DNA of 64,000 bases, taken from assembly GCA_022825895.1 (NCBI GenBank), contig JAJDVX010000013.1, positions 124,001 to 188,000 on the forward strand. Reading direction: 5' to 3'. The DNA is from Chloroflexota bacterium. Lineage in GTDB: Bacteria > Chloroflexota > UBA11872. The notes under the pieces are model-generated. The model had not been told where the DNA came from. It saw only the letters and a program-made list of their open reading frames with translations, and did not search any database. Positions 1-64,000 of this stretch are shown here, piece by piece. The first letter of the stretch is position 1. Every line of letters begins with the position of its first letter. A program made the translations under genes and the position numbers.

Positions 1-1
1 C

Positions 2-679
2 CAGCCCCCCGCCACGCAAGCCCCCGCAACGCAGGCCCCGGCCACCCAGCCGCCCGCCACCCAGGCCCCGGCCCCCGCTGCCCCGGTGCCCGCCGCCACC
101 GCCGCACCGGCAACCGCGGCGCCCCAGCCAACCGCCGCGCCCGCCACCGCCGCCCCCCAGCCCACCGCCGAACCCACCCCTGCGCCCACCCAGGCCCCAC
201 CCGCCACCGAGGCCCCCGCGCCCCAGGTCGCCGCTGGCCCCATGGCCCCGCTCTTCACCCTCCCCAGCGCCCGCGGCGGCGAAGTCAGCCTCGCCAGCTT
301 CCAGGGCAACAAGAACGTCGTCCTCGTCTTCTACCGCGCCTTCTGGTGAGGGACCTGTCGCACGCAACTCGTGGAGTTGCAAAACAATTACCAGCAAATC
401 GCTGAGCAGAACGCCGAAGTCGTCGCCCTCAGCACCGACAACCTCGAAGGTGCCAAGTGGGCCATCGAAAGCCTCGGCGTCCCCTTCCAGGTCGTCTACG
501 ACCTTTCCACCGACGTCCCCAAGGCCTACGACGTCTGGAACCTCTACGGCGACAACCTCGCCACCGGCTCCGCCTTCGTCATCGACACCAACGGCATCGT
601 CCGCTGGTCCCAGATCTACTCCGGCATCCACGACCTCGTCACCGCCAACGCCATCATCGAAGCCCTCAAAACCCTCTAA
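2..679 (+). CDS. Selenocysteine-containing peroxiredoxin-like protein (AhpC/TSA family), 5' end outside window
   Basis: One frame runs from the window edge to the TAA at 677-679, interrupted only by an in-frame TGA at 347-349. The part visible upstream is a Pro/Ala/Thr/Gln-rich linker followed by the start of a thioredoxin fold, ending VVLVFYRAFW. The part after TGA continues the same fold: GTCRTQLVELQ, then a typical Prx C-terminal half ending IIEALKTL. Peroxiredoxins of this type have FYRxxWCPxC at the active site, so the TGA falls exactly on the peroxidatic Cys and makes a U-x-x-C motif. A perfect 7-bp hairpin begins 14 nt after the TGA. Read as selenocysteine, the domain is full length with no frameshift. 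The long linker suggests an exported or membrane-anchored thiol/selenol peroxidase. Alternatives are a sequencing error or a nonsense-mutated gene; the hairpin argues against both. Confidence 0.8.
347..380 (+). promoter_or_regulatory. UGA selenocysteine codon with bacterial SECIS-like hairpin
   Basis: The UGA lies at 347-349. GCAACTC at 364-370 pairs perfectly with GAGTTGC at 374-380 around a three-base GTG loop (371-373). Bacterial SECIS elements are small stem-loops inside the coding region whose apical loop, containing a G near its start, lies roughly 16-37 nt after the UGA and binds SelB. Here the first loop base is G, 22 nt after the UGA, so spacing and loop both fit. The selA/selB/selC genes are not in this window. 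Confidence 0.75.
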
Positions 680-1031
680 CCCGCCACCCCCACCAGAATC
701 CACCCCACGTCCTCCCTCTCCCCGCGGGAATGGGTCGCGGGGAGAGTCTTCAGCTCTCGATACCCACCCCACGCCTCCGCCTCGTCCCCCTCTCACCTCT
801 CACTCCTCTACGCTCACTCCTTCCCCCTGGGTGAGGGTCTTCCGCGCACCCAACGCCCCCGGGGACCAAGACAGTTGGAGGCCGCGGTTCTTCACCCTCT
901 CCAAGGGGAGAGGCAGAACCTGTCCTGAGCTAGTCGAAGGATTCGGCCGTCTTCGGCCGAAATCGGTGAGGGGTCTTCCGCGCAACCAAGCTCGGGTTAC
1001 GCAACGCTCTCTCCTGTGCAGACCGGAGGCA
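680..1031. other. Non-coding stretch with low-complexity CTC-rich repeats
   Basis: No convincing gene is seen. The stretch contains the 716-746 palindrome, CTCACTCCTCTACGCTCACT-like text at about 791-822 (related to repeats near 8.4 and 63.5 kb), CCTCTCCAAGGGGAGAGG (a short palindrome near 896-914) and TTCGGCCG/CGGCCGAA palindromes near 943-962. These look like dispersed intergenic repeats. Confidence 0.5.
716..746. repeat. GC-rich inverted repeat downstream of the peroxiredoxin
   Basis: CTCTCCCCGCG at 716-726 pairs perfectly with CGCGGGGAGAG at 736-746 around a 9-nt loop. It starts 37 nt after the peroxiredoxin stop and could stop transcription or protect the 3' end. No clear T-run follows, so it may equally be a dispersed palindrome; similar CTC-rich text follows at 791-820 and 893-915. 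Confidence 0.4.
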
Positions 1032-1517
1032 TCACGGGCACGCAACCGGCTCCAGCAGAACCGTCCACGACCCGTCCGTATCCACGCTCAAATCCACCGG
1101 TCCTGCTGGAACGCCGAGGTCCGCATCCTCGTGGCCCGGGCCCACCAGCACGATCACCGGACGGTCCGAAGACCAGCCAATCCCGCCCCCTCCCCAGGTC
1201 AGGTTCACGCCTGTTTGCCCCGCGTCGTCCGAGGGTTGAATCAACTCAACCGTCCACACCCCGGCGGCCAGGTCAATCCCTACCGGTTCCGCGCCCTCGC
1301 CGTTGACGGTCCACAGATCCGTCACCTCCACCTCGGTCTCATTGGCGCTGTGGGCGCCCAGCGGCGCGTAACCAAACCACCCGGCCGTTCCCCACCACCC
1401 CAGCTCCTGCCGAACCGTCTGCCAGGCCAGCGAAACGGCAATCACAACAAGCGCCGCGGCCATCACCCGCTGGCTCGTCACCTTCGGGCGCTTCACCTCA
1501 ACCCCCATGCTCCCCAA
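1032..1517 (-). CDS. Hypothetical membrane-anchored protein
   Basis: The product is 161 aa. A basic N-terminus is followed by one hydrophobic segment at about residues 18-33 (VMAAALVVIAVSLAW), then a Gly/Asp/Val-rich soluble part that would lie outside the membrane. The ending around DTDGSWTVLLEPVACP looks like beta strands. No family is recognised. The start could also be Met4 (position 1508). It stands alone, convergent with the peroxiredoxin gene, and its codon use matches the chromosomal background. A wrong-strand artefact is not excluded, but the clean signal-anchor and low-repeat composition favour a real gene. Confidence 0.55.
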   Translation of the reverse strand: MGSMGVEVKRPKVTSQRVMAAALVVIAVSLAWQTVRQELGWWGTAGWFGYAPLGAHSANETEVEVTDLWTVNGEGAEPVGIDLAAGVWTVELIQPSDDAGQTGVNLTWGGGGIGWSSDRPVIVLVGPGHEDADLGVPAGPVDLSVDTDGSWTVLLEPVACP

Positions 1518-1591
1518 TCCGAACCGTCCCCATCCCCAGCCCCGAACGCCGCCACGCCACCCGATCCTATACGCAGCGTCAGGCGCATCCC

Positions 1592-1674
1592 GTAGGGCTG
1601 CCCTTCGCCGGTACCCTCTCCCTATCCAGCCACAATCCCCGATCTGTAGGGGTGCCCCTTGTGGGTACCCTCTT
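1592..1674. repeat. Two copies of a short dispersed repeat (GTAGGG..GCCC..GGTACCCTCT)
   Basis: Copy A (1592-1621) and copy B (1646-1674) share the pattern GTAGGG(G)xTGCCC...GGGTACCCTCT. A third copy lies at 7219-7247, so the accessory genes at 1.9-7.0 kb are bracketed by members of this family. The unit is about 30 bp and non-coding. Confidence 0.5.
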
Positions 1675-1688
1675 CAGTTCCAGCCTCT

Positions 1689-1793
1689 ATTTCCCCCGCC
1701 CCGGACGGCCACCTCATAGCCACCAACCCCGGCAACCAAGAATCCCTCCTCATCCTCAACATCGAGCCAACCGCCCCTCCCCGTTCGTGGTGA
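1689..1793 (+). pseudogene. Possible orphan C-terminal gene tail
   Basis: A 34-codon open tail ends at TGA 1791-1793 and reads like protein (PDGHLIATNPGNQESLLILN, then IEPTAPPRSW). It has no start and no upstream gene. A very similar ending, ADIEPTAPTRSW then TGA, occurs at 2800-2907. In both, the final residues are encoded by the 66-bp direct repeat. These may be remnants of truncated genes or products of repeat insertion at gene ends. Confidence 0.3.
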
Positions 1794-1826
1794 GCGGGCC
1801 CGTAGTCCCCGGAGCACCGTGTCGAA
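1761..1826 (+). repeat. 66-bp direct repeat, copy 1
   Basis: This 66-bp block matches 2875-2940 with only a few mismatches. It contains CCGTTCGTGGTGAGC and ends CCCCGGAGCACCGTGTCGAA. The two copies are in the same orientation and flank the two-gene pair at 1916-2764. Confidence 0.75.
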
Positions 1827-1915
1827 TCCCTCGGCCGCTCAGGCGTCGCGAACTGATCGCCTACTACACTGCTATCACGGGAGTTGGCGCCAACAAGGCT
1901 CGGGGGACACCTCGC

Positions 1916-2326
1916 ATGCGGGACAGCGTGCATGTCGAGGCTTCAAGTCGCGCCGAGATGGCGGATGCGCTGCGAGAGGCTGGCCTGGATCAGTCGGCGG
2001 ACCGCCTGGACTATCTGTGGCGGCTGGCCGAAGAGGATCAGGACGAGGAGCCCATAGCCCTCGAGTCACTGCGTCAACTGACAACGTTTCTCATCAACGA
2101 ACGTGAACTCGGAGAACCTCAAATCGGCGTCAGTCCGGACGGCGTTGCCCTGGCGCAATGGCGCGTCTTGGAGGCCGGGATTCTCGCGATGGAGTTCCTG
2201 GGCTCGGAGCTGATCCGCTTCGCCGGCACGACAGGTCCGGCTTCCCAAGACGGGGAGTCGCTGCGGGTGAGTGGCGCTCTGCCCACGACCAGGGCGCTGC
2301 AAGTCGTCAAGCCGTTTCTGTCCTGA
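1916..2326 (+). CDS. Hypothetical protein, first gene of an unknown pair
   Basis: The product is 136 aa, acidic and mainly helical (for example AEMADALREAGLDQSADRLD), followed by a segment with GVSPDGVALAQWRV and a C-terminal LPTTRALQVVKPFLS. No named domain is recognised. The ATG at 1916 is chosen because the protein-like, charged sequence starts there; the frame upstream enters repeat DNA. The next gene starts 9 nt after its stop, so the two are probably co-transcribed and work together. The pair sits between two 66-bp direct repeats beside toxin-antitoxin and nuclease genes, which suggests an accessory, possibly defence or TA-like, module; this is inference. Confidence 0.65.
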   Translation: MRDSVHVEASSRAEMADALREAGLDQSADRLDYLWRLAEEDQDEEPIALESLRQLTTFLINERELGEPQIGVSPDGVALAQWRVLEAGILAMEFLGSELIRFAGTTGPASQDGESLRVSGALPTTRALQVVKPFLS

Positions 2327-2335
2327 TCCCGTCCG

Positions 2336-2764
2336 GTGCAAGGCGATCCGGTTCCCGACGATGACCACGTATCGCGCTACTGCAAACCATCGTCGGTCGA
2401 CGCACACGGCTTACCGCTAGCCAGCGCATTTCAACTGCGATCGGACGAAGACTCGCTCTCCGTGAATTGGCTGGAGACTCTTGGTGCAAGCAGCGTCGAC
2501 GACGCGATTGGCCGGGTTCGCACAGCGTTTCGCGACAGCGGATTTGGGCTGCGGGCCAATGGTCGGTTTGCCGTACTCGACGTCGGAGCTGCAAAGTCGA
2601 TTGTCCGCGCAGAAGTAGGGCTGTCGCTGCGCATCGAGCACGATCCGCTCCCGGACGACCCAACGCACGCAGGCATATCCGGCTATGCAGCCCACGATCT
2701 GGCAGTCGCCGTGGAACTTGCCGCGCTAGTGAGCCAAGACGACGTCTACCCGGCCGCTGCGTGA
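2336..2764 (+). CDS. Hypothetical protein, second gene of an unknown pair
   Basis: The product is 142 aa from a GTG start 9 nt after the upstream stop. The N-terminal half carries DDDHVSRYCKPSSVD and LRSDEDSLSVNWLE, a pattern I associate with conserved uncharacterised bacterial proteins. The C-terminal part (DPTHAGISGYAAHDLAVAVE) contains His and Asp residues that could be functional. There is no signal peptide or membrane segment, so it is cytoplasmic. Coupling to the 136-aa gene and the surrounding accessory genes suggest a mobile two-protein unit. No function can be assigned. Confidence 0.7.
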   Translation: MQGDPVPDDDHVSRYCKPSSVDAHGLPLASAFQLRSDEDSLSVNWLETLGASSVDDAIGRVRTAFRDSGFGLRANGRFAVLDVGAAKSIVRAEVGLSLRIEHDPLPDDPTHAGISGYAAHDLAVAVELAALVSQDDVYPAAA

Positions 2765-3089
2765 GTCTTGACGAGCTCTGAATGCCCTTAACCGCAGATG
2801 TCCAGGTACCCCCCACTCCAACTTCCACGAACGCCCCCGCCACCTTCGCCCCCGGCGCCTACCTCCTCGCCGACATCGAGCCAACCGCCCCTACCCGTTC
2901 GTGGTGAGCCGGTGCGTAGTCCCCGGAGCACCGTGTCGAACCACACTCCCAGCTACATCTCTCGGGCCTTCCTTCCGCTCTTCTTGCACCTTCCGAGTCG
3001 GGGCCTGTCGGCGAGGGTGCAGAGAACAGTTGAAGGGAGCCCGGCCCATGTAGCACTATCCTGGTAAGACTCGGTAACAGGAGGCCGGC
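2765..3089. other. Intergenic stretch with orphan coding tail and repeat
   Basis: It contains an ORF tail of 35 codons at 2800-2907 (APATFAPGAYLLADIEPTAP) with no proper gene upstream, the second 66-bp repeat, and the leader of the RHH gene including AGGAGG near 3078. Confidence 0.45.
2875..2940 (+). repeat. 66-bp direct repeat, copy 2
   Basis: This is the second copy of the block at 1761-1826, in the same orientation. It lies just downstream of the unknown pair and upstream of the RHH/PIN pair. Like copy 1 it supplies the last codons and the TGA stop of an orphan coding tail (2800-2907). Confidence 0.75.
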
Positions 3090-3347
3090 ATGCCGCGAAC
3101 GACCAAGACCATCACCTTTTCCCTGCCGCCGGAGATGGCGGACCGGGTGGACGAGGTGATGAAGCGGCAGGGACGCTCCAGGAGCGAGTTCCTTCGGGAG
3201 GCGGTGCTCCGCTACATCCAGGAGTGCGAGTGGCGGCAGCTGCTCCAGTATGGCGAGGACAGGGCGAGAGAGAAGGGCATTGGACCCGAGGACGTGGCCG
3301 GTCTGGTGGAAGAGTATCGAGCCGAGGTCACTTCCTCCCGTACATGA
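3090..3347 (+). CDS. Ribbon-helix-helix antitoxin/repressor
   Basis: The product is 85 aa. The N-terminal strand TKTITFSLPPEMADRVDEV, followed by KRQGRSRSEFLREAVLRYI, is a classic MetJ/Arc-type ribbon-helix-helix DNA-binding domain (residues 5-45). The acidic C-terminal tail would bind and neutralise the partner toxin. A strong Shine-Dalgarno sequence (AGGAGG near 3078) precedes the ATG. The stop overlaps the start of the downstream PIN gene in an ATGA arrangement, typical of autoregulated type II toxin-antitoxin operons. Confidence 0.9.
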   Translation: MPRTTKTITFSLPPEMADRVDEVMKRQGRSRSEFLREAVLRYIQECEWRQLLQYGEDRAREKGIGPEDVAGLVEEYRAEVTSSRT

Positions 3348-3751
3348 GGGTCGTCCTCGACACAAACGTCATAGTCTCCGGTCTCAACTTCCCGGGCAAC
3401 GAGCGCCTCATTCTCGAACTGGCCCTCAGGGGACGGTTCCAACTGTATCTGTCCCCCTTCATCCTGCAGGAGGTTGCCGGGGTGCTTGTCCGCAAGTTCG
3501 ATTGGACCGAGAAACGCTTGTCCCAGGCACTGAGGGCGCTGGAGGATGCCGCCACCATCATTGAACCCCATCGGCGCCCGGAGGTGATCGAGGGTGGTCA
3601 GGCCGACAACCGCATCCTGGAATGCGCCGTGGCGGCTGCCGCCGACTACCTGGTCACCGGCGATCGCCGGCACCTGTTGCCCCTTGAGGAGTATCAGGGC
3701 GCAAGAATCCTCAACGCACCCCGCTTCCTGCCGTTCCTGGAAGAAGGATGA
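3344..3751 (+). CDS. PIN-domain ribonuclease toxin (COG1569-type)
   Basis: The product is 135 aa. The start ATG at 3344 overlaps the antitoxin stop. The PIN-domain acidic residues are visible: D6 in VVLDTNVIVSGL, E43 in FILQEVAGVL, D88 in GGQADNRILECA and D107 in VTGDRRHLL. This family cleaves RNA with a metal ion and is held inactive by its RHH partner. Length and motif order match putative toxins of the COG1569 PIN group. A regulatory nuclease role rather than toxicity is possible. Confidence 0.9.
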   Translation: MRVVLDTNVIVSGLNFPGNERLILELALRGRFQLYLSPFILQEVAGVLVRKFDWTEKRLSQALRALEDAATIIEPHRRPEVIEGGQADNRILECAVAAAADYLVTGDRRHLLPLEEYQGARILNAPRFLPFLEEG

Positions 3752-3809
3752 GTCTAGGCTGTATCTGGCCCACTTCGTTCACTAACAAGTTGGTCATGGA
3801 GGCCTCGTG

Positions 3810-4934
3810 ATGTCGCGAATGTCATCGAATCGCACCCCACATGACGAAGCCGTGGTAATCATGGAGCAACTCGTGACGAACAATCTGGGAGGAAAGCTGG
3901 AAGCCACGGCAGCATGCAACCAGTGCAGCGAAGATCTAACGCTAAACCTCGTAGAGGGAGTTTCCAGCGTCAGTCGAGAGAAGCGCGTAGGGAAAGTTCG
4001 CCCCGATATCAGCCTGCTCGATGAGAATGGCGAGCCTGTGAGGTTCATAGAAGTCGTAGACAGCCATGCTCCCGAGGAGACTGTCCATGAGCAGGCCCTG
4101 CAGGATGGTACTGAGATAGTAGAAATCCATCTAAGGGCCGTGAGGGAGTTCACCGGGAAACGAAGAAACAAAGCCCGCAACGCATCCCTGACCGTCAAGG
4201 CGAGATTAGAGGAACTCGTCACTGGACGAATCGTCCTGGATGCCCACAACCTCCTTTGCCGCAGACCCAAGTGCAGGGAGTGTGGCTCACCTCTGCCGCT
4301 GCGAACGATAACGATCAGCACAACGGACTGCTGGAAGTGCGGCCAGAACGTCAACGTCGCTACGGGAGACAAAGACGGTGAGAGCCTTGAGCAAGACGAT
4401 TTCACCAAGGAGGAGATCGCGTTCGCTCGGAAGAACGGAGTAACTCTCGAGCGCAGATTCAGTGCCACAGTTGGAGGAAAGTACCTGGCCAACGTCTGCA
4501 CCAAGTGCGATCGGATTCAAGGGAACTGGTTTCTATACTCGGACCCGTATCACGACAGGTTCAATTTACACAAGGACGAGCGAAAGGTATACGGACCCTG
4601 CGGCCCCTGCGCCACCCGCTATTGCGTGACTCATGGCGAATACATGGACTATCGAGGCAGCAGGCAATGCCCATTCTGCCTTGAAGAATCGGAAAGAGTC
4701 ATGTGTCCGAACACCCCGGGCAGGCAATGCTTCTACCCCCACAGGTGCCAAGAAGGCGGATGCTACTTCGTTAATCGGGAAAAAGATCGACGGCACCAAC
4801 TAGAGCAGGAGGAAATGCGACAACGAGAACGGGAGAAGCAGAGACTAAAAGAACAGGAAGATCGGCGCGAACAAGAGAAGCGCCAGTGGGCACGGCTCAA
4901 CGAATGGTTGAACGAGAGCCAGGGGAAGAGTTGA
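3810..4934 (+). CDS. Cys-rich multi-zinc-ribbon protein with a nuclease-like N-terminal domain
   Basis: The product is about 374 aa. The ATG at 3810 follows GGAGG at about 3797 (a GTG lies one codon earlier). N-terminal residues 60-110 carry RPDISLLDENGEPVRFIEVV, resembling the D-x(n)-E core of PD-(D/E)XK nucleases of the CoiA-like kind, although the Lys is not obvious. At least six CxxC knuckles follow (near residues 37, 156, 175, 231, 265 and 288), plus further Cys/His to residue 319, suggesting several zinc ribbons. The last 50 residues are a Glu/Arg/Gln coiled coil. It is one base upstream of a clear PD-(D/E)XK gene, so the two likely form a complex or pathway. The lower-GC codon use suggests recent transfer. 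Phage defence is plausible but unproven. Confidence 0.75.
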   Translation: MSRMSSNRTPHDEAVVIMEQLVTNNLGGKLEATAACNQCSEDLTLNLVEGVSSVSREKRVGKVRPDISLLDENGEPVRFIEVVDSHAPEETVHEQALQDGTEIVEIHLRAVREFTGKRRNKARNASLTVKARLEELVTGRIVLDAHNLLCRRPKCRECGSPLPLRTITISTTDCWKCGQNVNVATGDKDGESLEQDDFTKEEIAFARKNGVTLERRFSATVGGKYLANVCTKCDRIQGNWFLYSDPYHDRFNLHKDERKVYGPCGPCATRYCVTHGEYMDYRGSRQCPFCLEESERVMCPNTPGRQCFYPHRCQEGGCYFVNREKDRRHQLEQEEMRQREREKQRLKEQEDRREQEKRQWARLNEWLNESQGKS

Positions 4935-4935
4935 C

Positions 4936-5562
4936 GTGCTCGACATTGACGGCCTCATGGCGAGCTTGGCGGAAAGACGAAAGGTGTTTCATTCTGAGGC
5001 AGACTTCCAGCACGCGCTGGCATGGTGTATTCAACAGGCTATGCCGGAGAGCCAGATCAGATTGGAAGTCGATGTCTTGCAGGTGGAGCACCGGAGAAGA
5101 TTCCTAGACATCTGGCTTCCGGTGGAGGGAATCGCAATCGAATTGAAATACAAGACTCGGGGATTGGAACTGGAGCAGGACCATGAGCCATTTGTCCTCC
5201 GCAACCAAAGCGCACAAACCCAAGGGCGATATGACTTCGTCCGGGACATTCAGAGACTTGAGCTCATGCGCTCGCAGCTAAAGCAATGCAAGGCTGGGTA
5301 CGCGGTTCTGCTGACCAACGACTCCTCATACTGGAAAGATCCCGCGCGCAGAAGCACGGTGGACGCCGACTTTCGTATACACGACGGGCGGGAAGTTTCG
5401 GGAGTATTGGCGTGGGCGACCAGCGCCAAGCAAGGAACCGTGAAAGGCCGAGAATCACCGATAGAGATACACGGCTCTTATCGCCTTCGCTGGAGAGATT
5501 ATTCCAAAGTCCCCGAGAGGTCGTACGGCAACTTTCGGTATCTTGCGGTTTCGCTGGAGTGA
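4936..5562 (+). CDS. PD-(D/E)XK nuclease family protein
   Basis: The product is 208 aa with a GTG start one base after the preceding stop, indicating translational coupling. The restriction-endonuclease-like core is clear: E21/D23 in HSEADFQHALAW, D58 in RRFLDIWL, and E69-x-K71 in IAIELKYKTRGL. A helix RYDFVRDIQRLE and a strand YAVLLTNDSSYW follow, as in uncharacterised nuclease proteins of accessory regions. The substrate is unknown. With the Cys-rich partner it forms a compact two-gene nuclease module in an island with toxin-antitoxin genes. There is no methyltransferase nearby, which argues against a standard restriction-modification system. Confidence 0.8.
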   Translation: MLDIDGLMASLAERRKVFHSEADFQHALAWCIQQAMPESQIRLEVDVLQVEHRRRFLDIWLPVEGIAIELKYKTRGLELEQDHEPFVLRNQSAQTQGRYDFVRDIQRLELMRSQLKQCKAGYAVLLTNDSSYWKDPARRSTVDADFRIHDGREVSGVLAWATSAKQGTVKGRESPIEIHGSYRLRWRDYSKVPERSYGNFRYLAVSLE

Positions 5563-5953
5563 TGGAAAGCAGCAACCGCCCCAGATATCCGACCCTGAAA
5601 GCGACTCGCGTGGAAAACATGGCCGGCAATCTAGACAAACATGGACTTGGCCAGCCCAAGTATCCTGCCCAATTTGGCCTATCCGAGCAGCGCGATCAGG
5701 ATCCCCGTCACCGTGCCCAGCACATTGTTGACCACGAGCAGTCGCAATCCGGCGAGCCACGCGGTTAGTTGCGTCTCGAGATTCGCTACGTCGGCCTTTA
5801 TCGCTAAGTGGTACTAGGCCCCTTTCAAATGGGCGAGGCGCTCCGCTTCTTTAGCCATCGGCTTCTCCGTGGCGAAGGTTCCTCTACCGCGCAGGATCGT
5901 GTGAGCGCAGTTACGTGTGCCTCAACTCGGCTAGGCATCATCCTGTATACCAC
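5563..5953. other. Gap between convergent gene sets, mostly decayed sequence
   Basis: Apart from the coiled-coil remnant at 5679-5858 no gene is evident between the nuclease gene and the convergent DUF5615 gene. This is consistent with the junction of two separately acquired segments. Confidence 0.4.
5679..5858 (-). pseudogene. Remnant of a small coiled-coil membrane protein gene (DUF1640-like)
   Basis: Read on the minus strand from the ATG at 5858, the frame gives MAKEAERLAHLKGA, then an in-frame TAG (5814-5816), then YHLAIKADVANLETQLT and a hydrophobic tail VVNNVLGTVTGILIALLG ending at TAG 5679-5681. The order coiled coil, KADVxxLE motif, single C-terminal membrane helix is that of small DUF1640/CCDC90-like proteins. 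The internal stop, and the in-frame coding-like text upstream of the ATG, indicate decay. Confidence 0.45.
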
Positions 5954-6349
5954 TCACCGGGCGAACGCCAATTCCCGCCTCACTTCTTCTACCGTTACCG
6001 TGACGGCAACGCTGTCGCTTGACACTTTCCGGCCTGTACTGAACGCGTCCTCGATGAGGCTGCCTGTTTCCTTGACGCGTTGTGCTCCAAGGCTCTCGTC
6101 GCATCTGAATCCAATGAGTCCCATCTGCTGAGCGCTTCGGCGAGTTAGACCTAGTCGATTCCTGATGATTGTTCTGAAATGTCTGACGTTCCATGTAACT
6201 ACGATGGCCCCGCGAAGTTCTGCAATGCGCGCGACTGCTTGGTCGCGGGCGCGAGCATTTTCGTCGCGTACATAAATGGTCTCATGGCCTAAGGCTTCAA
6301 ACGCCTTCGCGGTGGAGTCTGGCGCATTTTCGTCAATCAGTAGCCGCAT
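5954..6349 (-). CDS. DUF5615/Mut7-C-like PIN-fold toxin
   Basis: The product is 131 aa. The N-terminus MRLLIDENAPDSTAKAFEAL, then GHETIYVRD and AIVVTWNVRHF, follows the DUF5615 (Mut7-C, PIN-like) pattern: D6-E7 plus a strand usually reading TxDxDF. Here that site is TWNVRHF, so one acidic residue is replaced and activity may be altered. The gene lies 33 nt downstream of a MerR/DUF433 gene on the same strand. DUF433 antitoxins are typically partnered with DUF5615 toxins, so the two likely form a toxin-antitoxin pair. The C-terminal about 40 residues are longer than the minimal domain. Confidence 0.75.
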   Translation of the reverse strand: MRLLIDENAPDSTAKAFEALGHETIYVRDENARARDQAVARIAELRGAIVVTWNVRHFRTIIRNRLGLTRRSAQQMGLIGFRCDESLGAQRVKETGSLIEDAFSTGRKVSSDSVAVTVTVEEVRRELAFAR

Positions 6350-6382
6350 GCAGGTCTTATCACGGTGCGGCCATCGGAGAAG

Positions 6383-7045
6383 CTACGTTGCCAATGCTGT
6401 GGCTTCGGCCTCATGAAGACGAATAGCCTCGTCCACGTCTGCCGGTTCTAGGCGCGGATACTCCGCGATGATCTGTTCTGTTCGATATCCGGCCTTGTGG
6501 AAGTTCCAAATGGCTGACGTGGGGATGCGTGTTCCAGCTACGACACGTTGATTATGCGCAACATACCGGTGCCGCGAAGTCTGACCGATCTCCTCCGCTT
6601 TTCGCTCGCGCATTCGCCGTACAAGGTTCAACATCTTGTCGCTGACCTCTTGCAGGTCAATCGTGAAAGTAGTTTGCGACTTGGTGTTGGCTACCACGAA
6701 CGTCTCGTCGTTGACCCCAAAGAATATGGTGGGCTCGTCGGCTCGCGTGTAGAACCGAAGATTGGCCCACGGATAGTTGCTGTGCTGGTGAAGCATGCCG
6801 GCGGCGCCCCGGAGTGCCTGGAGCGACGTGTGCTTGCGTAGGAGAGCCAACGTCCGAAGCCCGACGACATCGCGGAACGAGTAAACGCGCGAGTACGGAC
6901 CCATCCGCAGTGAACCCGCCTCTGGCTTGAAAAACCCCGTCTTGTCCCAGTAGCGCAGTTGGCTGCGTGAAAGCTCGGTCAACTCACACACCTGGTCGGC
7001 GGTGAAGGCGCCGATCGGACTATCGGTCGGAAACTCGGATGTCAT
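6383..7045 (-). CDS. MerR-type HTH protein with C-terminal DUF433 (antitoxin)
   Basis: The product is 220 aa. Residues 12-60 form a MerR-like winged helix (FTADQVCELTELSRSQLRYW). Residues about 160-220 match DUF433 (VVAGTRIPTSAIWNFHKAGY, then IIAEYPRLEPADVDEAI), an HTH domain of antitoxins. The middle part, with FFGVNDETFVV, is an unnamed linker. It is the promoter-proximal gene of a two-gene minus-strand operon with the DUF5615 protein and probably represses that operon as well as neutralising the toxin. The combined MerR+DUF433 form is longer than the usual 75-100 aa DUF433 antitoxin. Confidence 0.8.
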   Translation of the reverse strand: MTSEFPTDSPIGAFTADQVCELTELSRSQLRYWDKTGFFKPEAGSLRMGPYSRVYSFRDVVGLRTLALLRKHTSLQALRGAAGMLHQHSNYPWANLRFYTRADEPTIFFGVNDETFVVANTKSQTTFTIDLQEVSDKMLNLVRRMRERKAEEIGQTSRHRYVAHNQRVVAGTRIPTSAIWNFHKAGYRTEQIIAEYPRLEPADVDEAIRLHEAEATALAT

Positions 7046-7218
7046 GTTGCTCTACGCTCCCGTCCCGGCCAGTACCTGGAAACCAATCCGGAATGTGAGC
7101 GCTCTTCGAACGCGTATGGGGGACGTTGATTCGACCGTATCACGCAAGCGGGACATGGCACATGCGTCAATCTCCGTTGCCGGCCTCCCCTGCAGACCGC
7201 AGCGTCATGCACGACTGG

Positions 7219-7247
7219 CAGGGGTGCCCTTGTGGGCGCCCTCTTCC
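7219..7247. repeat. Third copy of the GTGCCC..GGGCGCCCTCTT dispersed repeat
   Basis: CAGGGGTGCCCTTGTGGGCG followed by CCCTCTTCC matches the copies at 1592-1621 and 1646-1674, in the same orientation. It marks the right edge of the accessory gene block and sits just beyond the 3' end of the TSUP gene. Confidence 0.5.
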
Positions 7248-7257
7248 CATTGAGGCC

Positions 7258-8067
7258 CTATTCCTCCCGCCGCAGCCGCTCCGTCACCCACGTCTGCACC
7301 CCCAGCATCCGCTGCGAGGAATACAGCACGAACACGGCGAAGAACGCCCGTAGCACCGGTCCGGGCAGCCACTGGGCCACCTGCGCGCCGCCGAACCCGC
7401 CGAACACGCCGCCGATCCCGATCGTCAGCGAGCGCCGCACGTCCACGTTGCCCAGCCGGTAGTGCTGGATCGTGCCCGACAGCGCCGTCGGCACGATCAC
7501 CGCCAGGCTGATCCCCTGCGCCACCACCTGCTCGATCCCCATCAGGATCACCATCGCCGGAACCATCACGATTCCGCCGCCCACGCCCATCACCCCGCTG
7601 ACCAGGCCGGTGAGGACCCCGGTGATCACCGCCGCCACCAGGCGTTCGCCGCCTTCCAGGTGCATCAGGGCCACGTCCTGGATCGAGATGAACATGCGCA
7701 GCGCGGTGGCCAGCAGCACCAGCGCGAACAGCCGCCGCAGCAGCTTCTCGTTGATATAGGCCGTCAGCCGCGCCCCCACCGCCGCAAACACCACCGAGGT
7801 GGCCGCCAGCGCCGCCGCCACCGACCAGTCGATGGGGTTTACGCTGGCGTAGCGAACCGTCGCGGCAAAGGCCGTGGGTACGATGATGGCTAACGATGTC
7901 CCATGCGCCCGGTGCTGCGTCATCCCCAGCAGCCCAACCATCAGCGGAATCATGACGATCCCGCCGCCCACCCCGATCAGCCCGCTGACCACGCCCCCGG
8001 CCAGCCCGATGCCGATCAGCACCAGGATCGGCGTCTGCCGTTCGGTTGTAGCCGCCGCGCGTGCCAT
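7258..8067 (-). CDS. TSUP family permease (sulfite exporter TauE/SafE-like)
   Basis: The product is 269 aa. It has about eight hydrophobic segments in two homologous halves, each starting with a Gly-rich motif: SGLIGVGGGIVMIPLMVGL near residue 28 and SGVMGVGGGIVMVPAMVIL near residue 160. This duplicated motif defines the TauE/SafE (TSUP, DUF81) family of inner-membrane transporters for sulfite, sulfonates or related anions. Length is normal. The substrate cannot be told from sequence. It is a single-gene unit; a strong GC palindrome lies about 80 nt upstream of its start. Confidence 0.92.
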   Translation of the reverse strand: MARAAATTERQTPILVLIGIGLAGGVVSGLIGVGGGIVMIPLMVGLLGMTQHRAHGTSLAIIVPTAFAATVRYASVNPIDWSVAAALAATSVVFAAVGARLTAYINEKLLRRLFALVLLATALRMFISIQDVALMHLEGGERLVAAVITGVLTGLVSGVMGVGGGIVMVPAMVILMGIEQVVAQGISLAVIVPTALSGTIQHYRLGNVDVRRSLTIGIGGVFGGFGGAQVAQWLPGPVLRAFFAVFVLYSSQRMLGVQTWVTERLRREE

Positions 8068-8149
8068 CGGCGGAGTATATGGACCCCACCGCCGCCCGGA
8101 CGCCTCCGGGCAGCGACCGCCTCGCCCCGACGCGCCGGCCCACGGCGCC

Positions 8150-8176
8150 CCCCGGCGAGCGCAGCGCTCGCCGGGG
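8150..8176. repeat. Perfect 12-bp GC palindrome
   Basis: CCCCGGCGAGCG (8150-8161) and CGCTCGCCGGGG (8165-8176) are perfect inverted repeats around CAG. There is no T-run on either side. It is probably a REP-like element or a leader hairpin for the TSUP gene. Confidence 0.6.
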
Positions 8177-8380
8177 AGCCCGGCTCGCCCCCCGCAGCCC
8201 GCCGGCCTGCCTCACCCTTGCCCTCCGTCAGCAAGAAGTGTACACTAACCCCGATGTCCCCGCAACCCCTCGTCCGAATGCCCCCACCCCGCCCGCCCCA
8301 CGCCATCGCCGCCACCCCATCGCCGCCGTGCCAATCCCTCGCCCATCCCCTCTCGACTCGCGCTGCGCGCCGCTCCCTCC

Positions 8381-8526
8381 CCGCTCACTTCTCACAGCTC
8401 TCCGCTCACTCCGTCCTCGCCCTCCCGCAACGCCCAATCCGACGCTTCGCTCATCGCTCACTCCTCTCAGCTCACTCCTGCCGCCATGCCCCGCCGCGCC
8501 TCAAGAGTTTTTTGGAAAAAACTCTT
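8381..8526. repeat. Composite dispersed repeat: GCTCACTC-type units plus 24-bp A/T palindrome
   Basis: CTCACTCC/CTCTCAGCTCACTCC units recur at 8384-8412 and 8450-8480. At 8503-8526 is a perfect palindrome, AAGAGTTTTTT-GG-AAAAAACTCTT. The same combination, reverse-complemented, occurs at 63494-63624. The palindrome lies 36 nt upstream of the debranching-enzyme start. Confidence 0.65.
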
Positions 8527-8561
8527 CACGCGCACGAACCCACCCCCCGCCAGCCCCTCCC

Positions 8562-10550
8562 ATGAGCGACCTCCACCTCCCCGCCGACCTCTTCACCGGC
8601 GCCCCCGACCCGCTGCTGGAGCGCGAGTGGCTCGTCACCAACGGCGTCGGCGGCTTCGCCTCCGCCACCCTCGCCGGCGCCGCCACTCGCCGCTACCACG
8701 GCCTCCTCGTCGCCGCCGACCCACCCCCCAACGCCCGCTGGGTCCTCGTCTCCGGCGCCGACGAATTCATCCGCCACGGCGACGCCGCCGAGGTCCCCCT
8801 CAGCACCCAGGAGTACGACGGCGGAGTCCTCCACCCCGCCGGCTATTCCGCCATCGCCGCCTTCTCCCTCCGTGGCCAGCGCCCCATCTGGCGCTTCGAC
8901 ACCGACGCCGGCTCAATCGAGAAGACCATCTGGATGGAACGCGGACGCAGCCGCACCTTCATCCGCTACACCAACCACGCCGCACACCTCCTGCGCCTTC
9001 GCGTCCGACCCTTCGTCACGCTCCGCTGGTTCCACGCCCTGCGCCGCGGAGACGACCCGACATTCGAAGCCCTGCAGACCGGACCGGGCTCACTCTCCGT
9101 GCGCGCGGACGGTGGCGCTCCCTGCGTCCACCTCGGCGGCAGCGGCTGGCGGCTCGAGATGCAGTCCGACTGGTACTGGAACTTCCACCGCCGCGTCGAA
9201 CAAGCCCGCGGGTTCGACTACACCGAGGACGCCTTCGCGCCCGCCGACTTCGTTGCCGAGCTAGCGCCCGGCCAGACCGCGACGCTGCAACTGGTTGCCG
9301 ACGAACTCCAGTCCGCGTCCGAGGTCGACGCCTCCCTGGCCAGGTTCGATGCTCGCGCCGCCAGCCTGTCCGCCTCCGCTGCCGACCCGCTGGAGCAGCG
9401 CTTGCGGCTGGCTGCGGACCAGACTCTGGTGCATCGCGGCCCGTCGCTTCCCGGCTTCGCCCCCGAGCCCAACACCGTCATCGCCGGCTATCCCTGGTTC
9501 GGCGACTGGGGCCGCGACACCCTGATCGCGCTGCCCGGCCTCTGCCTGGAGACCGGCCGCGCCTCCACGGCCAAGACCATCCTCCTCAACTACGCGCAGG
9601 CCATTGACCAGGGCATGGTCCCCAACCGCTGGCCCGACGCCGGCGACGAGCCCGAATACCACGCCTTCGACGCCGCCCTCTGGTTCACCCACGCCCTAGC
9701 CGCCTACGTACGCGCAACCGGCGACACCGAGATCATGGACGTGCTCGGCACCGCCTTGCTCGAAATCATCGACTGGCACATTCGCGGCACCCGCCACGGC
9801 ATCCGCATGGATCCCGCCGACGGCCTGCTGACCGGCGGCGAGGACGGCCTCCAGCTGACCTGGATGGACGCCAAGTTCGAGGACTGGGTCGTCACCCCGC
9901 GTCAGGGCAAGCCTGTGGAAATCAACGCCCTCTGGTACGCCGGCCTCAAGTTCGCCAAGGGAGCGTTCGCTCGCATCGGCTGGCGCGACGCCTTCGACCC
10001 CGACATTCTGACCCTTATTGAGGACTCCTTCGCGACACGCTTCTGGAACCCCGACACCGGCGGCCTCTTCGATGTCGTCGATGGCCCCGACGGCTCCGAC
10101 CCCGCCATTCGACCCAACCAGGTCATTGCCCTCGCGGTCGCCGGCGACCTGCTGTCGCCGCAACAGCGCGCGTCGGTCCTGGCTCAGGCCCGTGACGCCT
10201 TGCTAACGCCGGTTGGGCTGCGCTCATTGGCCCCAGGCGACTCCGCCTACTGCCCCTACTACGGTGGCGGACCGCGCGAGCGCGATGGCGCTTACCACCA
10301 GGGTCCTGTGTGGAGCTGGTTGCTGGGCATGTACATCCAGACCAGTCTCAAGGTCGGTGCTCCGGCCGATGCACTCCGCGGCCTGCGCGAGGCCATGCTG
10401 GCGCACCTGAGCGACGGTGTGGTGGGCGCTGTCAGCGAGCTATTCCAGCCCGAGGCCCCCTTCGCTCCCGAAGGCGCGCCAGCCCAGGCCTGGGGCGCCG
10501 CCGAGTGGTTGCGGGGCCTTCGCCTGTTGCGAGCCGCCAATGGCCGCTGA
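8562..10550 (+). CDS. Glycogen debranching enzyme (archaeal/bacterial GDE type)
   Basis: The product is 662 aa, starting at ATG 8562 (MSDLHLPADLF); the frame upstream is repeat DNA. The N-terminal domain has EWLVTNGVGGFASATLAG and TRRYHGLLVAADPP, diagnostic of the GDE N-terminal domain. The C-terminal (alpha/alpha)6-barrel has AGYPWFGDWGRDTLIALPGL near residue 310 and PNRWPDAGDEPEYHAFDAAL near residue 350, plus LTWMDAK and YHQGPVWSWLLG. These enzymes remove alpha-1,6 branches of glycogen in the cytoplasm. The stop overlaps the start of the next hydrolase gene by 11 nt. Length is typical (about 650 aa). Confidence 0.93.
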   Translation: MSDLHLPADLFTGAPDPLLEREWLVTNGVGGFASATLAGAATRRYHGLLVAADPPPNARWVLVSGADEFIRHGDAAEVPLSTQEYDGGVLHPAGYSAIAAFSLRGQRPIWRFDTDAGSIEKTIWMERGRSRTFIRYTNHAAHLLRLRVRPFVTLRWFHALRRGDDPTFEALQTGPGSLSVRADGGAPCVHLGGSGWRLEMQSDWYWNFHRRVEQARGFDYTEDAFAPADFVAELAPGQTATLQLVADELQSASEVDASLARFDARAASLSASAADPLEQRLRLAADQTLVHRGPSLPGFAPEPNTVIAGYPWFGDWGRDTLIALPGLCLETGRASTAKTILLNYAQAIDQGMVPNRWPDAGDEPEYHAFDAALWFTHALAAYVRATGDTEIMDVLGTALLEIIDWHIRGTRHGIRMDPADGLLTGGEDGLQLTWMDAKFEDWVVTPRQGKPVEINALWYAGLKFAKGAFARIGWRDAFDPDILTLIEDSFATRFWNPDTGGLFDVVDGPDGSDPAIRPNQVIALAVAGDLLSPQQRASVLAQARDALLTPVGLRSLAPGDSAYCPYYGGGPRERDGAYHQGPVWSWLLGMYIQTSLKVGAPADALRGLREAMLAHLSDGVVGAVSELFQPEAPFAPEGAPAQAWGAAEWLRGLRLLRAANGR

Positions 10551-11436
10551 TCCCGTCGCCGACTGGGCGCCTCCACAAGGGCGGCATGTCCGGGTGCCCG
10601 CTGGCGACTGCTTTGTCCGCGAGGCTGGCGAGGGCCGGCCAACCATTGTCCTCCTGCACGGCCTGCCCGACGACTCCCGCATCTACGGCTGCCTGCAACC
10701 CAGGCTGGCGGCCGAGCACCGCACCGTCGCGCCCGACTTTCTGGGGTGGGGATCCTCCCAGCCGAACGACGGACTCTCACTAGGTTTCGACATGTTGGAC
10801 CGGTCGCTGGCGCAGATTCTCGACGCCCTTGAATTGGAACGCATCGTTTTGGTGGCCCACGACATGTCGGGCCCCGCGGCCCTTCGATGGACTGCCGCCC
10901 ACCCCGAGCGTGCCCACGCCCTGGTTCTACTCAACACCTATTACGGCTGGAACTCCGCCCGGATGCCCTTTGCCCTCAAGTTGCTCCACCTCCCCTACGT
11001 GGGACGGCTGGTCCGGCGCTTTCTCGATATCGGCCGAACCGGCCTGTCATGGCACGTTTACCGCTGGCAGGTCGGTCAGGTCTTGCCCGGCTGGACGGCC
11101 GACTTCGATCGATTGCTGCGGATCTTTCATAGTGTCTTCCGGCACTCACCGACGGCCCGACGGGCCTTCCACACCGTCAACAACGAAATTGTTGACCAGA
11201 TCGAATCCAACCAGCGCAGCCTGGAAACGCTCACCGCCCTGCAGACGCCCACCCTCATCCTCTGGGGCGCCCGCGACCCCTACCTCAAACCGGCTGTCGC
11301 CCGTCAGTTCCATCGCCTGATTCCCAACTCTGAACTCCACATGGTGGCCGACGCCGGCCACTTCGTTCAGCTTCAGGCGCCCGATGAGATGGCCGGCCGA
11401 ATCCTGCGCTTCATTCGCGAGGCGGACCCTGGCTAG
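10540..11436 (+). CDS. Alpha/beta hydrolase with Asp nucleophile (haloalkane dehalogenase/epoxide hydrolase-like)
   Basis: The product is 298 aa, starting at ATG 10540, which overlaps the debranching-enzyme gene by 11 nt. Oxyanion motif HGLP is at 40-43. The nucleophile elbow reads VAHDMSGPAALRW, giving Asp108 rather than Ser, as in haloalkane dehalogenases, fluoroacetate dehalogenases and epoxide hydrolases. The catalytic acid is D246 (LWGARDPYLKP) and the base H274 (ADAGHFVQL). It is cytosolic with no signal. The substrate is unknown; it may be separate in function from glycogen metabolism despite the coupling. Its TAG stop is shared in a CTAG with the convergent DUF6062 gene. Confidence 0.85.
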   Translation: MAADPVADWAPPQGRHVRVPAGDCFVREAGEGRPTIVLLHGLPDDSRIYGCLQPRLAAEHRTVAPDFLGWGSSQPNDGLSLGFDMLDRSLAQILDALELERIVLVAHDMSGPAALRWTAAHPERAHALVLLNTYYGWNSARMPFALKLLHLPYVGRLVRRFLDIGRTGLSWHVYRWQVGQVLPGWTADFDRLLRIFHSVFRHSPTARRAFHTVNNEIVDQIESNQRSLETLTALQTPTLILWGARDPYLKPAVARQFHRLIPNSELHMVADAGHFVQLQAPDEMAGRILRFIREADPG

Positions 11437-12215
11437 CGCGAACGGCGCTTTCTCAGTGGGTGCCGGTTGGACCGCACCGCGTTCGTCCCGCCCCGCCGCA
11501 GCTTGCGCGTCTCGGCCTTCGCGTCGTCCCGCGGCCGCTCGCGAATGCCGGTAACCGCGCGCACCCCGCCCACAATCGCCGCTCGCTCCTCGTCCGTCAG
11601 CGTCTCCCATCGGTAGTTGTGATCCGACTTCCGAATGAACTCCAGCAACCGATCCCGCAGCGCCGACCAGCCCCGATGCTGACGGGCTTGAAGCGCCGCG
11701 AACCCCGGTCGCCGCCGCAGCGCCTCCCGCGCATGCGGCAGGCAAAACGGATCGCCTTCAGCCAGTGCTTCAGCAATCTGATCGCCATGCTGCGTCAGCA
11801 CATCCAGCGCCCGCCCCGCCGCCGCCGCCTCCGCCTCGCAAACCGGACACCTCGCTGGCAAGCTCGGTGTCCGCGACCCAACTCTCGCCAACCCGCGCAG
11901 TCGCGCGCGCATCCCGGTCGATCCGTCCGGACCAGCCTCCGCCGTGCCGTCAAGCTCCTTGACCAGCGTATTCAGGATGTCTCGGTACGTAATCGCCACC
12001 GCCAGGGCGTCTAGCTTCTCCAGGAAGTGTCCGGCATGAACCTCACAGAACCCCCGCGCTTCACGAATGGTGGCGCGCAGATCCACGTCGTTGACGTGTT
12101 CATAGATGTACGAGCCCAGGAACCGGTCGGCCCGCCGCGTCGACAGGCGACAGAGAGCACAACCCGGGCGGCCCAGCGCGTCCACCAAGTCCTCAAAGGT
12201 CGCTTCAGTGCTCAT
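11433..12215 (-). CDS. DUF6062 family Cys/His protein
   Basis: The product is 260 aa, starting at the ATG whose complement is at 12213-12215 (MSTEATFEDL). It shows the paired Cys/His pattern of DUF6062: CALCRLS, GFCEVHAGHFLEKL, then CPVCEAE and PFCLPHARE. This suggests a duplicated metal-binding helical unit of unknown function. The C-terminal about 40 residues are very basic (KAETRKLRRGGTNAVRSNRH), perhaps for nucleic-acid contact. The stop overlaps that of the convergent alpha/beta hydrolase. Confidence 0.8.
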   Translation of the reverse strand: MSTEATFEDLVDALGRPGCALCRLSTRRADRFLGSYIYEHVNDVDLRATIREARGFCEVHAGHFLEKLDALAVAITYRDILNTLVKELDGTAEAGPDGSTGMRARLRGLARVGSRTPSLPARCPVCEAEAAAAGRALDVLTQHGDQIAEALAEGDPFCLPHAREALRRRPGFAALQARQHRGWSALRDRLLEFIRKSDHNYRWETLTDEERAAIVGGVRAVTGIRERPRDDAKAETRKLRRGGTNAVRSNRHPLRKRRSR

Positions 12216-12288
12216 GGGCTGTCGCTGTGCGGTCGCATGTCTACGCAAGGTGCCACAACGGCGCTGCGGGCCGTCGTGCCGCCGCTCG

Positions 12289-12294
12289 TATACT
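12289..12294 (+). promoter_or_regulatory. Candidate -10 element for the dehydrogenase gene
   Basis: TATACT, a perfect sigma70-type -10 hexamer, lies 29 nt upstream of the ATG at 12323 in the intergenic gap divergent from the DUF6062 gene. No clear -35 is seen. Confidence 0.35.
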
Positions 12295-12322
12295 CTGCCC
12301 GCTCGCCTCCGGAACCGTTGCC

Positions 12323-13396
12323 ATGTCCACGCACGCCATAGCCGTCATTCCCGGCGACGGCATCGGGCTCGAGGTCATTCGCGAAGGCCGCCTGACCCTC
12401 GAAACGCTGTCCGAGGTCACCGGCGACCTCATCCTTGAGTTCGAGGACTTCCCGTGGGGCTGCCAGTACTACCTCGACCACGGCGAAATGATGCCGGCGG
12501 ATGCCTTGAAGACCCTCGAGCAATTCGACGCCATCTATTTCGGCGCCTGTGGCTTCCCCAGCGTCCCCGACCCCATCTCGCAGCGCGAGATGATCCTGTT
12601 GATTCGCCAGAGCTTCCAGCAGTACGCCAACATCCGCCCGGTCCGGATCTGGCCCGGGGTGCCCAGTCCGCTGGCGGCCGACCGGCTGGAGGGCATTGAT
12701 TTCATCTGCGTCCGCGAGAATTCCGAAGGCGAATACGCCGGCACCGGCGGTCGCGTGCACCGGGGCACCTCCTACGAGGTGGCGCTCCAGACGACAGTCT
12801 TTACCCGCGTGGGCGTCGAACGCGTAATTCGGCATGCCTTCGAGCTCACCAAGCGTCTCGGCCGTAGCCACGTCACCAACGTCACCAAGTCCAACGCCCT
12901 GCAGTACGCGCCGGTCTTTTGGGACGAGGTTTTCGACGAGGTGGCGAGCGAGTACCCGGCCATCACCACCGACCGCAATCTGGTGGATGCCTGCGCCGCG
13001 CGCATGGTTGGCAATCCAGAAACCCTGGATGTGCTGGTTGCTTCGAATTTATTCGGTGACATCCTGTCCGACATCGGCGGCGCGCTGATGGGCAGCCTGG
13101 GCGTGCCGCCCAGCGCCAATCTCAGTCCGGGCACCGGCTATCCGCCAATGTTCGAACCGGTCCACGGATCCGCGCCGGACATCGCCGGCCAGGAGATTGC
13201 CAACCCGCTCGCATCAATCTGGTCGGCGGCGATGATGGTTGAGGAATTCGAGAACCTGGAGGCCGCCAACCTGCTGCTGGATGCGCTGGCCGACGTGACA
13301 AGTTCCGGCGTACTCACCGTGGATCTGGGGGGCACGGCCTCGACGGGCGAGTTCGGCGAGGCCGTGCGTGCGGCTCTCAAAGCCCGAGCATCGTGA
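12323..13396 (+). CDS. Isocitrate/isopropylmalate dehydrogenase family (tartrate/D-malate dehydrogenase-like)
   Basis: The product is 357 aa, starting at ATG 12323. The N-terminal AVIPGDGIGLEVIREG is the family nucleotide/substrate motif. YYLDHGEMMPADAL, DAIYFGACGFPSVPDPIS and YANIRPVRIWPGV follow the tartrate/D-malate dehydrogenase (DmlA/TtuC) subgroup rather than LeuB. Metal-binding Asp residues are in NLFGDILSDIGGALMG. GSAPDIAGQEIANPLASI is the C-terminal cofactor signature. It probably oxidises and decarboxylates a beta-substituted D-malate-type acid with NAD+. A 3-isopropylmalate dehydrogenase role is less likely as no leu genes are adjacent. Confidence 0.88.
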   Translation: MSTHAIAVIPGDGIGLEVIREGRLTLETLSEVTGDLILEFEDFPWGCQYYLDHGEMMPADALKTLEQFDAIYFGACGFPSVPDPISQREMILLIRQSFQQYANIRPVRIWPGVPSPLAADRLEGIDFICVRENSEGEYAGTGGRVHRGTSYEVALQTTVFTRVGVERVIRHAFELTKRLGRSHVTNVTKSNALQYAPVFWDEVFDEVASEYPAITTDRNLVDACAARMVGNPETLDVLVASNLFGDILSDIGGALMGSLGVPPSANLSPGTGYPPMFEPVHGSAPDIAGQEIANPLASIWSAAMMVEEFENLEAANLLLDALADVTSSGVLTVDLGGTASTGEFGEAVRAALKARAS

Positions 13397-13485
13397 GCCA
13401 AAGCCTTGTCGCGGTGTCCCGGCCTCCCTACGATTGAGCACCTAGGCTCCTAACCTTCGGCCGGCGTCGGCCGCTCTGATCCTTC

Positions 13486-14784
13486 ATGTTCGGCATTGGT
13501 GTCGCCGAGTTCTTCGCCGTTCTTGTCCTCGCGCTCATTGTGTTGGGACCGGAGCGGTTGCCGCGCGCCATGCGCACGCTGGGCCGCTGGGTGCGTCAAC
13601 TGCGCCAGATGACGCGCGAGTTTCGCAAGGAATTCGCCGAGGAATTCTCCATCCTCTACGAGGAAATGGACGTCCTGCGCCAGGAAGCCGAGAACACGCG
13701 GCAGGAACTGGCCGACATTCGCTCGGAGCTCTCGGACACGCTGCAAGGTGCGGCGGACGACGTTAATGTGGCCGGCCAGGGTATTGCGGAAGACCTGCGC
13801 GGCGCGGTCAGCGCGGGTCAGGCTGGAGATGGGGCATCGCCGGGAGCTTCCAGCCCGTCGCCTGAAACCACGTCGACGCCGGCCTTGCCAGCGCCCGAGG
13901 CCAGTGCCTTGGCCCCAGCGTCGGATTCCCCGCCGTCGACGCCAGCGGCGTCCACCCAGCGACTTCCCGCGGCCGACGCCATGGCGCTGGCCATTCAGGA
14001 CACGTTTGCAACCTCAACCAATGGCCAGATCCCCGAGGTGCCGCCGGTCGCCGCCGTCGAAGCGGCGCCCGAGCCTGCGCCTGAGGCCGCACCGATGACC
14101 CCGCAGCCGACCGGTCAGCGCTTGTCGGCCTACGCGCCGGACGTGGACGAGCCGACCGAGTCGACCGAACCACCGTCGGTAGCCGCGCCCGCTCCCGTGC
14201 CCGAGCAAACCGCCGCAACCATGGCCACCACGCCGGACCAGCCTGTGGCGCCCGCGGCGGCCCTCGGCCCACCCACCCCTGGACTGCAAAACCAGATGGG
14301 TGGCTTCATGCGACTCATGGTGATGCAGGCCATCGAGGCCGAACCCGACTTTGCCGAGCAGGCCGAAGCCGCCCTGCGCAGCCAGGCCCGCGCCGACGCC
14401 GAGAGCCTGGGCGACATTGAAGTCCCCGAACCGCTGGACATTGCACAGGCTTGGGCAGCGCGCCGTCGGCACCTGGTTCCGCACGACGCCGTTGAAGTTG
14501 ACCAGCGCGCGGAGTCGTCCGCGGTGATCGAGTTCGGCACCTGCCCCTACGGCCTGACGCCGGGCAAGGACCATCCGGTCTGCAGCGTCAGCAACGTCTA
14601 CGACGACGAGTTCTTCAAGCACTTCGACATGAAAGCCACCTACACCACGCGCATGAGCGATGGCGCCGATCGCTGCCAGCTCATCATCCTGAGCCATGCC
14701 CGCATGCGGCAGTTCGGCCTCAAGATTGAGGACGACAAGCGCGAGCGCGAGGAAGTCGACTCCTGGGAAGAGGTGGAAGTTTAG
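13486..14784 (+). CDS. TatA/TatB-like protein with long linker and a C-terminal Cys-containing domain
   Basis: The product is 432 aa. Residues 1-60 are Tat translocase-like: MFGIGVAEFFAVLVLALIVL, then GPERLPRAMRTLGRWVRQLR, i.e. one membrane helix, the GPxxLP hinge and an amphipathic helix. A coiled coil follows (to about 100), then about 170 residues rich in Pro/Ala/Ser/Thr. The last about 130 residues form a folded domain with VIEFGTCPYGLTPGKDHPVC and GADRCQLIILSH, resembling the Cys-containing C-terminal domain of some ArsR-like regulators and L-2-amino-thiazoline-4-carboxylate hydrolase-like proteins. Usual TatA/B proteins are 60-180 aa, so this is a fusion. It may be a specialised Tat component or a membrane-anchored sensor. 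Confidence 0.75.
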   Translation: MFGIGVAEFFAVLVLALIVLGPERLPRAMRTLGRWVRQLRQMTREFRKEFAEEFSILYEEMDVLRQEAENTRQELADIRSELSDTLQGAADDVNVAGQGIAEDLRGAVSAGQAGDGASPGASSPSPETTSTPALPAPEASALAPASDSPPSTPAASTQRLPAADAMALAIQDTFATSTNGQIPEVPPVAAVEAAPEPAPEAAPMTPQPTGQRLSAYAPDVDEPTESTEPPSVAAPAPVPEQTAATMATTPDQPVAPAAALGPPTPGLQNQMGGFMRLMVMQAIEAEPDFAEQAEAALRSQARADAESLGDIEVPEPLDIAQAWAARRRHLVPHDAVEVDQRAESSAVIEFGTCPYGLTPGKDHPVCSVSNVYDDEFFKHFDMKATYTTRMSDGADRCQLIILSHARMRQFGLKIEDDKREREEVDSWEEVEV

Positions 14785-14903
14785 TGGTTCTCGGGAACGT
14801 GAAACGGGCTGACCGTTCTAGCGCCGTCGGCTACCTGCCGTCAGCGACGGGCAGCTGACTTCTGACCGGGATCCCACGCCTGATCGACCGCCGCTCGTTC
14901 GGC

Positions 14904-15371
14904 GTGATCATGTCGGCCACTCTCCTGGCCGCCTGCGGCGAGGCGACCCAGGCATCGGATGCAACGCCGATCGAATCGGCCGACCTTCAGCGCCGGAAGT
15001 ACAAGGAAACGGTTGCGACGATCCTGGCCGACGAGCGGGCCGCGTTTGAAGTCTTCTTTGGTCCCGAGGCCGACACCTGGGCCACGTTGGAAGGCATCTC
15101 CGGCGCCGTGCAGCAGGCGATTGAGTTTCGCGACATCATGCGTGACGCCCAGGCGCGCGCCGCCGAGCTTGAGGCCCCCACGCTGGGCACGTTATTCCAT
15201 GGCACGTTTCTCGAACACTTCGACCGATTCGTCGGTGACGCCGAGGTGATTCGCGACGCGGTCAGCGCTGGCCAGGCCGAGAAGGCGCTCGCTACCTACC
15301 AACGACTCCGCCGAGGCGCGTTTGAGCGCCTTGACTTCCTGTCCGACCGGCTGGCGCTTATCGACGGGTAA
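14904..15371 (+). CDS. Putative lipoprotein with twin-arginine-like signal
   Basis: At least 155 aa from a GTG at 14904. The lipobox LLAAC is at residues 7-11, too close to this start for a normal signal. The same frame upstream, open to a TGA at 14856, reads IPRLIDRRSFGVIMSATLLA, a twin-arginine-type signal; the true start is probably a non-ATG codon such as CTG 14880. The mature part is helical (ETVATILADERAAFEVFFG, then LEHFDRFVGDAEVIRDAV), with no known domain. Position next to the TatA-like gene fits Tat export. Confidence 0.65.
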   Translation: MIMSATLLAACGEATQASDATPIESADLQRRKYKETVATILADERAAFEVFFGPEADTWATLEGISGAVQQAIEFRDIMRDAQARAAELEAPTLGTLFHGTFLEHFDRFVGDAEVIRDAVSAGQAEKALATYQRLRRGAFERLDFLSDRLALIDG

Positions 15372-15434
15372 GAGGGCCAGCCGACCAGACACGCGCCCGA
15401 CGAGTGCCGGACGCGCATCTGGCGGTTCTGCTGG

Positions 15435-17321
15435 CTAGGAGTCCTCGGCGCCGCGAGGCTTGTATCGGTCTCGGAGCCTGCTGCGTCGCCTGGCACGGCC
15501 GGGCGAATCGTCGGAGTGTCCGTTGCGACCGTTTGCGCCATTGCTGCTACCGGTGCCGCCGTAGGCGTATGGCTGCGGCTCGGCGTTGACGCCCACCAGG
15601 ACACCGCCTTCAGGCAATGCCTTGAGTGACTTGCCCTCGGCGATCTTCTCGTCCCAGCGCTTGACCATGTCCTCAACGTCCTGGCCGTCCACCTCGTCGT
15701 TTTCGATCAATTCCTGGGCCAGTTCATGCACCGCGCCCGAGTACTCGGAGAGCAGGCCCTTGACCTTGCGGTATTCCTGCTCCAGCACCTGGTCGATCTT
15801 GCGCTTCATGCGCGGATCGTTGGCGTCCACCATCGGACCGAACGGCAGCGACGAATAGAAACTGCCGTCCATACCCCAGAAGCTGAGCATCTGGAATGCC
15901 AGATGCGTGGCACCGGCAAAGTCGGAAGTCACGCCCAGCGTCTGCGACCCGAGGAAGAGCTCCTCCGCGGCACGGCTGGCCAGGCTGACCTGAATGCTGG
16001 CCAGCAACTCTTCGCGGATGAGCACGCGCTTTTCCTCGACTGGCTTCCACGCCGCCAAGCCCAGCGCGTCGCCGTGGCGGATGATGGTCACCTTGGTTAG
16101 CCGTTCCCACTCCTTGAGCTTTACCTGGGCGATGGCGTGCCCAGCCTCGTGGTAGGCCAGCCGCCGCCGGTCCTCGTCGGTGAGCCCGCGAATCGGTTCG
16201 CGCAGGCCCCATTCATGGTTCTCGCGGGCTCGCGTGAAGTCGTCGTAGCTAATGGCGTCGCGACCGTCAAAGTGCGCGTGAATCACGGCTTCGTTGATCA
16301 CGAACTTGATGGCCACCGGCGTGTAGAGAATCGTGTCGTTGGCCATGCGGTCCACCGGCATGTCCTCGTGTCGCACCTTGGCCAAGTAGTACTCAATGAT
16401 GTCTTTGCGACCGTCCAGGTCCGGCAGGTCCACGTGGATCTTGCGGTCGAAGCGGCCTGGACGCAGGAGTGCGTGATCCAGCGCCGACGCCAAGTTGGTG
16501 GCGCCCATCGTCAGGACGATCGGCGGCATGGCTCTGGTCTTCCGAAGTCCGATCGTTCGCAGCAGACGTGAGAACCAGCCGTTGTCGAAGTTGGGCGGGT
16601 CCATCTGCAACAACAACTCGTTCAGCAGGCCAAAGCCGGCCCCTCCGCCGAACATGCCGCCCGCGAACATCCCGCCGCCCGTCTGCCCGGAGCGGGCCAT
16701 GCCAATGGCGTCAATTTCGTCAATGAAGATGATGGCGGCGCCGTGCTTGCGCGCGAGCTTGCGCGCCTTGCCGTAGAGCATCCGTACTCGCAGGTTGCCG
16801 ATGCCCAGGAACATGTTCTGAAACCCCGGCGCCGAGGCGTACGCGAACGGAATACTCGCCTCGTTAGCGATTACCTGGGCCAGATAACTCTTGCCGGTGC
16901 CGGGCGGGCCTTCCAGCAGCACGCCGCGGGTGATCTCGCCGCCCATGCGCTTGAAGGCCTTGGCGCCTTGCAGCAAGCGCACCACCCGCCGCGCCACTTC
17001 CAGGACTTGGTCGTTGCCGCGGTAGTCGGTGAAGTACACCCCGGTTTCGCCAGGCTGGACCCAATAGACTCGGCCCCGGCCCAGCAAGTAAAAGAGGGCG
17101 CCGAACTGCACGACCATGAACATCATGGCGAATAGCAGTTGCGCGACGAAGGCCAGGATTCCTAGCGTGAGTTCCGAGGCATTCGTTAGGCCGTAGATCA
17201 GCAGACTGGTGAGCAGCAGGTACGCAAGAATTGCGCGCCAGTGCTCGCGCACGAACGTGAGAGGGCTGCGGCGCATATGCGCCTGGCGCCGCAGGTCAGA
17301 GTCCATGGAGGCCATCGCCAC
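15435..17321 (-). CDS. FtsH-like membrane AAA+ zinc metalloprotease
   Basis: The product is 628 aa. Two N-terminal membrane helices (about residues 30-80) precede the AAA domain: Walker A GVLLEGPPGTGKS, Walker B IIFIDEIDAIG and LLRPGRFDRKI. The M41 protease domain has the zinc motif HEAGHA and the third ligand Asp in GVTSDFAGATHLAFQM. This is the FtsH family, which degrades membrane and regulatory proteins. Odd features: a Gly/Met-rich insert GQTGGGMFAGGMFGGGAGFG right after Walker B, a long extra loop before GATN, and a basic Gly/Asn-rich tail. It is probably a divergent FtsH paralogue, not the housekeeping copy. Confidence 0.9.
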   Translation of the reverse strand: MAMASMDSDLRRQAHMRRSPLTFVREHWRAILAYLLLTSLLIYGLTNASELTLGILAFVAQLLFAMMFMVVQFGALFYLLGRGRVYWVQPGETGVYFTDYRGNDQVLEVARRVVRLLQGAKAFKRMGGEITRGVLLEGPPGTGKSYLAQVIANEASIPFAYASAPGFQNMFLGIGNLRVRMLYGKARKLARKHGAAIIFIDEIDAIGMARSGQTGGGMFAGGMFGGGAGFGLLNELLLQMDPPNFDNGWFSRLLRTIGLRKTRAMPPIVLTMGATNLASALDHALLRPGRFDRKIHVDLPDLDGRKDIIEYYLAKVRHEDMPVDRMANDTILYTPVAIKFVINEAVIHAHFDGRDAISYDDFTRARENHEWGLREPIRGLTDEDRRRLAYHEAGHAIAQVKLKEWERLTKVTIIRHGDALGLAAWKPVEEKRVLIREELLASIQVSLASRAAEELFLGSQTLGVTSDFAGATHLAFQMLSFWGMDGSFYSSLPFGPMVDANDPRMKRKIDQVLEQEYRKVKGLLSEYSGAVHELAQELIENDEVDGQDVEDMVKRWDEKIAEGKSLKALPEGGVLVGVNAEPQPYAYGGTGSSNGANGRNGHSDDSPGRARRRSRLRDRYKPRGAEDS

Positions 17322-17447
17322 ACCTCATTTCCGGGCCGGTCCGTCCCGGCGGATAGCGGTCACCCGACTGCCGCCAACGGGGAGTATTGGAGTATAGCCA
17401 CGACCGAGGGGCCTTAAGGTATCGAACATCACTCCCGGACGAGTTAC

Positions 17448-18632
17448 GTGAGCTTCGCGACGCGGAATTCAGGCATCGCCGGACGCCTGGATCGGCTGCC
17501 CGTTCTTGTTGTGCTGGGCATAACGGTCCTGGCCGTGGCGCTGACGCTGCGTTCGCTGGAGGGAAAGACATTTCTCTACGGCGATCTTCAGCACTTCTTC
17601 GCCTTTGCCGAGGTCCTCTACACCTCAGAGCACTTCGACTATTACGCCAACAACTCGGACCAGTCGTTTACCTACGCCCATCTGCCGCTATTCCCGATGT
17701 TGCTCGCCCCGCTGCAGCGCGTCTTCGACATGCAGGGCTGGGACCGGATCCTGGCCGTCAAGGTCATCGTGCACATTTTCGAGGTCGCGGCGGCGTGGCT
17801 GTTTATCGTTCTTTCCCGTAGGCAGGGGCTGTCGCGGCCCTTGTCTCTCGCAATTGGGATCCTGTGGTTGTTCACGCCCTGGGTGTTTGAGGCCGGAGCG
17901 CTCAACGGACACGCCTCCGCTGTGGCCGCGTTCTTCCTGGTGGCCGCGGTGCTGCGGATCCGGGTTCCCTGGCAGGCCGGCGCGCTTATCGGCTTGAGCG
18001 TCGTTACACGATCAGAGTTCGTGATTCCAGGTCTCGTGCTTGCGGGGCACTTCGCTCGTCAAGATCGAGAGATGCTTGCCCACTACGTGTTTGGCGCGGC
18101 AGCAATTGGTGCGCTGATCGTCGGACCGTTCCTTATCCGTGATGCCGCCGCCGTGCATTGGGCTGTCGTCGGCCATTTGCAGGATCGCGGCGATGGACTG
18201 CCGGTCTTCTGGGGATTCACCCGCGCGTTTGGTGTCGAAATGCCTGCCGGGCTTCGAGGCCCGCAGGACTGGCCCATGCTTGCGGTCCTGGCATCGGCGC
18301 CGCTGGTCGGTTGGCTGAGCCGCGATTTTCGCTGGGGCATGTTCAGGGTTTCGCTGGCGTATGGGTTCGCGCTGATGCTCGGTCACGGTCGCTACTACGT
18401 GCTCCCGCTGACGACCGGACTGGTGCTCGCCGCCCGGCCGCGAGTCGTCGGCTGGCTGATTCCCATTTGCCTCGTGGAGTTCGTGCTGCCGCTTTCGCGC
18501 CCGACTCTCTGGGTCGTACGCACGGCCGCGACGTTGGTGCTGGCGATGTGGCAAGCGATTGGGCTTGTGTCCGGGAGATCACGTACAACCTTGGATCGTG
18601 CGGATGCTGGCAGCGAACTCGTTGAGCCCTAG
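17448..18632 (+). CDS. Polytopic membrane protein, glycosyltransferase-87/39-like
   Basis: The product is 394 aa with a GTG start. It has about 9-10 hydrophobic helices across its length (first at about residues 18-35). The first extracytoplasmic loop has FLYGDLQHFFAFAEVLYTSE and the second region FDYYANNSDQSFTYAHLPLF, a pattern similar to the acidic first loop and YxHLP(L)F segment of lipid-linked mannosyl/glycosyltransferases of GT-C fold. It may add a sugar from polyprenyl phosphate to cell-envelope glycans. Function is inferred from topology and loop motifs only. It is divergently arranged from the FtsH-like gene. Confidence 0.65.
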   Translation: MSFATRNSGIAGRLDRLPVLVVLGITVLAVALTLRSLEGKTFLYGDLQHFFAFAEVLYTSEHFDYYANNSDQSFTYAHLPLFPMLLAPLQRVFDMQGWDRILAVKVIVHIFEVAAAWLFIVLSRRQGLSRPLSLAIGILWLFTPWVFEAGALNGHASAVAAFFLVAAVLRIRVPWQAGALIGLSVVTRSEFVIPGLVLAGHFARQDREMLAHYVFGAAAIGALIVGPFLIRDAAAVHWAVVGHLQDRGDGLPVFWGFTRAFGVEMPAGLRGPQDWPMLAVLASAPLVGWLSRDFRWGMFRVSLAYGFALMLGHGRYYVLPLTTGLVLAARPRVVGWLIPICLVEFVLPLSRPTLWVVRTAATLVLAMWQAIGLVSGRSRTTLDRADAGSELVEP

Positions 18633-18760
18633 CTGCCGCTGCCGACGGCGTGAAACTCGATGCCCAACCGAAGCTGCCGGGTCGCTGCGACAGCGCAACC
18701 CGAAGCGGTGACTCGAGACTCGTGGCCAGAACGGCGACTTCGACGGCGCCGTAGGGTCTA

Positions 18761-19549
18761 TTAGTCCAACAGGTTGGAGAGTTCGCGCAGGCCGGAGACG
18801 GTTTGGTCTGGACGAATGTCGCCGGTGGGTGGAGCGTTGTCGCGATTCAGCCAGACTGAGTACACGGCGGTGTTTCGGGCGCCGGCAATGTCAGTGGTGA
18901 GGTTGTCGCCGACCATGGCGGCGTTGGCGGGGTCGCAGCCGAGTTGTTGGAGAGCGCGTTGCATGGGGGCCGGGTGGGGTTTGCCGATGCCGACTTCGCC
19001 GGAGACCACGATGGACTGGAAGTAGGGGCGGACGCCGGAGGCGTCGATCTTGAAGTGCTGGAGGTCGGGGGCGCCGTTGGTTACGAGGGCGAGGGGGAGG
19101 CGGCGCGCGAATTCGGGTAGCAGTTCGGCGGCGTCGGGGAACATGGCGTTGCGTTGGCGTCGTTCGCGGCGGAAGCGGTTGGCGAGGTGTTCGGCGTAGG
19201 CCGGGTCGTCGACGCCATGTTGGGCGAGGGCAAGGCTCCAGGCGTCGCGGCGGTAGCCGGGGGCCCAGGCGTGGAGGCGTTGGAGGTCGGGGGCATCGCC
19301 GGTGAACTCAGCCCAGAGGCCTTCCCAGGAACTGATGCCGATGGACTGGCAGTAGGCGAGGTGGTCGGAGGCGCGCCAGAGCTGGCGGGCGCAGGCGCCG
19401 GCGGAACGGGCGACGGCGGCGGGGTCAAGGCCGAAGCGCTCGGCGACGGGGGCGCAGGCGGCGAGGAAGGCGGCTTCGGAGGCGCTTTCGTCGGGGATGA
19501 GGGTGTCGTCGAGGTCGAGGAGGAGGGTGTGGAGGTGCATGGGGCGCAT
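18761..19549 (-). CDS. HAD family hydrolase (phosphatase-like)
   Basis: The product is about 262 aa. HAD motif I is LLLDLDDTLI, motif II is LALVTNGAP, motif III Lys is in GIGKPHPAPM, and motif IV is AAMVGDNLTTDIAGARN. The helical cap between motif I and II identifies a type C1 HAD of the REG-2/YjjG-like nucleotidase group. Starts at 19579, 19549 and 19540 are possible; the motif I strand begins within 10 residues of the last two. The divergent VapB gene starts 75 nt away. It likely dephosphorylates a small phospho-metabolite. Confidence 0.85.
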   Translation of the reverse strand: MRPMHLHTLLLDLDDTLIPDESASEAAFLAACAPVAERFGLDPAAVARSAGACARQLWRASDHLAYCQSIGISSWEGLWAEFTGDAPDLQRLHAWAPGYRRDAWSLALAQHGVDDPAYAEHLANRFRRERRQRNAMFPDAAELLPEFARRLPLALVTNGAPDLQHFKIDASGVRPYFQSIVVSGEVGIGKPHPAPMQRALQQLGCDPANAAMVGDNLTTDIAGARNTAVYSVWLNRDNAPPTGDIRPDQTVSGLRELSNLLD

Positions 19550-19624
19550 GGTCACATAGGCGGGATACGGGCGAGACATGGCAGGGTAGAATCGCGCAAT
19601 CTTGATCTACCCTGCGAGCCACCG

Positions 19625-19882
19625 GTGAGCCTGAACATCAAGAACGAAGAGACGTGTCGACTGGCCAGCGAGCTGGCAGAGCTCACCGGTGAGACCAAGA
19701 CCGGGGCGATTACGGTGGCGCTGCGGGAACGATTGGAGCGGGAGCAACGGGAGCGCAGCGTAGAGGCGCGAACGGAGGAGTTGCTTGCCATTGGGAAACG
19801 CTGCGCCGCGATGCTGCGGGACGGGCCCTCAGCCGAGGGTCACGGCGATTTCCTGTACGACGAGCGGGGCTTGCCGAAGTGA
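19625..19882 (+). CDS. vapB: VapB-type antitoxin (Rv0623-like)
   Basis: The product is 85 aa from a GTG at 19625. The start SLNIKNEETCRLASELAELT, followed by TGETKTGAITVALRERLERE, is the Rv0623-family transcription-factor/antitoxin pattern (short strand then two helices). It overlaps the downstream PIN toxin gene by four bases (GTGA). A TAGAAT hexamer near 19585 could be its -10. The antitoxin is expected to repress the operon and block VapC. Confidence 0.88.
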   Translation: MSLNIKNEETCRLASELAELTGETKTGAITVALRERLEREQRERSVEARTEELLAIGKRCAAMLRDGPSAEGHGDFLYDERGLPK

Positions 19883-20265
19883 TCGTGGACACGTCCGCGG
19901 TGCTGGCGATTCTGTTTGGTGAAGTGGACGCTCGTCGGTACGCGGGAGCGCTGGCGAGTGCGCCGCACTGCCGGATGTCGGCCGCCAACTATCTGGAGGC
20001 CGCGATTGTTTTGGAAGGTCGTCAAACCACCGAGGCCGGCTATGCGTTGGATCTTGTTGTAGGGCGAACACCAATCGAGCTCGTACCGGTCAGCGTTGCG
20101 CATGCGCAGGTCGCGCGCCGTGCATGGCGACGATTCGGCAAGGGGAACCATCCGGCGGGCCTGAACTTTGGCGACTGCTTTGCGTATGCCCTGGCGGAGT
20201 CGACGGGGGAGCCGCTGCTGTTCAAGGGTGGGGACTTTGCGCTGACGGATGTCGAGGCCGCCTAA
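19879..20265 (+). CDS. vapC: VapC-type PIN-domain ribonuclease toxin
   Basis: The product is 128 aa with a GTG start inside the antitoxin stop region. PIN-domain residues are present: D4 in MIVDTSAVLAIL, E40 in SAANYLEAAIV, D99 in LNFGDCFAYALA and D119 in GGDFALTD. The LNFGDCFAYALA motif is characteristic of VapC proteins paired with Rv0623-type antitoxins. It is expected to cleave RNA (often tRNA or rRNA) when freed from VapB. Confidence 0.92.
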   Translation: MIVDTSAVLAILFGEVDARRYAGALASAPHCRMSAANYLEAAIVLEGRQTTEAGYALDLVVGRTPIELVPVSVAHAQVARRAWRRFGKGNHPAGLNFGDCFAYALAESTGEPLLFKGGDFALTDVEAA

Positions 20266-20337
20266 GGAGCCGAGGGCCGCCGGGTCTTGACGGGTGGGGT
20301 GTTGATGGCGAGTATCGGGCGATAAGGAGGGAGTTCC

Positions 20338-21450
20338 ATGGCACAGGCTGTCCTTGACGCGCCGGCGGCTGCGGAGGCCGCGAACGGCCGTACCTCGCTA
20401 ACCGTAATCGATTGCGACGTTCATCCGTATCCGAACACGATTCACGACCTGACGCCGTTCATGTCGGACCGGTGGGTGCAGTACGTCAAGCAGTCCGGCT
20501 TTGCGGCGCCGCCGGGCACGCAGTATCCGAAGGGCTACGAAATGGCCGCGCGGCGGGACGCCTGGCCGCCGAACGGGCTGCGACCGGGCGCTGATCACAA
20601 CTTCGCACGCGCGCAGTTGCTGGACGAGTGGGACATGAAGTACGCGATTCTGACGCCCCTATACGCGGCGGGTCACGTGCACAACGACGACCTTTCGATC
20701 GCGCTGGCTCGCGCCGTGAACGAGTGGCAGCGGCACGTGTGGCTGGATAGCGACGAGCGCTGGCGGAGTTCGATCACGGTGACGCCGCAGATTCCGGAGG
20801 CGGCGGCGGAGGAGATTCGCCGCTGCGGCAAGGACGGGCGATTCGTGCAGGTCATCCTGACGGTTCGCGGCAACGCGCCGTACGGGAAGCGCCACTACTA
20901 CCCGCTGTTCGAGGCGGCGGCCGATATGGACCTGCCGGTTGGGATCCACTTCGGCGGATGGGGGAACCACCCGATTACGGCCACCGGCTGGCCCTCGTAC
21001 TACCTGGAAGACCACACGGGGATGACGCAGGCATTCGAGGCGCAGGTGTTGAGCCTGGTGTCGGAGGGGATTTTCGAGCGGCTGCCCAACCTGCGGATCG
21101 CGCTGATCGAGGGCGGGTTCTCGTGGATGCCGCCGCTGATGTGGCGGTTCGACAAGAACTACAAGGGGCTGAAAGAGGAAGTGCCGTGGCTGCGCAAGCT
21201 GCCGAGCGAATACATCCTGGAGCACTTCCGGATGACGACGCAGCCGATGGACGAGCCGCCGAACCCGCAGCACCTGCTGCAGATCTTCGACATGATCGGG
21301 CGGGACGACTTCCTGATGTTCGCCACCGACTATCCGCACTGGGACTTCGACGCGCCGGACCGCGCGCTGCCATCGGTGGTGCGGGGCGAGTTGCGGCGGA
21401 AGATCATGGCTGACAACGCCACGGCGTTCTATGACTTCGAGCGTGCATGA
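20338..21450 (+). CDS. Amidohydrolase family protein (ACMSD-like, Amidohydro_2)
   Basis: The product is 370 aa. A strong Shine-Dalgarno (AAGGAGG, 20324-20330) lies 7 nt before the ATG. The metal-binding start is VIDCDVHPYP (DxH). A mid-barrel His lies in LPVGIHFGGWG, another region is RIALIEGGFSW, and the C-terminal Asp is in MFATDYPHWDFDAPD, as in the 2-amino-3-carboxymuconate-semialdehyde decarboxylase-like group. Likely substrates are aromatic acids or ring-cleavage products. It overlaps a Rieske ferredoxin gene by 20 nt, suggesting a joint pathway. Confidence 0.9.
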   Translation: MAQAVLDAPAAAEAANGRTSLTVIDCDVHPYPNTIHDLTPFMSDRWVQYVKQSGFAAPPGTQYPKGYEMAARRDAWPPNGLRPGADHNFARAQLLDEWDMKYAILTPLYAAGHVHNDDLSIALARAVNEWQRHVWLDSDERWRSSITVTPQIPEAAAEEIRRCGKDGRFVQVILTVRGNAPYGKRHYYPLFEAAADMDLPVGIHFGGWGNHPITATGWPSYYLEDHTGMTQAFEAQVLSLVSEGIFERLPNLRIALIEGGFSWMPPLMWRFDKNYKGLKEEVPWLRKLPSEYILEHFRMTTQPMDEPPNPQHLLQIFDMIGRDDFLMFATDYPHWDFDAPDRALPSVVRGELRRKIMADNATAFYDFERA

Positions 21451-21799
21451 CGTAGGGGCGGAGGCCGATTTCGAGGTCGGCCAGCCCAGGCGCGTGGAGA
21501 TCGAAGGCCGCGGCTTTGTGGTCGTGAACGGGGGCTCGCAGTTTCACGCCGCGCGCGATGTTTGCGCGCACCAGGGGGCCCGGCTGTCGTCCGGCCGGTG
21601 CAAGGGCAACGTTCACGCCGATAGCGTGGGCGGGCATATCGAGTACCAAACCGGCGGACGGACGTTGCTGCAATGCCCGTGGCACGGCTGGATTTTCGAC
21701 ATGGCCACGGGTCGGGCGCTGGCCGATCCGGACCGGGCGCGGGTGCGGGTGTATCCGGTGCAGGTGACGGACGGCCGCGTGCTCCTGGACCTAGCGTAG
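21431..21799 (+). CDS. Rieske [2Fe-2S] ferredoxin-like protein
   Basis: The product is 122 aa. The two Rieske cluster motifs are VCAHQGARLSSG (CxH) and CPWHGWIFDMATG (CxxH). It is a soluble single-domain protein of normal length, able to pass electrons to an oxygenase. The start ATG at 21431 lies inside the amidohydrolase gene (20-nt overlap), so translation is coupled. No oxygenase alpha subunit is in the window; the terminal enzyme must be elsewhere. Confidence 0.92.
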   Translation: MTSSVHDVGAEADFEVGQPRRVEIEGRGFVVVNGGSQFHAARDVCAHQGARLSSGRCKGNVHADSVGGHIEYQTGGRTLLQCPWHGWIFDMATGRALADPDRARVRVYPVQVTDGRVLLDLA

Positions 21800-21806
21800 G
21801 TCGATC

Positions 21807-22964
21807 GTGTCCGCCGGGGGCGGCGGTCTGGACGGGCTGGTTCACTGTATTCACGCCTCGCGGACGGCGGCGGCGCTGGCGCTGACGGGGGGCGGGACCG
21901 GGGCGATTCCGCTGTTGCTGCGGCGGCCGGGTGGGTCTCGGACAGTGCTGGATGTTGCGGTGCCGTATGGGCCGAAGGCGGTGGCCGGCTACCTGGGCGA
22001 GACGCCGGCGCGGGCGTGTTCGGCCGAGACGGCCCAACGGCTGGCGCGGCGTGCGTTCCAGCGGGCCCTGGAACTGCGATCCGAAGCGTCGATTCCGGTG
22101 GTGGGATTGGGGGCCACGGCGGCGCTGGCCACGGATCGGGTGCGGCGGGGGGAGAACCGGCTGCACGCAGCGACGTTTGACGGCGCCCGTACCCTGGCGC
22201 TGGAGTGGCGGTTCGAGGCAACGCGCACCAATCGACAGGTGCAGGAGACCGCCGCCGAGCGAGCGATCGTATCGTTGTTGGCGGACGCGGTGGGTGTGGC
22301 GCCCTGGCGCGTACTGGCTGGGTCCGACCTTGCCTGCGTCGGGCGAACGATTGAGGTCGAAGACGACGAGTTGGCGTGCGTGCGCGACGGTTTGCAGAAC
22401 TGGGTGACCGCCTATCCGGACGGCCGGCGACGGCCGGGTGGGCAGATCCCGACGGCGCTGGTGCCGGGGTCGTTCAATCCCGGGCACGAGGCGCACCAGG
22501 CGCTTTGGGAGGCCGCGCGGCGGCGGTTTGGCGATCCGGTGGCCTACGAGTTGTCGATTACCAACGTGGACAAGCCGCCATTGCCGACCGGCGAGGTCTT
22601 GCGGCGGGCGGCGCAGTTTCGTGGTCGCGCCGGGCTGGTCTTGACCGCGGCGCCCACATTCGTCGAGAAGTCGCGGCTTCTGCCCGGCGCGGCGTTCGCG
22701 GTGGGGGCCGACACGGCGCGGCGGGTCGTTGAACCGATGTATTACGGCGGAGTGGAGGCGATGCGGGCGGCGTTGCAGGAGCTTCGCTGCCTGGGTGCGC
22801 GGTTCGTGGTGGCGGGGCGCCTGGAGGATGGTCGCTTCTTGCAGCTACGCGACCTGGCTCTGCCTCCTGAAGCCGAGGGACTCTTCGAGGCGATACCGGC
22901 GGATGAACTGCGTGTAGATGTCTCATCCACCGAGTTGCGCACGAAACGGGCTATCGGCCCCTGA
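21807..22964 (+). CDS. CinA/PncC-like domain fused to a nucleotidyltransferase
   Basis: The product is 385 aa from a GTG 7 nt after the Rieske stop. Residues about 8-160 look like a CinA C-terminal (NMN deamidase-like) domain: IHASRTAAALALTGGGTGAI, PGGSRTVLDVAVPYG and VVGLGATAALATDR. Residues about 210-375 look like an adenylyl/cytidylyltransferase: LVPGSFNPGHEAHQAL, with a GxFNPxHxxH motif as in NMN/NaMN adenylyltransferases. Such a pair of domains could turn NMN into NaMN and then NaAD for NAD recycling. The typical CinA active-site text is divergent, so deamidase activity is uncertain. Confidence 0.75.
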   Translation: MSAGGGGLDGLVHCIHASRTAAALALTGGGTGAIPLLLRRPGGSRTVLDVAVPYGPKAVAGYLGETPARACSAETAQRLARRAFQRALELRSEASIPVVGLGATAALATDRVRRGENRLHAATFDGARTLALEWRFEATRTNRQVQETAAERAIVSLLADAVGVAPWRVLAGSDLACVGRTIEVEDDELACVRDGLQNWVTAYPDGRRRPGGQIPTALVPGSFNPGHEAHQALWEAARRRFGDPVAYELSITNVDKPPLPTGEVLRRAAQFRGRAGLVLTAAPTFVEKSRLLPGAAFAVGADTARRVVEPMYYGGVEAMRAALQELRCLGARFVVAGRLEDGRFLQLRDLALPPEAEGLFEAIPADELRVDVSSTELRTKRAIGP

Positions 22965-23034
22965 ATTAAACCGCCCCGGCAGGCCGCGCAGCCGTCTACC
23001 ATGAACGCACGTCCCCCTTTCCAGATTGAGCACG

Positions 23035-24201
23035 GTGTCGGCGCCCGAACCGCCGAAGACGCCGCAAGGCACACAACCAGACGCTCCCGCCGCGCCATCC
23101 GTCGAACCTGACGCGGCCGGGACGGGCGGCGCCGTTCCCGGGGAGCAGCCGATTTACCGCTGGTCGCCGCGCACGCGCCGCACCGTGGCGATGCTCATTG
23201 GGATCCTGGCGGCCCTGGTGTTGTGGGGCGCGCGGGAGATCGTGGGCCCGTTTGTGTGGGCCGGGATTTTTGCGTATGTCTTCAACCCGGCCGTCAACGG
23301 GCTGGTTCGGATTACGCGGGTTCCCCGCCCCGCGGCGGTGGCGCTGTTCTACGCCATTGGACTGGGATTGCTGACGCTGCTGGGCTTCCTCGTCGTGCCA
23401 CGTTTCGTGGACGAATTGAATCGTCTGACGGCCGAGCTTCCGGAGATCGTGGCGGAACTTGAAGCTGCCTTGCCGTCAGAGTTCCTGGGGCAGCCGCTGG
23501 TTGTGCAGGACGTAATCAACGGGCTGACGGCGGGCGCGACCAGCATGCTGACCGACGCCTCACAGGCGGTCAGCGCGTTCCGCAGCGCGTTCAACCTGCT
23601 GATTCACGGCGTGCTGGCCGTGGTCGCGGCCGGCTACCTGCTACTGGCCGGTCCCGAACTCTTTCGCGGACTGCTGGAGCGGATTCCACCCGGTCCGCGG
23701 GCCGAGACGGAGGATCTGGTCGGGCGCATCAACAGCGTCCTCGGCGCCTTCATACGGGGCGAGATCATCCTGGTGGTCATCATGAGCGTGACCACGTTCA
23801 TCGGGCTGTCGATCATCGGCATCCCGTTTGCGGTGATCCTGGCTATCGCCACAGGATTCCTGGAGTTGATCCCGGTGTTCGGCCCGATCATGGCCGCCAT
23901 TCCGCCGATTGGACTGGCGTTGGTCACGGCCAATAACTTTGGCTGGCCGGGCTGGGTGGCGGGCGTGGTGGTGGCCGTGATGTACACGGTGCTGCGGCAG
24001 CTTGAGGACTACTTTGTGATTCCCAACGTGGTGGGCCGGGTGGTGCGGGTGCATCCGTTGATCGCCCTCTTCGCCATCTTTGCGGGCCTGCAGATCTGGG
24101 GGATTACCGGCATGGTGATTGCGCTGCCCGTGGCCGGCGTGGCGCGGGTGTTGCTGGGATACGCCTACCGACGCACGGTCACATCGCCGCGGAAGCCGTG
24201 A
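23035..24201 (+). CDS. AI-2E family transporter (PerM/YdiK-like)
   Basis: The product is 388 aa from GTG 23035 (TTG 23026 is an alternative). An Ala/Pro-rich cytoplasmic tail of about 45 residues precedes eight predicted helices. The pattern WRxAREIVGPFVWAGIFAYV-like start, the long periplasmic segment after FLVVPRFVDELNRL, and FLELIPVFGPIMAAIPP with RQLEDYFVIPNVVGR are hallmarks of the AI-2E transporter family. Members export autoinducer-like molecules or act as Na+/H+ antiporters; the substrate here is unknown. Confidence 0.92.
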   Translation: MSAPEPPKTPQGTQPDAPAAPSVEPDAAGTGGAVPGEQPIYRWSPRTRRTVAMLIGILAALVLWGAREIVGPFVWAGIFAYVFNPAVNGLVRITRVPRPAAVALFYAIGLGLLTLLGFLVVPRFVDELNRLTAELPEIVAELEAALPSEFLGQPLVVQDVINGLTAGATSMLTDASQAVSAFRSAFNLLIHGVLAVVAAGYLLLAGPELFRGLLERIPPGPRAETEDLVGRINSVLGAFIRGEIILVVIMSVTTFIGLSIIGIPFAVILAIATGFLELIPVFGPIMAAIPPIGLALVTANNFGWPGWVAGVVVAVMYTVLRQLEDYFVIPNVVGRVVRVHPLIALFAIFAGLQIWGITGMVIALPVAGVARVLLGYAYRRTVTSPRKP

Positions 24202-24288
24202 TGATCGGCGAATGCGCCATCCGGTCTGATTCCGGTCAATCGGCGTTATTCTTCACGCGGCCACTTCCGCGAGAGTACTGAGGGGCGG

Positions 24289-25590
24289 ATGTCCGCAGAG
24301 ATCGGCCTTGGATTTCTTGGATTGGGCACCGTCGGTTCGGCGGTGGTGCGCACGGTCAGCGAGCGGTCCGGCTACCTGGAGCGCCAGATTGGGCGTTCCT
24401 TTCGGGTGCGGCGCGCGCTGATCCGCGATCCCAATCGTCGACGCGACGTCCCGCTGGACGCCTCCCAGCTCACGGTGAACGTGGACGACGTATTGGAAGA
24501 CGAGACTATCGACGTCGTCGTGGAGCTGATGGGGGGCGTCGAGCCCGCCAATACCTATATTCGCCGTGCGCTCGAGTCTGGAAAACACGTCGTCACCGCC
24601 AATAAGGAAGTAATGGCCACGCACGGGATCGAATTGCTGGAACTGGCCACGACGCATGGTCGCGATCTGTACTTCGAGGCCAGCGTGGGCGGCGGCATCC
24701 CGGTGATCGGTCCGTTTCGCCAGGACCTGGCGGCGAACCAGATCCGCGAGGTTCACGCCATCATCAACGGGACGACCAACTACATCCTGACGGAGATGGC
24801 GTCGGGCGGCCTGGACTTCGAGGCCGCCCTGGCAGATGCGCAGCGGCTGGGATACGCCGAGCCGGACCCGACCAACGACATCGAAGGCATTGACGCGGCC
24901 TACAAGTTGGTGATCCTGGCCTCGCTGGCATTCAATTGCGCGGTGCGTCCGGAGGACGTCTATCGCGAGGGCATCACGCGCATCAGCGCGGCGGACTTTC
25001 GTTATGCGGCCGAGTTGGGCTACGGGATCAAGCTGCTGGCCATCGCCAAGCGGGCGCCCAACGGGTTCGAGGCCCGCGTACATCCGGCGTTGATCCAGCG
25101 GGACGTGCTGCTGGCCCAGGTCGACGGGGTGTTCAACGCCGTGCTGCTGGACGGCGACCTGCTGGGACGCGCGCTCTTCATCGGGCGCGGGGCTGGCCCC
25201 GAACCGACCTCAAGCGCCATTGTTGCCGACCTGATCGACCTGGGGCACAACATCCGGCGCGCCGTGCACGACCGAATTCCCATGTCCCTTGACGGCGACC
25301 TGTGCGTGCTGCCCATGGCGGAGGTTCGCTCGCGCTTCTACTTCAGGCTCTGGGTGAAGGACCAGCCGGGGGTCCTGGCGCGGATCGGCATGGTCTGCGG
25401 TGAGCACGCTATCAGCATCGCCTCGGTCATCCAGAAGGAAGTGGACGAAAACGCGGGCCGCGCGGAGTTGGTGTTCCTGACGCACGAGGCCCAGGAATCG
25501 GCCGTGCAGGGCGCGCTGGCCGCCATCGCGGATCTGGACGTGGTGGCTTCGGTCGCCAGCGTGATTCGAGTCGAGGACCTGGCGGAATGA
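24289..25590 (+). CDS. hom: Homoserine dehydrogenase
   Basis: The product is 433 aa. The N-terminal NAD(P)-binding motif is GLGFLGLGTVGSAV; KHVVTANKEVMA and EASVGGGIPVIGPFRQDL are catalytic-domain signatures; INGTTNYILTEM and PDPTNDIEGIDAAYKLVIL hold the substrate site. A C-terminal ACT domain (about 350-430; VKDQPGVLARIGMV) probably gives feedback control by threonine. The enzyme reduces aspartate semialdehyde to homoserine. It overlaps thrC by ATGA. No homoserine kinase gene is next to it. Confidence 0.97.
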   Translation: MSAEIGLGFLGLGTVGSAVVRTVSERSGYLERQIGRSFRVRRALIRDPNRRRDVPLDASQLTVNVDDVLEDETIDVVVELMGGVEPANTYIRRALESGKHVVTANKEVMATHGIELLELATTHGRDLYFEASVGGGIPVIGPFRQDLAANQIREVHAIINGTTNYILTEMASGGLDFEAALADAQRLGYAEPDPTNDIEGIDAAYKLVILASLAFNCAVRPEDVYREGITRISAADFRYAAELGYGIKLLAIAKRAPNGFEARVHPALIQRDVLLAQVDGVFNAVLLDGDLLGRALFIGRGAGPEPTSSAIVADLIDLGHNIRRAVHDRIPMSLDGDLCVLPMAEVRSRFYFRLWVKDQPGVLARIGMVCGEHAISIASVIQKEVDENAGRAELVFLTHEAQESAVQGALAAIADLDVVASVASVIRVEDLAE

Positions 25591-26654
25591 ACGGATCCCC
25601 GCGTCCGGGGGTAATCGAGCGCTACCGAGACTTCCTGCCCATCGGCGAGGCGACGCCGAATCTGACCATCGGCGAAGGCGACACGCCGCTGGTGCGGGCC
25701 GCGTCGCTGGAGCACCGGCTGGGCGTGGCGGAGGTCTGGCTCAAGTTGGAAGGCTGCAACCCGACCGGCTCGTTCAAGGACCGGGGAATGGCGGTGGCCA
25801 CGGCGAAAGCCATCGAAGAGGGCGCGCACTCGTTCATCTGCGCCTCCACCGGGAACACGGCGGCTTCGGCGGCGGCCTTCGGCGCACGGTCCGGGACGCC
25901 CACCGGGGTGATTATTCCGGCGCGCGGGGTGGCGCTGGGCAAGGTGGCCCAGGCACTGATCTACGGCGCGCGAGTGATTCCGATCCAAGGGTCGTTTGAC
26001 GACGGACTGACCGTGGTTCGCGAATTGGCGTCGCGGCCGGGTGTAGCCCTGGTCAATTCGGTCAACCCGTACCGGCTGGAAGGGCAGCAGACGGCGGCCT
26101 TCGAAGTCGTGGACACGCTTGGCGACGCACCGGATGAGCTGTACATCCCGGTGGGAAACGCCGGCAACATCACGGCGTACTGGCAGGGCTTTCGCGCCTA
26201 CCAGAACGCGGGCCGGGCCAGCGAACTGCCGGTCATGCGCGGATTCCAGGCGGCGGGAGCGGCCCCGATCGTGACTGGCGAGTCACTGGCCAATCCCGAG
26301 ACCGTGGCCTCGGCAATCCAAATCGGCAATCCAGCCAACTGGGAACGCGCGGTGCAGGCCCGCGACGAGTCGGACGGCACGATCGAGGCCGTCAGCGACG
26401 AGGAAATCGTCGAGGCCTACCAGATGCTGGCGGCGGACGAAGGGATCTTTGTTGAACTGGCCTCGGCCGCGTCCGTGGCGGGGCTGCTGCGTCGCGCCCG
26501 TGGCGGCGAAGTCATCGGAGGTCGCGTGGTTTGCGTTCTTACCGGAACGGGCCTCAAGGATCCCGGCGCCGCCGTTCGCTACGCTCCAAAGCCGGCGGAA
26601 GTGGAAGCCAACATCGACGCGGTAGCCTCGGCTCTTGGATGGAACGCCGGGTAG
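25587..26654 (+). CDS. thrC: Threonine synthase
   Basis: The product is 355 aa, a PLP fold-type II enzyme. The PLP lysine is in NPTGSFKDRGMAVA, the phosphate-binding loop is in IPVGNAGNITAYW and the substrate region is CASTGNTAASAAAFGAR. The length and lack of a long N-terminal extension fit bacterial ThrC of the compact class. It converts O-phosphohomoserine to threonine, after Hom, with which it overlaps by four bases. A second, more divergent copy lies at 34338-35576. Confidence 0.96.
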   Translation: MNGSPRPGVIERYRDFLPIGEATPNLTIGEGDTPLVRAASLEHRLGVAEVWLKLEGCNPTGSFKDRGMAVATAKAIEEGAHSFICASTGNTAASAAAFGARSGTPTGVIIPARGVALGKVAQALIYGARVIPIQGSFDDGLTVVRELASRPGVALVNSVNPYRLEGQQTAAFEVVDTLGDAPDELYIPVGNAGNITAYWQGFRAYQNAGRASELPVMRGFQAAGAAPIVTGESLANPETVASAIQIGNPANWERAVQARDESDGTIEAVSDEEIVEAYQMLAADEGIFVELASAASVAGLLRRARGGEVIGGRVVCVLTGTGLKDPGAAVRYAPKPAEVEANIDAVASALGWNAG

Positions 26655-26685
26655 TCGTTCGAGCCTGTTGAGCGAAGTTGCGGCT

Positions 26686-27546
26686 TTATGGCGATTCGTC
26701 CACCACGAGCCCTTCGCCCAAAACCACGTTGTCGATGAGACCAACGCCGCCAATTTCGGCCGCGACGGCGATGACCAGGGGCGGGTCGGCCACCGCGACG
26801 TGCTCAAGCGTTAGGGCGTGGCGGACTTCGGCGTATCCGATGCTGGCCAGCGGCTCGGCCTTTACCGTGATTCGCACCAGGTCGGCCAGTGCCTCGGGCG
26901 AACGCTCGTCGTCGTCCCAGGCGGACACGGCCAGTTCCAGGCCGCGCCAGAGGGCGGTGGCGGACTGGCGCTGTTCGGGACTGAGCCGCACGTTGCGGCT
27001 GCTGAGGGCCAGGCCGTCGGGATCCCTGACCGTGGGCACGATGACGAGGTCAACCGGCAGGTTGAGGTCACGCACCATGCGGTCGATGACGCGGGTCTGT
27101 TGCCAGTCTTTCTGACCGAGGTAGGCGCGGGAGGGCCGGGTGAGGTTGAAGAGCTTGGCCACCACGGTGGCCACGCCGGCGAAGTGGCCGGGCCGTCGGG
27201 CGCCTTCCAGATCGGCGCCAATTGGCCCCGGGTCAATCCGGGTACCGAAGCCTTCCGGGTACATCTCCTCGACCGAGGGCGCGAAGACCAGGTCAACGCC
27301 TGCGGTCTCGAACGCCGCCAGGTCAGCGGCTTCGTCCCGCGGATATGCGGCGTAGTCCGACGGGTCGTTGAACTGCGTGCGGTTGACGAAGAGCGTGGCC
27401 ACGAGCGACCGGTCGCGCCGCCGGGCGGCCCGGAGGAGCGCGAAGTGACCGTCGTGCAGGGCGCCCATGGTCGGCACGACCCCCACGGGTCCGGGCAGCG
27501 TGGCCCTTGCTTCGCAGAGGCCGGTCCGGGTTCTGGCTACGATCAT
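26686..27546 (-). CDS. panC: Pantoate-beta-alanine ligase
   Basis: The product is 286 aa. Family motifs are VPTMGALHDGHFALLRAARR (HxGH-type ATP site), PEGFGTRIDPGPIGADLEGA, RPGHFAGVATVVAKLFNL, YLGQKDWQQTRVI and ALSSRNVRLSPEQR (KMSKS-like). The enzyme makes pantothenate from pantoate and beta-alanine with ATP in coenzyme A synthesis. It is a single gene convergent with thrC; panB and panD are not nearby. Length is normal. Confidence 0.97.
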   Translation of the reverse strand: MIVARTRTGLCEARATLPGPVGVVPTMGALHDGHFALLRAARRRDRSLVATLFVNRTQFNDPSDYAAYPRDEAADLAAFETAGVDLVFAPSVEEMYPEGFGTRIDPGPIGADLEGARRPGHFAGVATVVAKLFNLTRPSRAYLGQKDWQQTRVIDRMVRDLNLPVDLVIVPTVRDPDGLALSSRNVRLSPEQRQSATALWRGLELAVSAWDDDERSPEALADLVRITVKAEPLASIGYAEVRHALTLEHVAVADPPLVIAVAAEIGGVGLIDNVVLGEGLVVDESP

Positions 27547-27599
27547 GGCGACGTGACTTGCATTGAGCGCGTCCTGGCGCGCCCCTGATACTGCACATC

Positions 27600-28949
27600 A
27601 TGGCATCGAACTCTGCGCCGGATTCCGCTGAGCTCCGGCAGGCGCTGGCGGCCGAACTGCCGGCTGACGCCGTGGCTCCGGGCCATCCGGAACGCGACGC
27701 GGTTGACGGCGTTCGTCCGCGTCTTTGCGCGCGTGTTGACTCGCCCGACGGCGTGGCGGCGGCGCTGGCCGTCTGTCAGCGCCTGAATGCCGTGGTGGCG
27801 CCGCGGGGGGGCGGATCCCACCTGGGTCTTGGTCGGCCGCCGGAGCGGGTGGACCTGTTGCTGGACCTCAGCGGGCTCAACCAGGTGATCGAGTACCGGC
27901 CGGCGGACCTCACGCTGGCGGTGGCCGCCGGCACACGGCTTGCGGACGTGCAGGCCCTGCTGGCCAAGGACGGGCAGATGTTGGCCCTGGATCCAGCGAG
28001 TGAACCAACGGCCACGGTCGGCGGCATGGTGGCCGCCAACCTGTCCGGTCCGCGTCGCGCCGGATCGGGAACGGCGCGGGACCTGGTGATCGGCCTCGAA
28101 GTCGCGGGCGTGAACGGCCTGGTGACGAGATCTGGCGGCATGGTCGTCAAGAACGTGACCGGCTACGACTTGTCCAAGGCCCACATCGGCGCGTTCGGCA
28201 CGCTGGGCGTCATCACGCGCGTGAACCTGAAGATCACGCCGCGACCTTCGGTGGAGCGGACGCTGGTGATGCCGCTGGCGGACCCCGCGGCGGCCGGCGC
28301 GGCCATTGGCGCCGTGATCGACAGTCCCCTGGCGACCAGCGGCCTTGACCTGATTCAGCGTGAATTGACCTCGGGCATCAACGTCTCCGCTGACGGGGCG
28401 TGGCTGTTGGCCATGCGCGTCGCCGGCACCGAGGGCGGCGTGGGCGCGCAACTGGCGCTGGCGGCACAGGCCGTGGAGCCCAGCGCCGTCGGAGAAGGCG
28501 TGAGCCTCGAGGGCGCCGATCAGGGTCGCTTTTGGACGGATGCCGACGCGCTGGCTCGCGCACCCGTGGCTGTGGCCGGGCAGACGACGTGCCGGCTGAG
28601 CGCCCTGTCCAGCCAGACGCCGTCGCTCCTCAGTAGCGCGGCGGAAATCGGCGAGGACCTGGGCTTGCGGACCACGGCCAGCGCACGGGCGCTGCATGGT
28701 GTGGTGCGGGTTCGCGCCAGCGGGAGCGAAACTGCGGCCGTGCTGACCGACTTTGTGCTGCGCCTGCGGTCGGCCGCGGAACGGTTGGGCGGTGCGCTCG
28801 TGATCGAGTCCGCTCCCAAGGAGGTCAAGCGCAGCGCCGGGGTGTGGGGCGTCTCAGCCGACGCCCCGGACGTGCAGGCGATGGATGCGTTGCGCTCAGC
28901 CTTCGATCCAGGTCGGATAATCAATCGCGGACGCTTTGTGGTGAGCTGA
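27600..28949 (+). CDS. FAD-linked oxidase, glycolate oxidase GlcE/GlcD-like subunit
   Basis: The product is 449 aa. The PCMH-type FAD domain (residues about 55-225) has VVAPRGGGSHLGLGRPP, AGTRLADVQALLAKDGQML, ATVGGMVAANLSGPRRAGSG and KNVTGYDLSKAHIGAFGTLG, the last two typical of glycolate oxidase GlcE. The C-terminal part is shorter than in GlcD. Four bases downstream is a GlcF-like Fe-S subunit gene, so together they form a membrane-associated 2-hydroxyacid dehydrogenase that passes electrons to the respiratory chain. The exact substrate (glycolate, lactate or other) cannot be told. Confidence 0.9.
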   Translation: MASNSAPDSAELRQALAAELPADAVAPGHPERDAVDGVRPRLCARVDSPDGVAAALAVCQRLNAVVAPRGGGSHLGLGRPPERVDLLLDLSGLNQVIEYRPADLTLAVAAGTRLADVQALLAKDGQMLALDPASEPTATVGGMVAANLSGPRRAGSGTARDLVIGLEVAGVNGLVTRSGGMVVKNVTGYDLSKAHIGAFGTLGVITRVNLKITPRPSVERTLVMPLADPAAAGAAIGAVIDSPLATSGLDLIQRELTSGINVSADGAWLLAMRVAGTEGGVGAQLALAAQAVEPSAVGEGVSLEGADQGRFWTDADALARAPVAVAGQTTCRLSALSSQTPSLLSSAAEIGEDLGLRTTASARALHGVVRVRASGSETAAVLTDFVLRLRSAAERLGGALVIESAPKEVKRSAGVWGVSADAPDVQAMDALRSAFDPGRIINRGRFVVS

Positions 28950-28952
28950 GGC

Positions 28953-30257
28953 ATGACGGTGGAACCCGCACGGTTGGGATTCTCTGAGATGGACGCGCCC
29001 GACAGGTCCATCCTGTCCACCTGCGTGCATTGCGGGCTGTGCCTCAACGAGTGCCCGACGTACCGCGTGCTGCGGGTGGAGATGGACTCGCCGCGTGGAC
29101 GTATTCAACTCATCGACGCCGTGCATGACGGCCGGATGGCGCTGGATAGCCCGGCGTTCTTGCGACACACGTTCCAGTGCCTGGACTGCCGCGGCTGCGA
29201 AACGGCCTGTCCGTCCGGCGTGAAGTACGGCGCCCTGATCGAGTCGGTGCGCGCGCAGACGGTGCAGGCCAGGCTGCTGCCGACCCGCCGACGCATGGCG
29301 CAGACCGTGCTGCGGGTGGTGTTTCCGCGGCCGAGGCTGCTGCGGTTGGCCGCGCGTGGGTTGTGGTTCTATCAGCGCAGCGGCCTGCAGGCGCTGGTGC
29401 GACGGTTGGGAATCCTGCGGTTCATCGCGCCGCCGCTGGCCGCCGTGGAGGCGCTCTCGCCGCCGGTGTCGGATCGCTTCCTGCAGGCCTCGGATCTGCG
29501 CTTCGTGCCCGCCGTTGGCGAGCCTCGCCATTCGGTCGCGTTCATCACCGGCTGCATCATGGGCGTGTCATTCGCCGAGGCTCATCGCGCCTCGCTGCGC
29601 GTGCTGGCACGCAACGGCTGCGACATCCACATCCCCGAACACCAGAGCTGCTGCGGGGCGCTGCACGTGCACGGTGGCGACCTCGAAACCGCCCGCGACC
29701 TGGCGCGTCGCAACATCGACGCCTTCGACTCCGCCGACTATGAGGCCATCATCATCAACTCGGCCGGGTGCGGGTCCACGCTGAAGGAATACGGCGAGTT
29801 GCTGGCGGACGACCCACGGTATGCCCGTCGTGCGCACGCCTTCGCCGCGCGGGTGCGAGATTTCTCGGAGTTCCTGGCGGAGATCACCGCCAGACCGCCA
29901 ACTGGCGTGGTGAACGAGCGAGTGATCTACCAGGACGCCTGTCACCTGGTGCACGCCCAGGGCGTCTCGCAGCAGCCGCGAGACCTTTTGGCCGCCGTGC
30001 CCGGCGTGGAACTGGTGGAAATGGAGAATCCGACGGTCTGCTGCGGCGCAGCCGGGCTGTACAGCGTGACGGACACGGAGATTTCGCTGGCGATCCTGGA
30101 GCAACGGCTGGATGCGATCGAGGCGACGGGCGCCACGATCGTGGTTTCGGCGAATCCCGGCTGCCTGCTGCACATCCAGTCGGGCGCACGTAGGCGCGGG
30201 CTGGACCTGACGGTGATGCATGTGGCCGAGTTCCTTGACCGCGCGTACGCCGCGTGA
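28953..30257 (+). CDS. glcF: Glycolate oxidase iron-sulfur subunit (GlcF-like)
   Basis: The product is 434 aa. Two 4Fe-4S motifs lie at the N-terminus: CVHCGLCLNECPTY and CLDCRGCETACPSG. Two CCG domains follow: SCCGALHVHGG near residue 230 and VCCGAAGLYSVTD near 355, with ACHLVHAQG between them. This is the standard order of GlcF. It transfers electrons from the flavin subunit encoded just upstream (4-nt gap) to the quinone pool. No separate GlcD gene is seen. Confidence 0.93.
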   Translation: MTVEPARLGFSEMDAPDRSILSTCVHCGLCLNECPTYRVLRVEMDSPRGRIQLIDAVHDGRMALDSPAFLRHTFQCLDCRGCETACPSGVKYGALIESVRAQTVQARLLPTRRRMAQTVLRVVFPRPRLLRLAARGLWFYQRSGLQALVRRLGILRFIAPPLAAVEALSPPVSDRFLQASDLRFVPAVGEPRHSVAFITGCIMGVSFAEAHRASLRVLARNGCDIHIPEHQSCCGALHVHGGDLETARDLARRNIDAFDSADYEAIIINSAGCGSTLKEYGELLADDPRYARRAHAFAARVRDFSEFLAEITARPPTGVVNERVIYQDACHLVHAQGVSQQPRDLLAAVPGVELVEMENPTVCCGAAGLYSVTDTEISLAILEQRLDAIEATGATIVVSANPGCLLHIQSGARRRGLDLTVMHVAEFLDRAYAA

Positions 30258-30273
30258 GATTTGGCGGTCCCGA

Positions 30274-31143
30274 GTGTCGACGCCCCAGCGTTCCGTAGAG
30301 CGAGGCGCCAGCCGCGGCGCGTGGGCGAGGCGGCAGGCGGCCGTTCACGCCCAGCAGGTGCGTTGGGCGGAGACTCACGAGTCCGAAGTGCGTGCCGAAC
30401 AAGAGACAAGAGCGGCCGCAATTGCCGCTCGGCGACGCCCGACGCCCCGCAACGTTTGGCGGGGTTTGACCTCCAGCCGCATGCTGACCTCGTTTCTAGT
30501 TTTCGGCTTGCTCCTGTCGGCCGGCGTGATCCCGGCCATCCTGGCGCTGCGAACGACCCAGGAGGAGGGGATTGAACCGGAGTTAGTCCGTCGAATCCAG
30601 GTTGGATTGCAGCAAGGGTCGGACCTGGACGGCGAAGGATTCGACCTGCTGGAGTTGGTCAACGGCGGAGAGTTACTGTCAATAACGTCCACGGCCGAAG
30701 GCGACCACGGTCCCAATCGCCTTCATGACGGCCTATTCGATCCACAATTCACTGCCTGGCGATCCGGCGGCCCGGACTTCCCCCTCACCGCCGTCTACCA
30801 GGTTCGATTCCGCACGCCGGTACGGAAAGTTGTCATCTGGAACCATTCCGACGAACCGGAAGCCAGCTACATCCGGGAGTTTGAGGTCCTGGCCTCGCTG
30901 GAAGATCCGCGAACACATCCTGACGCGTTGGTCAGCATTGGGCGCTTTACGGCGCCGTCGCCCGAGTTGAAGCTTGTGTTCGACGTCGACACGCCGGTGC
31001 CGATCCGGTACGCCGTGCTGAGGATCATTTCCACGTTTGGTGCCGCGGACTACGCCTCGGCCGCCGAGATTGGACTCTTCAGTGAGTCCCGCGACGCCGA
31101 ACAGGCTCCGATTCCAAGACCTCCGGCGCCACTGAACATTTAG
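30274..31143 (+). CDS. Membrane-anchored protein with discoidin-like C-terminal domain
   Basis: The product is about 289 aa from a likely GTG at 30274. A basic, Arg/Ala-rich N-terminus of about 70 residues precedes one membrane helix (MLTSFLVFGLLLSAGVIPAI). The outside part, from about residue 120 on, has beta-rich text such as NRLHDGLFDPQFTAWRSGG and VYQVRFRTPVRKVVIWNHS, reminiscent of F5/8-type C (discoidin-like) carbohydrate-binding folds. The family is not certain. It follows the glcF-like gene closely but its role is likely separate, perhaps at the cell surface. Confidence 0.6.
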   Translation: MSTPQRSVERGASRGAWARRQAAVHAQQVRWAETHESEVRAEQETRAAAIAARRRPTPRNVWRGLTSSRMLTSFLVFGLLLSAGVIPAILALRTTQEEGIEPELVRRIQVGLQQGSDLDGEGFDLLELVNGGELLSITSTAEGDHGPNRLHDGLFDPQFTAWRSGGPDFPLTAVYQVRFRTPVRKVVIWNHSDEPEASYIREFEVLASLEDPRTHPDALVSIGRFTAPSPELKLVFDVDTPVPIRYAVLRIISTFGAADYASAAEIGLFSESRDAEQAPIPRPPAPLNI

Positions 31144-31381
31144 TCGCGCAGCATCTACCGCTGAAAAGCCGGGTCGCGCCGGTTACCGACCGGCCATTCC
31201 AGTAACGCGGGCGAACGGCCGGGAGCGCGCCCAGCCTGACGGGAGCGCTCGCAACCTGAACCGCTCCGACGCGCTCACGTCTCAGCCGATTCGCCGGGCT
31301 TTCCCGCTCGCCAGATTGCTCGAACGGTTCGTGCGCCCCCTGCGGGCGTTGGCCCACGTTCGCCGGAGATCCGACGCATCC

Positions 31382-31834
31382 CTAGGACTGCCGCAGTTGG
31401 AAAACCGCCTCGATCTCGCAAGGAATGTCCATTGGCAGCGTGCTGCAGCCGACGGCCGACCGCGTGTGACGACCGGCTTCGCCGAACACGTCCTGCATCA
31501 ACTCCGAGCAGCCGTTAACCACCAGGTGCACGCCCGATTCCGATGGCGCCGCGTTTACGAAACCCACAACCTTGATCACGCGCTCGACCTCGTCCAGGCT
31601 GCCGACCGCTTTCCGAACCTGCGCCAGGATGTTAAGCCCGGAGTCGCGTGCGGCGCGCGCTCCCGTTTCGACGTCGTAGTCCTCGCCGACCCGTCCGCGC
31701 CAGTCGCCTCCGGGCGGCTGTCCGGCGATCCACAGCAGGTCACCGGTTCGTAACGCAGGGACGTATGCGGCCATCGGCGTCGGTGCCTCCGGCAGCGTGA
31801 TTCCAAGTACCTCTAATCGGGCTTCGTGCGACAC
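31382..31834 (-). CDS. RidA family protein
   Basis: The product is 150 aa. It has the YjgF/YER057c/UK114 fold: PTPMAAYVPALRTGDLLWIA (strand and WIAGQ), GLNILAQVRKAVGSLDEVER and VIKVVGFVN. Near the C-terminus GRHTRSAVGCSTLPMDIPCE holds the conserved Arg that binds the carboxylate of imine/enamine substrates. Such proteins hydrolyse reactive 2-aminoacrylate-like intermediates. This belongs to the longer RidA subgroup with an LEVLGITLPEAPTP-type start. Confidence 0.92.
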   Translation of the reverse strand: MSHEARLEVLGITLPEAPTPMAAYVPALRTGDLLWIAGQPPGGDWRGRVGEDYDVETGARAARDSGLNILAQVRKAVGSLDEVERVIKVVGFVNAAPSESGVHLVVNGCSELMQDVFGEAGRHTRSAVGCSTLPMDIPCEIEAVFQLRQS

Positions 31835-31973
31835 AGGTCACCTTCTCCGACGCCAATCCGCAGATCCGCGAATTGTAGGGGGGTTATGGCTCATCTGCCC
31901 CTGCGAGTGGGAACAATCATGCATCGCCGGGGCCTTCGCACGCATTGGAGGTGAAACTCGCGGTCGCGCGCGG

Positions 31974-32729
31974 CTACCGGTAGGTGGCAGTCCAGAGCTG
32001 TTTGAGATTCGTTCCGGGGACGGTCGGGAACGGGTTGAAGTGGGCGAGGTCGCGAAAGGTGAGGCCAGCGTCGGCCAGAGACGTGCGGACGATGGATTCG
32101 CCGAATGAGCGGGCGGTGAGGGTGTCGTTGGCCGGTGGGTGGCCAAGGCGGTCGATCTGAAGGTACATGGTGGTTTGGGAGCCGTCGGTCTCGAAGCGAC
32201 GACGGATGGTGAAGTTGGGGCCATGTTCGGTGACGGGGTGACGCCAAAGGGTTTGGAAGGCGCGTTCTGAATTCAGGTCGAATACGAAGACGCCGCCGGG
32301 GCGGAGGTGAGCGGCGACGCGGGTGAAGGTTCGGGTGATGTCGTCGGGCTCGGGCAGGTGGTTGAGGCTGGCGTAGAGGCAGGTGACGGCGTCGACAGGT
32401 TTGACGGTGTCGAAGATGCGCATGTCGGATTCAAGGAAGGTGATGGGGCGTCCGGCGGCGCGGAACCGGGCCTTGTCGAGCATGGCTGGGGAGAGGTCGA
32501 TTCCGACGACCCGGGTGCCGCCGTGGGCTTGAATGAGGGCGTGGGTTCCGGTGCCGCAGGCGAGGTCGATGAGGCGGGTGGGGCGACCGACGTGTTGGGC
32601 GAGGCGCTGGTTGACGCGGGGGGCGACGAGGATGGCGTAGGGGAGGCCGTAGAGGGCTTGCCAGGCGTCGTAGATTTCCGCGAAGGCGCTATACGGCGGC
32701 CGGTCCGCCGGGGAATGTGCCGTGCTCAG
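31974..32729 (-). CDS. Class I SAM-dependent methyltransferase (start uncertain)
   Basis: The frame is open from the region of 32729 down to 31974 (about 251 aa). The SAM-binding core lies upstream of the first ATG at 32483: RLIDLACGTGTHALIQAHGG then VVGIDLSPAML, so the ATG cannot be the true start. After it come ITFLESDMRIFD, AVTCLYASLNHLPEPDDI and LRPGGVFVFDLN, the remaining Rossmann motifs. No ATG, GTG or TTG precedes the core; CTG at 32729 overlaps the stop of the upstream gene and is the best candidate, by translational coupling. The substrate is unknown. Confidence 0.8.
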   Translation of the reverse strand: MSTAHSPADRPPYSAFAEIYDAWQALYGLPYAILVAPRVNQRLAQHVGRPTRLIDLACGTGTHALIQAHGGTRVVGIDLSPAMLDKARFRAAGRPITFLESDMRIFDTVKPVDAVTCLYASLNHLPEPDDITRTFTRVAAHLRPGGVFVFDLNSERAFQTLWRHPVTEHGPNFTIRRRFETDGSQTTMYLQIDRLGHPPANDTLTARSFGESIVRTSLADAGLTFRDLAHFNPFPTVPGTNLKQLWTATYR

Positions 32730-33274
32730 TCGCTGCCCTGTAGCCAGTCGGGAACTTCCCCGGCGGTGATGCCGTCATCCCACGATCTGGAGGCGTCGGC
32801 GAGGTCTTCGCCGTCGAGGGACTCGGTCACGAGGAGGGGGGCGCGGAGACCGCCATCGGTGATCACGATGGTCTTGGCGATGACGGCGCCGGTGGCGCGG
32901 ACGTTGAGGACGGCTTCCACACGGCCGGCTTCGATGCGGTCGGCGCGGACGGTTTTGCCGCTGACGCTGACGGCCTGCATGAGACCGACGACTTCGATTT
33001 CCTTGTCGGAGGAGACGACGGCGCCCTGTGCTTCCAGGGTTTCGCCGTAGATGGCGGCGTCGACGATCGTGTCGCCGGAGACGTGGAGTTCATCGCCTTC
33101 CACGATGATGCGGAAGCCCGGGAAGATGATGGGGGTGTCGACCCGAGTGGTGGCGGCGGGAATGCGGAGAACGCTTTCGCCGTTGACTTCCTCGGTTGTG
33201 GCGCCCTCGGGGACGATGGAACCGCGGGGCGAGCCGACGGATTTGATTTCCTGATAGAAGACGTCGCCGGTCAT
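32726..33274 (-). CDS. Hypothetical beta-rich protein
   Basis: The product is 182 aa from the ATG at 33274 (MTGDVFYQEIKSVGSPRG). It has repeated short valine-rich strands: GDELHVSGDTIVDAAIYGE, EIEVVGLMQAVSVSGKTVRA and AEAVLNVRATG-like text, which suggests a small beta-helix like bactofilins, though no signature is decisive. There is no signal or membrane segment. It is followed directly by the methyltransferase frame (overlapping stop), so the two are probably co-expressed. Confidence 0.6.
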   Translation of the reverse strand: MTGDVFYQEIKSVGSPRGSIVPEGATTEEVNGESVLRIPAATTRVDTPIIFPGFRIIVEGDELHVSGDTIVDAAIYGETLEAQGAVVSSDKEIEVVGLMQAVSVSGKTVRADRIEAGRVEAVLNVRATGAVIAKTIVITDGGLRAPLLVTESLDGEDLADASRSWDDGITAGEVPDWLQGSD

Positions 33275-33384
33275 GCCTGGGCTCCGGGCGGGTTTCCCTG
33301 GTAAGGATAGCGAGTGCGGGCTTCGGAGTGACGGCAGCAGTGGGAGCACTGCGGGAAACCGGGAGGGGAGGGGCCGTTTAGCGG

Positions 33385-34341
33385 TTAGTTGATGCGCCAG
33401 CGGGGTGGGTGGTTGTGAAGGATGCGGTGAATTTCGGCGGCGCAGTGGGCGGCGGTGCGGACGTTGGTTTGAAGGGTAATGCCGGCGACGTGGGGAGAGA
33501 AGAGACAGTTTGGGGCTTCAAGCAGTGGGCTGCCGGTGGGAGGTTCCGTTTCGAAGACGTCGATGGCGGCGCCGGCGATGACGCCCTGATGCAACGCGTC
33601 GGCGAGGGCTTGTTCGTCGACGACGGGGCCGCGGCAGGTGTTGACGAGGATGGCGTTGGGGCGCATCTGAGCCAGGCGTGGGGCGTTGATGAGGTGGCGG
33701 GTTTCGGGGGTGAGCGGGGTGTGGAGGCTGACAATGTCGGCACGCTGGAGGAGTTCCCGGAGTGACTCGACGGGTTGGCCGCCGTGGTCGCGGACGACCC
33801 GGGCGGGGACGAAGGGGTCGTAGACGAGGCCCTGCATATCCAGCCCCATGGTGAAGGCGCGGAGGACGCGGAGGCCGACGCGGCCGCTGCCGATGATGCC
33901 GACGGTGCGGCCGTCGATTTCGTGGGCGGGCAGGTCGCCGCTGTCGCGCCAGCCGCCGGCGCGAACCAGGCGGTCACGGTCCGGGATGCGCTTGAGGTGG
34001 GCGAGGGCGGCGGCGACGGTGAATTCGGCGACGGAGGCGGCGTTGGCCTCGGGGGTGTAGCAGACGGGGATGCCAAGGCGGGTGGCGTGCTGGACATCGA
34101 TGCTGTCGACGCCAACGCCGTGTTTCTGGATGCAGCGCAGGCGGGGGGCGGCGTCGATGACGGCGGCGGTGATGGGGGCGACGCGGACGACGATGGCGTT
34201 GGCGGCGGGGGCGACGGCGCGAATGGCCGGTTCATCGGGGCGGTCGGGGCGGATGACGTCGGCGAATTCCTGAATGGCGTCGATGCCGCCCTGGTGGATG
34301 GGTTCGGTGACGAGGACGGTGGGGCGTTGGGTGGCACTCAT
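33385..34341 (-). CDS. D-isomer 2-hydroxyacid dehydrogenase (phosphoglycerate dehydrogenase-like)
   Basis: The product is 318 aa. Rossmann motif GRTVGIIGSGRVGLRVLRAF lies near residue 147. RLRCIQKHGVGVDSIDV, ADIVSLHTPLTPETRHLI, NAILVNTCRGPVVDEQAL (with the catalytic Arg) and the catalytic His in NCLFSPHVAGITLQ identify the D-2-hydroxyacid dehydrogenase family. There is no C-terminal ACT domain, so it is a short SerA-like or catabolic enzyme. It overlaps by four bases the upstream threonine synthase-like gene, suggesting one pathway of hydroxy or amino acid catabolism. Confidence 0.92.
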   Translation of the reverse strand: MSATQRPTVLVTEPIHQGGIDAIQEFADVIRPDRPDEPAIRAVAPAANAIVVRVAPITAAVIDAAPRLRCIQKHGVGVDSIDVQHATRLGIPVCYTPEANAASVAEFTVAAALAHLKRIPDRDRLVRAGGWRDSGDLPAHEIDGRTVGIIGSGRVGLRVLRAFTMGLDMQGLVYDPFVPARVVRDHGGQPVESLRELLQRADIVSLHTPLTPETRHLINAPRLAQMRPNAILVNTCRGPVVDEQALADALHQGVIAGAAIDVFETEPPTGSPLLEAPNCLFSPHVAGITLQTNVRTAAHCAAEIHRILHNHPPRWRIN

Positions 34342-35576
34342 GCGGGGAGGGGGTCGATGGGGGGCCGGGCGGGCAGGTCGACGAGGTGGGTGTATTTGAG
34401 GGCGTTGCCGGTGTTGAGGAGGACGATGCGTTCGTCATGGCCGATATCGCCGCGCTGGAGGAGGGTGGTGAGGGCGGGGACGAGGGCGGCGCCTTCGGGG
34501 GCGGCGAGGACGCCTTCGAGATCGGCGAGCTGTCGCATGGCGTGGACGAGTTGGTCGTCATCAACGGCGACGGCGGTGCCGCCGGTCTCACGAAGAATGC
34601 GCAGGATGAGGCGGTGGGCGAAGGGGAGGGGGACGAGGAGGCCGTTGGCGACGGTGCGGGGGTCGTCGGGTCGATCCGCATCCGGCAAGCCGGCATCGTA
34701 TGCCTCGACGATGGGTGCACAGTCTGACGCCTGGACGGCGATGAGGCGGGGCGGGGTTCCCTTGAGCCAGCCGAGGTCGGCGAGTTCGCGCATGGCTTTC
34801 CAGACGCCGATGAGGCCGACGCCGCCGCCGGTGGGGTAGAGGACGACATCGGGGGGATCCCAGTCGAAGGCTTCGGCGATTTCGAGGCCCATGGTTTTTT
34901 TGCCTTCGACGCGGTACGGCTCCTTCATGGTGGAGGCGTCGAACCAGCCGGCTTCGGCGGCGCGCTCGGAGGCGATGCGGCCGGCGTCGCTGATGACGCC
35001 GCGGACTTCGGTGACGTCGGCGCCGTAGGCGACGCACTCGGCCTTGATGGGGTCCGGGGTGTTGACGGGCATGACGACGCGGAGGGTGACGCCCCAGGCA
35101 GCGCAGTAGGCGGCCCAGGCGCTGCCGGCGTTGCCAGCGGTTGGAATGGCGATGTCGCGAACGCCAAGTTCGTAGGCGCGGGCTACTCCCACGGCCGCGC
35201 CGCGGGCCTTGAAGGTGCCGGTGGGGTTGGCGCCTTCGTCCTTCAGCCAGAGGTTGGTGAGGCCGAAACGCTGGCCCAGGCGGTTCAGGCGCAGCAGGGG
35301 CGTTGCGCCGGCGCCGAGATCCGGAGCCTGTTGAGGGTTGTCCAGCGGGAGGAGTTCGCGGAAGCGCCAAAGGTCGTGGGGGCGCTGGCGGATGTCCTCA
35401 GGCGTTACGGCGGCGCGAACGGCGTCAAGGTCGTATTCGGGCAGGAGAGTGGCGCCGGCACCGTGGCTGACGGATTGGAGGACAGTGGGATCGTGGGCTT
35501 CGCCGGTTTCGGCGCAGCGAAGGTTGCTAAGAAACGAGGTGAATGAGCGGTCGGACACAGCGCGCCATGGATTCAA
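34338..35576 (-). CDS. Threonine synthase-like PLP-dependent lyase
   Basis: The product is up to 412 aa (GTG at 35558 is an alternative start). The N-terminal LSNLRCAETGEAHDPTVLQS resembles the substrate-recognition start of threonine synthases. PLP Lys is in NPTGTFKARGAAVGVA; IPTAGNAGSAWAAYCAAWG and YPTGGGVGLIGVWKAM are the ligand loops. It is clearly different from the ThrC at 25587-26654. Its coupling to a 2-hydroxyacid dehydrogenase rather than to hom suggests a threonine/serine dehydratase or other beta/gamma-elimination role. Confidence 0.88.
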   Translation of the reverse strand: MNPWRAVSDRSFTSFLSNLRCAETGEAHDPTVLQSVSHGAGATLLPEYDLDAVRAAVTPEDIRQRPHDLWRFRELLPLDNPQQAPDLGAGATPLLRLNRLGQRFGLTNLWLKDEGANPTGTFKARGAAVGVARAYELGVRDIAIPTAGNAGSAWAAYCAAWGVTLRVVMPVNTPDPIKAECVAYGADVTEVRGVISDAGRIASERAAEAGWFDASTMKEPYRVEGKKTMGLEIAEAFDWDPPDVVLYPTGGGVGLIGVWKAMRELADLGWLKGTPPRLIAVQASDCAPIVEAYDAGLPDADRPDDPRTVANGLLVPLPFAHRLILRILRETGGTAVAVDDDQLVHAMRQLADLEGVLAAPEGAALVPALTTLLQRGDIGHDERIVLLNTGNALKYTHLVDLPARPPIDPLPA

Positions 35577-35725
35577 GTCGGGCGGATGCGGAGCCTAGCG
35601 CATACGGCGGGTTCCACGTGGGTTTGCGCGACCTCGATTGGGATGAATGCTGGCGATGAACGGACGTGACACGTGGGAGGCCGGTGCGGAGGAGATCACT
35701 CACCCCGCACCGGTTGGGGGGCGAC

Positions 35726-36388
35726 TTAGCGAGCTTCGGGACGAGCGCCGGCGAGCTGCTGGAGCTTGGGCAGGCTGAGAATCGAAATCAGGCGTTTGCG
35801 ACCACGGGATGGAGCCAGGGCGCCCGCACGCCGCAACTGGTTCACGGCCAGGCTGACGCTCTCGCGGACAGTGCCCAGTCGTTGCGCCAACTCCTCGTGC
35901 GTGACGCGTAGGTCGGTGGCGTGCTCACGTTCGGCCATCTGGAGGATGGCCAGCGCAACCGTTCCGGCCACGGAGTCGAGCGCCGTCTGCGAGACGCGTC
36001 GCTGAACAGTGTCAAGACGAGTCAGCTGGTGCCGAATCATCTCGCGCACCACGTCCGGGCGCCGTTGGGTAAGGCGGCGAAAGGTGGGGATATCAAACCA
36101 GGCGATCGTGACGGGTCCGTCAGCTTCGACGATCGTTCGGTCTTGTCCATTGGTGCGAAAGACGTTCTCCAGCCAGTCGCCGTTGCGCAGCGAAGCGGTG
36201 GCGAGTTGGCGGCCGCTGGGACTAATGCGCCAGACGGTCACGCTTCCTGAGCAGATCACGCCGACTCGCTGGAGATCCGAGATCGGGTCAAACACGACTT
36301 GGTTCGCTCGATAGCTGGCCGGCTGCGCGCCTTCGGCTCGGAGCCGGTCGACCAGCCGGGGCGATGTGGATAGTGCCGGTGGTGACAT
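35726..36388 (-). CDS. Crp/Fnr family transcriptional regulator
   Basis: The product is 220 aa. The ATG at 36388 is preceded, 6 nt upstream, by AAGGAGGG, which decides the start. The N-terminal cyclic-nucleotide-like beta-roll includes VGVICSGSVTVWRISPSGRQ and ASLRNGDWLENVF. The C-terminal Crp-type winged helix is RVTHEELAQRLGTVRESVSL. No Fe-S Cys cluster of FNR is present. It probably senses a small ligand or redox state and binds DNA as a dimer. It is a single-gene unit next to a two-component system. Confidence 0.9.
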   Translation of the reverse strand: MSPPALSTSPRLVDRLRAEGAQPASYRANQVVFDPISDLQRVGVICSGSVTVWRISPSGRQLATASLRNGDWLENVFRTNGQDRTIVEADGPVTIAWFDIPTFRRLTQRRPDVVREMIRHQLTRLDTVQRRVSQTALDSVAGTVALAILQMAEREHATDLRVTHEELAQRLGTVRESVSLAVNQLRRAGALAPSRGRKRLISILSLPKLQQLAGARPEAR

Positions 36389-36485
36389 GTCCGCCCTCCT
36401 TGGTCGGAAGCGCCGCATGGCGCTTCTCCAATCGCCATTCAGGCTAAGGAGGCAATATGAGAAATCTCTAAGCCGCGTTGATGGG

Positions 36486-37919
36486 CTAGCTTGCAGACTC
36501 GCCTGGCCCGGTTGCCGTGCTGTCGGGTGGTCGACCGGCGGGCAGACGGATCTCGATCTCCGCGCCGCCAAGGTCGGCCCGACGGGCTTCCACGCTGCCC
36601 CCGTGCGTTTCAGCAACGCTTCTGACAATGGTCAGGCCGAGACCGGTGCCGCCGCCCGCGCGCGAACGTGCAGGGTCGACCCGGTAGAAGCGCTCAAATA
36701 CGTGTGGCAGATGTTGCTCGGGAATCCCCGACCCGTTATCACCGACCACAAGGCCGACGGTGTGATCGCGTTCGGTGAGCCTGACTTGAATCACGCCGTC
36801 GCTCGCGGTGGCGGTAATGGCATTCTGAACAAGGTTGCGAAGCGCGCGTTCGAGCTTGTCGGCGTCGGCGAAGACCCACGCCGTGTCGCTGCCGGCCAGG
36901 GTGATCGAACGCTCGCCGGCAACAGGCCCAAGATCGGTGAGCACGCGAACGACCAGTGAGCGCAGGTTGAGGGGCTGGAACTTCAATTCGCCCGGGGCAT
37001 CCAGTTCAGCAATCGCCAGGAGGTCGTTAACGATGCGTTGCATGCGGTCGGCTTCGCGCGTGATGGCATGGGTGGCGGCGGTGTCCGAACCGTCCGGGCC
37101 GCGGCCGAGAAGTTCAGCGTTTCCGCGGATGACGGTGAGCGGCGTCTTGAGTTCGTGGGAGGCGTCGCCAACGAAGCGACGTTGTGCTTCCACGCTCTCT
37201 TCGATGTGGTCGAGCATGCGGTTGAAGGTACGGCCCAGCGCACTCAGGTCATCCTTGCCAGCGCCAACACTGATTCGCCGGCTCAGGTCGCCCTGGAGAT
37301 AGATGGCTTCAGCGGTTCGGGTGATGTCCGCCACGGGATTGACGGCGGTTCGGGTGAGATAGAGGGCGCTGAGGGAGGCGACGACAAATACAACGGCGGC
37401 CCCGCCGATAAGGAGGTTGCGGGAGCGCTCGGTGGTGCTATCGGCAAGCTGGAGCGACTGCGCGCTTTGGAGAATGCCAACGAGCTCGTCACCGCGCTCG
37501 ATGGGCACGCTGAGCATGCGCAGACGAAATCGCCCGGCGACGTTGAGGGTCTCGACAGATTCCTGGCGGGATTCGATCACGTCCCGTGCACCGTCGGTCA
37601 CGGGCAGCGACTGGCCGCGAAGGTTGACCGAGGCGACGACTGGTCGGCCTTGCGGGTCCAGCACCTGAAGATAGACCTCGCGTTCGCGCAACTCGTCATC
37701 GGGCAGTTCGATGAGCATGCCCACTTCCGGGCGGACGCCTGTCAATCCGCCACTGAGTTGGGCAATGCGCACGACTTCCCGCGCTCTGGCTCGCAGGGTC
37801 TCGTCGACTTCGGTATCAACGTGGGCCATGAGCAAGAGCTGCAGCCCAATGCCAAACACGGTGATCGTGGCCGCAATGGACGCGAGGTAGAGGAGTCGAA
37901 GCTTGAGTCGAATGCTCAC
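36486..37919 (-). CDS. Sensor histidine kinase (HAMP-HisKA-HATPase)
   Basis: The product is 477 aa from a GTG at 37919 that overlaps the response regulator stop (GTGA). Two membrane helices (about 5-32 and 168-190) enclose an extracytoplasmic sensor loop of about 135 residues. Then comes HAMP, and the H-box FVGDASHELKTPLTVIRGNA with phospho-acceptor His at about 255. The HATPase has NAITATASDGVIQV (N box), VVGDNGSGIPEQHL and GGGTGLGLTIVRSV. It is the partner of the OmpR-type regulator encoded just upstream. Confidence 0.95.
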   Translation of the reverse strand: MSIRLKLRLLYLASIAATITVFGIGLQLLLMAHVDTEVDETLRARAREVVRIAQLSGGLTGVRPEVGMLIELPDDELREREVYLQVLDPQGRPVVASVNLRGQSLPVTDGARDVIESRQESVETLNVAGRFRLRMLSVPIERGDELVGILQSAQSLQLADSTTERSRNLLIGGAAVVFVVASLSALYLTRTAVNPVADITRTAEAIYLQGDLSRRISVGAGKDDLSALGRTFNRMLDHIEESVEAQRRFVGDASHELKTPLTVIRGNAELLGRGPDGSDTAATHAITREADRMQRIVNDLLAIAELDAPGELKFQPLNLRSLVVRVLTDLGPVAGERSITLAGSDTAWVFADADKLERALRNLVQNAITATASDGVIQVRLTERDHTVGLVVGDNGSGIPEQHLPHVFERFYRVDPARSRAGGGTGLGLTIVRSVAETHGGSVEARRADLGGAEIEIRLPAGRPPDSTATGPGESAS

Positions 37920-38617
37920 GCCGCGCCCTCCCGCAAGACGTAGCCGGTACCGCGAACCGTCCATATGAGTCGAGGTCGGCCGTCGGCCTCGAGCTTTCGA
38001 CGCAGATAGCCGACGTAGACGTCCACCACGTTCGAAATGGTGTCGGGCGCAAACCCCCACGCGGATTCGAGGAGTCGTTCGCGTGAAAGCACGCGTTTGG
38101 GTTCACCCATGAAGACGCGTAGGAGGTCAAACTCGGTCGCAGTCAGGGGGACGACGGCGCCGGCCCGCGTTACCTGGCGGGCCGCTTCATCGAGTTGCAG
38201 GTCGGCAAAGACAAGCCGGTCGGACTCGGGCGTCCCCGGGCGACGAAGCAGGGCACGGAGGCGGGCGACCAGTTCGCCGAAGGCGAACGGTTTGGGAAGG
38301 TAGTCGTCGCCGCCGGCGTCAAGACCGGCAATGCGGTCGCGGACTCGTTCGCGCGCGCTGAGGAAAAGCACGGGGACATCGCTCGACTGCCGAATGCGCT
38401 GAATGACAGCCAGCCCGTCGAGGCCGGGCATCATGACGTCAAGTACCACGACATCGGTGGGATACTTCCCGAGTGCCGTCAGCGCGGCCTCGCCGTTGGA
38501 GGCGACGCGCACGTCGAATCCCTCAATCTTGAGGCCTCGGTCCAGGAGGTCCAGAATCTCAGGATCGTCGTCGACGGCAAGCACGCGCGGCTTTGCGGCC
38601 AGTTGGTTGGGCGCCAT
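37916..38617 (-). CDS. OmpR/PhoB-type response regulator
   Basis: The product is 233 aa. The receiver domain has VLAVDDDPE and the phospho-acceptor Asp60 in VVVLDVMMPGLDG, with the conserved Lys in DYLPKPFAFGEL. The C-terminal winged-helix Trans_reg_C domain has PLTATEFDLLRVFM, VLSRERLLESAW and VDVYVGYLRRKLEADG. It is the first gene of the operon with the histidine kinase and resembles MprA/TcrA-type regulators. Targets are unknown; the divergent lipoprotein gene starting 55 nt away is a candidate. Confidence 0.96.
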   Translation of the reverse strand: MAPNQLAAKPRVLAVDDDPEILDLLDRGLKIEGFDVRVASNGEAALTALGKYPTDVVVLDVMMPGLDGLAVIQRIRQSSDVPVLFLSARERVRDRIAGLDAGGDDYLPKPFAFGELVARLRALLRRPGTPESDRLVFADLQLDEAARQVTRAGAVVPLTATEFDLLRVFMGEPKRVLSRERLLESAWGFAPDTISNVVDVYVGYLRRKLEADGRPRLIWTVRGTGYVLREGAA

Positions 38618-38672
38618 GTCGGGAGCCTACACGCGGCAGTGGCGGGATTTCGCGGTAGATTGAACATTGCAG

Positions 38673-39185
38673 ATGTCTCCGCAAATCACAACAGCAACCC
38701 TGACGCGCCTGCCCACCCTTGCGCTGGCGGCTTGCGTCATCCTGGCACTGCTGCTCGGCGCCTGCGGGCCCGACGAAGCTGACCCCGACGAACCGTTTGT
38801 GCTGGATCTTGACGACAAGACGCGCGTGACGATTGTGGCCGATATCGGGACGACGGAGATTCCGGGCGCCGGCATGCAGCAAATCTGGGTGACCGAATCA
38901 TCCGGCTGGGATCCGTGCCCGGAGATGCTGGGTACCGAGTTTCCGCCGGACACCTGCTGGATCCGGGTGCTGATTGGCGAGACTCCGGTGGCCGTGCTGC
39001 TGCCGGAGCCCAACGGAACGCTCGGACCCTACCCGATTCCGGTGCACTTCGACGTGTTTGACTTTGAGCCCGGCGAGTATCAGTTGTGGCTGATCCAGGT
39101 GGGGCGGTTGGAAGTCCGTCACACCGAGGGCGCAACAGTCCGGATCGATTCGCCGCCAGAGGAAACGCCGGCCGCGTCGTCCTGA
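38673..39185 (+). CDS. Putative lipoprotein
   Basis: The product is 170 aa from ATG 38673. The signal peptide with lipobox reads ALAACVILALLLGACGPDE, so the protein is lipid-anchored at a Cys near residue 32. The mature part is acidic and beta-rich (VTIVADIGTTEIPGAGMQQI, then EYQLWLIQVGRLEVRHTEG), with two Cys that might pair (DPCPEML, DTCWIRV). No family is recognised. It is divergent from the two-component operon and could be under its control. Confidence 0.7.
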   Translation: MSPQITTATLTRLPTLALAACVILALLLGACGPDEADPDEPFVLDLDDKTRVTIVADIGTTEIPGAGMQQIWVTESSGWDPCPEMLGTEFPPDTCWIRVLIGETPVAVLLPEPNGTLGPYPIPVHFDVFDFEPGEYQLWLIQVGRLEVRHTEGATVRIDSPPEETPAASS

Positions 39186-39431
39186 GCCGGCGATCCAGAG
39201 GGAAAAAGCGGCTATTCCCCGCCGGTTCCGACCGTCGTTTCAAGCGGATTCGGGCTGTTGCAGGATCTCGGCGGCAACCGTAGACCGCGCGTCCGTTGTG
39301 AATTCCCTAACGGAAACACCTCCCGCCAGCGGATGCAACGGCCTCGCGGTCAGAAGGCTCGCCGTCGCCAAAGGCGGGGTTCGCCTTGGGATCTGAGTAG
39401 CCGATACCGTCGATGGCGAGCTCCGGCTGCC

Positions 39432-40289
39432 TCAGCCGCGTGGGATTTCCGAGCCCAACACGGCGGAGGCAAGTCCGATATCGTCCAGCAGGGCCGCCGT
39501 TGAGCCCTGATCGACGCGTGCGATCTGCAGTATCAGCACCAGGATGTCAGCTTGCTCGGCAACGAGCAGCCGAGCTTCAAAGGCGTCGGTTCCGCTTACC
39601 ACGCGCGTTCGGGCGGCGGCGGAGCGCTCGCCCACGGATGGAGGTTCCTGGACCACCAGCGCAACCACGGCGGCCGGGCGGTCCGAGGACTGAAAGCCCT
39701 CGGCGAGACCGCTGGCCACGGTTTCCAGGAATGGTCCGGGCGCGTTGAGCAGATTGTCGGCCAGGAACTGCTCCGCGCTGGAGGCGGTCTGACCGACGAA
39801 GAGCAAGGCAAAAAGAAATGGGTCGAGCCGGCGAATGAGGAGCGGGTCAAGAAACTGGTCCTGCAGTCCGTAAGTGGCGGAGGTGATGTCTTCGTCGGGC
39901 CCAGCCAGCACTGACAGGCCGAGACGCTCCGACAGGACGGTGGGATCGGGCAGCCGCGCCTGCAGCTCTTCCGCGGTATAACGAGCGAGTTCCTCGGGTG
40001 AAGCCGTGGGCGGTGGCGGAGTAACGACGGCAGGGCTTGCCTCCGTTTCGGCCGTAGTGGCTGGGGGCGGTGTCGGCACCACCTCCACAGTCGGCGTGTG
40101 AGTCGGCGTGGGTGTGGGCCGCGGCGTGGCGGTGGCGAACGGGATGGGCGTCCAGGTAGGTGACGGCGACGGCGACGGGGTCACGGCCGGCGTGACGACC
40201 CGTGGCGCGCCGCAGGTGGCGGCAGCCAGCGCCACGCCGACGAAGACTCCAATCGCTGCGCGCACGAGGCGCGCCCCAGGCGAGGTCAC
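39432..40289 (-). CDS. Secreted or membrane-tethered hypothetical protein
   Basis: The product is 285 aa from a GTG at 40289 that overlaps the aminopeptidase stop (GTGA). An N-terminal hydrophobic segment, VRAAIGVFVGVALAAATCGA, is likely a lipoprotein-type signal (Cys-Gly). A Thr/Pro repeat linker of about 70 residues follows (PTPTPTHTPTVEVVPTPPP). The C-terminal about 170 residues are a helical/beta domain with no named family (TAEELQARLPDPTVLSERLG). It is co-transcribed with the aminopeptidase but may act outside the cell. Confidence 0.65.
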   Translation of the reverse strand: MTSPGARLVRAAIGVFVGVALAAATCGAPRVVTPAVTPSPSPSPTWTPIPFATATPRPTPTPTHTPTVEVVPTPPPATTAETEASPAVVTPPPPTASPEELARYTAEELQARLPDPTVLSERLGLSVLAGPDEDITSATYGLQDQFLDPLLIRRLDPFLFALLFVGQTASSAEQFLADNLLNAPGPFLETVASGLAEGFQSSDRPAAVVALVVQEPPSVGERSAAARTRVVSGTDAFEARLLVAEQADILVLILQIARVDQGSTAALLDDIGLASAVLGSEIPRG

Positions 40290-41296
40290 GCCGGAAGTCG
40301 TCCGTCCTCGAGCAGGAGCGTGTCGCCGGCCAGGATCGTGGGCCGGTTGATCACGCCGTCGCTGTGGAAGGGCACGTCCGTCGCACCGCCAATGTGGAGG
40401 CTGTTGCCGAGAGCGACATGGGCGGTGCCAACGACCTTCTCGCACTCAAGCACGTTGCCGCTGATGCGCGCGGCGGGGTTGGTGCCAATGCCCAGTTCGG
40501 CGATATTGCGCGCGTCGTCGCCCAGGCGGTCGAACACCACCTGCAGATCCTCGGCGCCCGGGCCGGTGACGCGCTGCGCCCGACCGTCGCGCACGTCGAT
40601 GACCATCGGCGCGTCGCGTACGGCGTCGTCCGGGTCGTCAACCGGCAGCGCAGCGTCAAACACGAGAGTGCCATGGGCACGGCCCTCCAGCGGTGCGATG
40701 AAGGCCTCGCCGGCGGGCAAGTTGCCAAAGGCGCCGGCGGCGGTGAAGACACCAGTGTCGGCAGAGCCCGCGCGTCCCGTGAGATCCAGGTGCAGGTCGG
40801 TGCCTCCCGGCCCGGTCAGGTGCACGAAGTCCGCGGCGGTCAGTAGCAGCGCCAGCGCTTCGGACGACCGCGCAATCTCGCCGTAGTCCACGCGAAGCGT
40901 GCGCATCGCCATTTCGTAGGTGATCGAGGGCATGCTTGCGACCCGCGCACCGGCGGCACTGGCGCTCTGGCGCGCGTGCGTGTGGCTGAGAGACTTGCTG
41001 GTTGCGAGGAAGCACACGTCGGCCGCGGCCATTGCCGCGGCCACCTGCGATGGCGGTTCGCTGCCGTGATCAGGCATTTCGGGCATGATCAGCAGTTGGA
41101 CGGCAGGGGTGGCGCGGAAGGCGCCGCGGGCAAAGAGCTCGCCCAGCGAACGCTTTGGGGGATCCGTAACCACGAGTACATGCTCGCCGGACCGCACACC
41201 AAGGGAATGCCGCATGACGGCGTTCAGCATCTGAGATTCGTCGGCGTCGAGCGTGCGCGGCGCAATGGCGTCGGGTCCGAGCTCAATCACGGCCAT
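40286..41296 (-). CDS. M29-like leucyl aminopeptidase family protein
   Basis: The product is 336 aa. It follows the aminopeptidase T/AmpS and NicX-like fold: early VRSGEHVLVVTDPPKRSLGE, TAADFVHLTGPGGTDLHLDL, and candidate metal ligands in NIAELGIGTNPAAR, ECEKVVGTAHVALGNS and VPFHSDGVI. These Glu/His/Asp positions match the M29 metal site also used by 2,5-dihydroxypyridine dioxygenases, so either peptidase or dioxygenase chemistry is possible. It overlaps the downstream hypothetical gene. Confidence 0.82.
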   Translation of the reverse strand: MAVIELGPDAIAPRTLDADESQMLNAVMRHSLGVRSGEHVLVVTDPPKRSLGELFARGAFRATPAVQLLIMPEMPDHGSEPPSQVAAAMAAADVCFLATSKSLSHTHARQSASAAGARVASMPSITYEMAMRTLRVDYGEIARSSEALALLLTAADFVHLTGPGGTDLHLDLTGRAGSADTGVFTAAGAFGNLPAGEAFIAPLEGRAHGTLVFDAALPVDDPDDAVRDAPMVIDVRDGRAQRVTGPGAEDLQVVFDRLGDDARNIAELGIGTNPAARISGNVLECEKVVGTAHVALGNSLHIGGATDVPFHSDGVINRPTILAGDTLLLEDGRLPA

Positions 41297-41395
41297 ACGA
41301 GTGATTCCTCACGTTGAGGGTTGATGCAGTGTGACATCGTGTAATGCACATCTTCCCCAGGTTGCCCGCCGCGTGTCGCGTGACAGCATCGACTG

Positions 41396-42397
41396 ATGGG
41401 TTCCGTGTACCAGGGTATGCACCGTGACCGGCCACCGGGGCGTCTGGCCTATGTGCCGCGCCGGCCCAGGCACATTGGGCGACTCCTGCTGCGAATCGGG
41501 ATTGGCGCGGTAGTGTTGGGCGCGCTGGCGTTTCTGGTCTTATCGGGCCTGACCGCCTGGTTTCTCACGCATCCGCCGCAAGCGGACGACGCGACAACGC
41601 GTCTGGACTACGACGTTGGCTGGGTGCGGTTGAATGTGCCGACACGCGATGGGGCCAGCCTGGCGGCCTGGTACGGCCCGGTGATCGACCCGGCCGGGAC
41701 AGTGATCGTCACGCACGGAATCGCCAGCACCCACCGCGACATGGTGGGCAAGGGCAACATGCTGCGGCGGCTGGGATTCAACACATTTGTCTTTGACTTC
41801 AGGGGACACGGCCTGAGCGATCCAGGCGTAGTCACGCTTGGCGCACGTGAAGTAGACGATCTGATCGATGCCCTTAATGTGGTGCTGGGCCTGCCGGGGG
41901 TTGATCCGACGCGGGTGGCTGTGATTGGCGATTCGATGGGCGGAGCAGCGGCGATCATGGCTGCGGCGCGCGATCCCAGGATCGCGGCAGTGGTGGCCGA
42001 GTCATCGTATGCGCGCCTGCTGGAAACCACCGACGCTTCGTTCCAGGCGTTCCTGGGAGTTCCGGCCTTCCCCTTTGCCGGCCCGGTACAACTGTTGGCT
42101 CGGCTGTTCAGCGGCGTTGATCCGGGGCAGGTGAATCCCGCGGACGATATTGGCCGCATCAGTCCACGACCCGTATTCATCATTCACGGACAGGCTGATC
42201 GCTACGTGCCCTCCGAGGTCGGACAACAACTCTACGAGGCTGCGGGTGAGCCGCGCGTCCTGTGGCAGCCGCCCCGCGTTGGCCACGTGGGTGCCTTTCC
42301 GCAACGACTGGGCGAGTATGCGGTGCGCGTGAACGCGTTCTTGCGACAGGCACTGGGTCGATCGAATCCGAGCGCGACGGATGTGTCGGAGGCGTGA
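41396..42397 (+). CDS. Alpha/beta hydrolase with N-terminal membrane anchor
   Basis: The product is 333 aa. One membrane helix lies near residues 25-58 (LLLRIGIGAVVLGALAFLVL). The hydrolase domain has VIVTHGIASTHRDMVGKGNM (HG oxyanion motif), VFDFRGHGLSD and nucleophile Ser in AVIGDSMGGAAAIMA. The catalytic Asp is in IIHGQADRYVPSEV, the His in RVGHVGAFPQR. This is the BEM46/YqkD-like group of extracytoplasmic serine hydrolases. Substrate is unknown. Confidence 0.9.
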   Translation: MGSVYQGMHRDRPPGRLAYVPRRPRHIGRLLLRIGIGAVVLGALAFLVLSGLTAWFLTHPPQADDATTRLDYDVGWVRLNVPTRDGASLAAWYGPVIDPAGTVIVTHGIASTHRDMVGKGNMLRRLGFNTFVFDFRGHGLSDPGVVTLGAREVDDLIDALNVVLGLPGVDPTRVAVIGDSMGGAAAIMAAARDPRIAAVVAESSYARLLETTDASFQAFLGVPAFPFAGPVQLLARLFSGVDPGQVNPADDIGRISPRPVFIIHGQADRYVPSEVGQQLYEAAGEPRVLWQPPRVGHVGAFPQRLGEYAVRVNAFLRQALGRSNPSATDVSEA

Positions 42398-42447
42398 GTC
42401 GGTGCTAACATCGCCCGGCTTCCGCCCGGTGCGGAACGCGCCGGGGT

Positions 42448-43011
42448 GTGAGTGTGGAACGAAGCGGTTCGGCTGTCACCGATACCACCATTGTCATCTT
42501 GGTTCTGCTGCTCGGCGGGATGTTCTGGTTATTCACGTGGCTTCCATCCCTGGGACTGCGTCAAGACATCGAAGAGTGGATCGTGCCTGGACAATTCGAG
42601 GTCCAGGAGAATCCACTGCCGCTGACCGAGGACGTACTGGTTCGGGCTCACTACCAATACCGGTTCACCTGTGCAAAGTGTCACGGTCACTTGGCGGACG
42701 GTAACGGCCCGCAAGTCCAGTTGTTGGTGCCGCGGCCGCGCAATTTCTCGCACCCCGACGTCCAGAACCAGACGGACGGCGCGATCTTCTACAAGATCTG
42801 GGCCGGACGCGGCGACATGCCGGAATACGGTTCGCGGACGACCGAAGAAGAGATTTGGGAGTTGGTGTGGTACGTGCGGGCCTCTCCGCACATGCCGGGC
42901 TTCTATAACGAAACGAATCCGGACGACCTGATTCTGAACCCCGGCTCCGTCCCGACGGTGCCCGCTGACACGACGCTGACACCCATTCCACTTATCGCGC
43001 CGGACCGTTAG
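42448..43011 (+). CDS. Membrane-anchored c-type cytochrome
   Basis: The product is 187 aa with a GTG start. A hydrophobic N-terminal helix (TIVILVLLLGGMFWLFTWL) anchors it. The haem c site is FTCAKCHGHLADGNG (CxxCH), and a distal Met ligand is likely in WAGRGDMPEYGSR. One haem is predicted. It could carry electrons to a terminal oxidase or from a dehydrogenase; no oxidase gene is adjacent. It is 23 nt upstream of an amidase gene. Confidence 0.9.
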   Translation: MSVERSGSAVTDTTIVILVLLLGGMFWLFTWLPSLGLRQDIEEWIVPGQFEVQENPLPLTEDVLVRAHYQYRFTCAKCHGHLADGNGPQVQLLVPRPRNFSHPDVQNQTDGAIFYKIWAGRGDMPEYGSRTTEEEIWELVWYVRASPHMPGFYNETNPDDLILNPGSVPTVPADTTLTPIPLIAPDR

Positions 43012-43034
43012 GCGGCCACGCGAGGAGGTCGAGC

Positions 43035-44441
43035 GTGGACCTCGGCGAATTGACCCGCGCTTCAGCGGGGGAGATTGCGGCGGCCGTTCGCGGAGGTGAG
43101 GTCAGCGCTCGTGAGGTAGTCGGGGCGTCGCTTGACCGGATTGCCGCCACCGACAATCACTTGCATGCCTTCCGCCACGTCGACGCGGACGGGGCGCTGG
43201 CGACGGCGGCGGCGCTGGATGAGGCGCGCGCGGGCGGAGCGACACCGGGGCCGCTGGCCGGCGTGCCGATGGCGGTGAAGGAGCAGGTCGCCGTGGGCGG
43301 TCTGCCCCGCGAGGTTGGGTCACTCTTGATGAAGGGCAACCGGGAACCGCGCGATGCGCCAGCGGTGGCGCGGCTGCGGGCCGCGGGCGCGGTGATTGTG
43401 GGCATGACGGCCATGCCGGAATTCGGTCACCTGGCGTTCGGGCACAGTCCATTGGGACCGGCGACGCGCAATCCCTGGTCGATGGGTCACACGCCTGGGG
43501 GGTCGAGCAGTGGCTCTGCAGCCGCGCTGGCGGCCGGCCAGGTGGCGCTGGCGCTGGGCACCGACGGGGGTGGGTCGATTCGGATTCCGGCCGCGTGCTG
43601 CGGCGTTGTCGGGCACAAACCCACGCTGGGGCGGGTGCCACACGCGCCGCTGCGGCATGGGTTTGCGCCCATGTCCCACCTGGGGCCAATGGCGCGCTCG
43701 GTGGCCGATACGGCGCTGCTGCTGGATGTGATTGCCGCCCAGGATCACGCGGATCCGGCATCACTGCCGACGGAGAGCGGGAGCTACATCGAGATGGCGA
43801 GCCATCCGCCGACGTCCGGCCGGATAGCGTGGGCGCCGCAATTCGGCATCGCCGAGGCCGATCCGGAGGTGCTGGAGCCGTGCCGAGCAGCCGTGGCGGC
43901 CTTGGCGGACGACGGGTTCGAGGTGACTCACGTCGATCCGTTCCTGGATGACTGGATCGAGTCGTGGGCAACGCTGTTCGATTCGTCGCTGGCACTCAAC
44001 GTGGGCGACCGACTGGATGAGATGCGGCGCGTGTCGGACACGACGTTGGTCGCTCGGGTGGAGCGCGGGCATCGGATCAGCGCGCCCGAGTACCTGGCCG
44101 CCGAGGCGGACCGACGGGACGTTTGGGCGACGTTTGAGCGGTTGTACCGGGATTTTGACGTGGTGATCACGCCGACGCTCCTGCAGCCGCCGCTGCCGGT
44201 GGACCCAAACACGGGAGTGACGGACGCGCCCGACTCGTGGGTCGAACGCTGGTTTCAGCACATGTACCCGTTCAACATGACAGGGCAGCCGGCGGTGAGC
44301 ATCCCCGCAGGTCTGACAGCGGACGGGTTGCCGATTGGCCTGCAGGTGGTTGGACCGCGGCTGGCCGATCGGGTGACGCTGGGGTTCGCCGCGGCGGCGG
44401 AGCAGCGGACGGGCTGGCATGGGGCACGGCCGAAGATCTAA
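43035..44441 (+). CDS. Amidase (amidase signature family)
   Basis: The product is 468 aa from a GTG preceded by GAGGAGG. The Ser-cisSer-Lys triad is visible: Lys82 in [14 protein letters not shown], cis-Ser157 in [15 protein letters not shown], and Ser181 in [17 protein letters not shown]. It hydrolyses an amide bond; the family also includes GatA, but no gatB/gatC is nearby and the C-terminal region is that of stand-alone amidases ([17 protein letters not shown]). Cytosolic. Confidence 0.93.
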
Positions 44442-44473
44442 ATAGCCCGAAGAAGGGCTCGCGGCCCATCGCC

Positions 44474-44479
44474 TACAAT
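44474..44479 (+). promoter_or_regulatory. Candidate -10 element upstream of citrate synthase
   Basis: TACAAT lies about 115 nt upstream of the citrate synthase ATG, giving a possible GC-rich leader. A -35 is not obvious. Confidence 0.3.
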
Positions 44480-44593
44480 GGATGCCGGCGCGGTTGCGCG
44501 CCATTGCGCCCTCCGCGCCGCAGGCCGCTCGGCGCCGCCGATTTTGGCCTGCCGGGATTGCGTTGAGTTGACGATTCGCGAGGAGGGACGTTG

Positions 44594-45718
44594 ATGGCAG
44601 CGAAAGAGAGCGGCCTGCGAGGGGTCGTTGCCGGCCGATCGGCGCTGAGTTCCGTAGACGGCGAAGTCGGCCGGTTGACCTACCGCGGCATCGATATTGC
44701 CGACCTGGTGGGGGCGGAAACCACGTTCGAGGAAGTCGCCTACCTGTTGTGGCATGACGAGTTGCCATCACGCAGCCAGCTCGATGCGCTGACTAATCAA
44801 CTGAACGAGTCCCGCGATCTGCCGGGACCGGTGATGGACATGCTGGCGTCGCTGCCCGGCGACTCGACGCCGATGGTGGCCCTGCGGACGGCAGTGTCCA
44901 TGCTGGGCAGCTTTGACCCCGACCAGGGCGACGACTCGCTGGAGGCCGCCGAGCGCAAGGCCGTTCGGCTACTGGCGCAGACGCCCAACATCGTGGCGCA
45001 GGCCGGCCGCCTGCTGGAGGGACGCGACCCCCTCGATCCGCCGGACGGCTCGATCGCGGAGTCGTTCCTGGCCACCTATTTCGGGGAAGCGCCTAAGCCG
45101 GAGGCCACGCGGACGATCGACGTAATGCTGGTGCTGCAGGCGGACCACGAGTTCAACGCCAGCACGTTCGCCGCCCGAGTGATTGCCGCCACGCTGACCG
45201 ACATGCACTCGGCGATCGCCGGCGCCGTGGGGGCCCTGCGAGGGCCGCTGCACGGCGGGGCGAACCAAGCCGTGCTGGAGATGCTGCTGCAGGTGAAGTC
45301 GGAAGAGGAAGCCGAAGCCTGGGTGCTGGACAAGCTGGCGAACCGCGAGTTGGTGATGGGCTTCGGACACGCGGTTTATCGAACGGCGGACCCCCGCGCC
45401 ACGATCTTGCGCGAAATCGCGCGGGAACTGGCCCCGGCCTCAGGTCACGCCGAGTGGTTTGACATTTCGCAGGTGATGGAAGCCGTAATGCTGCGGGAGA
45501 AAAACCTGAACTCCAACGTGGACTTCTACGCGGCGACCGTATACGCCTCGCTCGGAATTCCGCCGGATCTGTTCACGCCAATCTTCGCGATCAGCCGGAT
45601 GAGCGGCTGGACCGCGCACGTGCTGGAACAGCAGGGCAACAACCGGATTATCCGGCCGCGTGCCGAGTACGTAGGGCACATGGATCGCCCGGTGACGCCG
45701 ATGGCGGAGCGCGGCTGA
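44594..45718 (+). CDS. Citrate synthase
   Basis: The product is 374 aa. The ATG at 44594 follows GAGGAGGG at about 44579-44586. Family motifs: GRLTYRGIDIADL-like start (GRLTYRGIDI), catalytic His in GPLHGGANQAVLEML, His in MGFGHAVYRTADPRA, and Asp in NSNVDFYAATVYASLGIP. The length and lack of an N-terminal extension fit type II small citrate synthases/methylcitrate synthases of Gram-positive-like bacteria. It condenses oxaloacetate with acetyl-CoA (or propionyl-CoA) in the cytoplasm. prpB/prpD genes are absent, favouring a TCA role. Confidence 0.95.
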   Translation: MAAKESGLRGVVAGRSALSSVDGEVGRLTYRGIDIADLVGAETTFEEVAYLLWHDELPSRSQLDALTNQLNESRDLPGPVMDMLASLPGDSTPMVALRTAVSMLGSFDPDQGDDSLEAAERKAVRLLAQTPNIVAQAGRLLEGRDPLDPPDGSIAESFLATYFGEAPKPEATRTIDVMLVLQADHEFNASTFAARVIAATLTDMHSAIAGAVGALRGPLHGGANQAVLEMLLQVKSEEEAEAWVLDKLANRELVMGFGHAVYRTADPRATILREIARELAPASGHAEWFDISQVMEAVMLREKNLNSNVDFYAATVYASLGIPPDLFTPIFAISRMSGWTAHVLEQQGNNRIIRPRAEYVGHMDRPVTPMAERG

Positions 45719-45731
45719 CGAAGCGTTTGCG

Positions 45732-46787
45732 CTAGGCGAGTGGAACTTCGGTTCGCTCCGCGGCGGATTGGTAGATGGCGTCGACGATGCGGGTGACCGT
45801 GACACCCTGGGCGGCGGTGACGGTGGGCTCGGTGCCTTCGCGGACGGCGCGGATGAAGTCGGCGACGGAGACTTCGTGCTCTTTGCGAGTCTCGCCGCTG
45901 GTGTCGTAGGTCTCGGTGCTGTGGAAGCCGTCGCGGTCGTGGAAGACGCGCAGCGGACTGATTTCGAGGCCGCCGTCGGCTGCCGACACGGTGAGGCGCT
46001 CTTCGCTCTTGCCGATGCGGAGGATCCAGGAGCACTCCAGCAGCAGGATCAGGTCGCCCTCGAAGCGGATGCCGGCGAAGGCGAAGTCGTCGACGTCGTA
46101 GTTGGCAATGTCCCAGGAGCCCCAGCGGTTGGTGACGCCGCCGCGGCTGCCAAAGGGTCGGCCAACAGCGCCCCAGACGCTAAGGGGCGTGGGGTGGCCG
46201 AGGACGTAGAGGGCGCGGTCCAGCGCGTGGACGCCAATGTCGATGAGCGCCCCGCCGCCGTTAGCGGCCTTGGAGGTGAAGGTGCCCCAGGTCGGCACGC
46301 CGGCCTGGCGGAGCATGGTGGCTCGGGCGAAGTTGGGGGCGCCCAGGTGACCGCCGGCGACAAGCTGGTGGGCTCGCTGGGCGTCACGACTGAAGCGTGT
46401 TTGGAAATCGATGGCAAGAATGCGTCCGTTCCGTTCGGCCGCGTCGGCCATTGACTGGGCCTCGGCCGCGTTCATGGCCATGGGCTTCTCGCAGAAGACA
46501 TGCTTGCCTGCCTCCAGGGCCGCAATAGTGGCTTCCGCGTGGGCAAACGGCGGCGTGCCTACCGATACCACATCCACATCGTCGCGCGTCAGCAGGTCGC
46601 GGTAGTTGGTGTAGGCGTGGGGGATGTCGAAGTCGCGGGCAAACTCGGCGGCGCGCCCCGGCATCGGGTCGGCCGCGGCCACGATGTCAACATTCGGCTG
46701 GGCGGCGAAGCCGGGCTGGTGGGCGCCGCGGGCAATGCCGCCGGCGCCGATAATCCCAACGCCGAGGGTCCGGGAGTTTCGCGTCAT
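45732..46787 (-). CDS. Gfo/Idh/MocA family oxidoreductase
   Basis: The product is 351 aa. The N-terminal Rossmann motif is VGIIGAGGIARGAHQPGF; VSVGTPPFAHAEATIAALEA and HVFCEKPMAMNAAEAQSMAD contain the catalytic EKP Lys. The C-terminal alpha/beta domain has GALIDIGVHALDRALYVLGH with the conserved Asp and His. Likely substrates are sugars, inositols or sugar lactones with NAD(P). It is downstream (6 nt) of a NIPSNAP-like gene on the same strand. Confidence 0.93.
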   Translation of the reverse strand: MTRNSRTLGVGIIGAGGIARGAHQPGFAAQPNVDIVAAADPMPGRAAEFARDFDIPHAYTNYRDLLTRDDVDVVSVGTPPFAHAEATIAALEAGKHVFCEKPMAMNAAEAQSMADAAERNGRILAIDFQTRFSRDAQRAHQLVAGGHLGAPNFARATMLRQAGVPTWGTFTSKAANGGGALIDIGVHALDRALYVLGHPTPLSVWGAVGRPFGSRGGVTNRWGSWDIANYDVDDFAFAGIRFEGDLILLLECSWILRIGKSEERLTVSAADGGLEISPLRVFHDRDGFHSTETYDTSGETRKEHEVSVADFIRAVREGTEPTVTAAQGVTVTRIVDAIYQSAAERTEVPLA

Positions 46788-46793
46788 TGCCAG

Positions 46794-47150
46794 CTAGCGG
46801 TCAGTCGTGCCGACGCGGGCGTATTGGACGCCGAAAAGCTCGCGGCGAATGGTGGAGTCGTGCAGGAGCGGGGCAAGCCTGGACCAAAGAGCCTCGCTGT
46901 GCGGGTCGGCAGCCATGCGGTCCCAGGCGGCTTCGAAGTCGGCGGCCCGTCTGAAGGGGAACTCAACGATCAGGGAGCGATGTCCACTGCCGCGCCCAAC
47001 CATCACACGGCCCGTGGGCCACTCCAGGGAGGCGGTGGCGAACCGGAGGGATTCGTAGACCGCGCCACGAGCCGTGCGCCAGGCCTTGTGGCGCGGGACC
47101 GCGGACCATCGGTATACGAGCGTTGGAGAGTTGGCCATTACCGCTGCCAA
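46794..47150 (-). CDS. NIPSNAP/dimeric alpha-beta barrel protein
   Basis: The product is 118 aa (Met5 at 47138 is an alternative start). The ferredoxin-like dimeric barrel pattern is seen in LVYRWSAVPRHKAWRT, GSGHRSLIVEFPFRRAADFE, and AAWDRMAADPHSEALWSRLA, with the paired acidic/Trp features of NIPSNAP or EthD-like proteins. The function of such proteins is mostly unknown. It is probably co-transcribed with the downstream oxidoreductase. Confidence 0.7.
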   Translation of the reverse strand: MAAVMANSPTLVYRWSAVPRHKAWRTARGAVYESLRFATASLEWPTGRVMVGRGSGHRSLIVEFPFRRAADFEAAWDRMAADPHSEALWSRLAPLLHDSTIRRELFGVQYARVGTTDR

Positions 47151-47298
47151 GGCGGTGAACGTGGGACGCTAGCACACTCGTCGCGTGTGGATTAGGCACG
47201 CGACCAGCCCTGCGCCTGTTCCCGACGGTGCACACCGAGCACGGGCTGGCCGGTGATACACTCAGAGCCTGCGGCGTCCGAGGAAGCCGCGACCAGCT

Positions 47299-47433
47299 AT
47301 GAAACGCACATACCAACCCAAGGTTCGACGACGTAAGCGCCGGCACGGTTTTCGTGCCCGCATGGCGACGCGCAGCGGTCGAGCGATCCTCCGCAGGCGC
47401 CGGCGGAAGGGCCGCAAGCGCCTGACCGTCTGA
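47299..47433 (+). CDS. rpmH: 50S ribosomal protein L34
   Basis: The product is 44 aa: [20 protein letters not shown] followed by [20 protein letters not shown] and RLTV. This is the full-length, highly basic L34 with the usual KRTYQP start and HGFRxRMxTxxGRxVLxxRRxKGRxRL pattern. It is a structural protein of the large ribosomal subunit. rnpA follows 32 nt downstream, the universal rpmH-rnpA order. Confidence 0.98.
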
Positions 47434-47465
47434 CGCGCGTCGCCGCACGACGCGGTCCACAACCG

Positions 47466-47807
47466 ATGAACCGCCGCAACCGCCTGCGCCGGGCTGCTGA
47501 TATCGCGCGTGTCCGTTCACGCGGCGCGAAGGTCGTAACCCGGCCGCTCGTGTTCTTTATGGCGCCGGGCCAGTCGGAAGCGCCGCGAGTGGCGGTACCG
47601 GTCTCCCGGCGCTTTGGGTCGGCCGTGCGGCGCAACCGCCTGCGGCGTCGAATCCGCGAAGCCTTGCGCTGTCAACTGCCGGACCTGCCAGCCGCGCTGG
47701 ACATTGTGGCGCTGCCGCGCCAGCGGGCGGCGTTGGCGGCGTCAGAGGAACTGGCAGCGGCCGTGCGGCACGCCCTACGTCGATCCCAGGCGCGGCTGGC
47801 CGGATGA
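47466..47807 (+). CDS. rnpA: Ribonuclease P protein component
   Basis: The product is 113 aa. RnpA signature residues occur in [20 protein letters not shown] and the RNR motif [20 protein letters not shown]. It assists the RNase P RNA in 5' tRNA maturation. Its stop overlaps the yidD start. Length and basicity are typical. Confidence 0.96.
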
Positions 47808-48013
47808 AGGCCGTGGCGCTGGGACTGATCCGGACGTACCAGCGGTGGGTGTCGCCGGCGTTCGGGTCGGTGTGCCGGTATGAGCCGGCGTGCTCGCAGT
47901 ACGCGTATGAGGCGGTGGAACGCTACGGCGTGATCCGCGGAACCCTGATGGCGGTGCGGCGGCTGGCGCGCTGCCACCCCTGGCACGCCGGAGGCTACGA
48001 CCCGGTCCCCTAG
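47804..48013 (+). CDS. yidD: Membrane protein insertion efficiency factor YidD
   Basis: The product is 69 aa. Family motifs: [39 protein letters not shown] and [17 protein letters not shown]. The three conserved Cys are present. YidD is a small membrane-associated helper of YidC. It overlaps rnpA by four bases and precedes yidC by 15 nt. Confidence 0.97.
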
Positions 48014-48028
48014 GGCCACGGCAGTCCC

Positions 48029-49648
48029 ATGGAAGCTATCCCGAACACCTGGCAGACCTGGGCCGTCGACCCGCTGAGCGACGCGCTGACGCTGATCCAC
48101 GACGCGGTGGGCAGCTACGCCATCGCGATCGTGCTGTTCACGGTGCTGATCCGGCTGCTGATGATTCCGCTGACGCTGAAGCAGATCACCTCGCAGCGAA
48201 AGATGCAGTTGATCCAGCCGGAATTGGAGAACATCCGCAAGCGCTTCAAAGGGGATCGGCAGGCGGTCTCGGAAGCGACGATGAAGTTGTACAAGGAACG
48301 CGGCGTCAACCCGATGGCAGGGTGCCTGCCGATCTTCATCCAGTTGCCGGTGCTGCTGGCGCTGTACGGAGGCATCCTGACGCTCAGCAGCCGCGGGCTC
48401 CTGAACGAGCAGTTCCTGTGGTTCAACCTGGCGCGCGAAGACTCGACGATCCAGGTAATCGGCGACGCCGCGCCCACGGAGCCGGTGGACGTGGTGATCG
48501 CGACTACGGATCTGCCGACGCCGCTGGAGTCGTCGCTGGCGGTGTCGTTCACACAGTTCGCGGCCAATTACCAGTTCCGTACGGACGTGGTGGACGCCGA
48601 GGCCGCGATCGCTCTGCTGAGCGATGGGACGGCGGCGGCGATCTTTCTCGACAACGAGGCGGATCTGAGCCGGATGCCCGCGGGAACTGACGAAATGCGC
48701 CTTGTGCAGGCGGCGGCGTTCCTGGTGGAACGAGACCGGGCGGCCACGCGTCTGACGGTCGATCAGGTTGAAGGAATCCTGCGTGGCCGGATTGTGAACT
48801 GGGCGGATCTGGATGCGGGGGTGGGTCCGATCGTGCTGCACGGGTTGAAGGACGACCTCAGCGCCCCGACATTGCTGGAACAGATCGTGTTGAACGGCGA
48901 TCCGATCCAAGTTCCCATCCGCGAGCACAACAGCGTGGACGACTACTTCAATGCGCTCCGGGCGGAACCAGGGTCGCTGGGCGTCTCGCCGCCGATGCGG
49001 ACGGATGACATCCGGATGCTGAACATCGAGGCGCGCGGGGCCGACCGTGCCTATCCGGCGCTGGCGGACGTCCTGGAGGACGGGCGCTACGCGTTGGCCC
49101 GTGACGTGTATGCCTACTGGGGTCCGGCCACCGATTCGACAAAGACCTACCTGCGGGACTGGTGGAACAGCGGCCAGGGGCAGGAGGCGGCGCAGGTCGC
49201 GGGCTTTACACGGCTGCCCGCGAACTTTGACCTGTTTGCGTCGGGCGGGTTCTATATCTCGGTTCTGGCGCTGCTGGCAGGCGCGTTCCAACTCATACAA
49301 GCGCGAATGATGGCGTCCAGTACCGCGACCGGACAGGCGGCGACGATGAACCGGGTGATGCAGTTCATGCCGATCATCGTGGTGGTCTTTGCCTGGACAT
49401 TCCAGGCGGGCCTGGTGGTGTACTGGGTGATTTCGAGCATTATTGCGATCGTTCAGCAATACTTCACGACGGGGACCGGGAAGCTGTTTCCTGCCCACTG
49501 GCCGATGGCGCGCGACGTGATGGGAGAGCATCAAGCGAAGGTGGAAGCAGCCAAGGCCAAGGCCGAGGCGACAGAGACCGAGTCGAAGCCCGAGACAACG
49601 ACCCGCCCACGACGCAGGCGGCGACGACGGAGGAGACGCGGTGGCTAA
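48029..49648 (+). CDS. yidC: YidC/Oxa1 membrane insertase with an inserted PstS-like substrate-binding domain
   Basis: The product is 539 aa. Residues 1-135 are YidC: YAIAIVLFTVLIRLLMIPLT with the groove Arg42, KMQLIQPELENIRKRFKGDR, NPMAGCLPIFIQLPVLLALY and LLNEQFLWFNLA. Residues about 405-480 resume the Oxa1 core (GGFYISVLALLAGAFQLIQ, MNRVMQFMPIIVVVFAWTF, GLVVYWVISSIIAIVQQYF), followed by a very basic tail. Between them, about 270 residues (DNA about 48434-49243) resemble a phosphate-binding PBP: LTVDQVEGILRGRIVNWADL, then YALARDVYAYWG and SGQGQEAAQVAGFTRLP. This insertion is in the outer-face loop before the third core helix. Both YidC halves look intact, so insertase function is expected; the PBP role is unknown. 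The genes around are the standard rpmH-rnpA-yidD-yidC-jag cluster. Confidence 0.9.
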   Translation: MEAIPNTWQTWAVDPLSDALTLIHDAVGSYAIAIVLFTVLIRLLMIPLTLKQITSQRKMQLIQPELENIRKRFKGDRQAVSEATMKLYKERGVNPMAGCLPIFIQLPVLLALYGGILTLSSRGLLNEQFLWFNLAREDSTIQVIGDAAPTEPVDVVIATTDLPTPLESSLAVSFTQFAANYQFRTDVVDAEAAIALLSDGTAAAIFLDNEADLSRMPAGTDEMRLVQAAAFLVERDRAATRLTVDQVEGILRGRIVNWADLDAGVGPIVLHGLKDDLSAPTLLEQIVLNGDPIQVPIREHNSVDDYFNALRAEPGSLGVSPPMRTDDIRMLNIEARGADRAYPALADVLEDGRYALARDVYAYWGPATDSTKTYLRDWWNSGQGQEAAQVAGFTRLPANFDLFASGGFYISVLALLAGAFQLIQARMMASSTATGQAATMNRVMQFMPIIVVVFAWTFQAGLVVYWVISSIIAIVQQYFTTGTGKLFPAHWPMARDVMGEHQAKVEAAKAKAEATETESKPETTTRPRRRRRRRRRRGG

Positions 49649-50519
49649 CGATGCTGGCGCCGGCGACGGCGTGATCGTGACCGGCAGTTCGGTGGAAGAC
49701 GCGGTGAAACGCGCGCTGCTGCAATTGAACGTGACGCTGGATGAGATCGACGTGGACGTGATCAACTCAGGGTCGCGCGGCGTGCTGGGCATGGGCCGGG
49801 AAGACGCGCGGGTACGGGTGCGGGTACGAAGCCAGCCGTATTCAGAAGACGAAGAGGACGAGGATCAGGACAAGGCCGTGGCCGAGGAGGCCGAAGCTGA
49901 AGCCGACGTGCCAATCGCGGCGGAACGGCCCCAGGTTGAGGCCGAGCCCCACGACGAGCCGGCCGCTAAGACGCCGCCGCCGGTCGCCGAGCCGATGACC
50001 GAAGGGGCACCGAGCACGCCCTCGCCTCCGGCCGTCCGGCGTCCGCGCGGCGAGCTGTTGGAGTCAGGCGAGGACCTTGAGAACGAGGCCGAAGAGCTGC
50101 TGGAGAGCCTGCTGGACCGCATGGGGTTCGTGGCGGATTTTGACCTCGTGTCGGACGAGCCGCTGGCGTACAACATCGTGGGCGACGAGGACTTTGGGCG
50201 GCTGATCGGTCGCCAGGGCGAGACCCTGCGCGCGTTTGGGTACCTCGTGAACCTGATGCTCGGGCGTCGCCTTGGTCGCCCCTGTCGGGTGACTGTGGAC
50301 GTGAATGGGTATCGGCAGCGGCGGGCGGACCAACTGGCTGAACTTGCGGAAACGCTGGCGGACGAGGTGAGGGACACGCAGGAGCCGATCACACTGGAGG
50401 CGATGCCGGCCAACGAACGGCGGCTGGTGCATGTGGCGCTGGCGGACGATGAGGACGTGCGCACGTACAGCATCGGCGAGGGCGACGAGCGCCGCGTCGT
50501 CATCAGCCCCAGGGCCTGA
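49641..50519 (+). CDS. jag: Jag/KhpB RNA-binding protein (Jag_N-KH-R3H)
   Basis: The product is 292 aa from a GTG overlapping the yidC stop by 8 nt. The N-terminal Jag domain (VIVTGSSVEDAVKRALLQLN, GSRGVLGMGREDARVRV) is followed by an acidic, Pro-rich linker of about 90 residues, then KH (LIGRQGETLRAFGYLVNLML) and R3H (MPANERRLVHVALADDEDVR) domains. KhpB binds RNA, often with KhpA, and affects cell division and envelope synthesis. The usual downstream mnmE/mnmG are not next to it here. Confidence 0.95.
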   Translation: MANDAGAGDGVIVTGSSVEDAVKRALLQLNVTLDEIDVDVINSGSRGVLGMGREDARVRVRVRSQPYSEDEEDEDQDKAVAEEAEAEADVPIAAERPQVEAEPHDEPAAKTPPPVAEPMTEGAPSTPSPPAVRRPRGELLESGEDLENEAEELLESLLDRMGFVADFDLVSDEPLAYNIVGDEDFGRLIGRQGETLRAFGYLVNLMLGRRLGRPCRVTVDVNGYRQRRADQLAELAETLADEVRDTQEPITLEAMPANERRLVHVALADDEDVRTYSIGEGDERRVVISPRA

Positions 50520-50532
50520 CCGCCAGGGACAC

Positions 50533-51381
50533 ATGACCCGCGAGGCCGAGCGGCCGGCGTACCTGCTGCTGGGCAACGTGACGACGGATTTGACGCCGGA
50601 CGGTTCGACGTTTGGCGGGACGGCGTACTACAGCGGACGGGCGGCGGCGGCGCTGGGGTACCGGGTGGTGGTGGCGACGCGGTTGCCGCGCGGAGATGCG
50701 AGGCGGCTGGCCGACGAGGTTCCCGGGATAACGTGGCGCGCGGGACCGGCACGGGAAGCGGCCACGTTTTCGAACATCTACGGCCCCGAGGGGCGGATTC
50801 AACTGGTGCATGCGCGGGCGCCGCGGCTGTGGGCTTCGGAGGTTGCGGACCTGGAGCCAGGCGCGGAGATCGTGCACCTGGGGCCGATTCTGCGGGAGAC
50901 GGGGCCGGCTGTGGTAGAGGCGGTGGCCGGGCGCGACTTTGTGACGCTGACCGGGCAGGGGCTGCTGCGGCGGGTGGATGAGCACGGGCACGTGCGGGTG
51001 GATTTGCCGCGGTCGGCGGCGCGGGCGTTCGGGGCGGCCGACGTGAGCGTTCTCAGCACGGAAGATCTGGCAGGGGACCTGGATACTGCACGGGCGCTGC
51101 TGGCGCGGTCGCGAGCAGGGGTGCTGACGGACGGCGCCGGGGCGATTGAGGCGCACGAAGGCGGGCGCTGGCTGCGGTTCCCGGTTGTCGAGCGGCCGAT
51201 GCGGAATCCAACGGGGACGGGGGACGTGTTCGCGGTGGTGTTGTTCAGCACCTACCGGGAGTCGAACGACCTGCAAGCGGCCCTGGGCGTGGCGGCTGAA
51301 GCGGCAGCACGGTGGATCAGCGAGCCCAAGCCCGAACCGTTCCACCTGCTGCCCAAGCCCGGAGGCGCGGGTGAACTTTGA
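50533..51381 (+). CDS. PfkB family carbohydrate kinase
   Basis: The product is 282 aa starting at ATG 50533. Early motif YLLLGNVTTDLTPDG and GGTAYYSGRAAAALGYRV fit the pfkB sugar-binding half. The C-terminal NPTGTGDVFAVVLFSTY is the DTxGAGD anion-hole/catalytic-Asp motif (here with Thr in place of Ala). LRETGPAVVEAVAGRDFVTL is the mid region. It likely phosphorylates a sugar or nucleoside; the specific substrate is unclear. The stop overlaps the next gene by 11 nt. Confidence 0.88.
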   Translation: MTREAERPAYLLLGNVTTDLTPDGSTFGGTAYYSGRAAAALGYRVVVATRLPRGDARRLADEVPGITWRAGPAREAATFSNIYGPEGRIQLVHARAPRLWASEVADLEPGAEIVHLGPILRETGPAVVEAVAGRDFVTLTGQGLLRRVDEHGHVRVDLPRSAARAFGAADVSVLSTEDLAGDLDTARALLARSRAGVLTDGAGAIEAHEGGRWLRFPVVERPMRNPTGTGDVFAVVLFSTYRESNDLQAALGVAAEAAARWISEPKPEPFHLLPKPGGAGEL

Positions 51382-53080
51382 CGCGCTGACGCTGGCGGCG
51401 GTGCGGTCGGAGATCGAGGACTGGGCGTTGGGCGGGCGCGTGCAACGGGTGGCCTCGCCGGAGCCGGGGGCGCTGGCGCTGGAGTTTTACGGGCGCCAGG
51501 AGAGGCACTTCCTGCTGGTGGACGCGGATCCGGATAAGCCGCGGGTGCTGTTTGCCAGCCGGTGGCCACGGGCGGGGACTCAGGCGGCAAGCCCGTTGCT
51601 GCTGCTGGCCCGCAAGTGGGTGCGTGGGGCGCGGCTGGTGGAGATCGCGCAGCCGCCGGCGGAGCGGATCCTGGACCTGACGTTCGAAGTGCAGGGGCCG
51701 GAGATGGCGGAGGTGGCGCGGACGCGGCTGATCGTGGAATTCATCGGGCGCCAAACGAATCTGCTGCTGGTGGATGAGGGAGGGCGGATTCGGGACGCGC
51801 TGCGCAGGGTGCGGGGCGGAGATGGACGGCGACGGATTCAGCCGGGGGCGCAGTACGAACCGCCCGCGGCGCTGGATCTGCCGGCGCTGGCGGCGGTGAA
51901 TCCGGAGGATTTGCGTCGGAGCGGTGCGCAGGACGGGCCGGCCTGGCGGGTCCTGGTGCGCGGCGTGCGGGCGGTGAGTCCGACGCTGGCCCGTGAGGCG
52001 CTGGCGAGGGCCGGGTATGCGGCCAATGTTGCCGCCGTTCACGTAAGCGACTGGGCAGCGGTGCTGCAAGTCCTCGGAACGATGCTGGCGGATGCGGCGC
52101 GGGGCGAGTGGCGGCCGTCGCTGGTTCCCGGTGAGGGCGGATGGCGGGCGTTCGCGCCTTATGCGCTGACGCAGTTTGAAGGGCCGAGCGTGGCGATGGC
52201 GTCGATGAGCGAGGCGCTGGAGTCCTTTGACGCGGCGACGGCCACACCGGAGCCGGCAAAGGACGCGCGGGAGGAACGGCTGGAGCAATTGATCGCCTCG
52301 GCCACGGAGCGGGCGACGCGACGGTTGGCGGCCTTGCGGAAGGAGCTTGAGGAAAGCGCGGCGGCTGACGAGTTGCAGGCCGCGGGGGAGGCGTTGCTGG
52401 CGTTTGGGCATGGGTTGCCGGCGGGGACGCGGGAGTTCGAGCACGAGGGACGGACGATCGAGCTGGATCCACGGCGGTCGGTGGTGGAGAACGCGCAGCG
52501 GTTTTTCGCGCAGGCCAAGGACCGACGGACGGCGGCGCGGGAGACGCCGCCGCGGCTTAGACGTACGGAGCTGGAGCTCGGGTTTCTGCGCCAGGCGGCA
52601 GACGACCTGGCGCGGGCGGACTCGCCCGGGGTGCGGCAGGCGCTTGAGGCCACGCTGGCTGAAGCGGGGTACGGCACGTCGAAGGCCAAGCGGCGGAAGG
52701 CACCGGCGGCGCCACGCTGGATGCTGGGGAAGTACCAGGTGCGGGCGGGCCGGACGGCGGCGGAGAATCACCGGCTGACGTTTCACGAGTCCGCGCCGGA
52801 CGATCTCTGGCTGCACGCGCGGGGCGTGCCTGGAGCACACGTGCTGCTTCGGTGCGCTGGCGGGAACGCGCCGCAGGACGTGATCGAGCAGGCGGCGTCG
52901 ATTGCGGCGCATCTGAGCGCCGCGCGGGACGACGCGACGGTTGAGGTGGATGTGACGCAACGGCGGTGGGTGCGGCCGATTCGTGGGGCGGGACCGGGAC
53001 AGGTGACATACCGCGACGAGCGAACGCTGCGTGTTGCGCCGAGGACGCCCGGGGATGTGGGCGCGGACCGGATAGCCTGA
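51371..53080 (+). CDS. rqcH: RqcH/NFACT family ribosome quality-control protein
   Basis: The product is 569 aa from a GTG at 51371. The NFACT-N domain starts MNFDALTLAAVRSEIEDWAL and includes RLIVEFIGRQTNLLLVDEGG. The middle is a coiled coil. The NFACT-R domain near residues 450-560 has HRLTFHESAPDDLWLHARGV and PGAHVLLRCAG (DLWLHAR motif). RqcH/Rqc2 binds split 50S subunits with stalled peptidyl-tRNA and adds alanine tails. The gene is coupled with the pfkB-like gene upstream. Confidence 0.93.
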   Translation: MNFDALTLAAVRSEIEDWALGGRVQRVASPEPGALALEFYGRQERHFLLVDADPDKPRVLFASRWPRAGTQAASPLLLLARKWVRGARLVEIAQPPAERILDLTFEVQGPEMAEVARTRLIVEFIGRQTNLLLVDEGGRIRDALRRVRGGDGRRRIQPGAQYEPPAALDLPALAAVNPEDLRRSGAQDGPAWRVLVRGVRAVSPTLAREALARAGYAANVAAVHVSDWAAVLQVLGTMLADAARGEWRPSLVPGEGGWRAFAPYALTQFEGPSVAMASMSEALESFDAATATPEPAKDAREERLEQLIASATERATRRLAALRKELEESAAADELQAAGEALLAFGHGLPAGTREFEHEGRTIELDPRRSVVENAQRFFAQAKDRRTAARETPPRLRRTELELGFLRQAADDLARADSPGVRQALEATLAEAGYGTSKAKRRKAPAAPRWMLGKYQVRAGRTAAENHRLTFHESAPDDLWLHARGVPGAHVLLRCAGGNAPQDVIEQAASIAAHLSAARDDATVEVDVTQRRWVRPIRGAGPGQVTYRDERTLRVAPRTPGDVGADRIA

Positions 53081-53083
53081 GTG

Positions 53084-54166
53084 ATGGGACGACGGTTGGT
53101 TGCGGCAGCCGCGGCGGCGGCGGCCGTTGTGCTGGTTGGGTGTGAAGGTGGGGCGCCGGGCGGGGCGACCTCGGTTGAGCCGACGGCATCGACGCCAGTG
53201 GCCGTGGCTTCGCCGGCGGAATCGGAGGCGACCTCCGCGGTGGTCACCGCCGCCGATGCGTTCATCGCGGAACTGACCGTGGCACAGCGGGCGGCGGCGG
53301 TGCTGGAGCTTGGGGATTCGAAGCGGGCGAACTGGTCGAACCTGCCGCCGGGTTCCGTGCGCTTCGAGCGGAACGGGGTGCGGATCGGGGACCTGGACCT
53401 GGAGCAGACGGACGCGTTGCACCACTTCCTGGCGGTGGCGCTAAGTCCGACGGGTTACGAGGTGGTGACGGGGATCGTGCGGGCGGAGGACGCGCTGGCG
53501 GAGTCGCGAGGCGGGAACAGTTCGCGATTCAGCGCCGACCATTACTGGCTGGCGTTCTTTGGGGAGCCATCGGATCAGGCGCCGTGGGGTTGGCAGTTCG
53601 GGGGGCATCACCTGGCGGTGAACGTGACGATAGTGGACGGGCGGAGCTACCTGTCGCCGACGTTCCTGGGGATCGAGCCGGCGACCTTCACGCATGGCAA
53701 TTCGACGATGGCGCCGCTGGATCCATTCGCGAACGCGGGCCGTGCGGTGATCGGCGCGCTGGATGCTGAGACGAGGGCGCGGGCCACCCTTGCGAGCCGA
53801 CCGAATGGCGTGCAGGCGGGGGCGGGACGAGATGGGGTGGTTCCCGAGATTCAAGGCGCCGCCGCGGGGGATTGGCGCGCGGAGCAGCAGCAGATGTTGC
53901 TGGACGCCATTGGGCTGTGGGTGGGCGTGCTGGATGCGGCAAGCGGGCAGGCCCGGATGGACGAGATTCGGGGCGAACTGGACGACCTGCACTTTGCCTG
54001 GTATGGCGAGATGGACGGCGGGCCGATGTACTTCCGGATCCAGGGGCCCTCGCTGATCATCGAGTTTTCGACCGAGGGACGGCTGGGCGGCGGAGGGTCG
54101 CACTACCACTCGGTGTATCGGAATCCGAGTAACGAATTCGGACAGGCAGCGGTAGCCAGGAGCTGA
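53084..54166 (+). CDS. DUF3500 family lipoprotein
   Basis: The product is 360 aa from ATG 53084 (GTG 53081 just upstream). The signal VAAAAAAAAVVLVGCEGG has a lipobox Cys. The mature protein has LGDSKRANWSNLPPG, DHYWLAFFGEPSDQAPWGWQ, FGGHHLAVNVTIVDG and LDDLHFAWYGEMDGGPMYFR, IIEFSTEG, the pattern of DUF3500. Its many Trp/His/Asp residues suggest an extracellular binding or enzyme role, still unknown in the family. It is 3 nt after the rqcH stop. Confidence 0.88.
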   Translation: MGRRLVAAAAAAAAVVLVGCEGGAPGGATSVEPTASTPVAVASPAESEATSAVVTAADAFIAELTVAQRAAAVLELGDSKRANWSNLPPGSVRFERNGVRIGDLDLEQTDALHHFLAVALSPTGYEVVTGIVRAEDALAESRGGNSSRFSADHYWLAFFGEPSDQAPWGWQFGGHHLAVNVTIVDGRSYLSPTFLGIEPATFTHGNSTMAPLDPFANAGRAVIGALDAETRARATLASRPNGVQAGAGRDGVVPEIQGAAAGDWRAEQQQMLLDAIGLWVGVLDAASGQARMDEIRGELDDLHFAWYGEMDGGPMYFRIQGPSLIIEFSTEGRLGGGGSHYHSVYRNPSNEFGQAAVARS

Positions 54167-54175
54167 TTGAAGCGC

Positions 54176-55003
54176 CTATGCCCCCCGTGGGCGGCGCTGG
54201 CAGAACGAACAGTAGTGGGTGCTGCGCTGGGCGATGACGATGCGGCGGATGGGACGGGCACAGCGGGGGCAGGGCTGGCCGGTGCGGCGGAAGACTTGGA
54301 GGTGGTCCTGGTGGCCGCCCGGGGTGCCTCGGCTGGTTTCGAAGGTGCTGAATGAGGTGCCGTGGTTGGCGATGCCGGATTCCAGGGCTTTCACGACGGC
54401 TTTGGCAAGCGCCTTGAGTTTGTACGTCGAGATGCGGTCGACGGGCGCCTCCGGGTGAATGCGGGCGCTGAAGAGGGCCTCGTCGGCGTAGATGTTGCCC
54501 ACGCCCGCGACGGTGCGCTGGTCCAACAGGGCGGATTTGACGGCCACCTGGCGGTCGCTGAAGGCGTCGCGGAGGGTGCGCCAGTCGAAGGCGTCACCCA
54601 GGGGTTCGGGTCCCAGATTGCCGATGACGGCGGGCAGGTCGGATTCGTCCAGCGCCCAGGCGCGGCCGAAACGGCGGACATCGACGAAGTGAAGAGCGGG
54701 GTCGCGGTCGAAGTCCAGGACCAGGCGGGTATGGGGCTGTATCGCGTCGGCGGGGCGGAGGTGGACGCGGCCGCTCATCATGAGGTGCAGGACCAGCACG
54801 CGGTCGCTGAGGCGCACCAGCAGGTACTTGCCGCGGCGGTCGACGCCTTCGACGCGCTGGCCGATGAGGCGGAATTCGAACTCCTGGACGGGCAGGCCGA
54901 GGGTGAGTTTGGGGTCCAGGACTGTCGCGCGGCGCACGGTTCGTCCTACGATGTAGGAGACCAGCTCGCGGCGGATCGTTTCAACTTCCGGCAACTCAGG
55001 CAT
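54176..55003 (-). CDS. mutM: Formamidopyrimidine-DNA glycosylase
   Basis: The product is 275 aa starting at ATG 55003 (catalytic Pro2 and Glu3 in PELPEVETIRREL). The Lys in RRGKYLLVRLSD, the ALKSALLDQRTVAGVGNIYA-like helix-two-turn-helix (SALLDQRTVAGVGNIYADEA), and the C-terminal zinc finger CPRCARPIRR...CSFCQRR are present. The enzyme removes oxidised purines such as 8-oxoG from DNA. Length is standard. It is convergent with the DUF3500 gene and divergent (44 nt) from a VTT gene. Confidence 0.97.
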   Translation of the reverse strand: MPELPEVETIRRELVSYIVGRTVRRATVLDPKLTLGLPVQEFEFRLIGQRVEGVDRRGKYLLVRLSDRVLVLHLMMSGRVHLRPADAIQPHTRLVLDFDRDPALHFVDVRRFGRAWALDESDLPAVIGNLGPEPLGDAFDWRTLRDAFSDRQVAVKSALLDQRTVAGVGNIYADEALFSARIHPEAPVDRISTYKLKALAKAVVKALESGIANHGTSFSTFETSRGTPGGHQDHLQVFRRTGQPCPRCARPIRRIVIAQRSTHYCSFCQRRPRGA

Positions 55004-55047
55004 AACCGCGAGACTATGGGACTGGCGCGTGCGTCGCGCCCCACAGC

Positions 55048-55671
55048 ATGCAGATCGAAACCGACCCGTCAAGCGCCCCGGCCGATAGCCTCCCGCCCGC
55101 CGAATCCGGCGGGCGGGGACCCTCGGTTGTAGACAAGCGCGTCTTCTGGCTGCAGGTGGCGTCGCTGGTCGTCGTCACCGGCGTCAGCCTGGCGGCGATT
55201 CCATACGCGGAGGAGATCCGGGCCAACGCCGGACCGGCCTACCTCGCGCTGTTCCTGGTCTCGGTGCAGTCGGGCGCGCTGTTCATGCTGCCGGGATTCG
55301 GCTGGGCGTCGATTGCCGTTTTCGCCGTGGCCTTCGACAACGTGTGGGGGCCGGTGCTGGTCGGCACGACGGGCCAGGTGGCGGGCGAGATGGTGTCGTA
55401 CTTGCTGGGGGTGACGGGTTCGCGCTGGATCCAGCGGCGGAAGTCGTATCAGCGGGTGGAGGCCTGGATCAAGCGCTGGGGCCTGCTGGTGATCTTTGCG
55501 ATTGCAGCGCTGCCGAATCCGTTCTTCGACCTGGCGGGGACGATTGCGGGCGCGGCCCGGCTGGGGTGGTGGAGGTTCTTCGTGGCCTCGTGGGCGGGCA
55601 GGCTGATCAAGAACATCGGGTTTGCGGCGGTTGGGGTACAGGGCGCGGACTTTATTCGGCAGTTTTTCTAG
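55048..55671 (+). CDS. VTT/DedA-like membrane protein
   Basis: The product is 207 aa. An N-terminal tail of about 30 residues is followed by hydrophobic segments and the VTT-type re-entrant region: PGFGWASIAVFAVAFDNVWG, VGTTGQVAGEMVSYLLGVTG, and LLVIFAIAALPNPFFDLAGT, then IAGAARLGWWRFFVASWAGR. This resembles SNARE-associated/VTT domain proteins. Members act as lipid scramblases or in envelope homeostasis. Confidence 0.85.
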   Translation: MQIETDPSSAPADSLPPAESGGRGPSVVDKRVFWLQVASLVVVTGVSLAAIPYAEEIRANAGPAYLALFLVSVQSGALFMLPGFGWASIAVFAVAFDNVWGPVLVGTTGQVAGEMVSYLLGVTGSRWIQRRKSYQRVEAWIKRWGLLVIFAIAALPNPFFDLAGTIAGAARLGWWRFFVASWAGRLIKNIGFAAVGVQGADFIRQFF

Positions 55672-55753
55672 GGGCCCTCGACGCCGCTGCGTGTCGCCCA
55701 GGGCCGGCTCAGTAACGATCTGACTCAAAGCCGGGGAAAGTGATCGGGTTTCT

Positions 55754-56515
55754 TTACGCGCGCTCTTCGGGCCGCCTGACGACCCACATACGGCACTCGG
55801 CGCTGAAGTTGCGGATTACTTCGGACTCCAGCGCCAGCTCGGAGCGCAGCTTGTCCTCGACCAGGACGAAGCCAGCGTCTGCGACCATCCTCGCCACCTC
55901 GTCATGCGCCGGGATGTGGATGTAGGTCAGGATGCCGGCGTCGGGGATTAGGCGGTCGCCGAAGTCGAGTAGGCGCGAATCCTGTTCGCCGCGGTCCCAG
56001 CGGGCCCTTTCCTCGCGCCAGAATTCGAGAAAGCGGGGTGACGCGCGGTCGTGGGTGGTGAAAACGAAGTGACCGCCGGGTCGCAGCACGCGACGCACCT
56101 CGCGCAGCGCCTGCAGCCGGCGCTCGCGGCCGGGGATGCACATGAATCCCTGGGCGGAGAACAGGGCTCCGTGAAAGCTTGCGTCGTCGTATGGCATGGC
56201 GACGGCATCGCCGACGTCGAAACGGATGGGGTGGCCGCGCTCCGCAGCGATGCGGCGGGCCTCGGCGATCATGGCGGCGGACAGGTCGCAGCCGGTGACG
56301 CGGCGGTAGCCGGCCTCATACAGGCCGAATGTGGTCCGTCCAGCGCCGCAGCCGATGTCGAGGATCGCGCCGCCCTGCGGCACGTACCTGTCGATCAGCA
56401 GCCGCTCGGACTGCCAGAGTCCGAGGGTGGCTACGGCGTCAATGTATTTGCGGGCGTGGTCGGGGTCTTCCCACGATCCGCGGGCGTATGAATCGTCGAC
56501 AGCCTGGTCGTTCAT
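55754..56515 (-). CDS. Class I SAM-dependent methyltransferase
   Basis: The product is 253 aa starting at ATG 56515 (MNDQAVDDSYARGSWEDPDH). Motif I is AILDIGCGAGRTTFGLYEAG, motif II GCDLSAAMIAEARRIA, with FDVGDAVAMPYDDASFHGAL, and LREVRRVLRPGGHFVFTTHD following. This is a UbiE/Methyltransf_11-type enzyme; the substrate is unknown. It is divergent from the xdhC genes (gap 79 nt). Confidence 0.92.
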   Translation of the reverse strand: MNDQAVDDSYARGSWEDPDHARKYIDAVATLGLWQSERLLIDRYVPQGGAILDIGCGAGRTTFGLYEAGYRRVTGCDLSAAMIAEARRIAAERGHPIRFDVGDAVAMPYDDASFHGALFSAQGFMCIPGRERRLQALREVRRVLRPGGHFVFTTHDRASPRFLEFWREERARWDRGEQDSRLLDFGDRLIPDAGILTYIHIPAHDEVARMVADAGFVLVEDKLRSELALESEVIRNFSAECRMWVVRRPEERA

Positions 56516-56594
56516 TGGTGTGCGCGATGTCCGAAGACGTCGACGATACTCGCATGGCTGCTCGCCTGTGATGCGGCGATAGAATCGCGGCGAG

Positions 56595-56924
56595 ATGGAG
56601 GAGTATTTCCGGCAAATAGCCGCACGGACCGCCGAAGGTGAGCGGGTGGCCTCGGCGGTGGTGGTGTCGAGCCGTGGGTCGACGCCGCAGGATATTGGCG
56701 CTCGCATGCTGTTCTTCAGGGACGGGTCAACCTGGGGGACGGTGGGCGGCGGTTGCGTGGAGGCGGACGTGCGGGCGGAGGCGGTCCGGGTGCTGGCGGA
56801 CGGGCGGTCGCGCGCGCTGGAGATCGACCTGATCGACGACATCAAGGGCGAGGGCGACGTGTGCGGCGGCACGCTGGAGGTGCTGCTGGAGTCCTGGAGC
56901 GACGCTCCCCTGATCCGCCCGTGA
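56595..56924 (+). CDS. XdhC/CoxI N-terminal domain protein
   Basis: The product is 109 aa. The CoxI-type motif is RVASAVVVSSRGSTPQDIGA, MLFFRDGSTWGTVGGGCVEA and GDVCGGTLEVLLE, with two conserved Cys. This is the N-terminal half of XdhC, which handles molybdenum cofactor sulfuration or insertion for xanthine dehydrogenase-family enzymes. Its TGA overlaps the GTG of the next gene by three bases; in many bacteria both parts are one protein. No molybdoenzyme lies nearby. Confidence 0.87.
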   Translation: MEEYFRQIAARTAEGERVASAVVVSSRGSTPQDIGARMLFFRDGSTWGTVGGGCVEADVRAEAVRVLADGRSRALEIDLIDDIKGEGDVCGGTLEVLLESWSDAPLIRP

Positions 56925-57748
56925 TCGACCGCGCCGCCGCGGTGGCGGCGGCCCAGGAGGCGCTGGCGCGACGGGCGGCCATCGTGTTCGTGCACCTGGT
57001 GAGTGCGCGGGGCGTGGAGGCCGGCGGTATTGGCCTGCGGGCGATCTACGAGCCAGGCGCAGGGCTCTCGCACGCGGTAGCGACACCGGGGATTGACGAG
57101 GCGCTGGCGCGGGAAGCGGCCGGCGTGCTGGCCTCCGGGCATCCGCGGGCGGTGAACCTGGGGGCTGACGGTACGCCGGCTACGCGGCGGGACCGGGTCT
57201 ATGCGCGGTTCCTGCTGGACCCGATTATGGCGACACCCCGACTACTGATCGTGGGGGCGGGGCACATTGCGCTGCCGCTGGCGCGGCTGGCCTCGGTGCT
57301 GGAGTTCGAGACGATCGTGGTGGACGAGCGCGCGGACTTTGCGAACCGCGAGCGGTTTCCGACGGCCGACGAGGTGCATGCGCGGCCGTTTGACGAGTTC
57401 CTGGACGAGTTCGAAGTCGACGAACGCACGCACGTGGTTCTGGTGACGCGGGCGCACCGGTTTGACGAAATGGCGCTGCGGCGATTGCTGGATTCACCCG
57501 CGCCCTACATCGGCATGATCGGGAGCCGTCGACGGGTGCATATCGTCTACGGGACGTTGCTGGCGGAGGGGTACGGGCCGGAGCAGTTCGCAAAGGTCTA
57601 TGCGCCGATCGGGCTGGACATCGGGGCACGGACGCCGGCGGAGATTGCGATTGCGATTGCGGCGGAGATTGTGGACTTGCGAAGGCAGGGAAAGGGGCGG
57701 CGGTTGTCGCTGAAGGAGTTCAGGCCGGTGGCAGGGGATGGACGGTAA
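56921..57748 (+). CDS. XdhC family protein (CoxI-like segment plus Rossmann domain)
   Basis: The product is 275 aa from GTG 56921. The first about 100 residues are a second, weaker CoxI-like segment (AAIVFVHLVSARGVEAGGIG). Then a Rossmann XdhC_C domain: RLLIVGAGHIALPLARLASV, FETIVVDERADFANRERFP, THVVLVTRAHRFDEMALRRL, YIGMIGSRRRVHIVYG, and IGLDIGARTPAEIAIAIAAE. This is the NAD(P)-like-binding half of XdhC. It is coupled to the 109-aa gene; together they act in Moco maturation for a hydroxylase elsewhere. Confidence 0.92.
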   Translation: MIDRAAAVAAAQEALARRAAIVFVHLVSARGVEAGGIGLRAIYEPGAGLSHAVATPGIDEALAREAAGVLASGHPRAVNLGADGTPATRRDRVYARFLLDPIMATPRLLIVGAGHIALPLARLASVLEFETIVVDERADFANRERFPTADEVHARPFDEFLDEFEVDERTHVVLVTRAHRFDEMALRRLLDSPAPYIGMIGSRRRVHIVYGTLLAEGYGPEQFAKVYAPIGLDIGARTPAEIAIAIAAEIVDLRRQGKGRRLSLKEFRPVAGDGR

Positions 57749-58052
57749 GGGCGGCGTCGAGAGTATTTGCGGTTCGCTCCCCGACAATCCACATGCATTC
57801 GAGGCCGGGTTCGCGACCGTGCGGGGTGGTCGCGTTCAGGATCACTTACGGTATAGTCGAAGTACGTGAGCGCCAGCGGGGCGGTAGTGCGCCCGGCCTG
57901 CTAACGGGAGTCGCATAGCGATCCGCCCCAGCTGGCACCCACGCCCCTCCAGCGTAGCCCCGCCCAGCTTTCCGGTGATTCTGCGCTACAAGGCTGGGTC
58001 TACTTCCCACACTCCCTCTGAGAGTTGCCAATTGCTGCGATCCGCGTCGCGG
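57749..58052. other. Gap between convergent xdhC and narL-type genes
   Basis: Apart from the fold at 57872-57936, no gene or clear terminator was recognised. The open frame across it on the minus strand has no protein-like features. Confidence 0.45.
57872..57936 (+). ncRNA. Strongly foldable element, unidentified
   Basis: GCCAGCGGGGCGG (57872-57884) pairs with CCGCCCC-A-GCTGGC (57923-57936), a 13-bp helix with one bulged A. Inside are two small hairpins, CCCG/CGGG (with loop GCCTGCTAA) and TCGC-ATA-GCGA, giving a three-way junction. It does not match a riboswitch or tRNA that I can name: there is no T-arm. It sits in a 304-bp gap between convergent genes, so it is not obviously a leader of either. 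The strand is arbitrary. Confidence 0.35.
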
Positions 58053-58703
58053 CTAGCTCTCGCGGTGTTGGATCAGGTTCAGGTCGATGGCTCGGACTAC
58101 GGCGGCGGTGCGGTTGGTGACGCCGAGCTTGGCGATGACGTTGGCGACGTGGATTTTGACGGTGCGTTCGGAGATGACGAGTTCCTGGGCGATGTCGCGG
58201 TTGCGGGCGCCGCGGGCCATGATCTGTAGGACCTCGAGCTCGCGGGGGGTGAGGGCTTCGACCGGGGGCGTGTCGTCGGCGTCCTCGGGGCCGAGGCGGT
58301 CGAGGAGACGTTCGACGACCACGGGCTGCAGCAGGGAGCCGCCGGCGTGGACGCGGCGGATGGCGCGGACGAGGTCTTTCGGACGGACGTCCTTGAGGAG
58401 GTAGCCGCGGGCGCCGGCGCGGATGGCCTCGTAGATGGCCTCGTCGTCGTCGTAGGTGGTGAGGACGATGGCGCGCAGGTTGGGACTGGTCTGGCGAAGG
58501 CGGCGGATGGCTTCGGCGCCGCCCATTTCGGGCATGCGGAGGTCCATGAGGGCGACGTCGGGGTTGGCAGCGGCGGCTTGCTCAAGCGCTTCGACGCCGT
58601 TTGAGGCCTGGGCGACGACCTGGATGTCGGCTTCGGCATTGACGATGGCGCCGAAGCCTTCGCGAACGATGGGATGGTCGTCGGCGATGAGGACGCGGAT
58701 CAT
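58053..58703 (-). CDS. NarL/LuxR-type response regulator
   Basis: The product is 216 aa. Receiver: VLIADDHPIVREGFGAIV with phospho-acceptor Asp54 in VALMDLRMPEMGG and Lys in GYLLKDVRPKDLVRAI. The LuxR-type HTH is LTPRELEVLQIMARGARNRD, then VKIHVANVIAKLGVTNRTAA. It overlaps the 694-aa histidine kinase gene by four bases, forming a two-component system. Confidence 0.96.
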   Translation of the reverse strand: MIRVLIADDHPIVREGFGAIVNAEADIQVVAQASNGVEALEQAAAANPDVALMDLRMPEMGGAEAIRRLRQTSPNLRAIVLTTYDDDEAIYEAIRAGARGYLLKDVRPKDLVRAIRRVHAGGSLLQPVVVERLLDRLGPEDADDTPPVEALTPRELEVLQIMARGARNRDIAQELVISERTVKIHVANVIAKLGVTNRTAAVVRAIDLNLIQHRES

Positions 58704-60784
58704 CGGTTGTCGGTGGCCGACTGAAGCGGGATGTGGGCCTGCACGCGGGTGCCCTCGCCAGGTTGGCTTTCGATACTGAGTGTGCCGCCCAGACGCGTGG
58801 CGCGCTCGCGCATGCCGAGCAAGCCGTAGCCGGACTCGCTGGAGTCGGCGGGATCGATGCCGGCGCCGTCGTCTTCGATTACGAGGCGAACGGCGTGGTG
58901 GTTGACCTGGAGGCTGGTTAGGACATGGTGGGGCGAGGCGTGGCGGAAGGCGTTGGCGAGGGCCTCTTCGCCGATGCGCAAGAGCTCGTTGGCGATGGGC
59001 GCGGGAACCCCGGCGGCGTCGCCCTGGAGGCTGAAGCGTGCGGCGGCCTGACCGGAGGCGTCGGCGCGGGCGACAACGGCAGCGAGGGCGTCGCTGAGGT
59101 CCTGGCCATCAAGGGCGGAGGCGCGGAGCCCCTGGACTGAGAGGCGGGCTTCGCGCAGGCCAACGCGAGCCAGGTCGAGCGCACGGGTGCGGTGGTCGGC
59201 GGCGGCGAGGGCGTCGCCGGCGGCGTGCTCCAGCGCTTCGAGATGGACGATGACGCCGGTGAGGCTCTGGGCGACGGTGTCGTGGATATCGCGGGCGAGC
59301 CGCATGCGTTCGTCGAGAGCGGCGCGGGCCTGGCCCTGGCGGTAGAGCAGGGCGTTTTCGAGGGCGATGCCGATCTGGGCGGCAACGGTGAGGAGGAAGT
59401 TGGAGAGTTCGGCGCCGTCGTCGGCGGCGGTGCGGACCAGGAGGGCGCCTTCCTCGTTGGCCACGTCTAGCGGCAGGGAATGGACCCAGTCCCCGGAGGG
59501 TGCGGGGCGGCCGAGGAGAGTGCCGTTGGATTCGGGCTGGTCCGTTGGGGCGGCGGCCCAGCCGGGTGGGGGCGAGGCGGCGAGGCCGAGTTGCTCGGCC
59601 TGGGCGGGTGTGAGGCGGACATGGGCGGCCTGGATGCGGGGGTGGCGGGGGAGGTCGGCGGCGCTGACGCGGAGGATTTCGCGGGCGTCGAGGGTCTGGG
59701 TGATGGAGCGGGCGACGCGGACGACGATTTCAAGCTCGCGGGTGCGGTCGGCGACGCGCTGCTCGAGGGAGCCGTAGAGGGACTGGAGCTGGCGGGCCAT
59801 GGATTCGAACTGGGTGGTGAGGTCCTCGATCTCGTCGCCGGTGCGAGCCGGGGTGGGAATGGGACGAAAGTCGCCAGCGGCGATACGGCGGGCGGCCAGG
59901 GCCAGGTCGCGCAAGCGGCGGGTGGCGCGGACCGCGGTGAGGCCGATGAGGGCCGCGGGGAGCAGGGCCGCGCCGAGAAGGGGGATTAGGACGAGGAGGC
60001 CGGGTCCGCTGAAGGCCTCGAGGGCGGCGGTCCACGGGCGTTCGACGACGAGCCGCCAGCCAGTTGTACCCAAGGACGCGAAGCCGGTGATGCGCTGGGT
60101 GCCGACGAGAGGGCCGCGGAGGAGGGCGCCGGAGGCGGATTGGAAGAGCGAATCGCCGGGTAGGCCGGAGGACGTGACGGAGCGGCCGAGTTGGTCGAGG
60201 TCCTGGTGGAAGGCGACGTGGGCGGCGGCGTCGACGAGGCCGAGGGTGGCGCTGGGGGCGGTGGGGATGAGGTCCTGCAGGAGGGAGCGCCAGGGGGATT
60301 CAGCGGCTGCCGAGGAGACCCCGATGACGCCGAGGCGGATGACGGAGCCGTCGGGGACGGCGGCGAGGATTACGGATTGGCCGTCGGTGGTTTGGATGAC
60401 GTTGGAGAGAGCGAGGGCGACGGTTGAACGAGCTTGCTGAATGGTTGCCGTCGCTGGGGCTCGGAGAGCCTCGTCGATCTGCTGGGTGGGGCTGGCGTCG
60501 GTTGAGCGGTGGAGGAAGAGGTTGGGCGGGGTGGGTGAGGTGGAGCGGAGGTTGGTGCGGAGGGTGTCGGTGAGAGCGCGTTCGATGGGAGCGGCGAGGG
60601 CGAGGGCGCGGTCGGTCTCGGCCTGGAGGAGGGTTTCGAGGCGGGAGTGCTGGTTGAGGAAAAGGGTGAGCACGGCGACGGCGAGCAGGACGGCGGCCGT
60701 TGGCACGGCGGCCAGGATGGCGATCTGGCCGGCCAGGGAGCGGGTCCAGCGTCGGCGGGGCCTGGTTGGGGAACGCTGCTGCAC
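58700..60784 (-). CDS. Sensor histidine kinase, NarX/HisKA_3 type with GAF domain
   Basis: The product is 694 aa. A first membrane helix (AGQIAILAAVPTAAVLLAVA) and a second near residue 270 (GLLVLIPLLGAALLPAALIG) bound an outside sensor of about 220 residues. Next are HAMP (IAAGDFRPIPTPARTGDEIE), a coiled coil, a GAF-like domain (about 360-480), and HisKA_3 with the phospho-His in RMRLARDIHDTVAQSLTGV near residue 495. The HATPase has EDDGAGIDPADSSESGYGLL. It signals to the NarL-type regulator encoded downstream. It is divergent (35 nt) from polA. Confidence 0.95.
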   Translation of the reverse strand: MQQRSPTRPRRRWTRSLAGQIAILAAVPTAAVLLAVAVLTLFLNQHSRLETLLQAETDRALALAAPIERALTDTLRTNLRSTSPTPPNLFLHRSTDASPTQQIDEALRAPATATIQQARSTVALALSNVIQTTDGQSVILAAVPDGSVIRLGVIGVSSAAAESPWRSLLQDLIPTAPSATLGLVDAAAHVAFHQDLDQLGRSVTSSGLPGDSLFQSASGALLRGPLVGTQRITGFASLGTTGWRLVVERPWTAALEAFSGPGLLVLIPLLGAALLPAALIGLTAVRATRRLRDLALAARRIAAGDFRPIPTPARTGDEIEDLTTQFESMARQLQSLYGSLEQRVADRTRELEIVVRVARSITQTLDAREILRVSAADLPRHPRIQAAHVRLTPAQAEQLGLAASPPPGWAAAPTDQPESNGTLLGRPAPSGDWVHSLPLDVANEEGALLVRTAADDGAELSNFLLTVAAQIGIALENALLYRQGQARAALDERMRLARDIHDTVAQSLTGVIVHLEALEHAAGDALAAADHRTRALDLARVGLREARLSVQGLRASALDGQDLSDALAAVVARADASGQAAARFSLQGDAAGVPAPIANELLRIGEEALANAFRHASPHHVLTSLQVNHHAVRLVIEDDGAGIDPADSSESGYGLLGMRERATRLGGTLSIESQPGEGTRVQAHIPLQSATDNR

Positions 60785-60819
60785 AGGGCTGCGATGAGGG
60801 GCCGCGTAGACTGATCAGT

Positions 60820-63495
60820 ATGGACGCTTCCGAGCGCCCCCGCCTTGTGGTTCTGGACGCGATGTCGCTGATACATCGCGCGTACCACGCGGTGCCGCGC
60901 CACTTCGCCACCTCGACGGGCGAGCCCACCAACGCGGTCTTCGGCTTTACGAACATCCTGCTGCGGGTGGTTGAGGAACTCTCGCCGGACCACGCGGCTG
61001 CGGCGTTTGACCTGCCGGGTCCAACGTTTCGGGATGAGATGTACGAGCCCTACAAGGCACACCGGGAAGCGCCGGACGACATGCTGGTTGCGCAGTTTGG
61101 GCGGATCCGGGAGCTGCTGGAGGTTCTGGGGATTCCGATCTACGACCTGGAGCCGTACGAGGCCGATGACGTGCTGGGAACGCTGGCGCGGCAGGCGGAG
61201 GCGGACGGGTTTGACGTATGGCTGATCACCGGGGACCGGGACGCGCTGCAGCTGGTGACGCCGCACGTGCGGGTGCTGAGCACGAATCCGCGGACGGGAC
61301 AGCCGCTGGTATATGACGAGGCGGCGATCGAAGACCGGTGGGGGATCAAGCCGTCGCAGGTGGTGGATTTCAAGGGGCTGGTGGGGGACAGCTCGGACAA
61401 CATTCCCGGCGTGAAAGGGGTGGGCGAGAAGACGGCGTCGACGCTGCTGAAGGAGTACGAGGACATCGACGAGATCTACGCGCACCTGGAAGACCTGCGG
61501 CCGGCGATCCGGCGGCGGCTGGAGGGGCAGGAGGAGGTGGCGTACTTGTCGCGGCGGCTGGCGACGATCGTGTGCGATGTGCCGGTGGCGTTCGACGCGG
61601 AGCGGACCCGGTTGTGGCAGGCGGACGCGGCGGCCGTGCAGGAGCTGATGCGGGAGTTGCAGTTCCGAAACGTGGCTGAGCGGATGAGCTTCCTGGAGGT
61701 GTCGGAGGAACGCGGTGCGCGACTGCCGGAGGTGGAGCCGGCCGTGGTGACGGATGCCGAGGGCGCGCGGGCGCTGGCGGAGCGGTTGGCGGGCGCGGAG
61801 CGAGTGGCGGTGTTTGCGTATTCGCGGGGATCGTCATGGAGCGTGGAACTGCTGGGGTTGGGGCTGGCGTGGGGCAGTGATACGGCGTACGTGAGCCTGG
61901 ACGGCGAGGCCGGGGCGCTGGAGGAGTTGCGGGGGTGGTTGGAGGACGATGAGGCGGGGAAGGCGGCGTTTGACTCGAAGGCGCTGAATAGCGCGCTGGC
62001 ATCACGGGAGGTGGCGCTGCGCGGGGTTGAGACCGACCTGCTACTGGCGGCGTATGTGGCGACGCCGAACGCGATTCCCGGAGCGCTGGACGACCTGGTG
62101 TTCCGGCGGCGGGGAATCGAGGTGGAGCCGCCGCTGCCGGATGCGCAGGTGGCGGGCGGGCTGATGCGGCCGGATGCGGAGGACGTGGCGGCGCCGGCGG
62201 CTCTGCGGGCGGCGCTGGCGCTGGGGCTGGCGGAGGAGATGGACGCGGAGATCGACGATCTGAAGCTGACGGAGCTCCTGCATGACGTGGAGATGCCGCT
62301 GGCGCTGGTGTTGAGCGAGATGGAACGGCGCGGGATCACGCTGGACGCGGGGGCGCTGGGCGAGCTATCGCGGGAGATGGCGGAGGAGATTGCGGAGTTG
62401 CAGTCGGAGATTTATGCAGACGCGGGGCATGAGTTCAATGTGAACTCGCCGAAGCAGTTGGGGACGGTGCTGTTTGAGGAAATGGGGCTGCCGGCGGGAC
62501 GTCGAACGAAGACGGGGTATTCGACGGCGAGCGGGGTGCTGGAAGGGCTGGCGGAGGAGAACCCGATCGTGGGGCGGGTGCTGGAGTACCGGGAACTGAG
62601 CAAGCTGAAGTCGACGTATATCGACACGCTGCCGGACCTGGCGCATCCCTCGACGGGGCGGCTGCATACGACGTTCAACCAGGCGGGGACGGCGACGGGA
62701 CGGTTGTCGTCGGCGAATCCGAATTTGCAGAACATCCCGATCCGCACCGAACGCGGGCGCGAAATCCGGCGGGCGTTTGTGGCGGGGCGCGAGGGGTGGA
62801 CGTTGCTGGCGATCGACTACTCGCAGATCGACCTGCGGGTGCTGGCGCATATCAGCGAGGACGCGGCGATGTGCCAGGCGTTCGCGAACGGGCACGACAT
62901 CCACTCGGCCACCGCGGCGAGCCTGCATGACGTGGGGCTGGACGAGGTGACGGAGGACATGCGGCGGCTGGCGAAGACGACGAATTTCGGGATCGTCTAT
63001 GGGATCAGCGCGCAGGGGCTGGCGTCGCGGACGGAGTTTTCGCGGCGGGAGGCGGCGGCGTTTATCGAGACGTACTTTGCGACGTATCCGGGCGTGAAGG
63101 CGTACATGGACTCGACGATCGCGCAGGCGCATGAGCGGGGGTACGTGGAGACGCTGTTTCAGCGGCGGCGGTATCTGCCGGAGTTGCAGTCGCGGGCGTT
63201 CCACGAGCGGGCGGCGGCGGAGCGGATGGCGATCAATATGCCGATCCAGGGGACGACGGCGGACATCATGAAGGTGGCGATGGTGAAGCTGGATCGGGCG
63301 ATCCGCGACGAAGGGTTCGCGGCGCGGATGTTGTTGCAGGTGCATGACGATTTGCTGTTCGAACTGCCGTCGGAGGAGCTGGACGGCTTCGCGACGGTGG
63401 CGCGGGGGGTGATGACGAAGGCGGTGCGGTTGCAGGTGCCGCTGGCGGTGGACGCGAAGGCCGGAGCGAATTGGCGGGACATGGAGGAGATCTGA
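60820..63495 (+). CDS. polA: DNA polymerase I
   Basis: The product is 891 aa starting at ATG 60820. The N-terminal 5'-3' exonuclease (VVLDAMSLIHRAYHAVPRHF, ADDVLGTLARQAEADGFDVW, GLVGDSSDNIPGVKGVGEKT) is followed by a degenerate 3'-5' exonuclease-like domain without the DxE acidic pair, then the polymerase domain: motif A AIDYSQIDLRVLAHISED, motif B RRLAKTTNFGIVYGISAQGL, motif C LLQVHDDLLFELP. Proofreading is therefore probably absent. It acts in repair and Okazaki fragment processing. It is a single gene. Confidence 0.97.
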   Translation: MDASERPRLVVLDAMSLIHRAYHAVPRHFATSTGEPTNAVFGFTNILLRVVEELSPDHAAAAFDLPGPTFRDEMYEPYKAHREAPDDMLVAQFGRIRELLEVLGIPIYDLEPYEADDVLGTLARQAEADGFDVWLITGDRDALQLVTPHVRVLSTNPRTGQPLVYDEAAIEDRWGIKPSQVVDFKGLVGDSSDNIPGVKGVGEKTASTLLKEYEDIDEIYAHLEDLRPAIRRRLEGQEEVAYLSRRLATIVCDVPVAFDAERTRLWQADAAAVQELMRELQFRNVAERMSFLEVSEERGARLPEVEPAVVTDAEGARALAERLAGAERVAVFAYSRGSSWSVELLGLGLAWGSDTAYVSLDGEAGALEELRGWLEDDEAGKAAFDSKALNSALASREVALRGVETDLLLAAYVATPNAIPGALDDLVFRRRGIEVEPPLPDAQVAGGLMRPDAEDVAAPAALRAALALGLAEEMDAEIDDLKLTELLHDVEMPLALVLSEMERRGITLDAGALGELSREMAEEIAELQSEIYADAGHEFNVNSPKQLGTVLFEEMGLPAGRRTKTGYSTASGVLEGLAEENPIVGRVLEYRELSKLKSTYIDTLPDLAHPSTGRLHTTFNQAGTATGRLSSANPNLQNIPIRTERGREIRRAFVAGREGWTLLAIDYSQIDLRVLAHISEDAAMCQAFANGHDIHSATAASLHDVGLDEVTEDMRRLAKTTNFGIVYGISAQGLASRTEFSRREAAAFIETYFATYPGVKAYMDSTIAQAHERGYVETLFQRRRYLPELQSRAFHERAAAERMAINMPIQGTTADIMKVAMVKLDRAIRDEGFAARMLLQVHDDLLFELPSEELDGFATVARGVMTKAVRLQVPLAVDAKAGANWRDMEEI

Positions 63496-63624
63496 GAAGA
63501 AGGAGTGAGCTGAGAGTAGTGAGCGGTGAGAGTAGACGGGGAGGAAGCGGGGAAAGGAGCGGGGGCGAGAGCCGTGGGAATGGGGGGGCTCGCGCGCGGG
63601 AAGAGTTTTTTCTAAAAAACTCTT
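63494..63624. repeat. Composite dispersed repeat, inverted copy of the 8.4-kb element
   Basis: GAGTGAGCTGAGAG and GTGAGCGGTGAGAG units (63504-63532) are followed by a perfect palindrome AAGAGTTTTTT-CT-AAAAAACTCTT at 63601-63624 and then GAGG. Reverse-complemented, this matches the order seen at 8381-8526, including CCTCAAGAGTTTTTT. It begins at the polA stop. Confidence 0.65.
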
Positions 63625-64000
63625 GAGGTGTTTTGGGGCGCTTTTTTGGTGGGTTCGGGGCGTGGTGAGGGTGGGGGTGGATGGCTGGGGTTGGGGGTGT
63701 GACGGGGGGCTGGGCGGGGTGTGGTCTGGCGGGTTGGGGGTGGCCCGAGGCACCAGCGTGGGCGGATTGACGCCTCGACCGGAAGACTCATCAGCAATTT
63801 CCGCCGAGGACTCCGGAATCGCTCGCCGAGCTTGGGACGGGTTCCGCATCGCTCCCAGGGGAAGGGAACGAACTGCGCGCACCGCGGAACTTGACGCTCC
63901 GCGCGGTTGCTTACCCGCGGTTCGAGTCGGCGGGCAGGCTCCAGCGTTTTCCGTCAGGTGAGAAGAGGGACGACGGCATAGGTCTGTGGTGGGTTGGCGG
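63625..64000. other. Non-coding end of window
   Basis: The first about 120 bases are G/T-rich low complexity (GGGGTGTG-like). The rest has no recognisable gene, tRNA or repeat on either strand; a gene could begin beyond the edge. Confidence 0.4.

Follow-up and report, generated by a model that had tools for sequence, protein, structure and literature searches.

A YidC protein whose conserved core is divided by a binding-protein domain is encoded in a 64,000-nucleotide stretch of a Chloroflexota genome (hereafter, the window). The insert of about 267 residues (139-405) is predicted to have a PstS-like, two-lobed fold of the type II periplasmic binding protein (PBP) class, and it occurs at the same place in all 19 genomes of the family. 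Selection has kept the domain although key ligand motifs are lost, and it has therefore probably acquired a different function. Protein contacts on the outer face of the membrane are the role that we tentatively favor.

Both halves of the YidC core are intact

The yidC gene (48029-49648, +) has an ATG start and encodes 539 aa. Residues 1-138 (48029..48442, +) form the N-terminal core, comprising in order an amphipathic start, TM1, a cytoplasmic hairpin, TM2 and an FLWFNLA segment. Residues 406-490 (49244..49498, +) form the C-terminal core, with TM3, a cytoplasmic loop, TM4 and TM5 assigned from Pfam and hydropathy, and the following cytoplasmic tail (49499..49645, +) ends in an arginine run that is present in 19/19 family sequences. 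The Pfam family 60KD_IMP matched the protein in two stretches (E = 7e-50; 169.6 bits for the whole protein, curated cut-off 35), each of which exceeded the cut-off singly in the genome search (127.4 and 48.4 bits), in line with the intact core halves noted in the preliminary description of this locus. The NCBIfam model yidC_oxa1_cterm also matched the 539-aa protein (1.1e-55), and phmmer aligned core residues 7-138 with the solved YidC 3wo6 (YidC 2; E = 8.2e-30). Arg42 in TM1, which was kept in 19/19 sequences, corresponds in the alignment to Arg366 of the E. coli protein (chain 4utq), the arginine of the hydrophilic groove. The Pfam profile search of the window genome (94% complete) returned this single YidC match and no second one, and there was one full-length match per genome across the 19 family genomes. 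As the only YidC detected in its genome, the protein is predicted to serve as the membrane insertase.

The surroundings are those of the conserved rpmH-rnpA-yidD-yidC-jag cluster, as initially reported, and the neighbors were confirmed by Pfam: rpmH (L34; 47299..47433, +; 1.9e-21), rnpA (47466..47807, +; 1e-23), yidD (47804..48013, +; 6.9e-31) and jag/khpB (49641..50519, +; Jag_N, KH and R3H). The GTG start of jag lies within the end of yidC, and this 8-base overlap (49641-49648) suggests translational coupling of the two genes.

The insertion is real and shared by one family

The inserted domain with its linkers (48443..49243, +) was delimited by Pfam, profile, hhalign and model evidence. In an alignment with YidC of the sister family and of other Chloroflexota, it starts directly after the conserved FLWFNLA segment, past TM2, and ends directly ahead of GGFYIS, where TM3 begins. 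Of the earlier boundaries (136-405), the start is better placed near residue 139. By hydropathy, membrane segments are confined to the parts preceding residue 120 and following residue 400, and no hydrophobic segment was found inside the insert. With the core topology of monoderm YidC, as given in the nomenclature table of PMC8675477, the TM2-TM3 loop would be extracytoplasmic; homology and hydropathy both favor the outer placement proposed at the outset.

To reveal the distribution of the insertion, the whole order (24 genomes) was searched with the full-length profile, which matched approximately end to end, with the insert in the same place, in all 19 family genomes. All five genomes of the sister family were without it, and there the profile matched as two short pieces, or one; the sequence from G022 reaches a contig edge, with its YidC loop still readable and short. 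At the level of the class (41 genomes), matches to the insert profile at E ≤ 1e-12 came solely from the same 19 genomes, and no relatives of the insert were found in viral contigs. Sixteen loci, all in Chloroflexi/Chloroflexota MAGs, were recovered from named genome contigs; these contigs had several naming styles, and one of them, OY282448.1, is a single chromosome contig of 3.0 Mb. Quick trees of core and insert agreed on the main splits (two genera and the close g1 group) and differed at some inner forks. The in-frame join claimed for the window was found unchanged in all 19 genomes, so the insert is not confined to one assembly, and no loss was seen among these genomes of two genera. We infer a single origin of the insertion in the ancestor of the family.

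Three aligned sister-family YidC sequences carry, in the stretch joining TM2 to the FLWFNLA segment, an additional 22-29 residues that include cysteines (L022 859-1848, -; L023 1495-2469, +; L026 919-1887, -).

The insert has a predicted PstS-like fold

The PBP-type character of the insert, as first described, is borne out by several comparisons. Pfam PBP_like_2 (PF12849) matched residues 147-374 (48467-49150, +) at E = 7.1e-10 and 39.5 bits (curated cut-off 27). The first description had likened the insert to a C-terminal lobe; the PBP type stands, and the extent does not, since the match covers profile positions 2-259 of 267 and hence both lobes almost completely. When the inserts were scanned one by one (E ≤ 1), 19/19 matched this family (best 2.1e-18). 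The PstS model TIGR02136 of NCBIfam was also matched by 19/19 inserts at E ≤ 1 (best 1.3e-16), with weak scores for the window protein (13.6 bits) and for its insert (15.6 bits), both below the cut-off of 206.6. A profile built from the 19 inserts only retrieved solved phosphate-binding proteins (best 4gd5, 1.4e-8, positions 15-248), and hhalign of the insert profile with 27 stand-alone Chloroflexota binding proteins gave a probability of 99.2 (E = 6.6e-20, 230 columns).

The AlphaFold2 model of the insert had a pLDDT of 86.0 and a pTM of 0.81, from an alignment of 46 rows (19 inserts and the 27 stand-alone proteins) in which the latter steer the prediction toward the PBP fold; the insert-only sequence evidence is independent of those 27 rows. 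Foldseek against the PDB (best E = 2.2e-16) returned phosphate-type binding proteins, some named putative, in all of the first 38 rows. The best 50 rows comprised 40 such proteins and 10 LysR-type regulators or effector domains (CcmR, OxyR, CynR, BenM), whose fold is also of the type II PBP class. The predicted fold is thus of the PBP type, as anticipated, and not an unrelated one. The TM-scores were 0.31-0.68 when normalized to the query, with the best for 4jwo (0.68), and these modest values perhaps reflect an open arrangement of the lobes. Prediction of the full-length protein from the 19 family sequences gave a poor model, which was discarded (pLDDT 46, pTM 0.28).

Two motifs of the ligand site are missing from the inserts

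Ligand-site motifs were compared with those of the 27 stand-alone proteins, a set selected for domain length out of the 36 distinct places that 41 fetched loci represent. The Ser-Gly-Thr motif is present in all 27, as well as in the 9 fetched stand-alone places outside this set, and in 0/19 inserts; six inserts (g2) retain the Gly-Thr of the triad, preceded by isoleucine or valine. An aligned G-S/T pair after strand 2 is found in 26/27 stand-alone proteins and again in no insert. The first-strand GS is a less telling motif: it is present in 19/27 stand-alone proteins and in 0/19 inserts, but the TT of the inserts at this position also occurs in 7/27 stand-alone proteins.

Conservation among nine chosen inserts of the 19 was 0.71, 0.41, 0.35, 0.52 and 0.59 for cleft loops A to E, which were placed by secondary structure and alignment rather than coordinates, compared with an insert mean of 0.62. 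Loop A is the exception to the trend of variable loops. The hinge reached 0.78 and the linkers 0.66-0.67, slightly above the mean. The insert has no signal or lipoprotein anchor of its own. Elsewhere in the window genome, a separate PstS-type protein (L033) with intact ligand motifs adjoins a gene for a binding-protein-dependent ABC permease.

These motif patterns point to a loss of ligand binding by the insert. Phosphate sensing, one of the functions first proposed for it, is unlikely, because Ser-Gly-Thr and the G-S/T pair are found in none of the 19 inserts. Client capture, the other function first proposed, is possible. A changed pocket is possible, given that loop A is more conserved than the mean and loop E is near it.

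Among the stand-alone proteins with a PBP_like_2 domain, L070 (1507-2235, +; a frame of 292 aa) is without the first two ligand motifs and has kept Ser-Gly-Thr. It forms a long branch in the tree of inserts and stand-alone proteins.

Selection and origin of the insert

The insert is under purifying selection, weaker than that on the core. Mean dN/dS values (Nei-Gojobori) were 0.066 for 11 close g1 sequences and 0.130 for 6 of g2, compared with 0.042 in both groups for the N-terminal core, 0.019 and 0.023 for the C-terminal core, and 0.141 and 0.367 for the C-terminal tail; L014 and L015 are outside these means, and the values are approximate as some synonymous distances are high. Between g1 and g2, identity was 46% in the insert and higher in the two halves of the core (73% and 86%), and 76 of the 269 insert alignment columns are invariant among the 19 sequences.

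The GC3 of the insert (0.828) falls between the values for the two parts of the core (0.913 and 0.788), and no recent import is evident from composition. A recent copy of the resident PstS was rejected as a source, as the inserts form a separate, long-stemmed clade and, in three family genomes, the resident PstS clusters with the PstS of other class members. That tree was a quick one with long branches, in which 34 of the 46 rows were included (7/19 inserts and all 27 stand-alone proteins). A donor was not found among 80 picked genomes, in 10 of which (distant Chloroflexota families) the best stand-alone matches occurred at E ≤ 1e-5; the 15 class members among the 80 had no stand-alone match at this level.

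A second, unrelated insert in the same loop

We surveyed 301 Chloroflexota genomes, 292 of which had a YidC match, for split YidC matches, and 13 genomes with several or weak hits among the matches listed were re-examined. Among these 13, a new domain-size in-frame insert was seen solely in the three genomes of genus g106 (G183, G246 and G169), which are all those of the genus in the set; the survey covers this one phylum and inserts of at least about 100 aa. The sequence from G080 is interrupted by runs of N, and those from G256, G262 and one site in G228 are fragmentary. The g106 inserts have 173-174 aa (L058 1771-2289, +; L059 1774-2295, +; L060 988-1506, -) and lie in the same TM2-TM3 loop. 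YidC matches were obtained from 14/16 genomes of the order to which g106 belongs, and the other 11 of these have no such insert.

By hhalign, the g106 insert is unrelated to the PBP insert. It looks beta-rich by eye, and neither a Pfam match above cut-off nor a credible PDB match was obtained; its sole PDB match (E = 0.89) was taken as chance. With two unrelated domains found at this site, the YidC TM2-TM3 loop would seem open to repeated domain gain.

Possible roles of the inserted domain

We consider the following course of events the best explanation. A PstS-type substrate-binding domain would have been placed in the extracytoplasmic TM2-TM3 loop, after FLWFNLA, in the ancestor of the family. 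The domain would then have lost key ligand motifs while its fold, hinge region and linkers were kept. It may now serve as a static contact module for proteins on the outer face, whether client segments emerging from the YidC groove, Sec partners such as SecDF, or both. Its role would then resemble that of P1, an unrelated domain of E. coli YidC. Protein contacts are suggested because the domain is conserved and folded, is without the usual ligand motifs and sits on the outer side of YidC, an essential insertase. The window genome has two adjacent SecD/SecF-type frames. We hold that a captured, motif-depleted domain works as such a client or translocon contact module with a confidence that falls a little short of even.

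The insert may instead be passive decoration, tolerated in a permissive loop and conserved only because its misfolding would disturb the essential core. We regard this as a possible reading, somewhat against our expectation. It would fit the higher dN/dS and the lower g1-g2 identity of the insert relative to the core, and the same loop takes an unrelated domain in g106 and the 22-29 extra residues in the three sister-family sequences. Purifying selection on the insert is nevertheless strong, the domain has not been lost in any of the 19 genomes of two genera, the hinge is well conserved, the linkers score slightly over the insert mean, and 76 alignment columns of the insert are invariant.

A more active version of the contact module, in which the captured binding protein would open and close on the outer face like a clamp, gripping client peptides or a new ligand and thereby gating insertion, with the TM2-TM3 loop as a repeated site for outer modules, seems to us unlikely. 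Also unlikely is a ligand sensor that tunes insertase activity in response to phosphate or another small anion. Its PstS-type fold, the fairly conserved loop A and the TT shared with some stand-alone proteins would be in keeping with a sensor; against it, Ser-Gly-Thr and the G-S/T pair are missing from every insert, variability is greater in loops B, C and D, and the genome has a motif-intact PstS-type protein beside an ABC permease. An assembly or annotation artefact, such as a chimeric contig or a frame error, is refuted by the identical in-frame join in 19 genomes, the 16 named contigs including the 3.0-Mb chromosome and the agreement of core and insert trees on the main splits, and no point in its support was found.

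Comparison with known systems

YidC is near-universal, and among the titles and abstract openings listed from the open PMC literature we found no described YidC with a binding-protein domain, in line with the preliminary description. One paper naming both Pfam families assigns them to separate lipoproteins. The P1 domain of E. coli YidC has a fold known as a beta super-sandwich. According to PMC7618853, P1 has a cleft that may bind unfolded chains and makes contacts with SecDF and clients, a large P1 deletion leaves the insertion of tested proteins working, and the role of the outer domain is unsettled even in E. coli. The gain of an unrelated, well-known fold at another YidC loop is a natural experiment on how outer domains contribute to the core, and the binding-protein fold is here seen leaving transport for the protein-insertion machinery.

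The window YidC shares its core sequence, groove arginine, TM order and rpmH-rnpA-yidD-yidC-jag cluster with monoderm-type YidC/SpoIIIJ (3wo6), which has a short TM2-TM3 loop in the place of the 267-residue domain. With E. coli-type YidC it has in common a large extracytoplasmic domain on the insertase; however, P1 lies between the extra TM1 and the core (nomenclature table, PMC8675477) and so joins TM1 to TM2 in six-TM YidC, whereas the insert follows the second core TM and has a different fold. The g106 YidC (L058-L060) is alike in having a domain-size in-frame insert in the same loop, but that insert is shorter and unrelated. The fold and sequence profile are those of PstS and other PBP_like_2 proteins; unlike PstS, the domain is without a signal or lipoprotein anchor, has lost two ligand motifs and is embedded in a membrane insertase.
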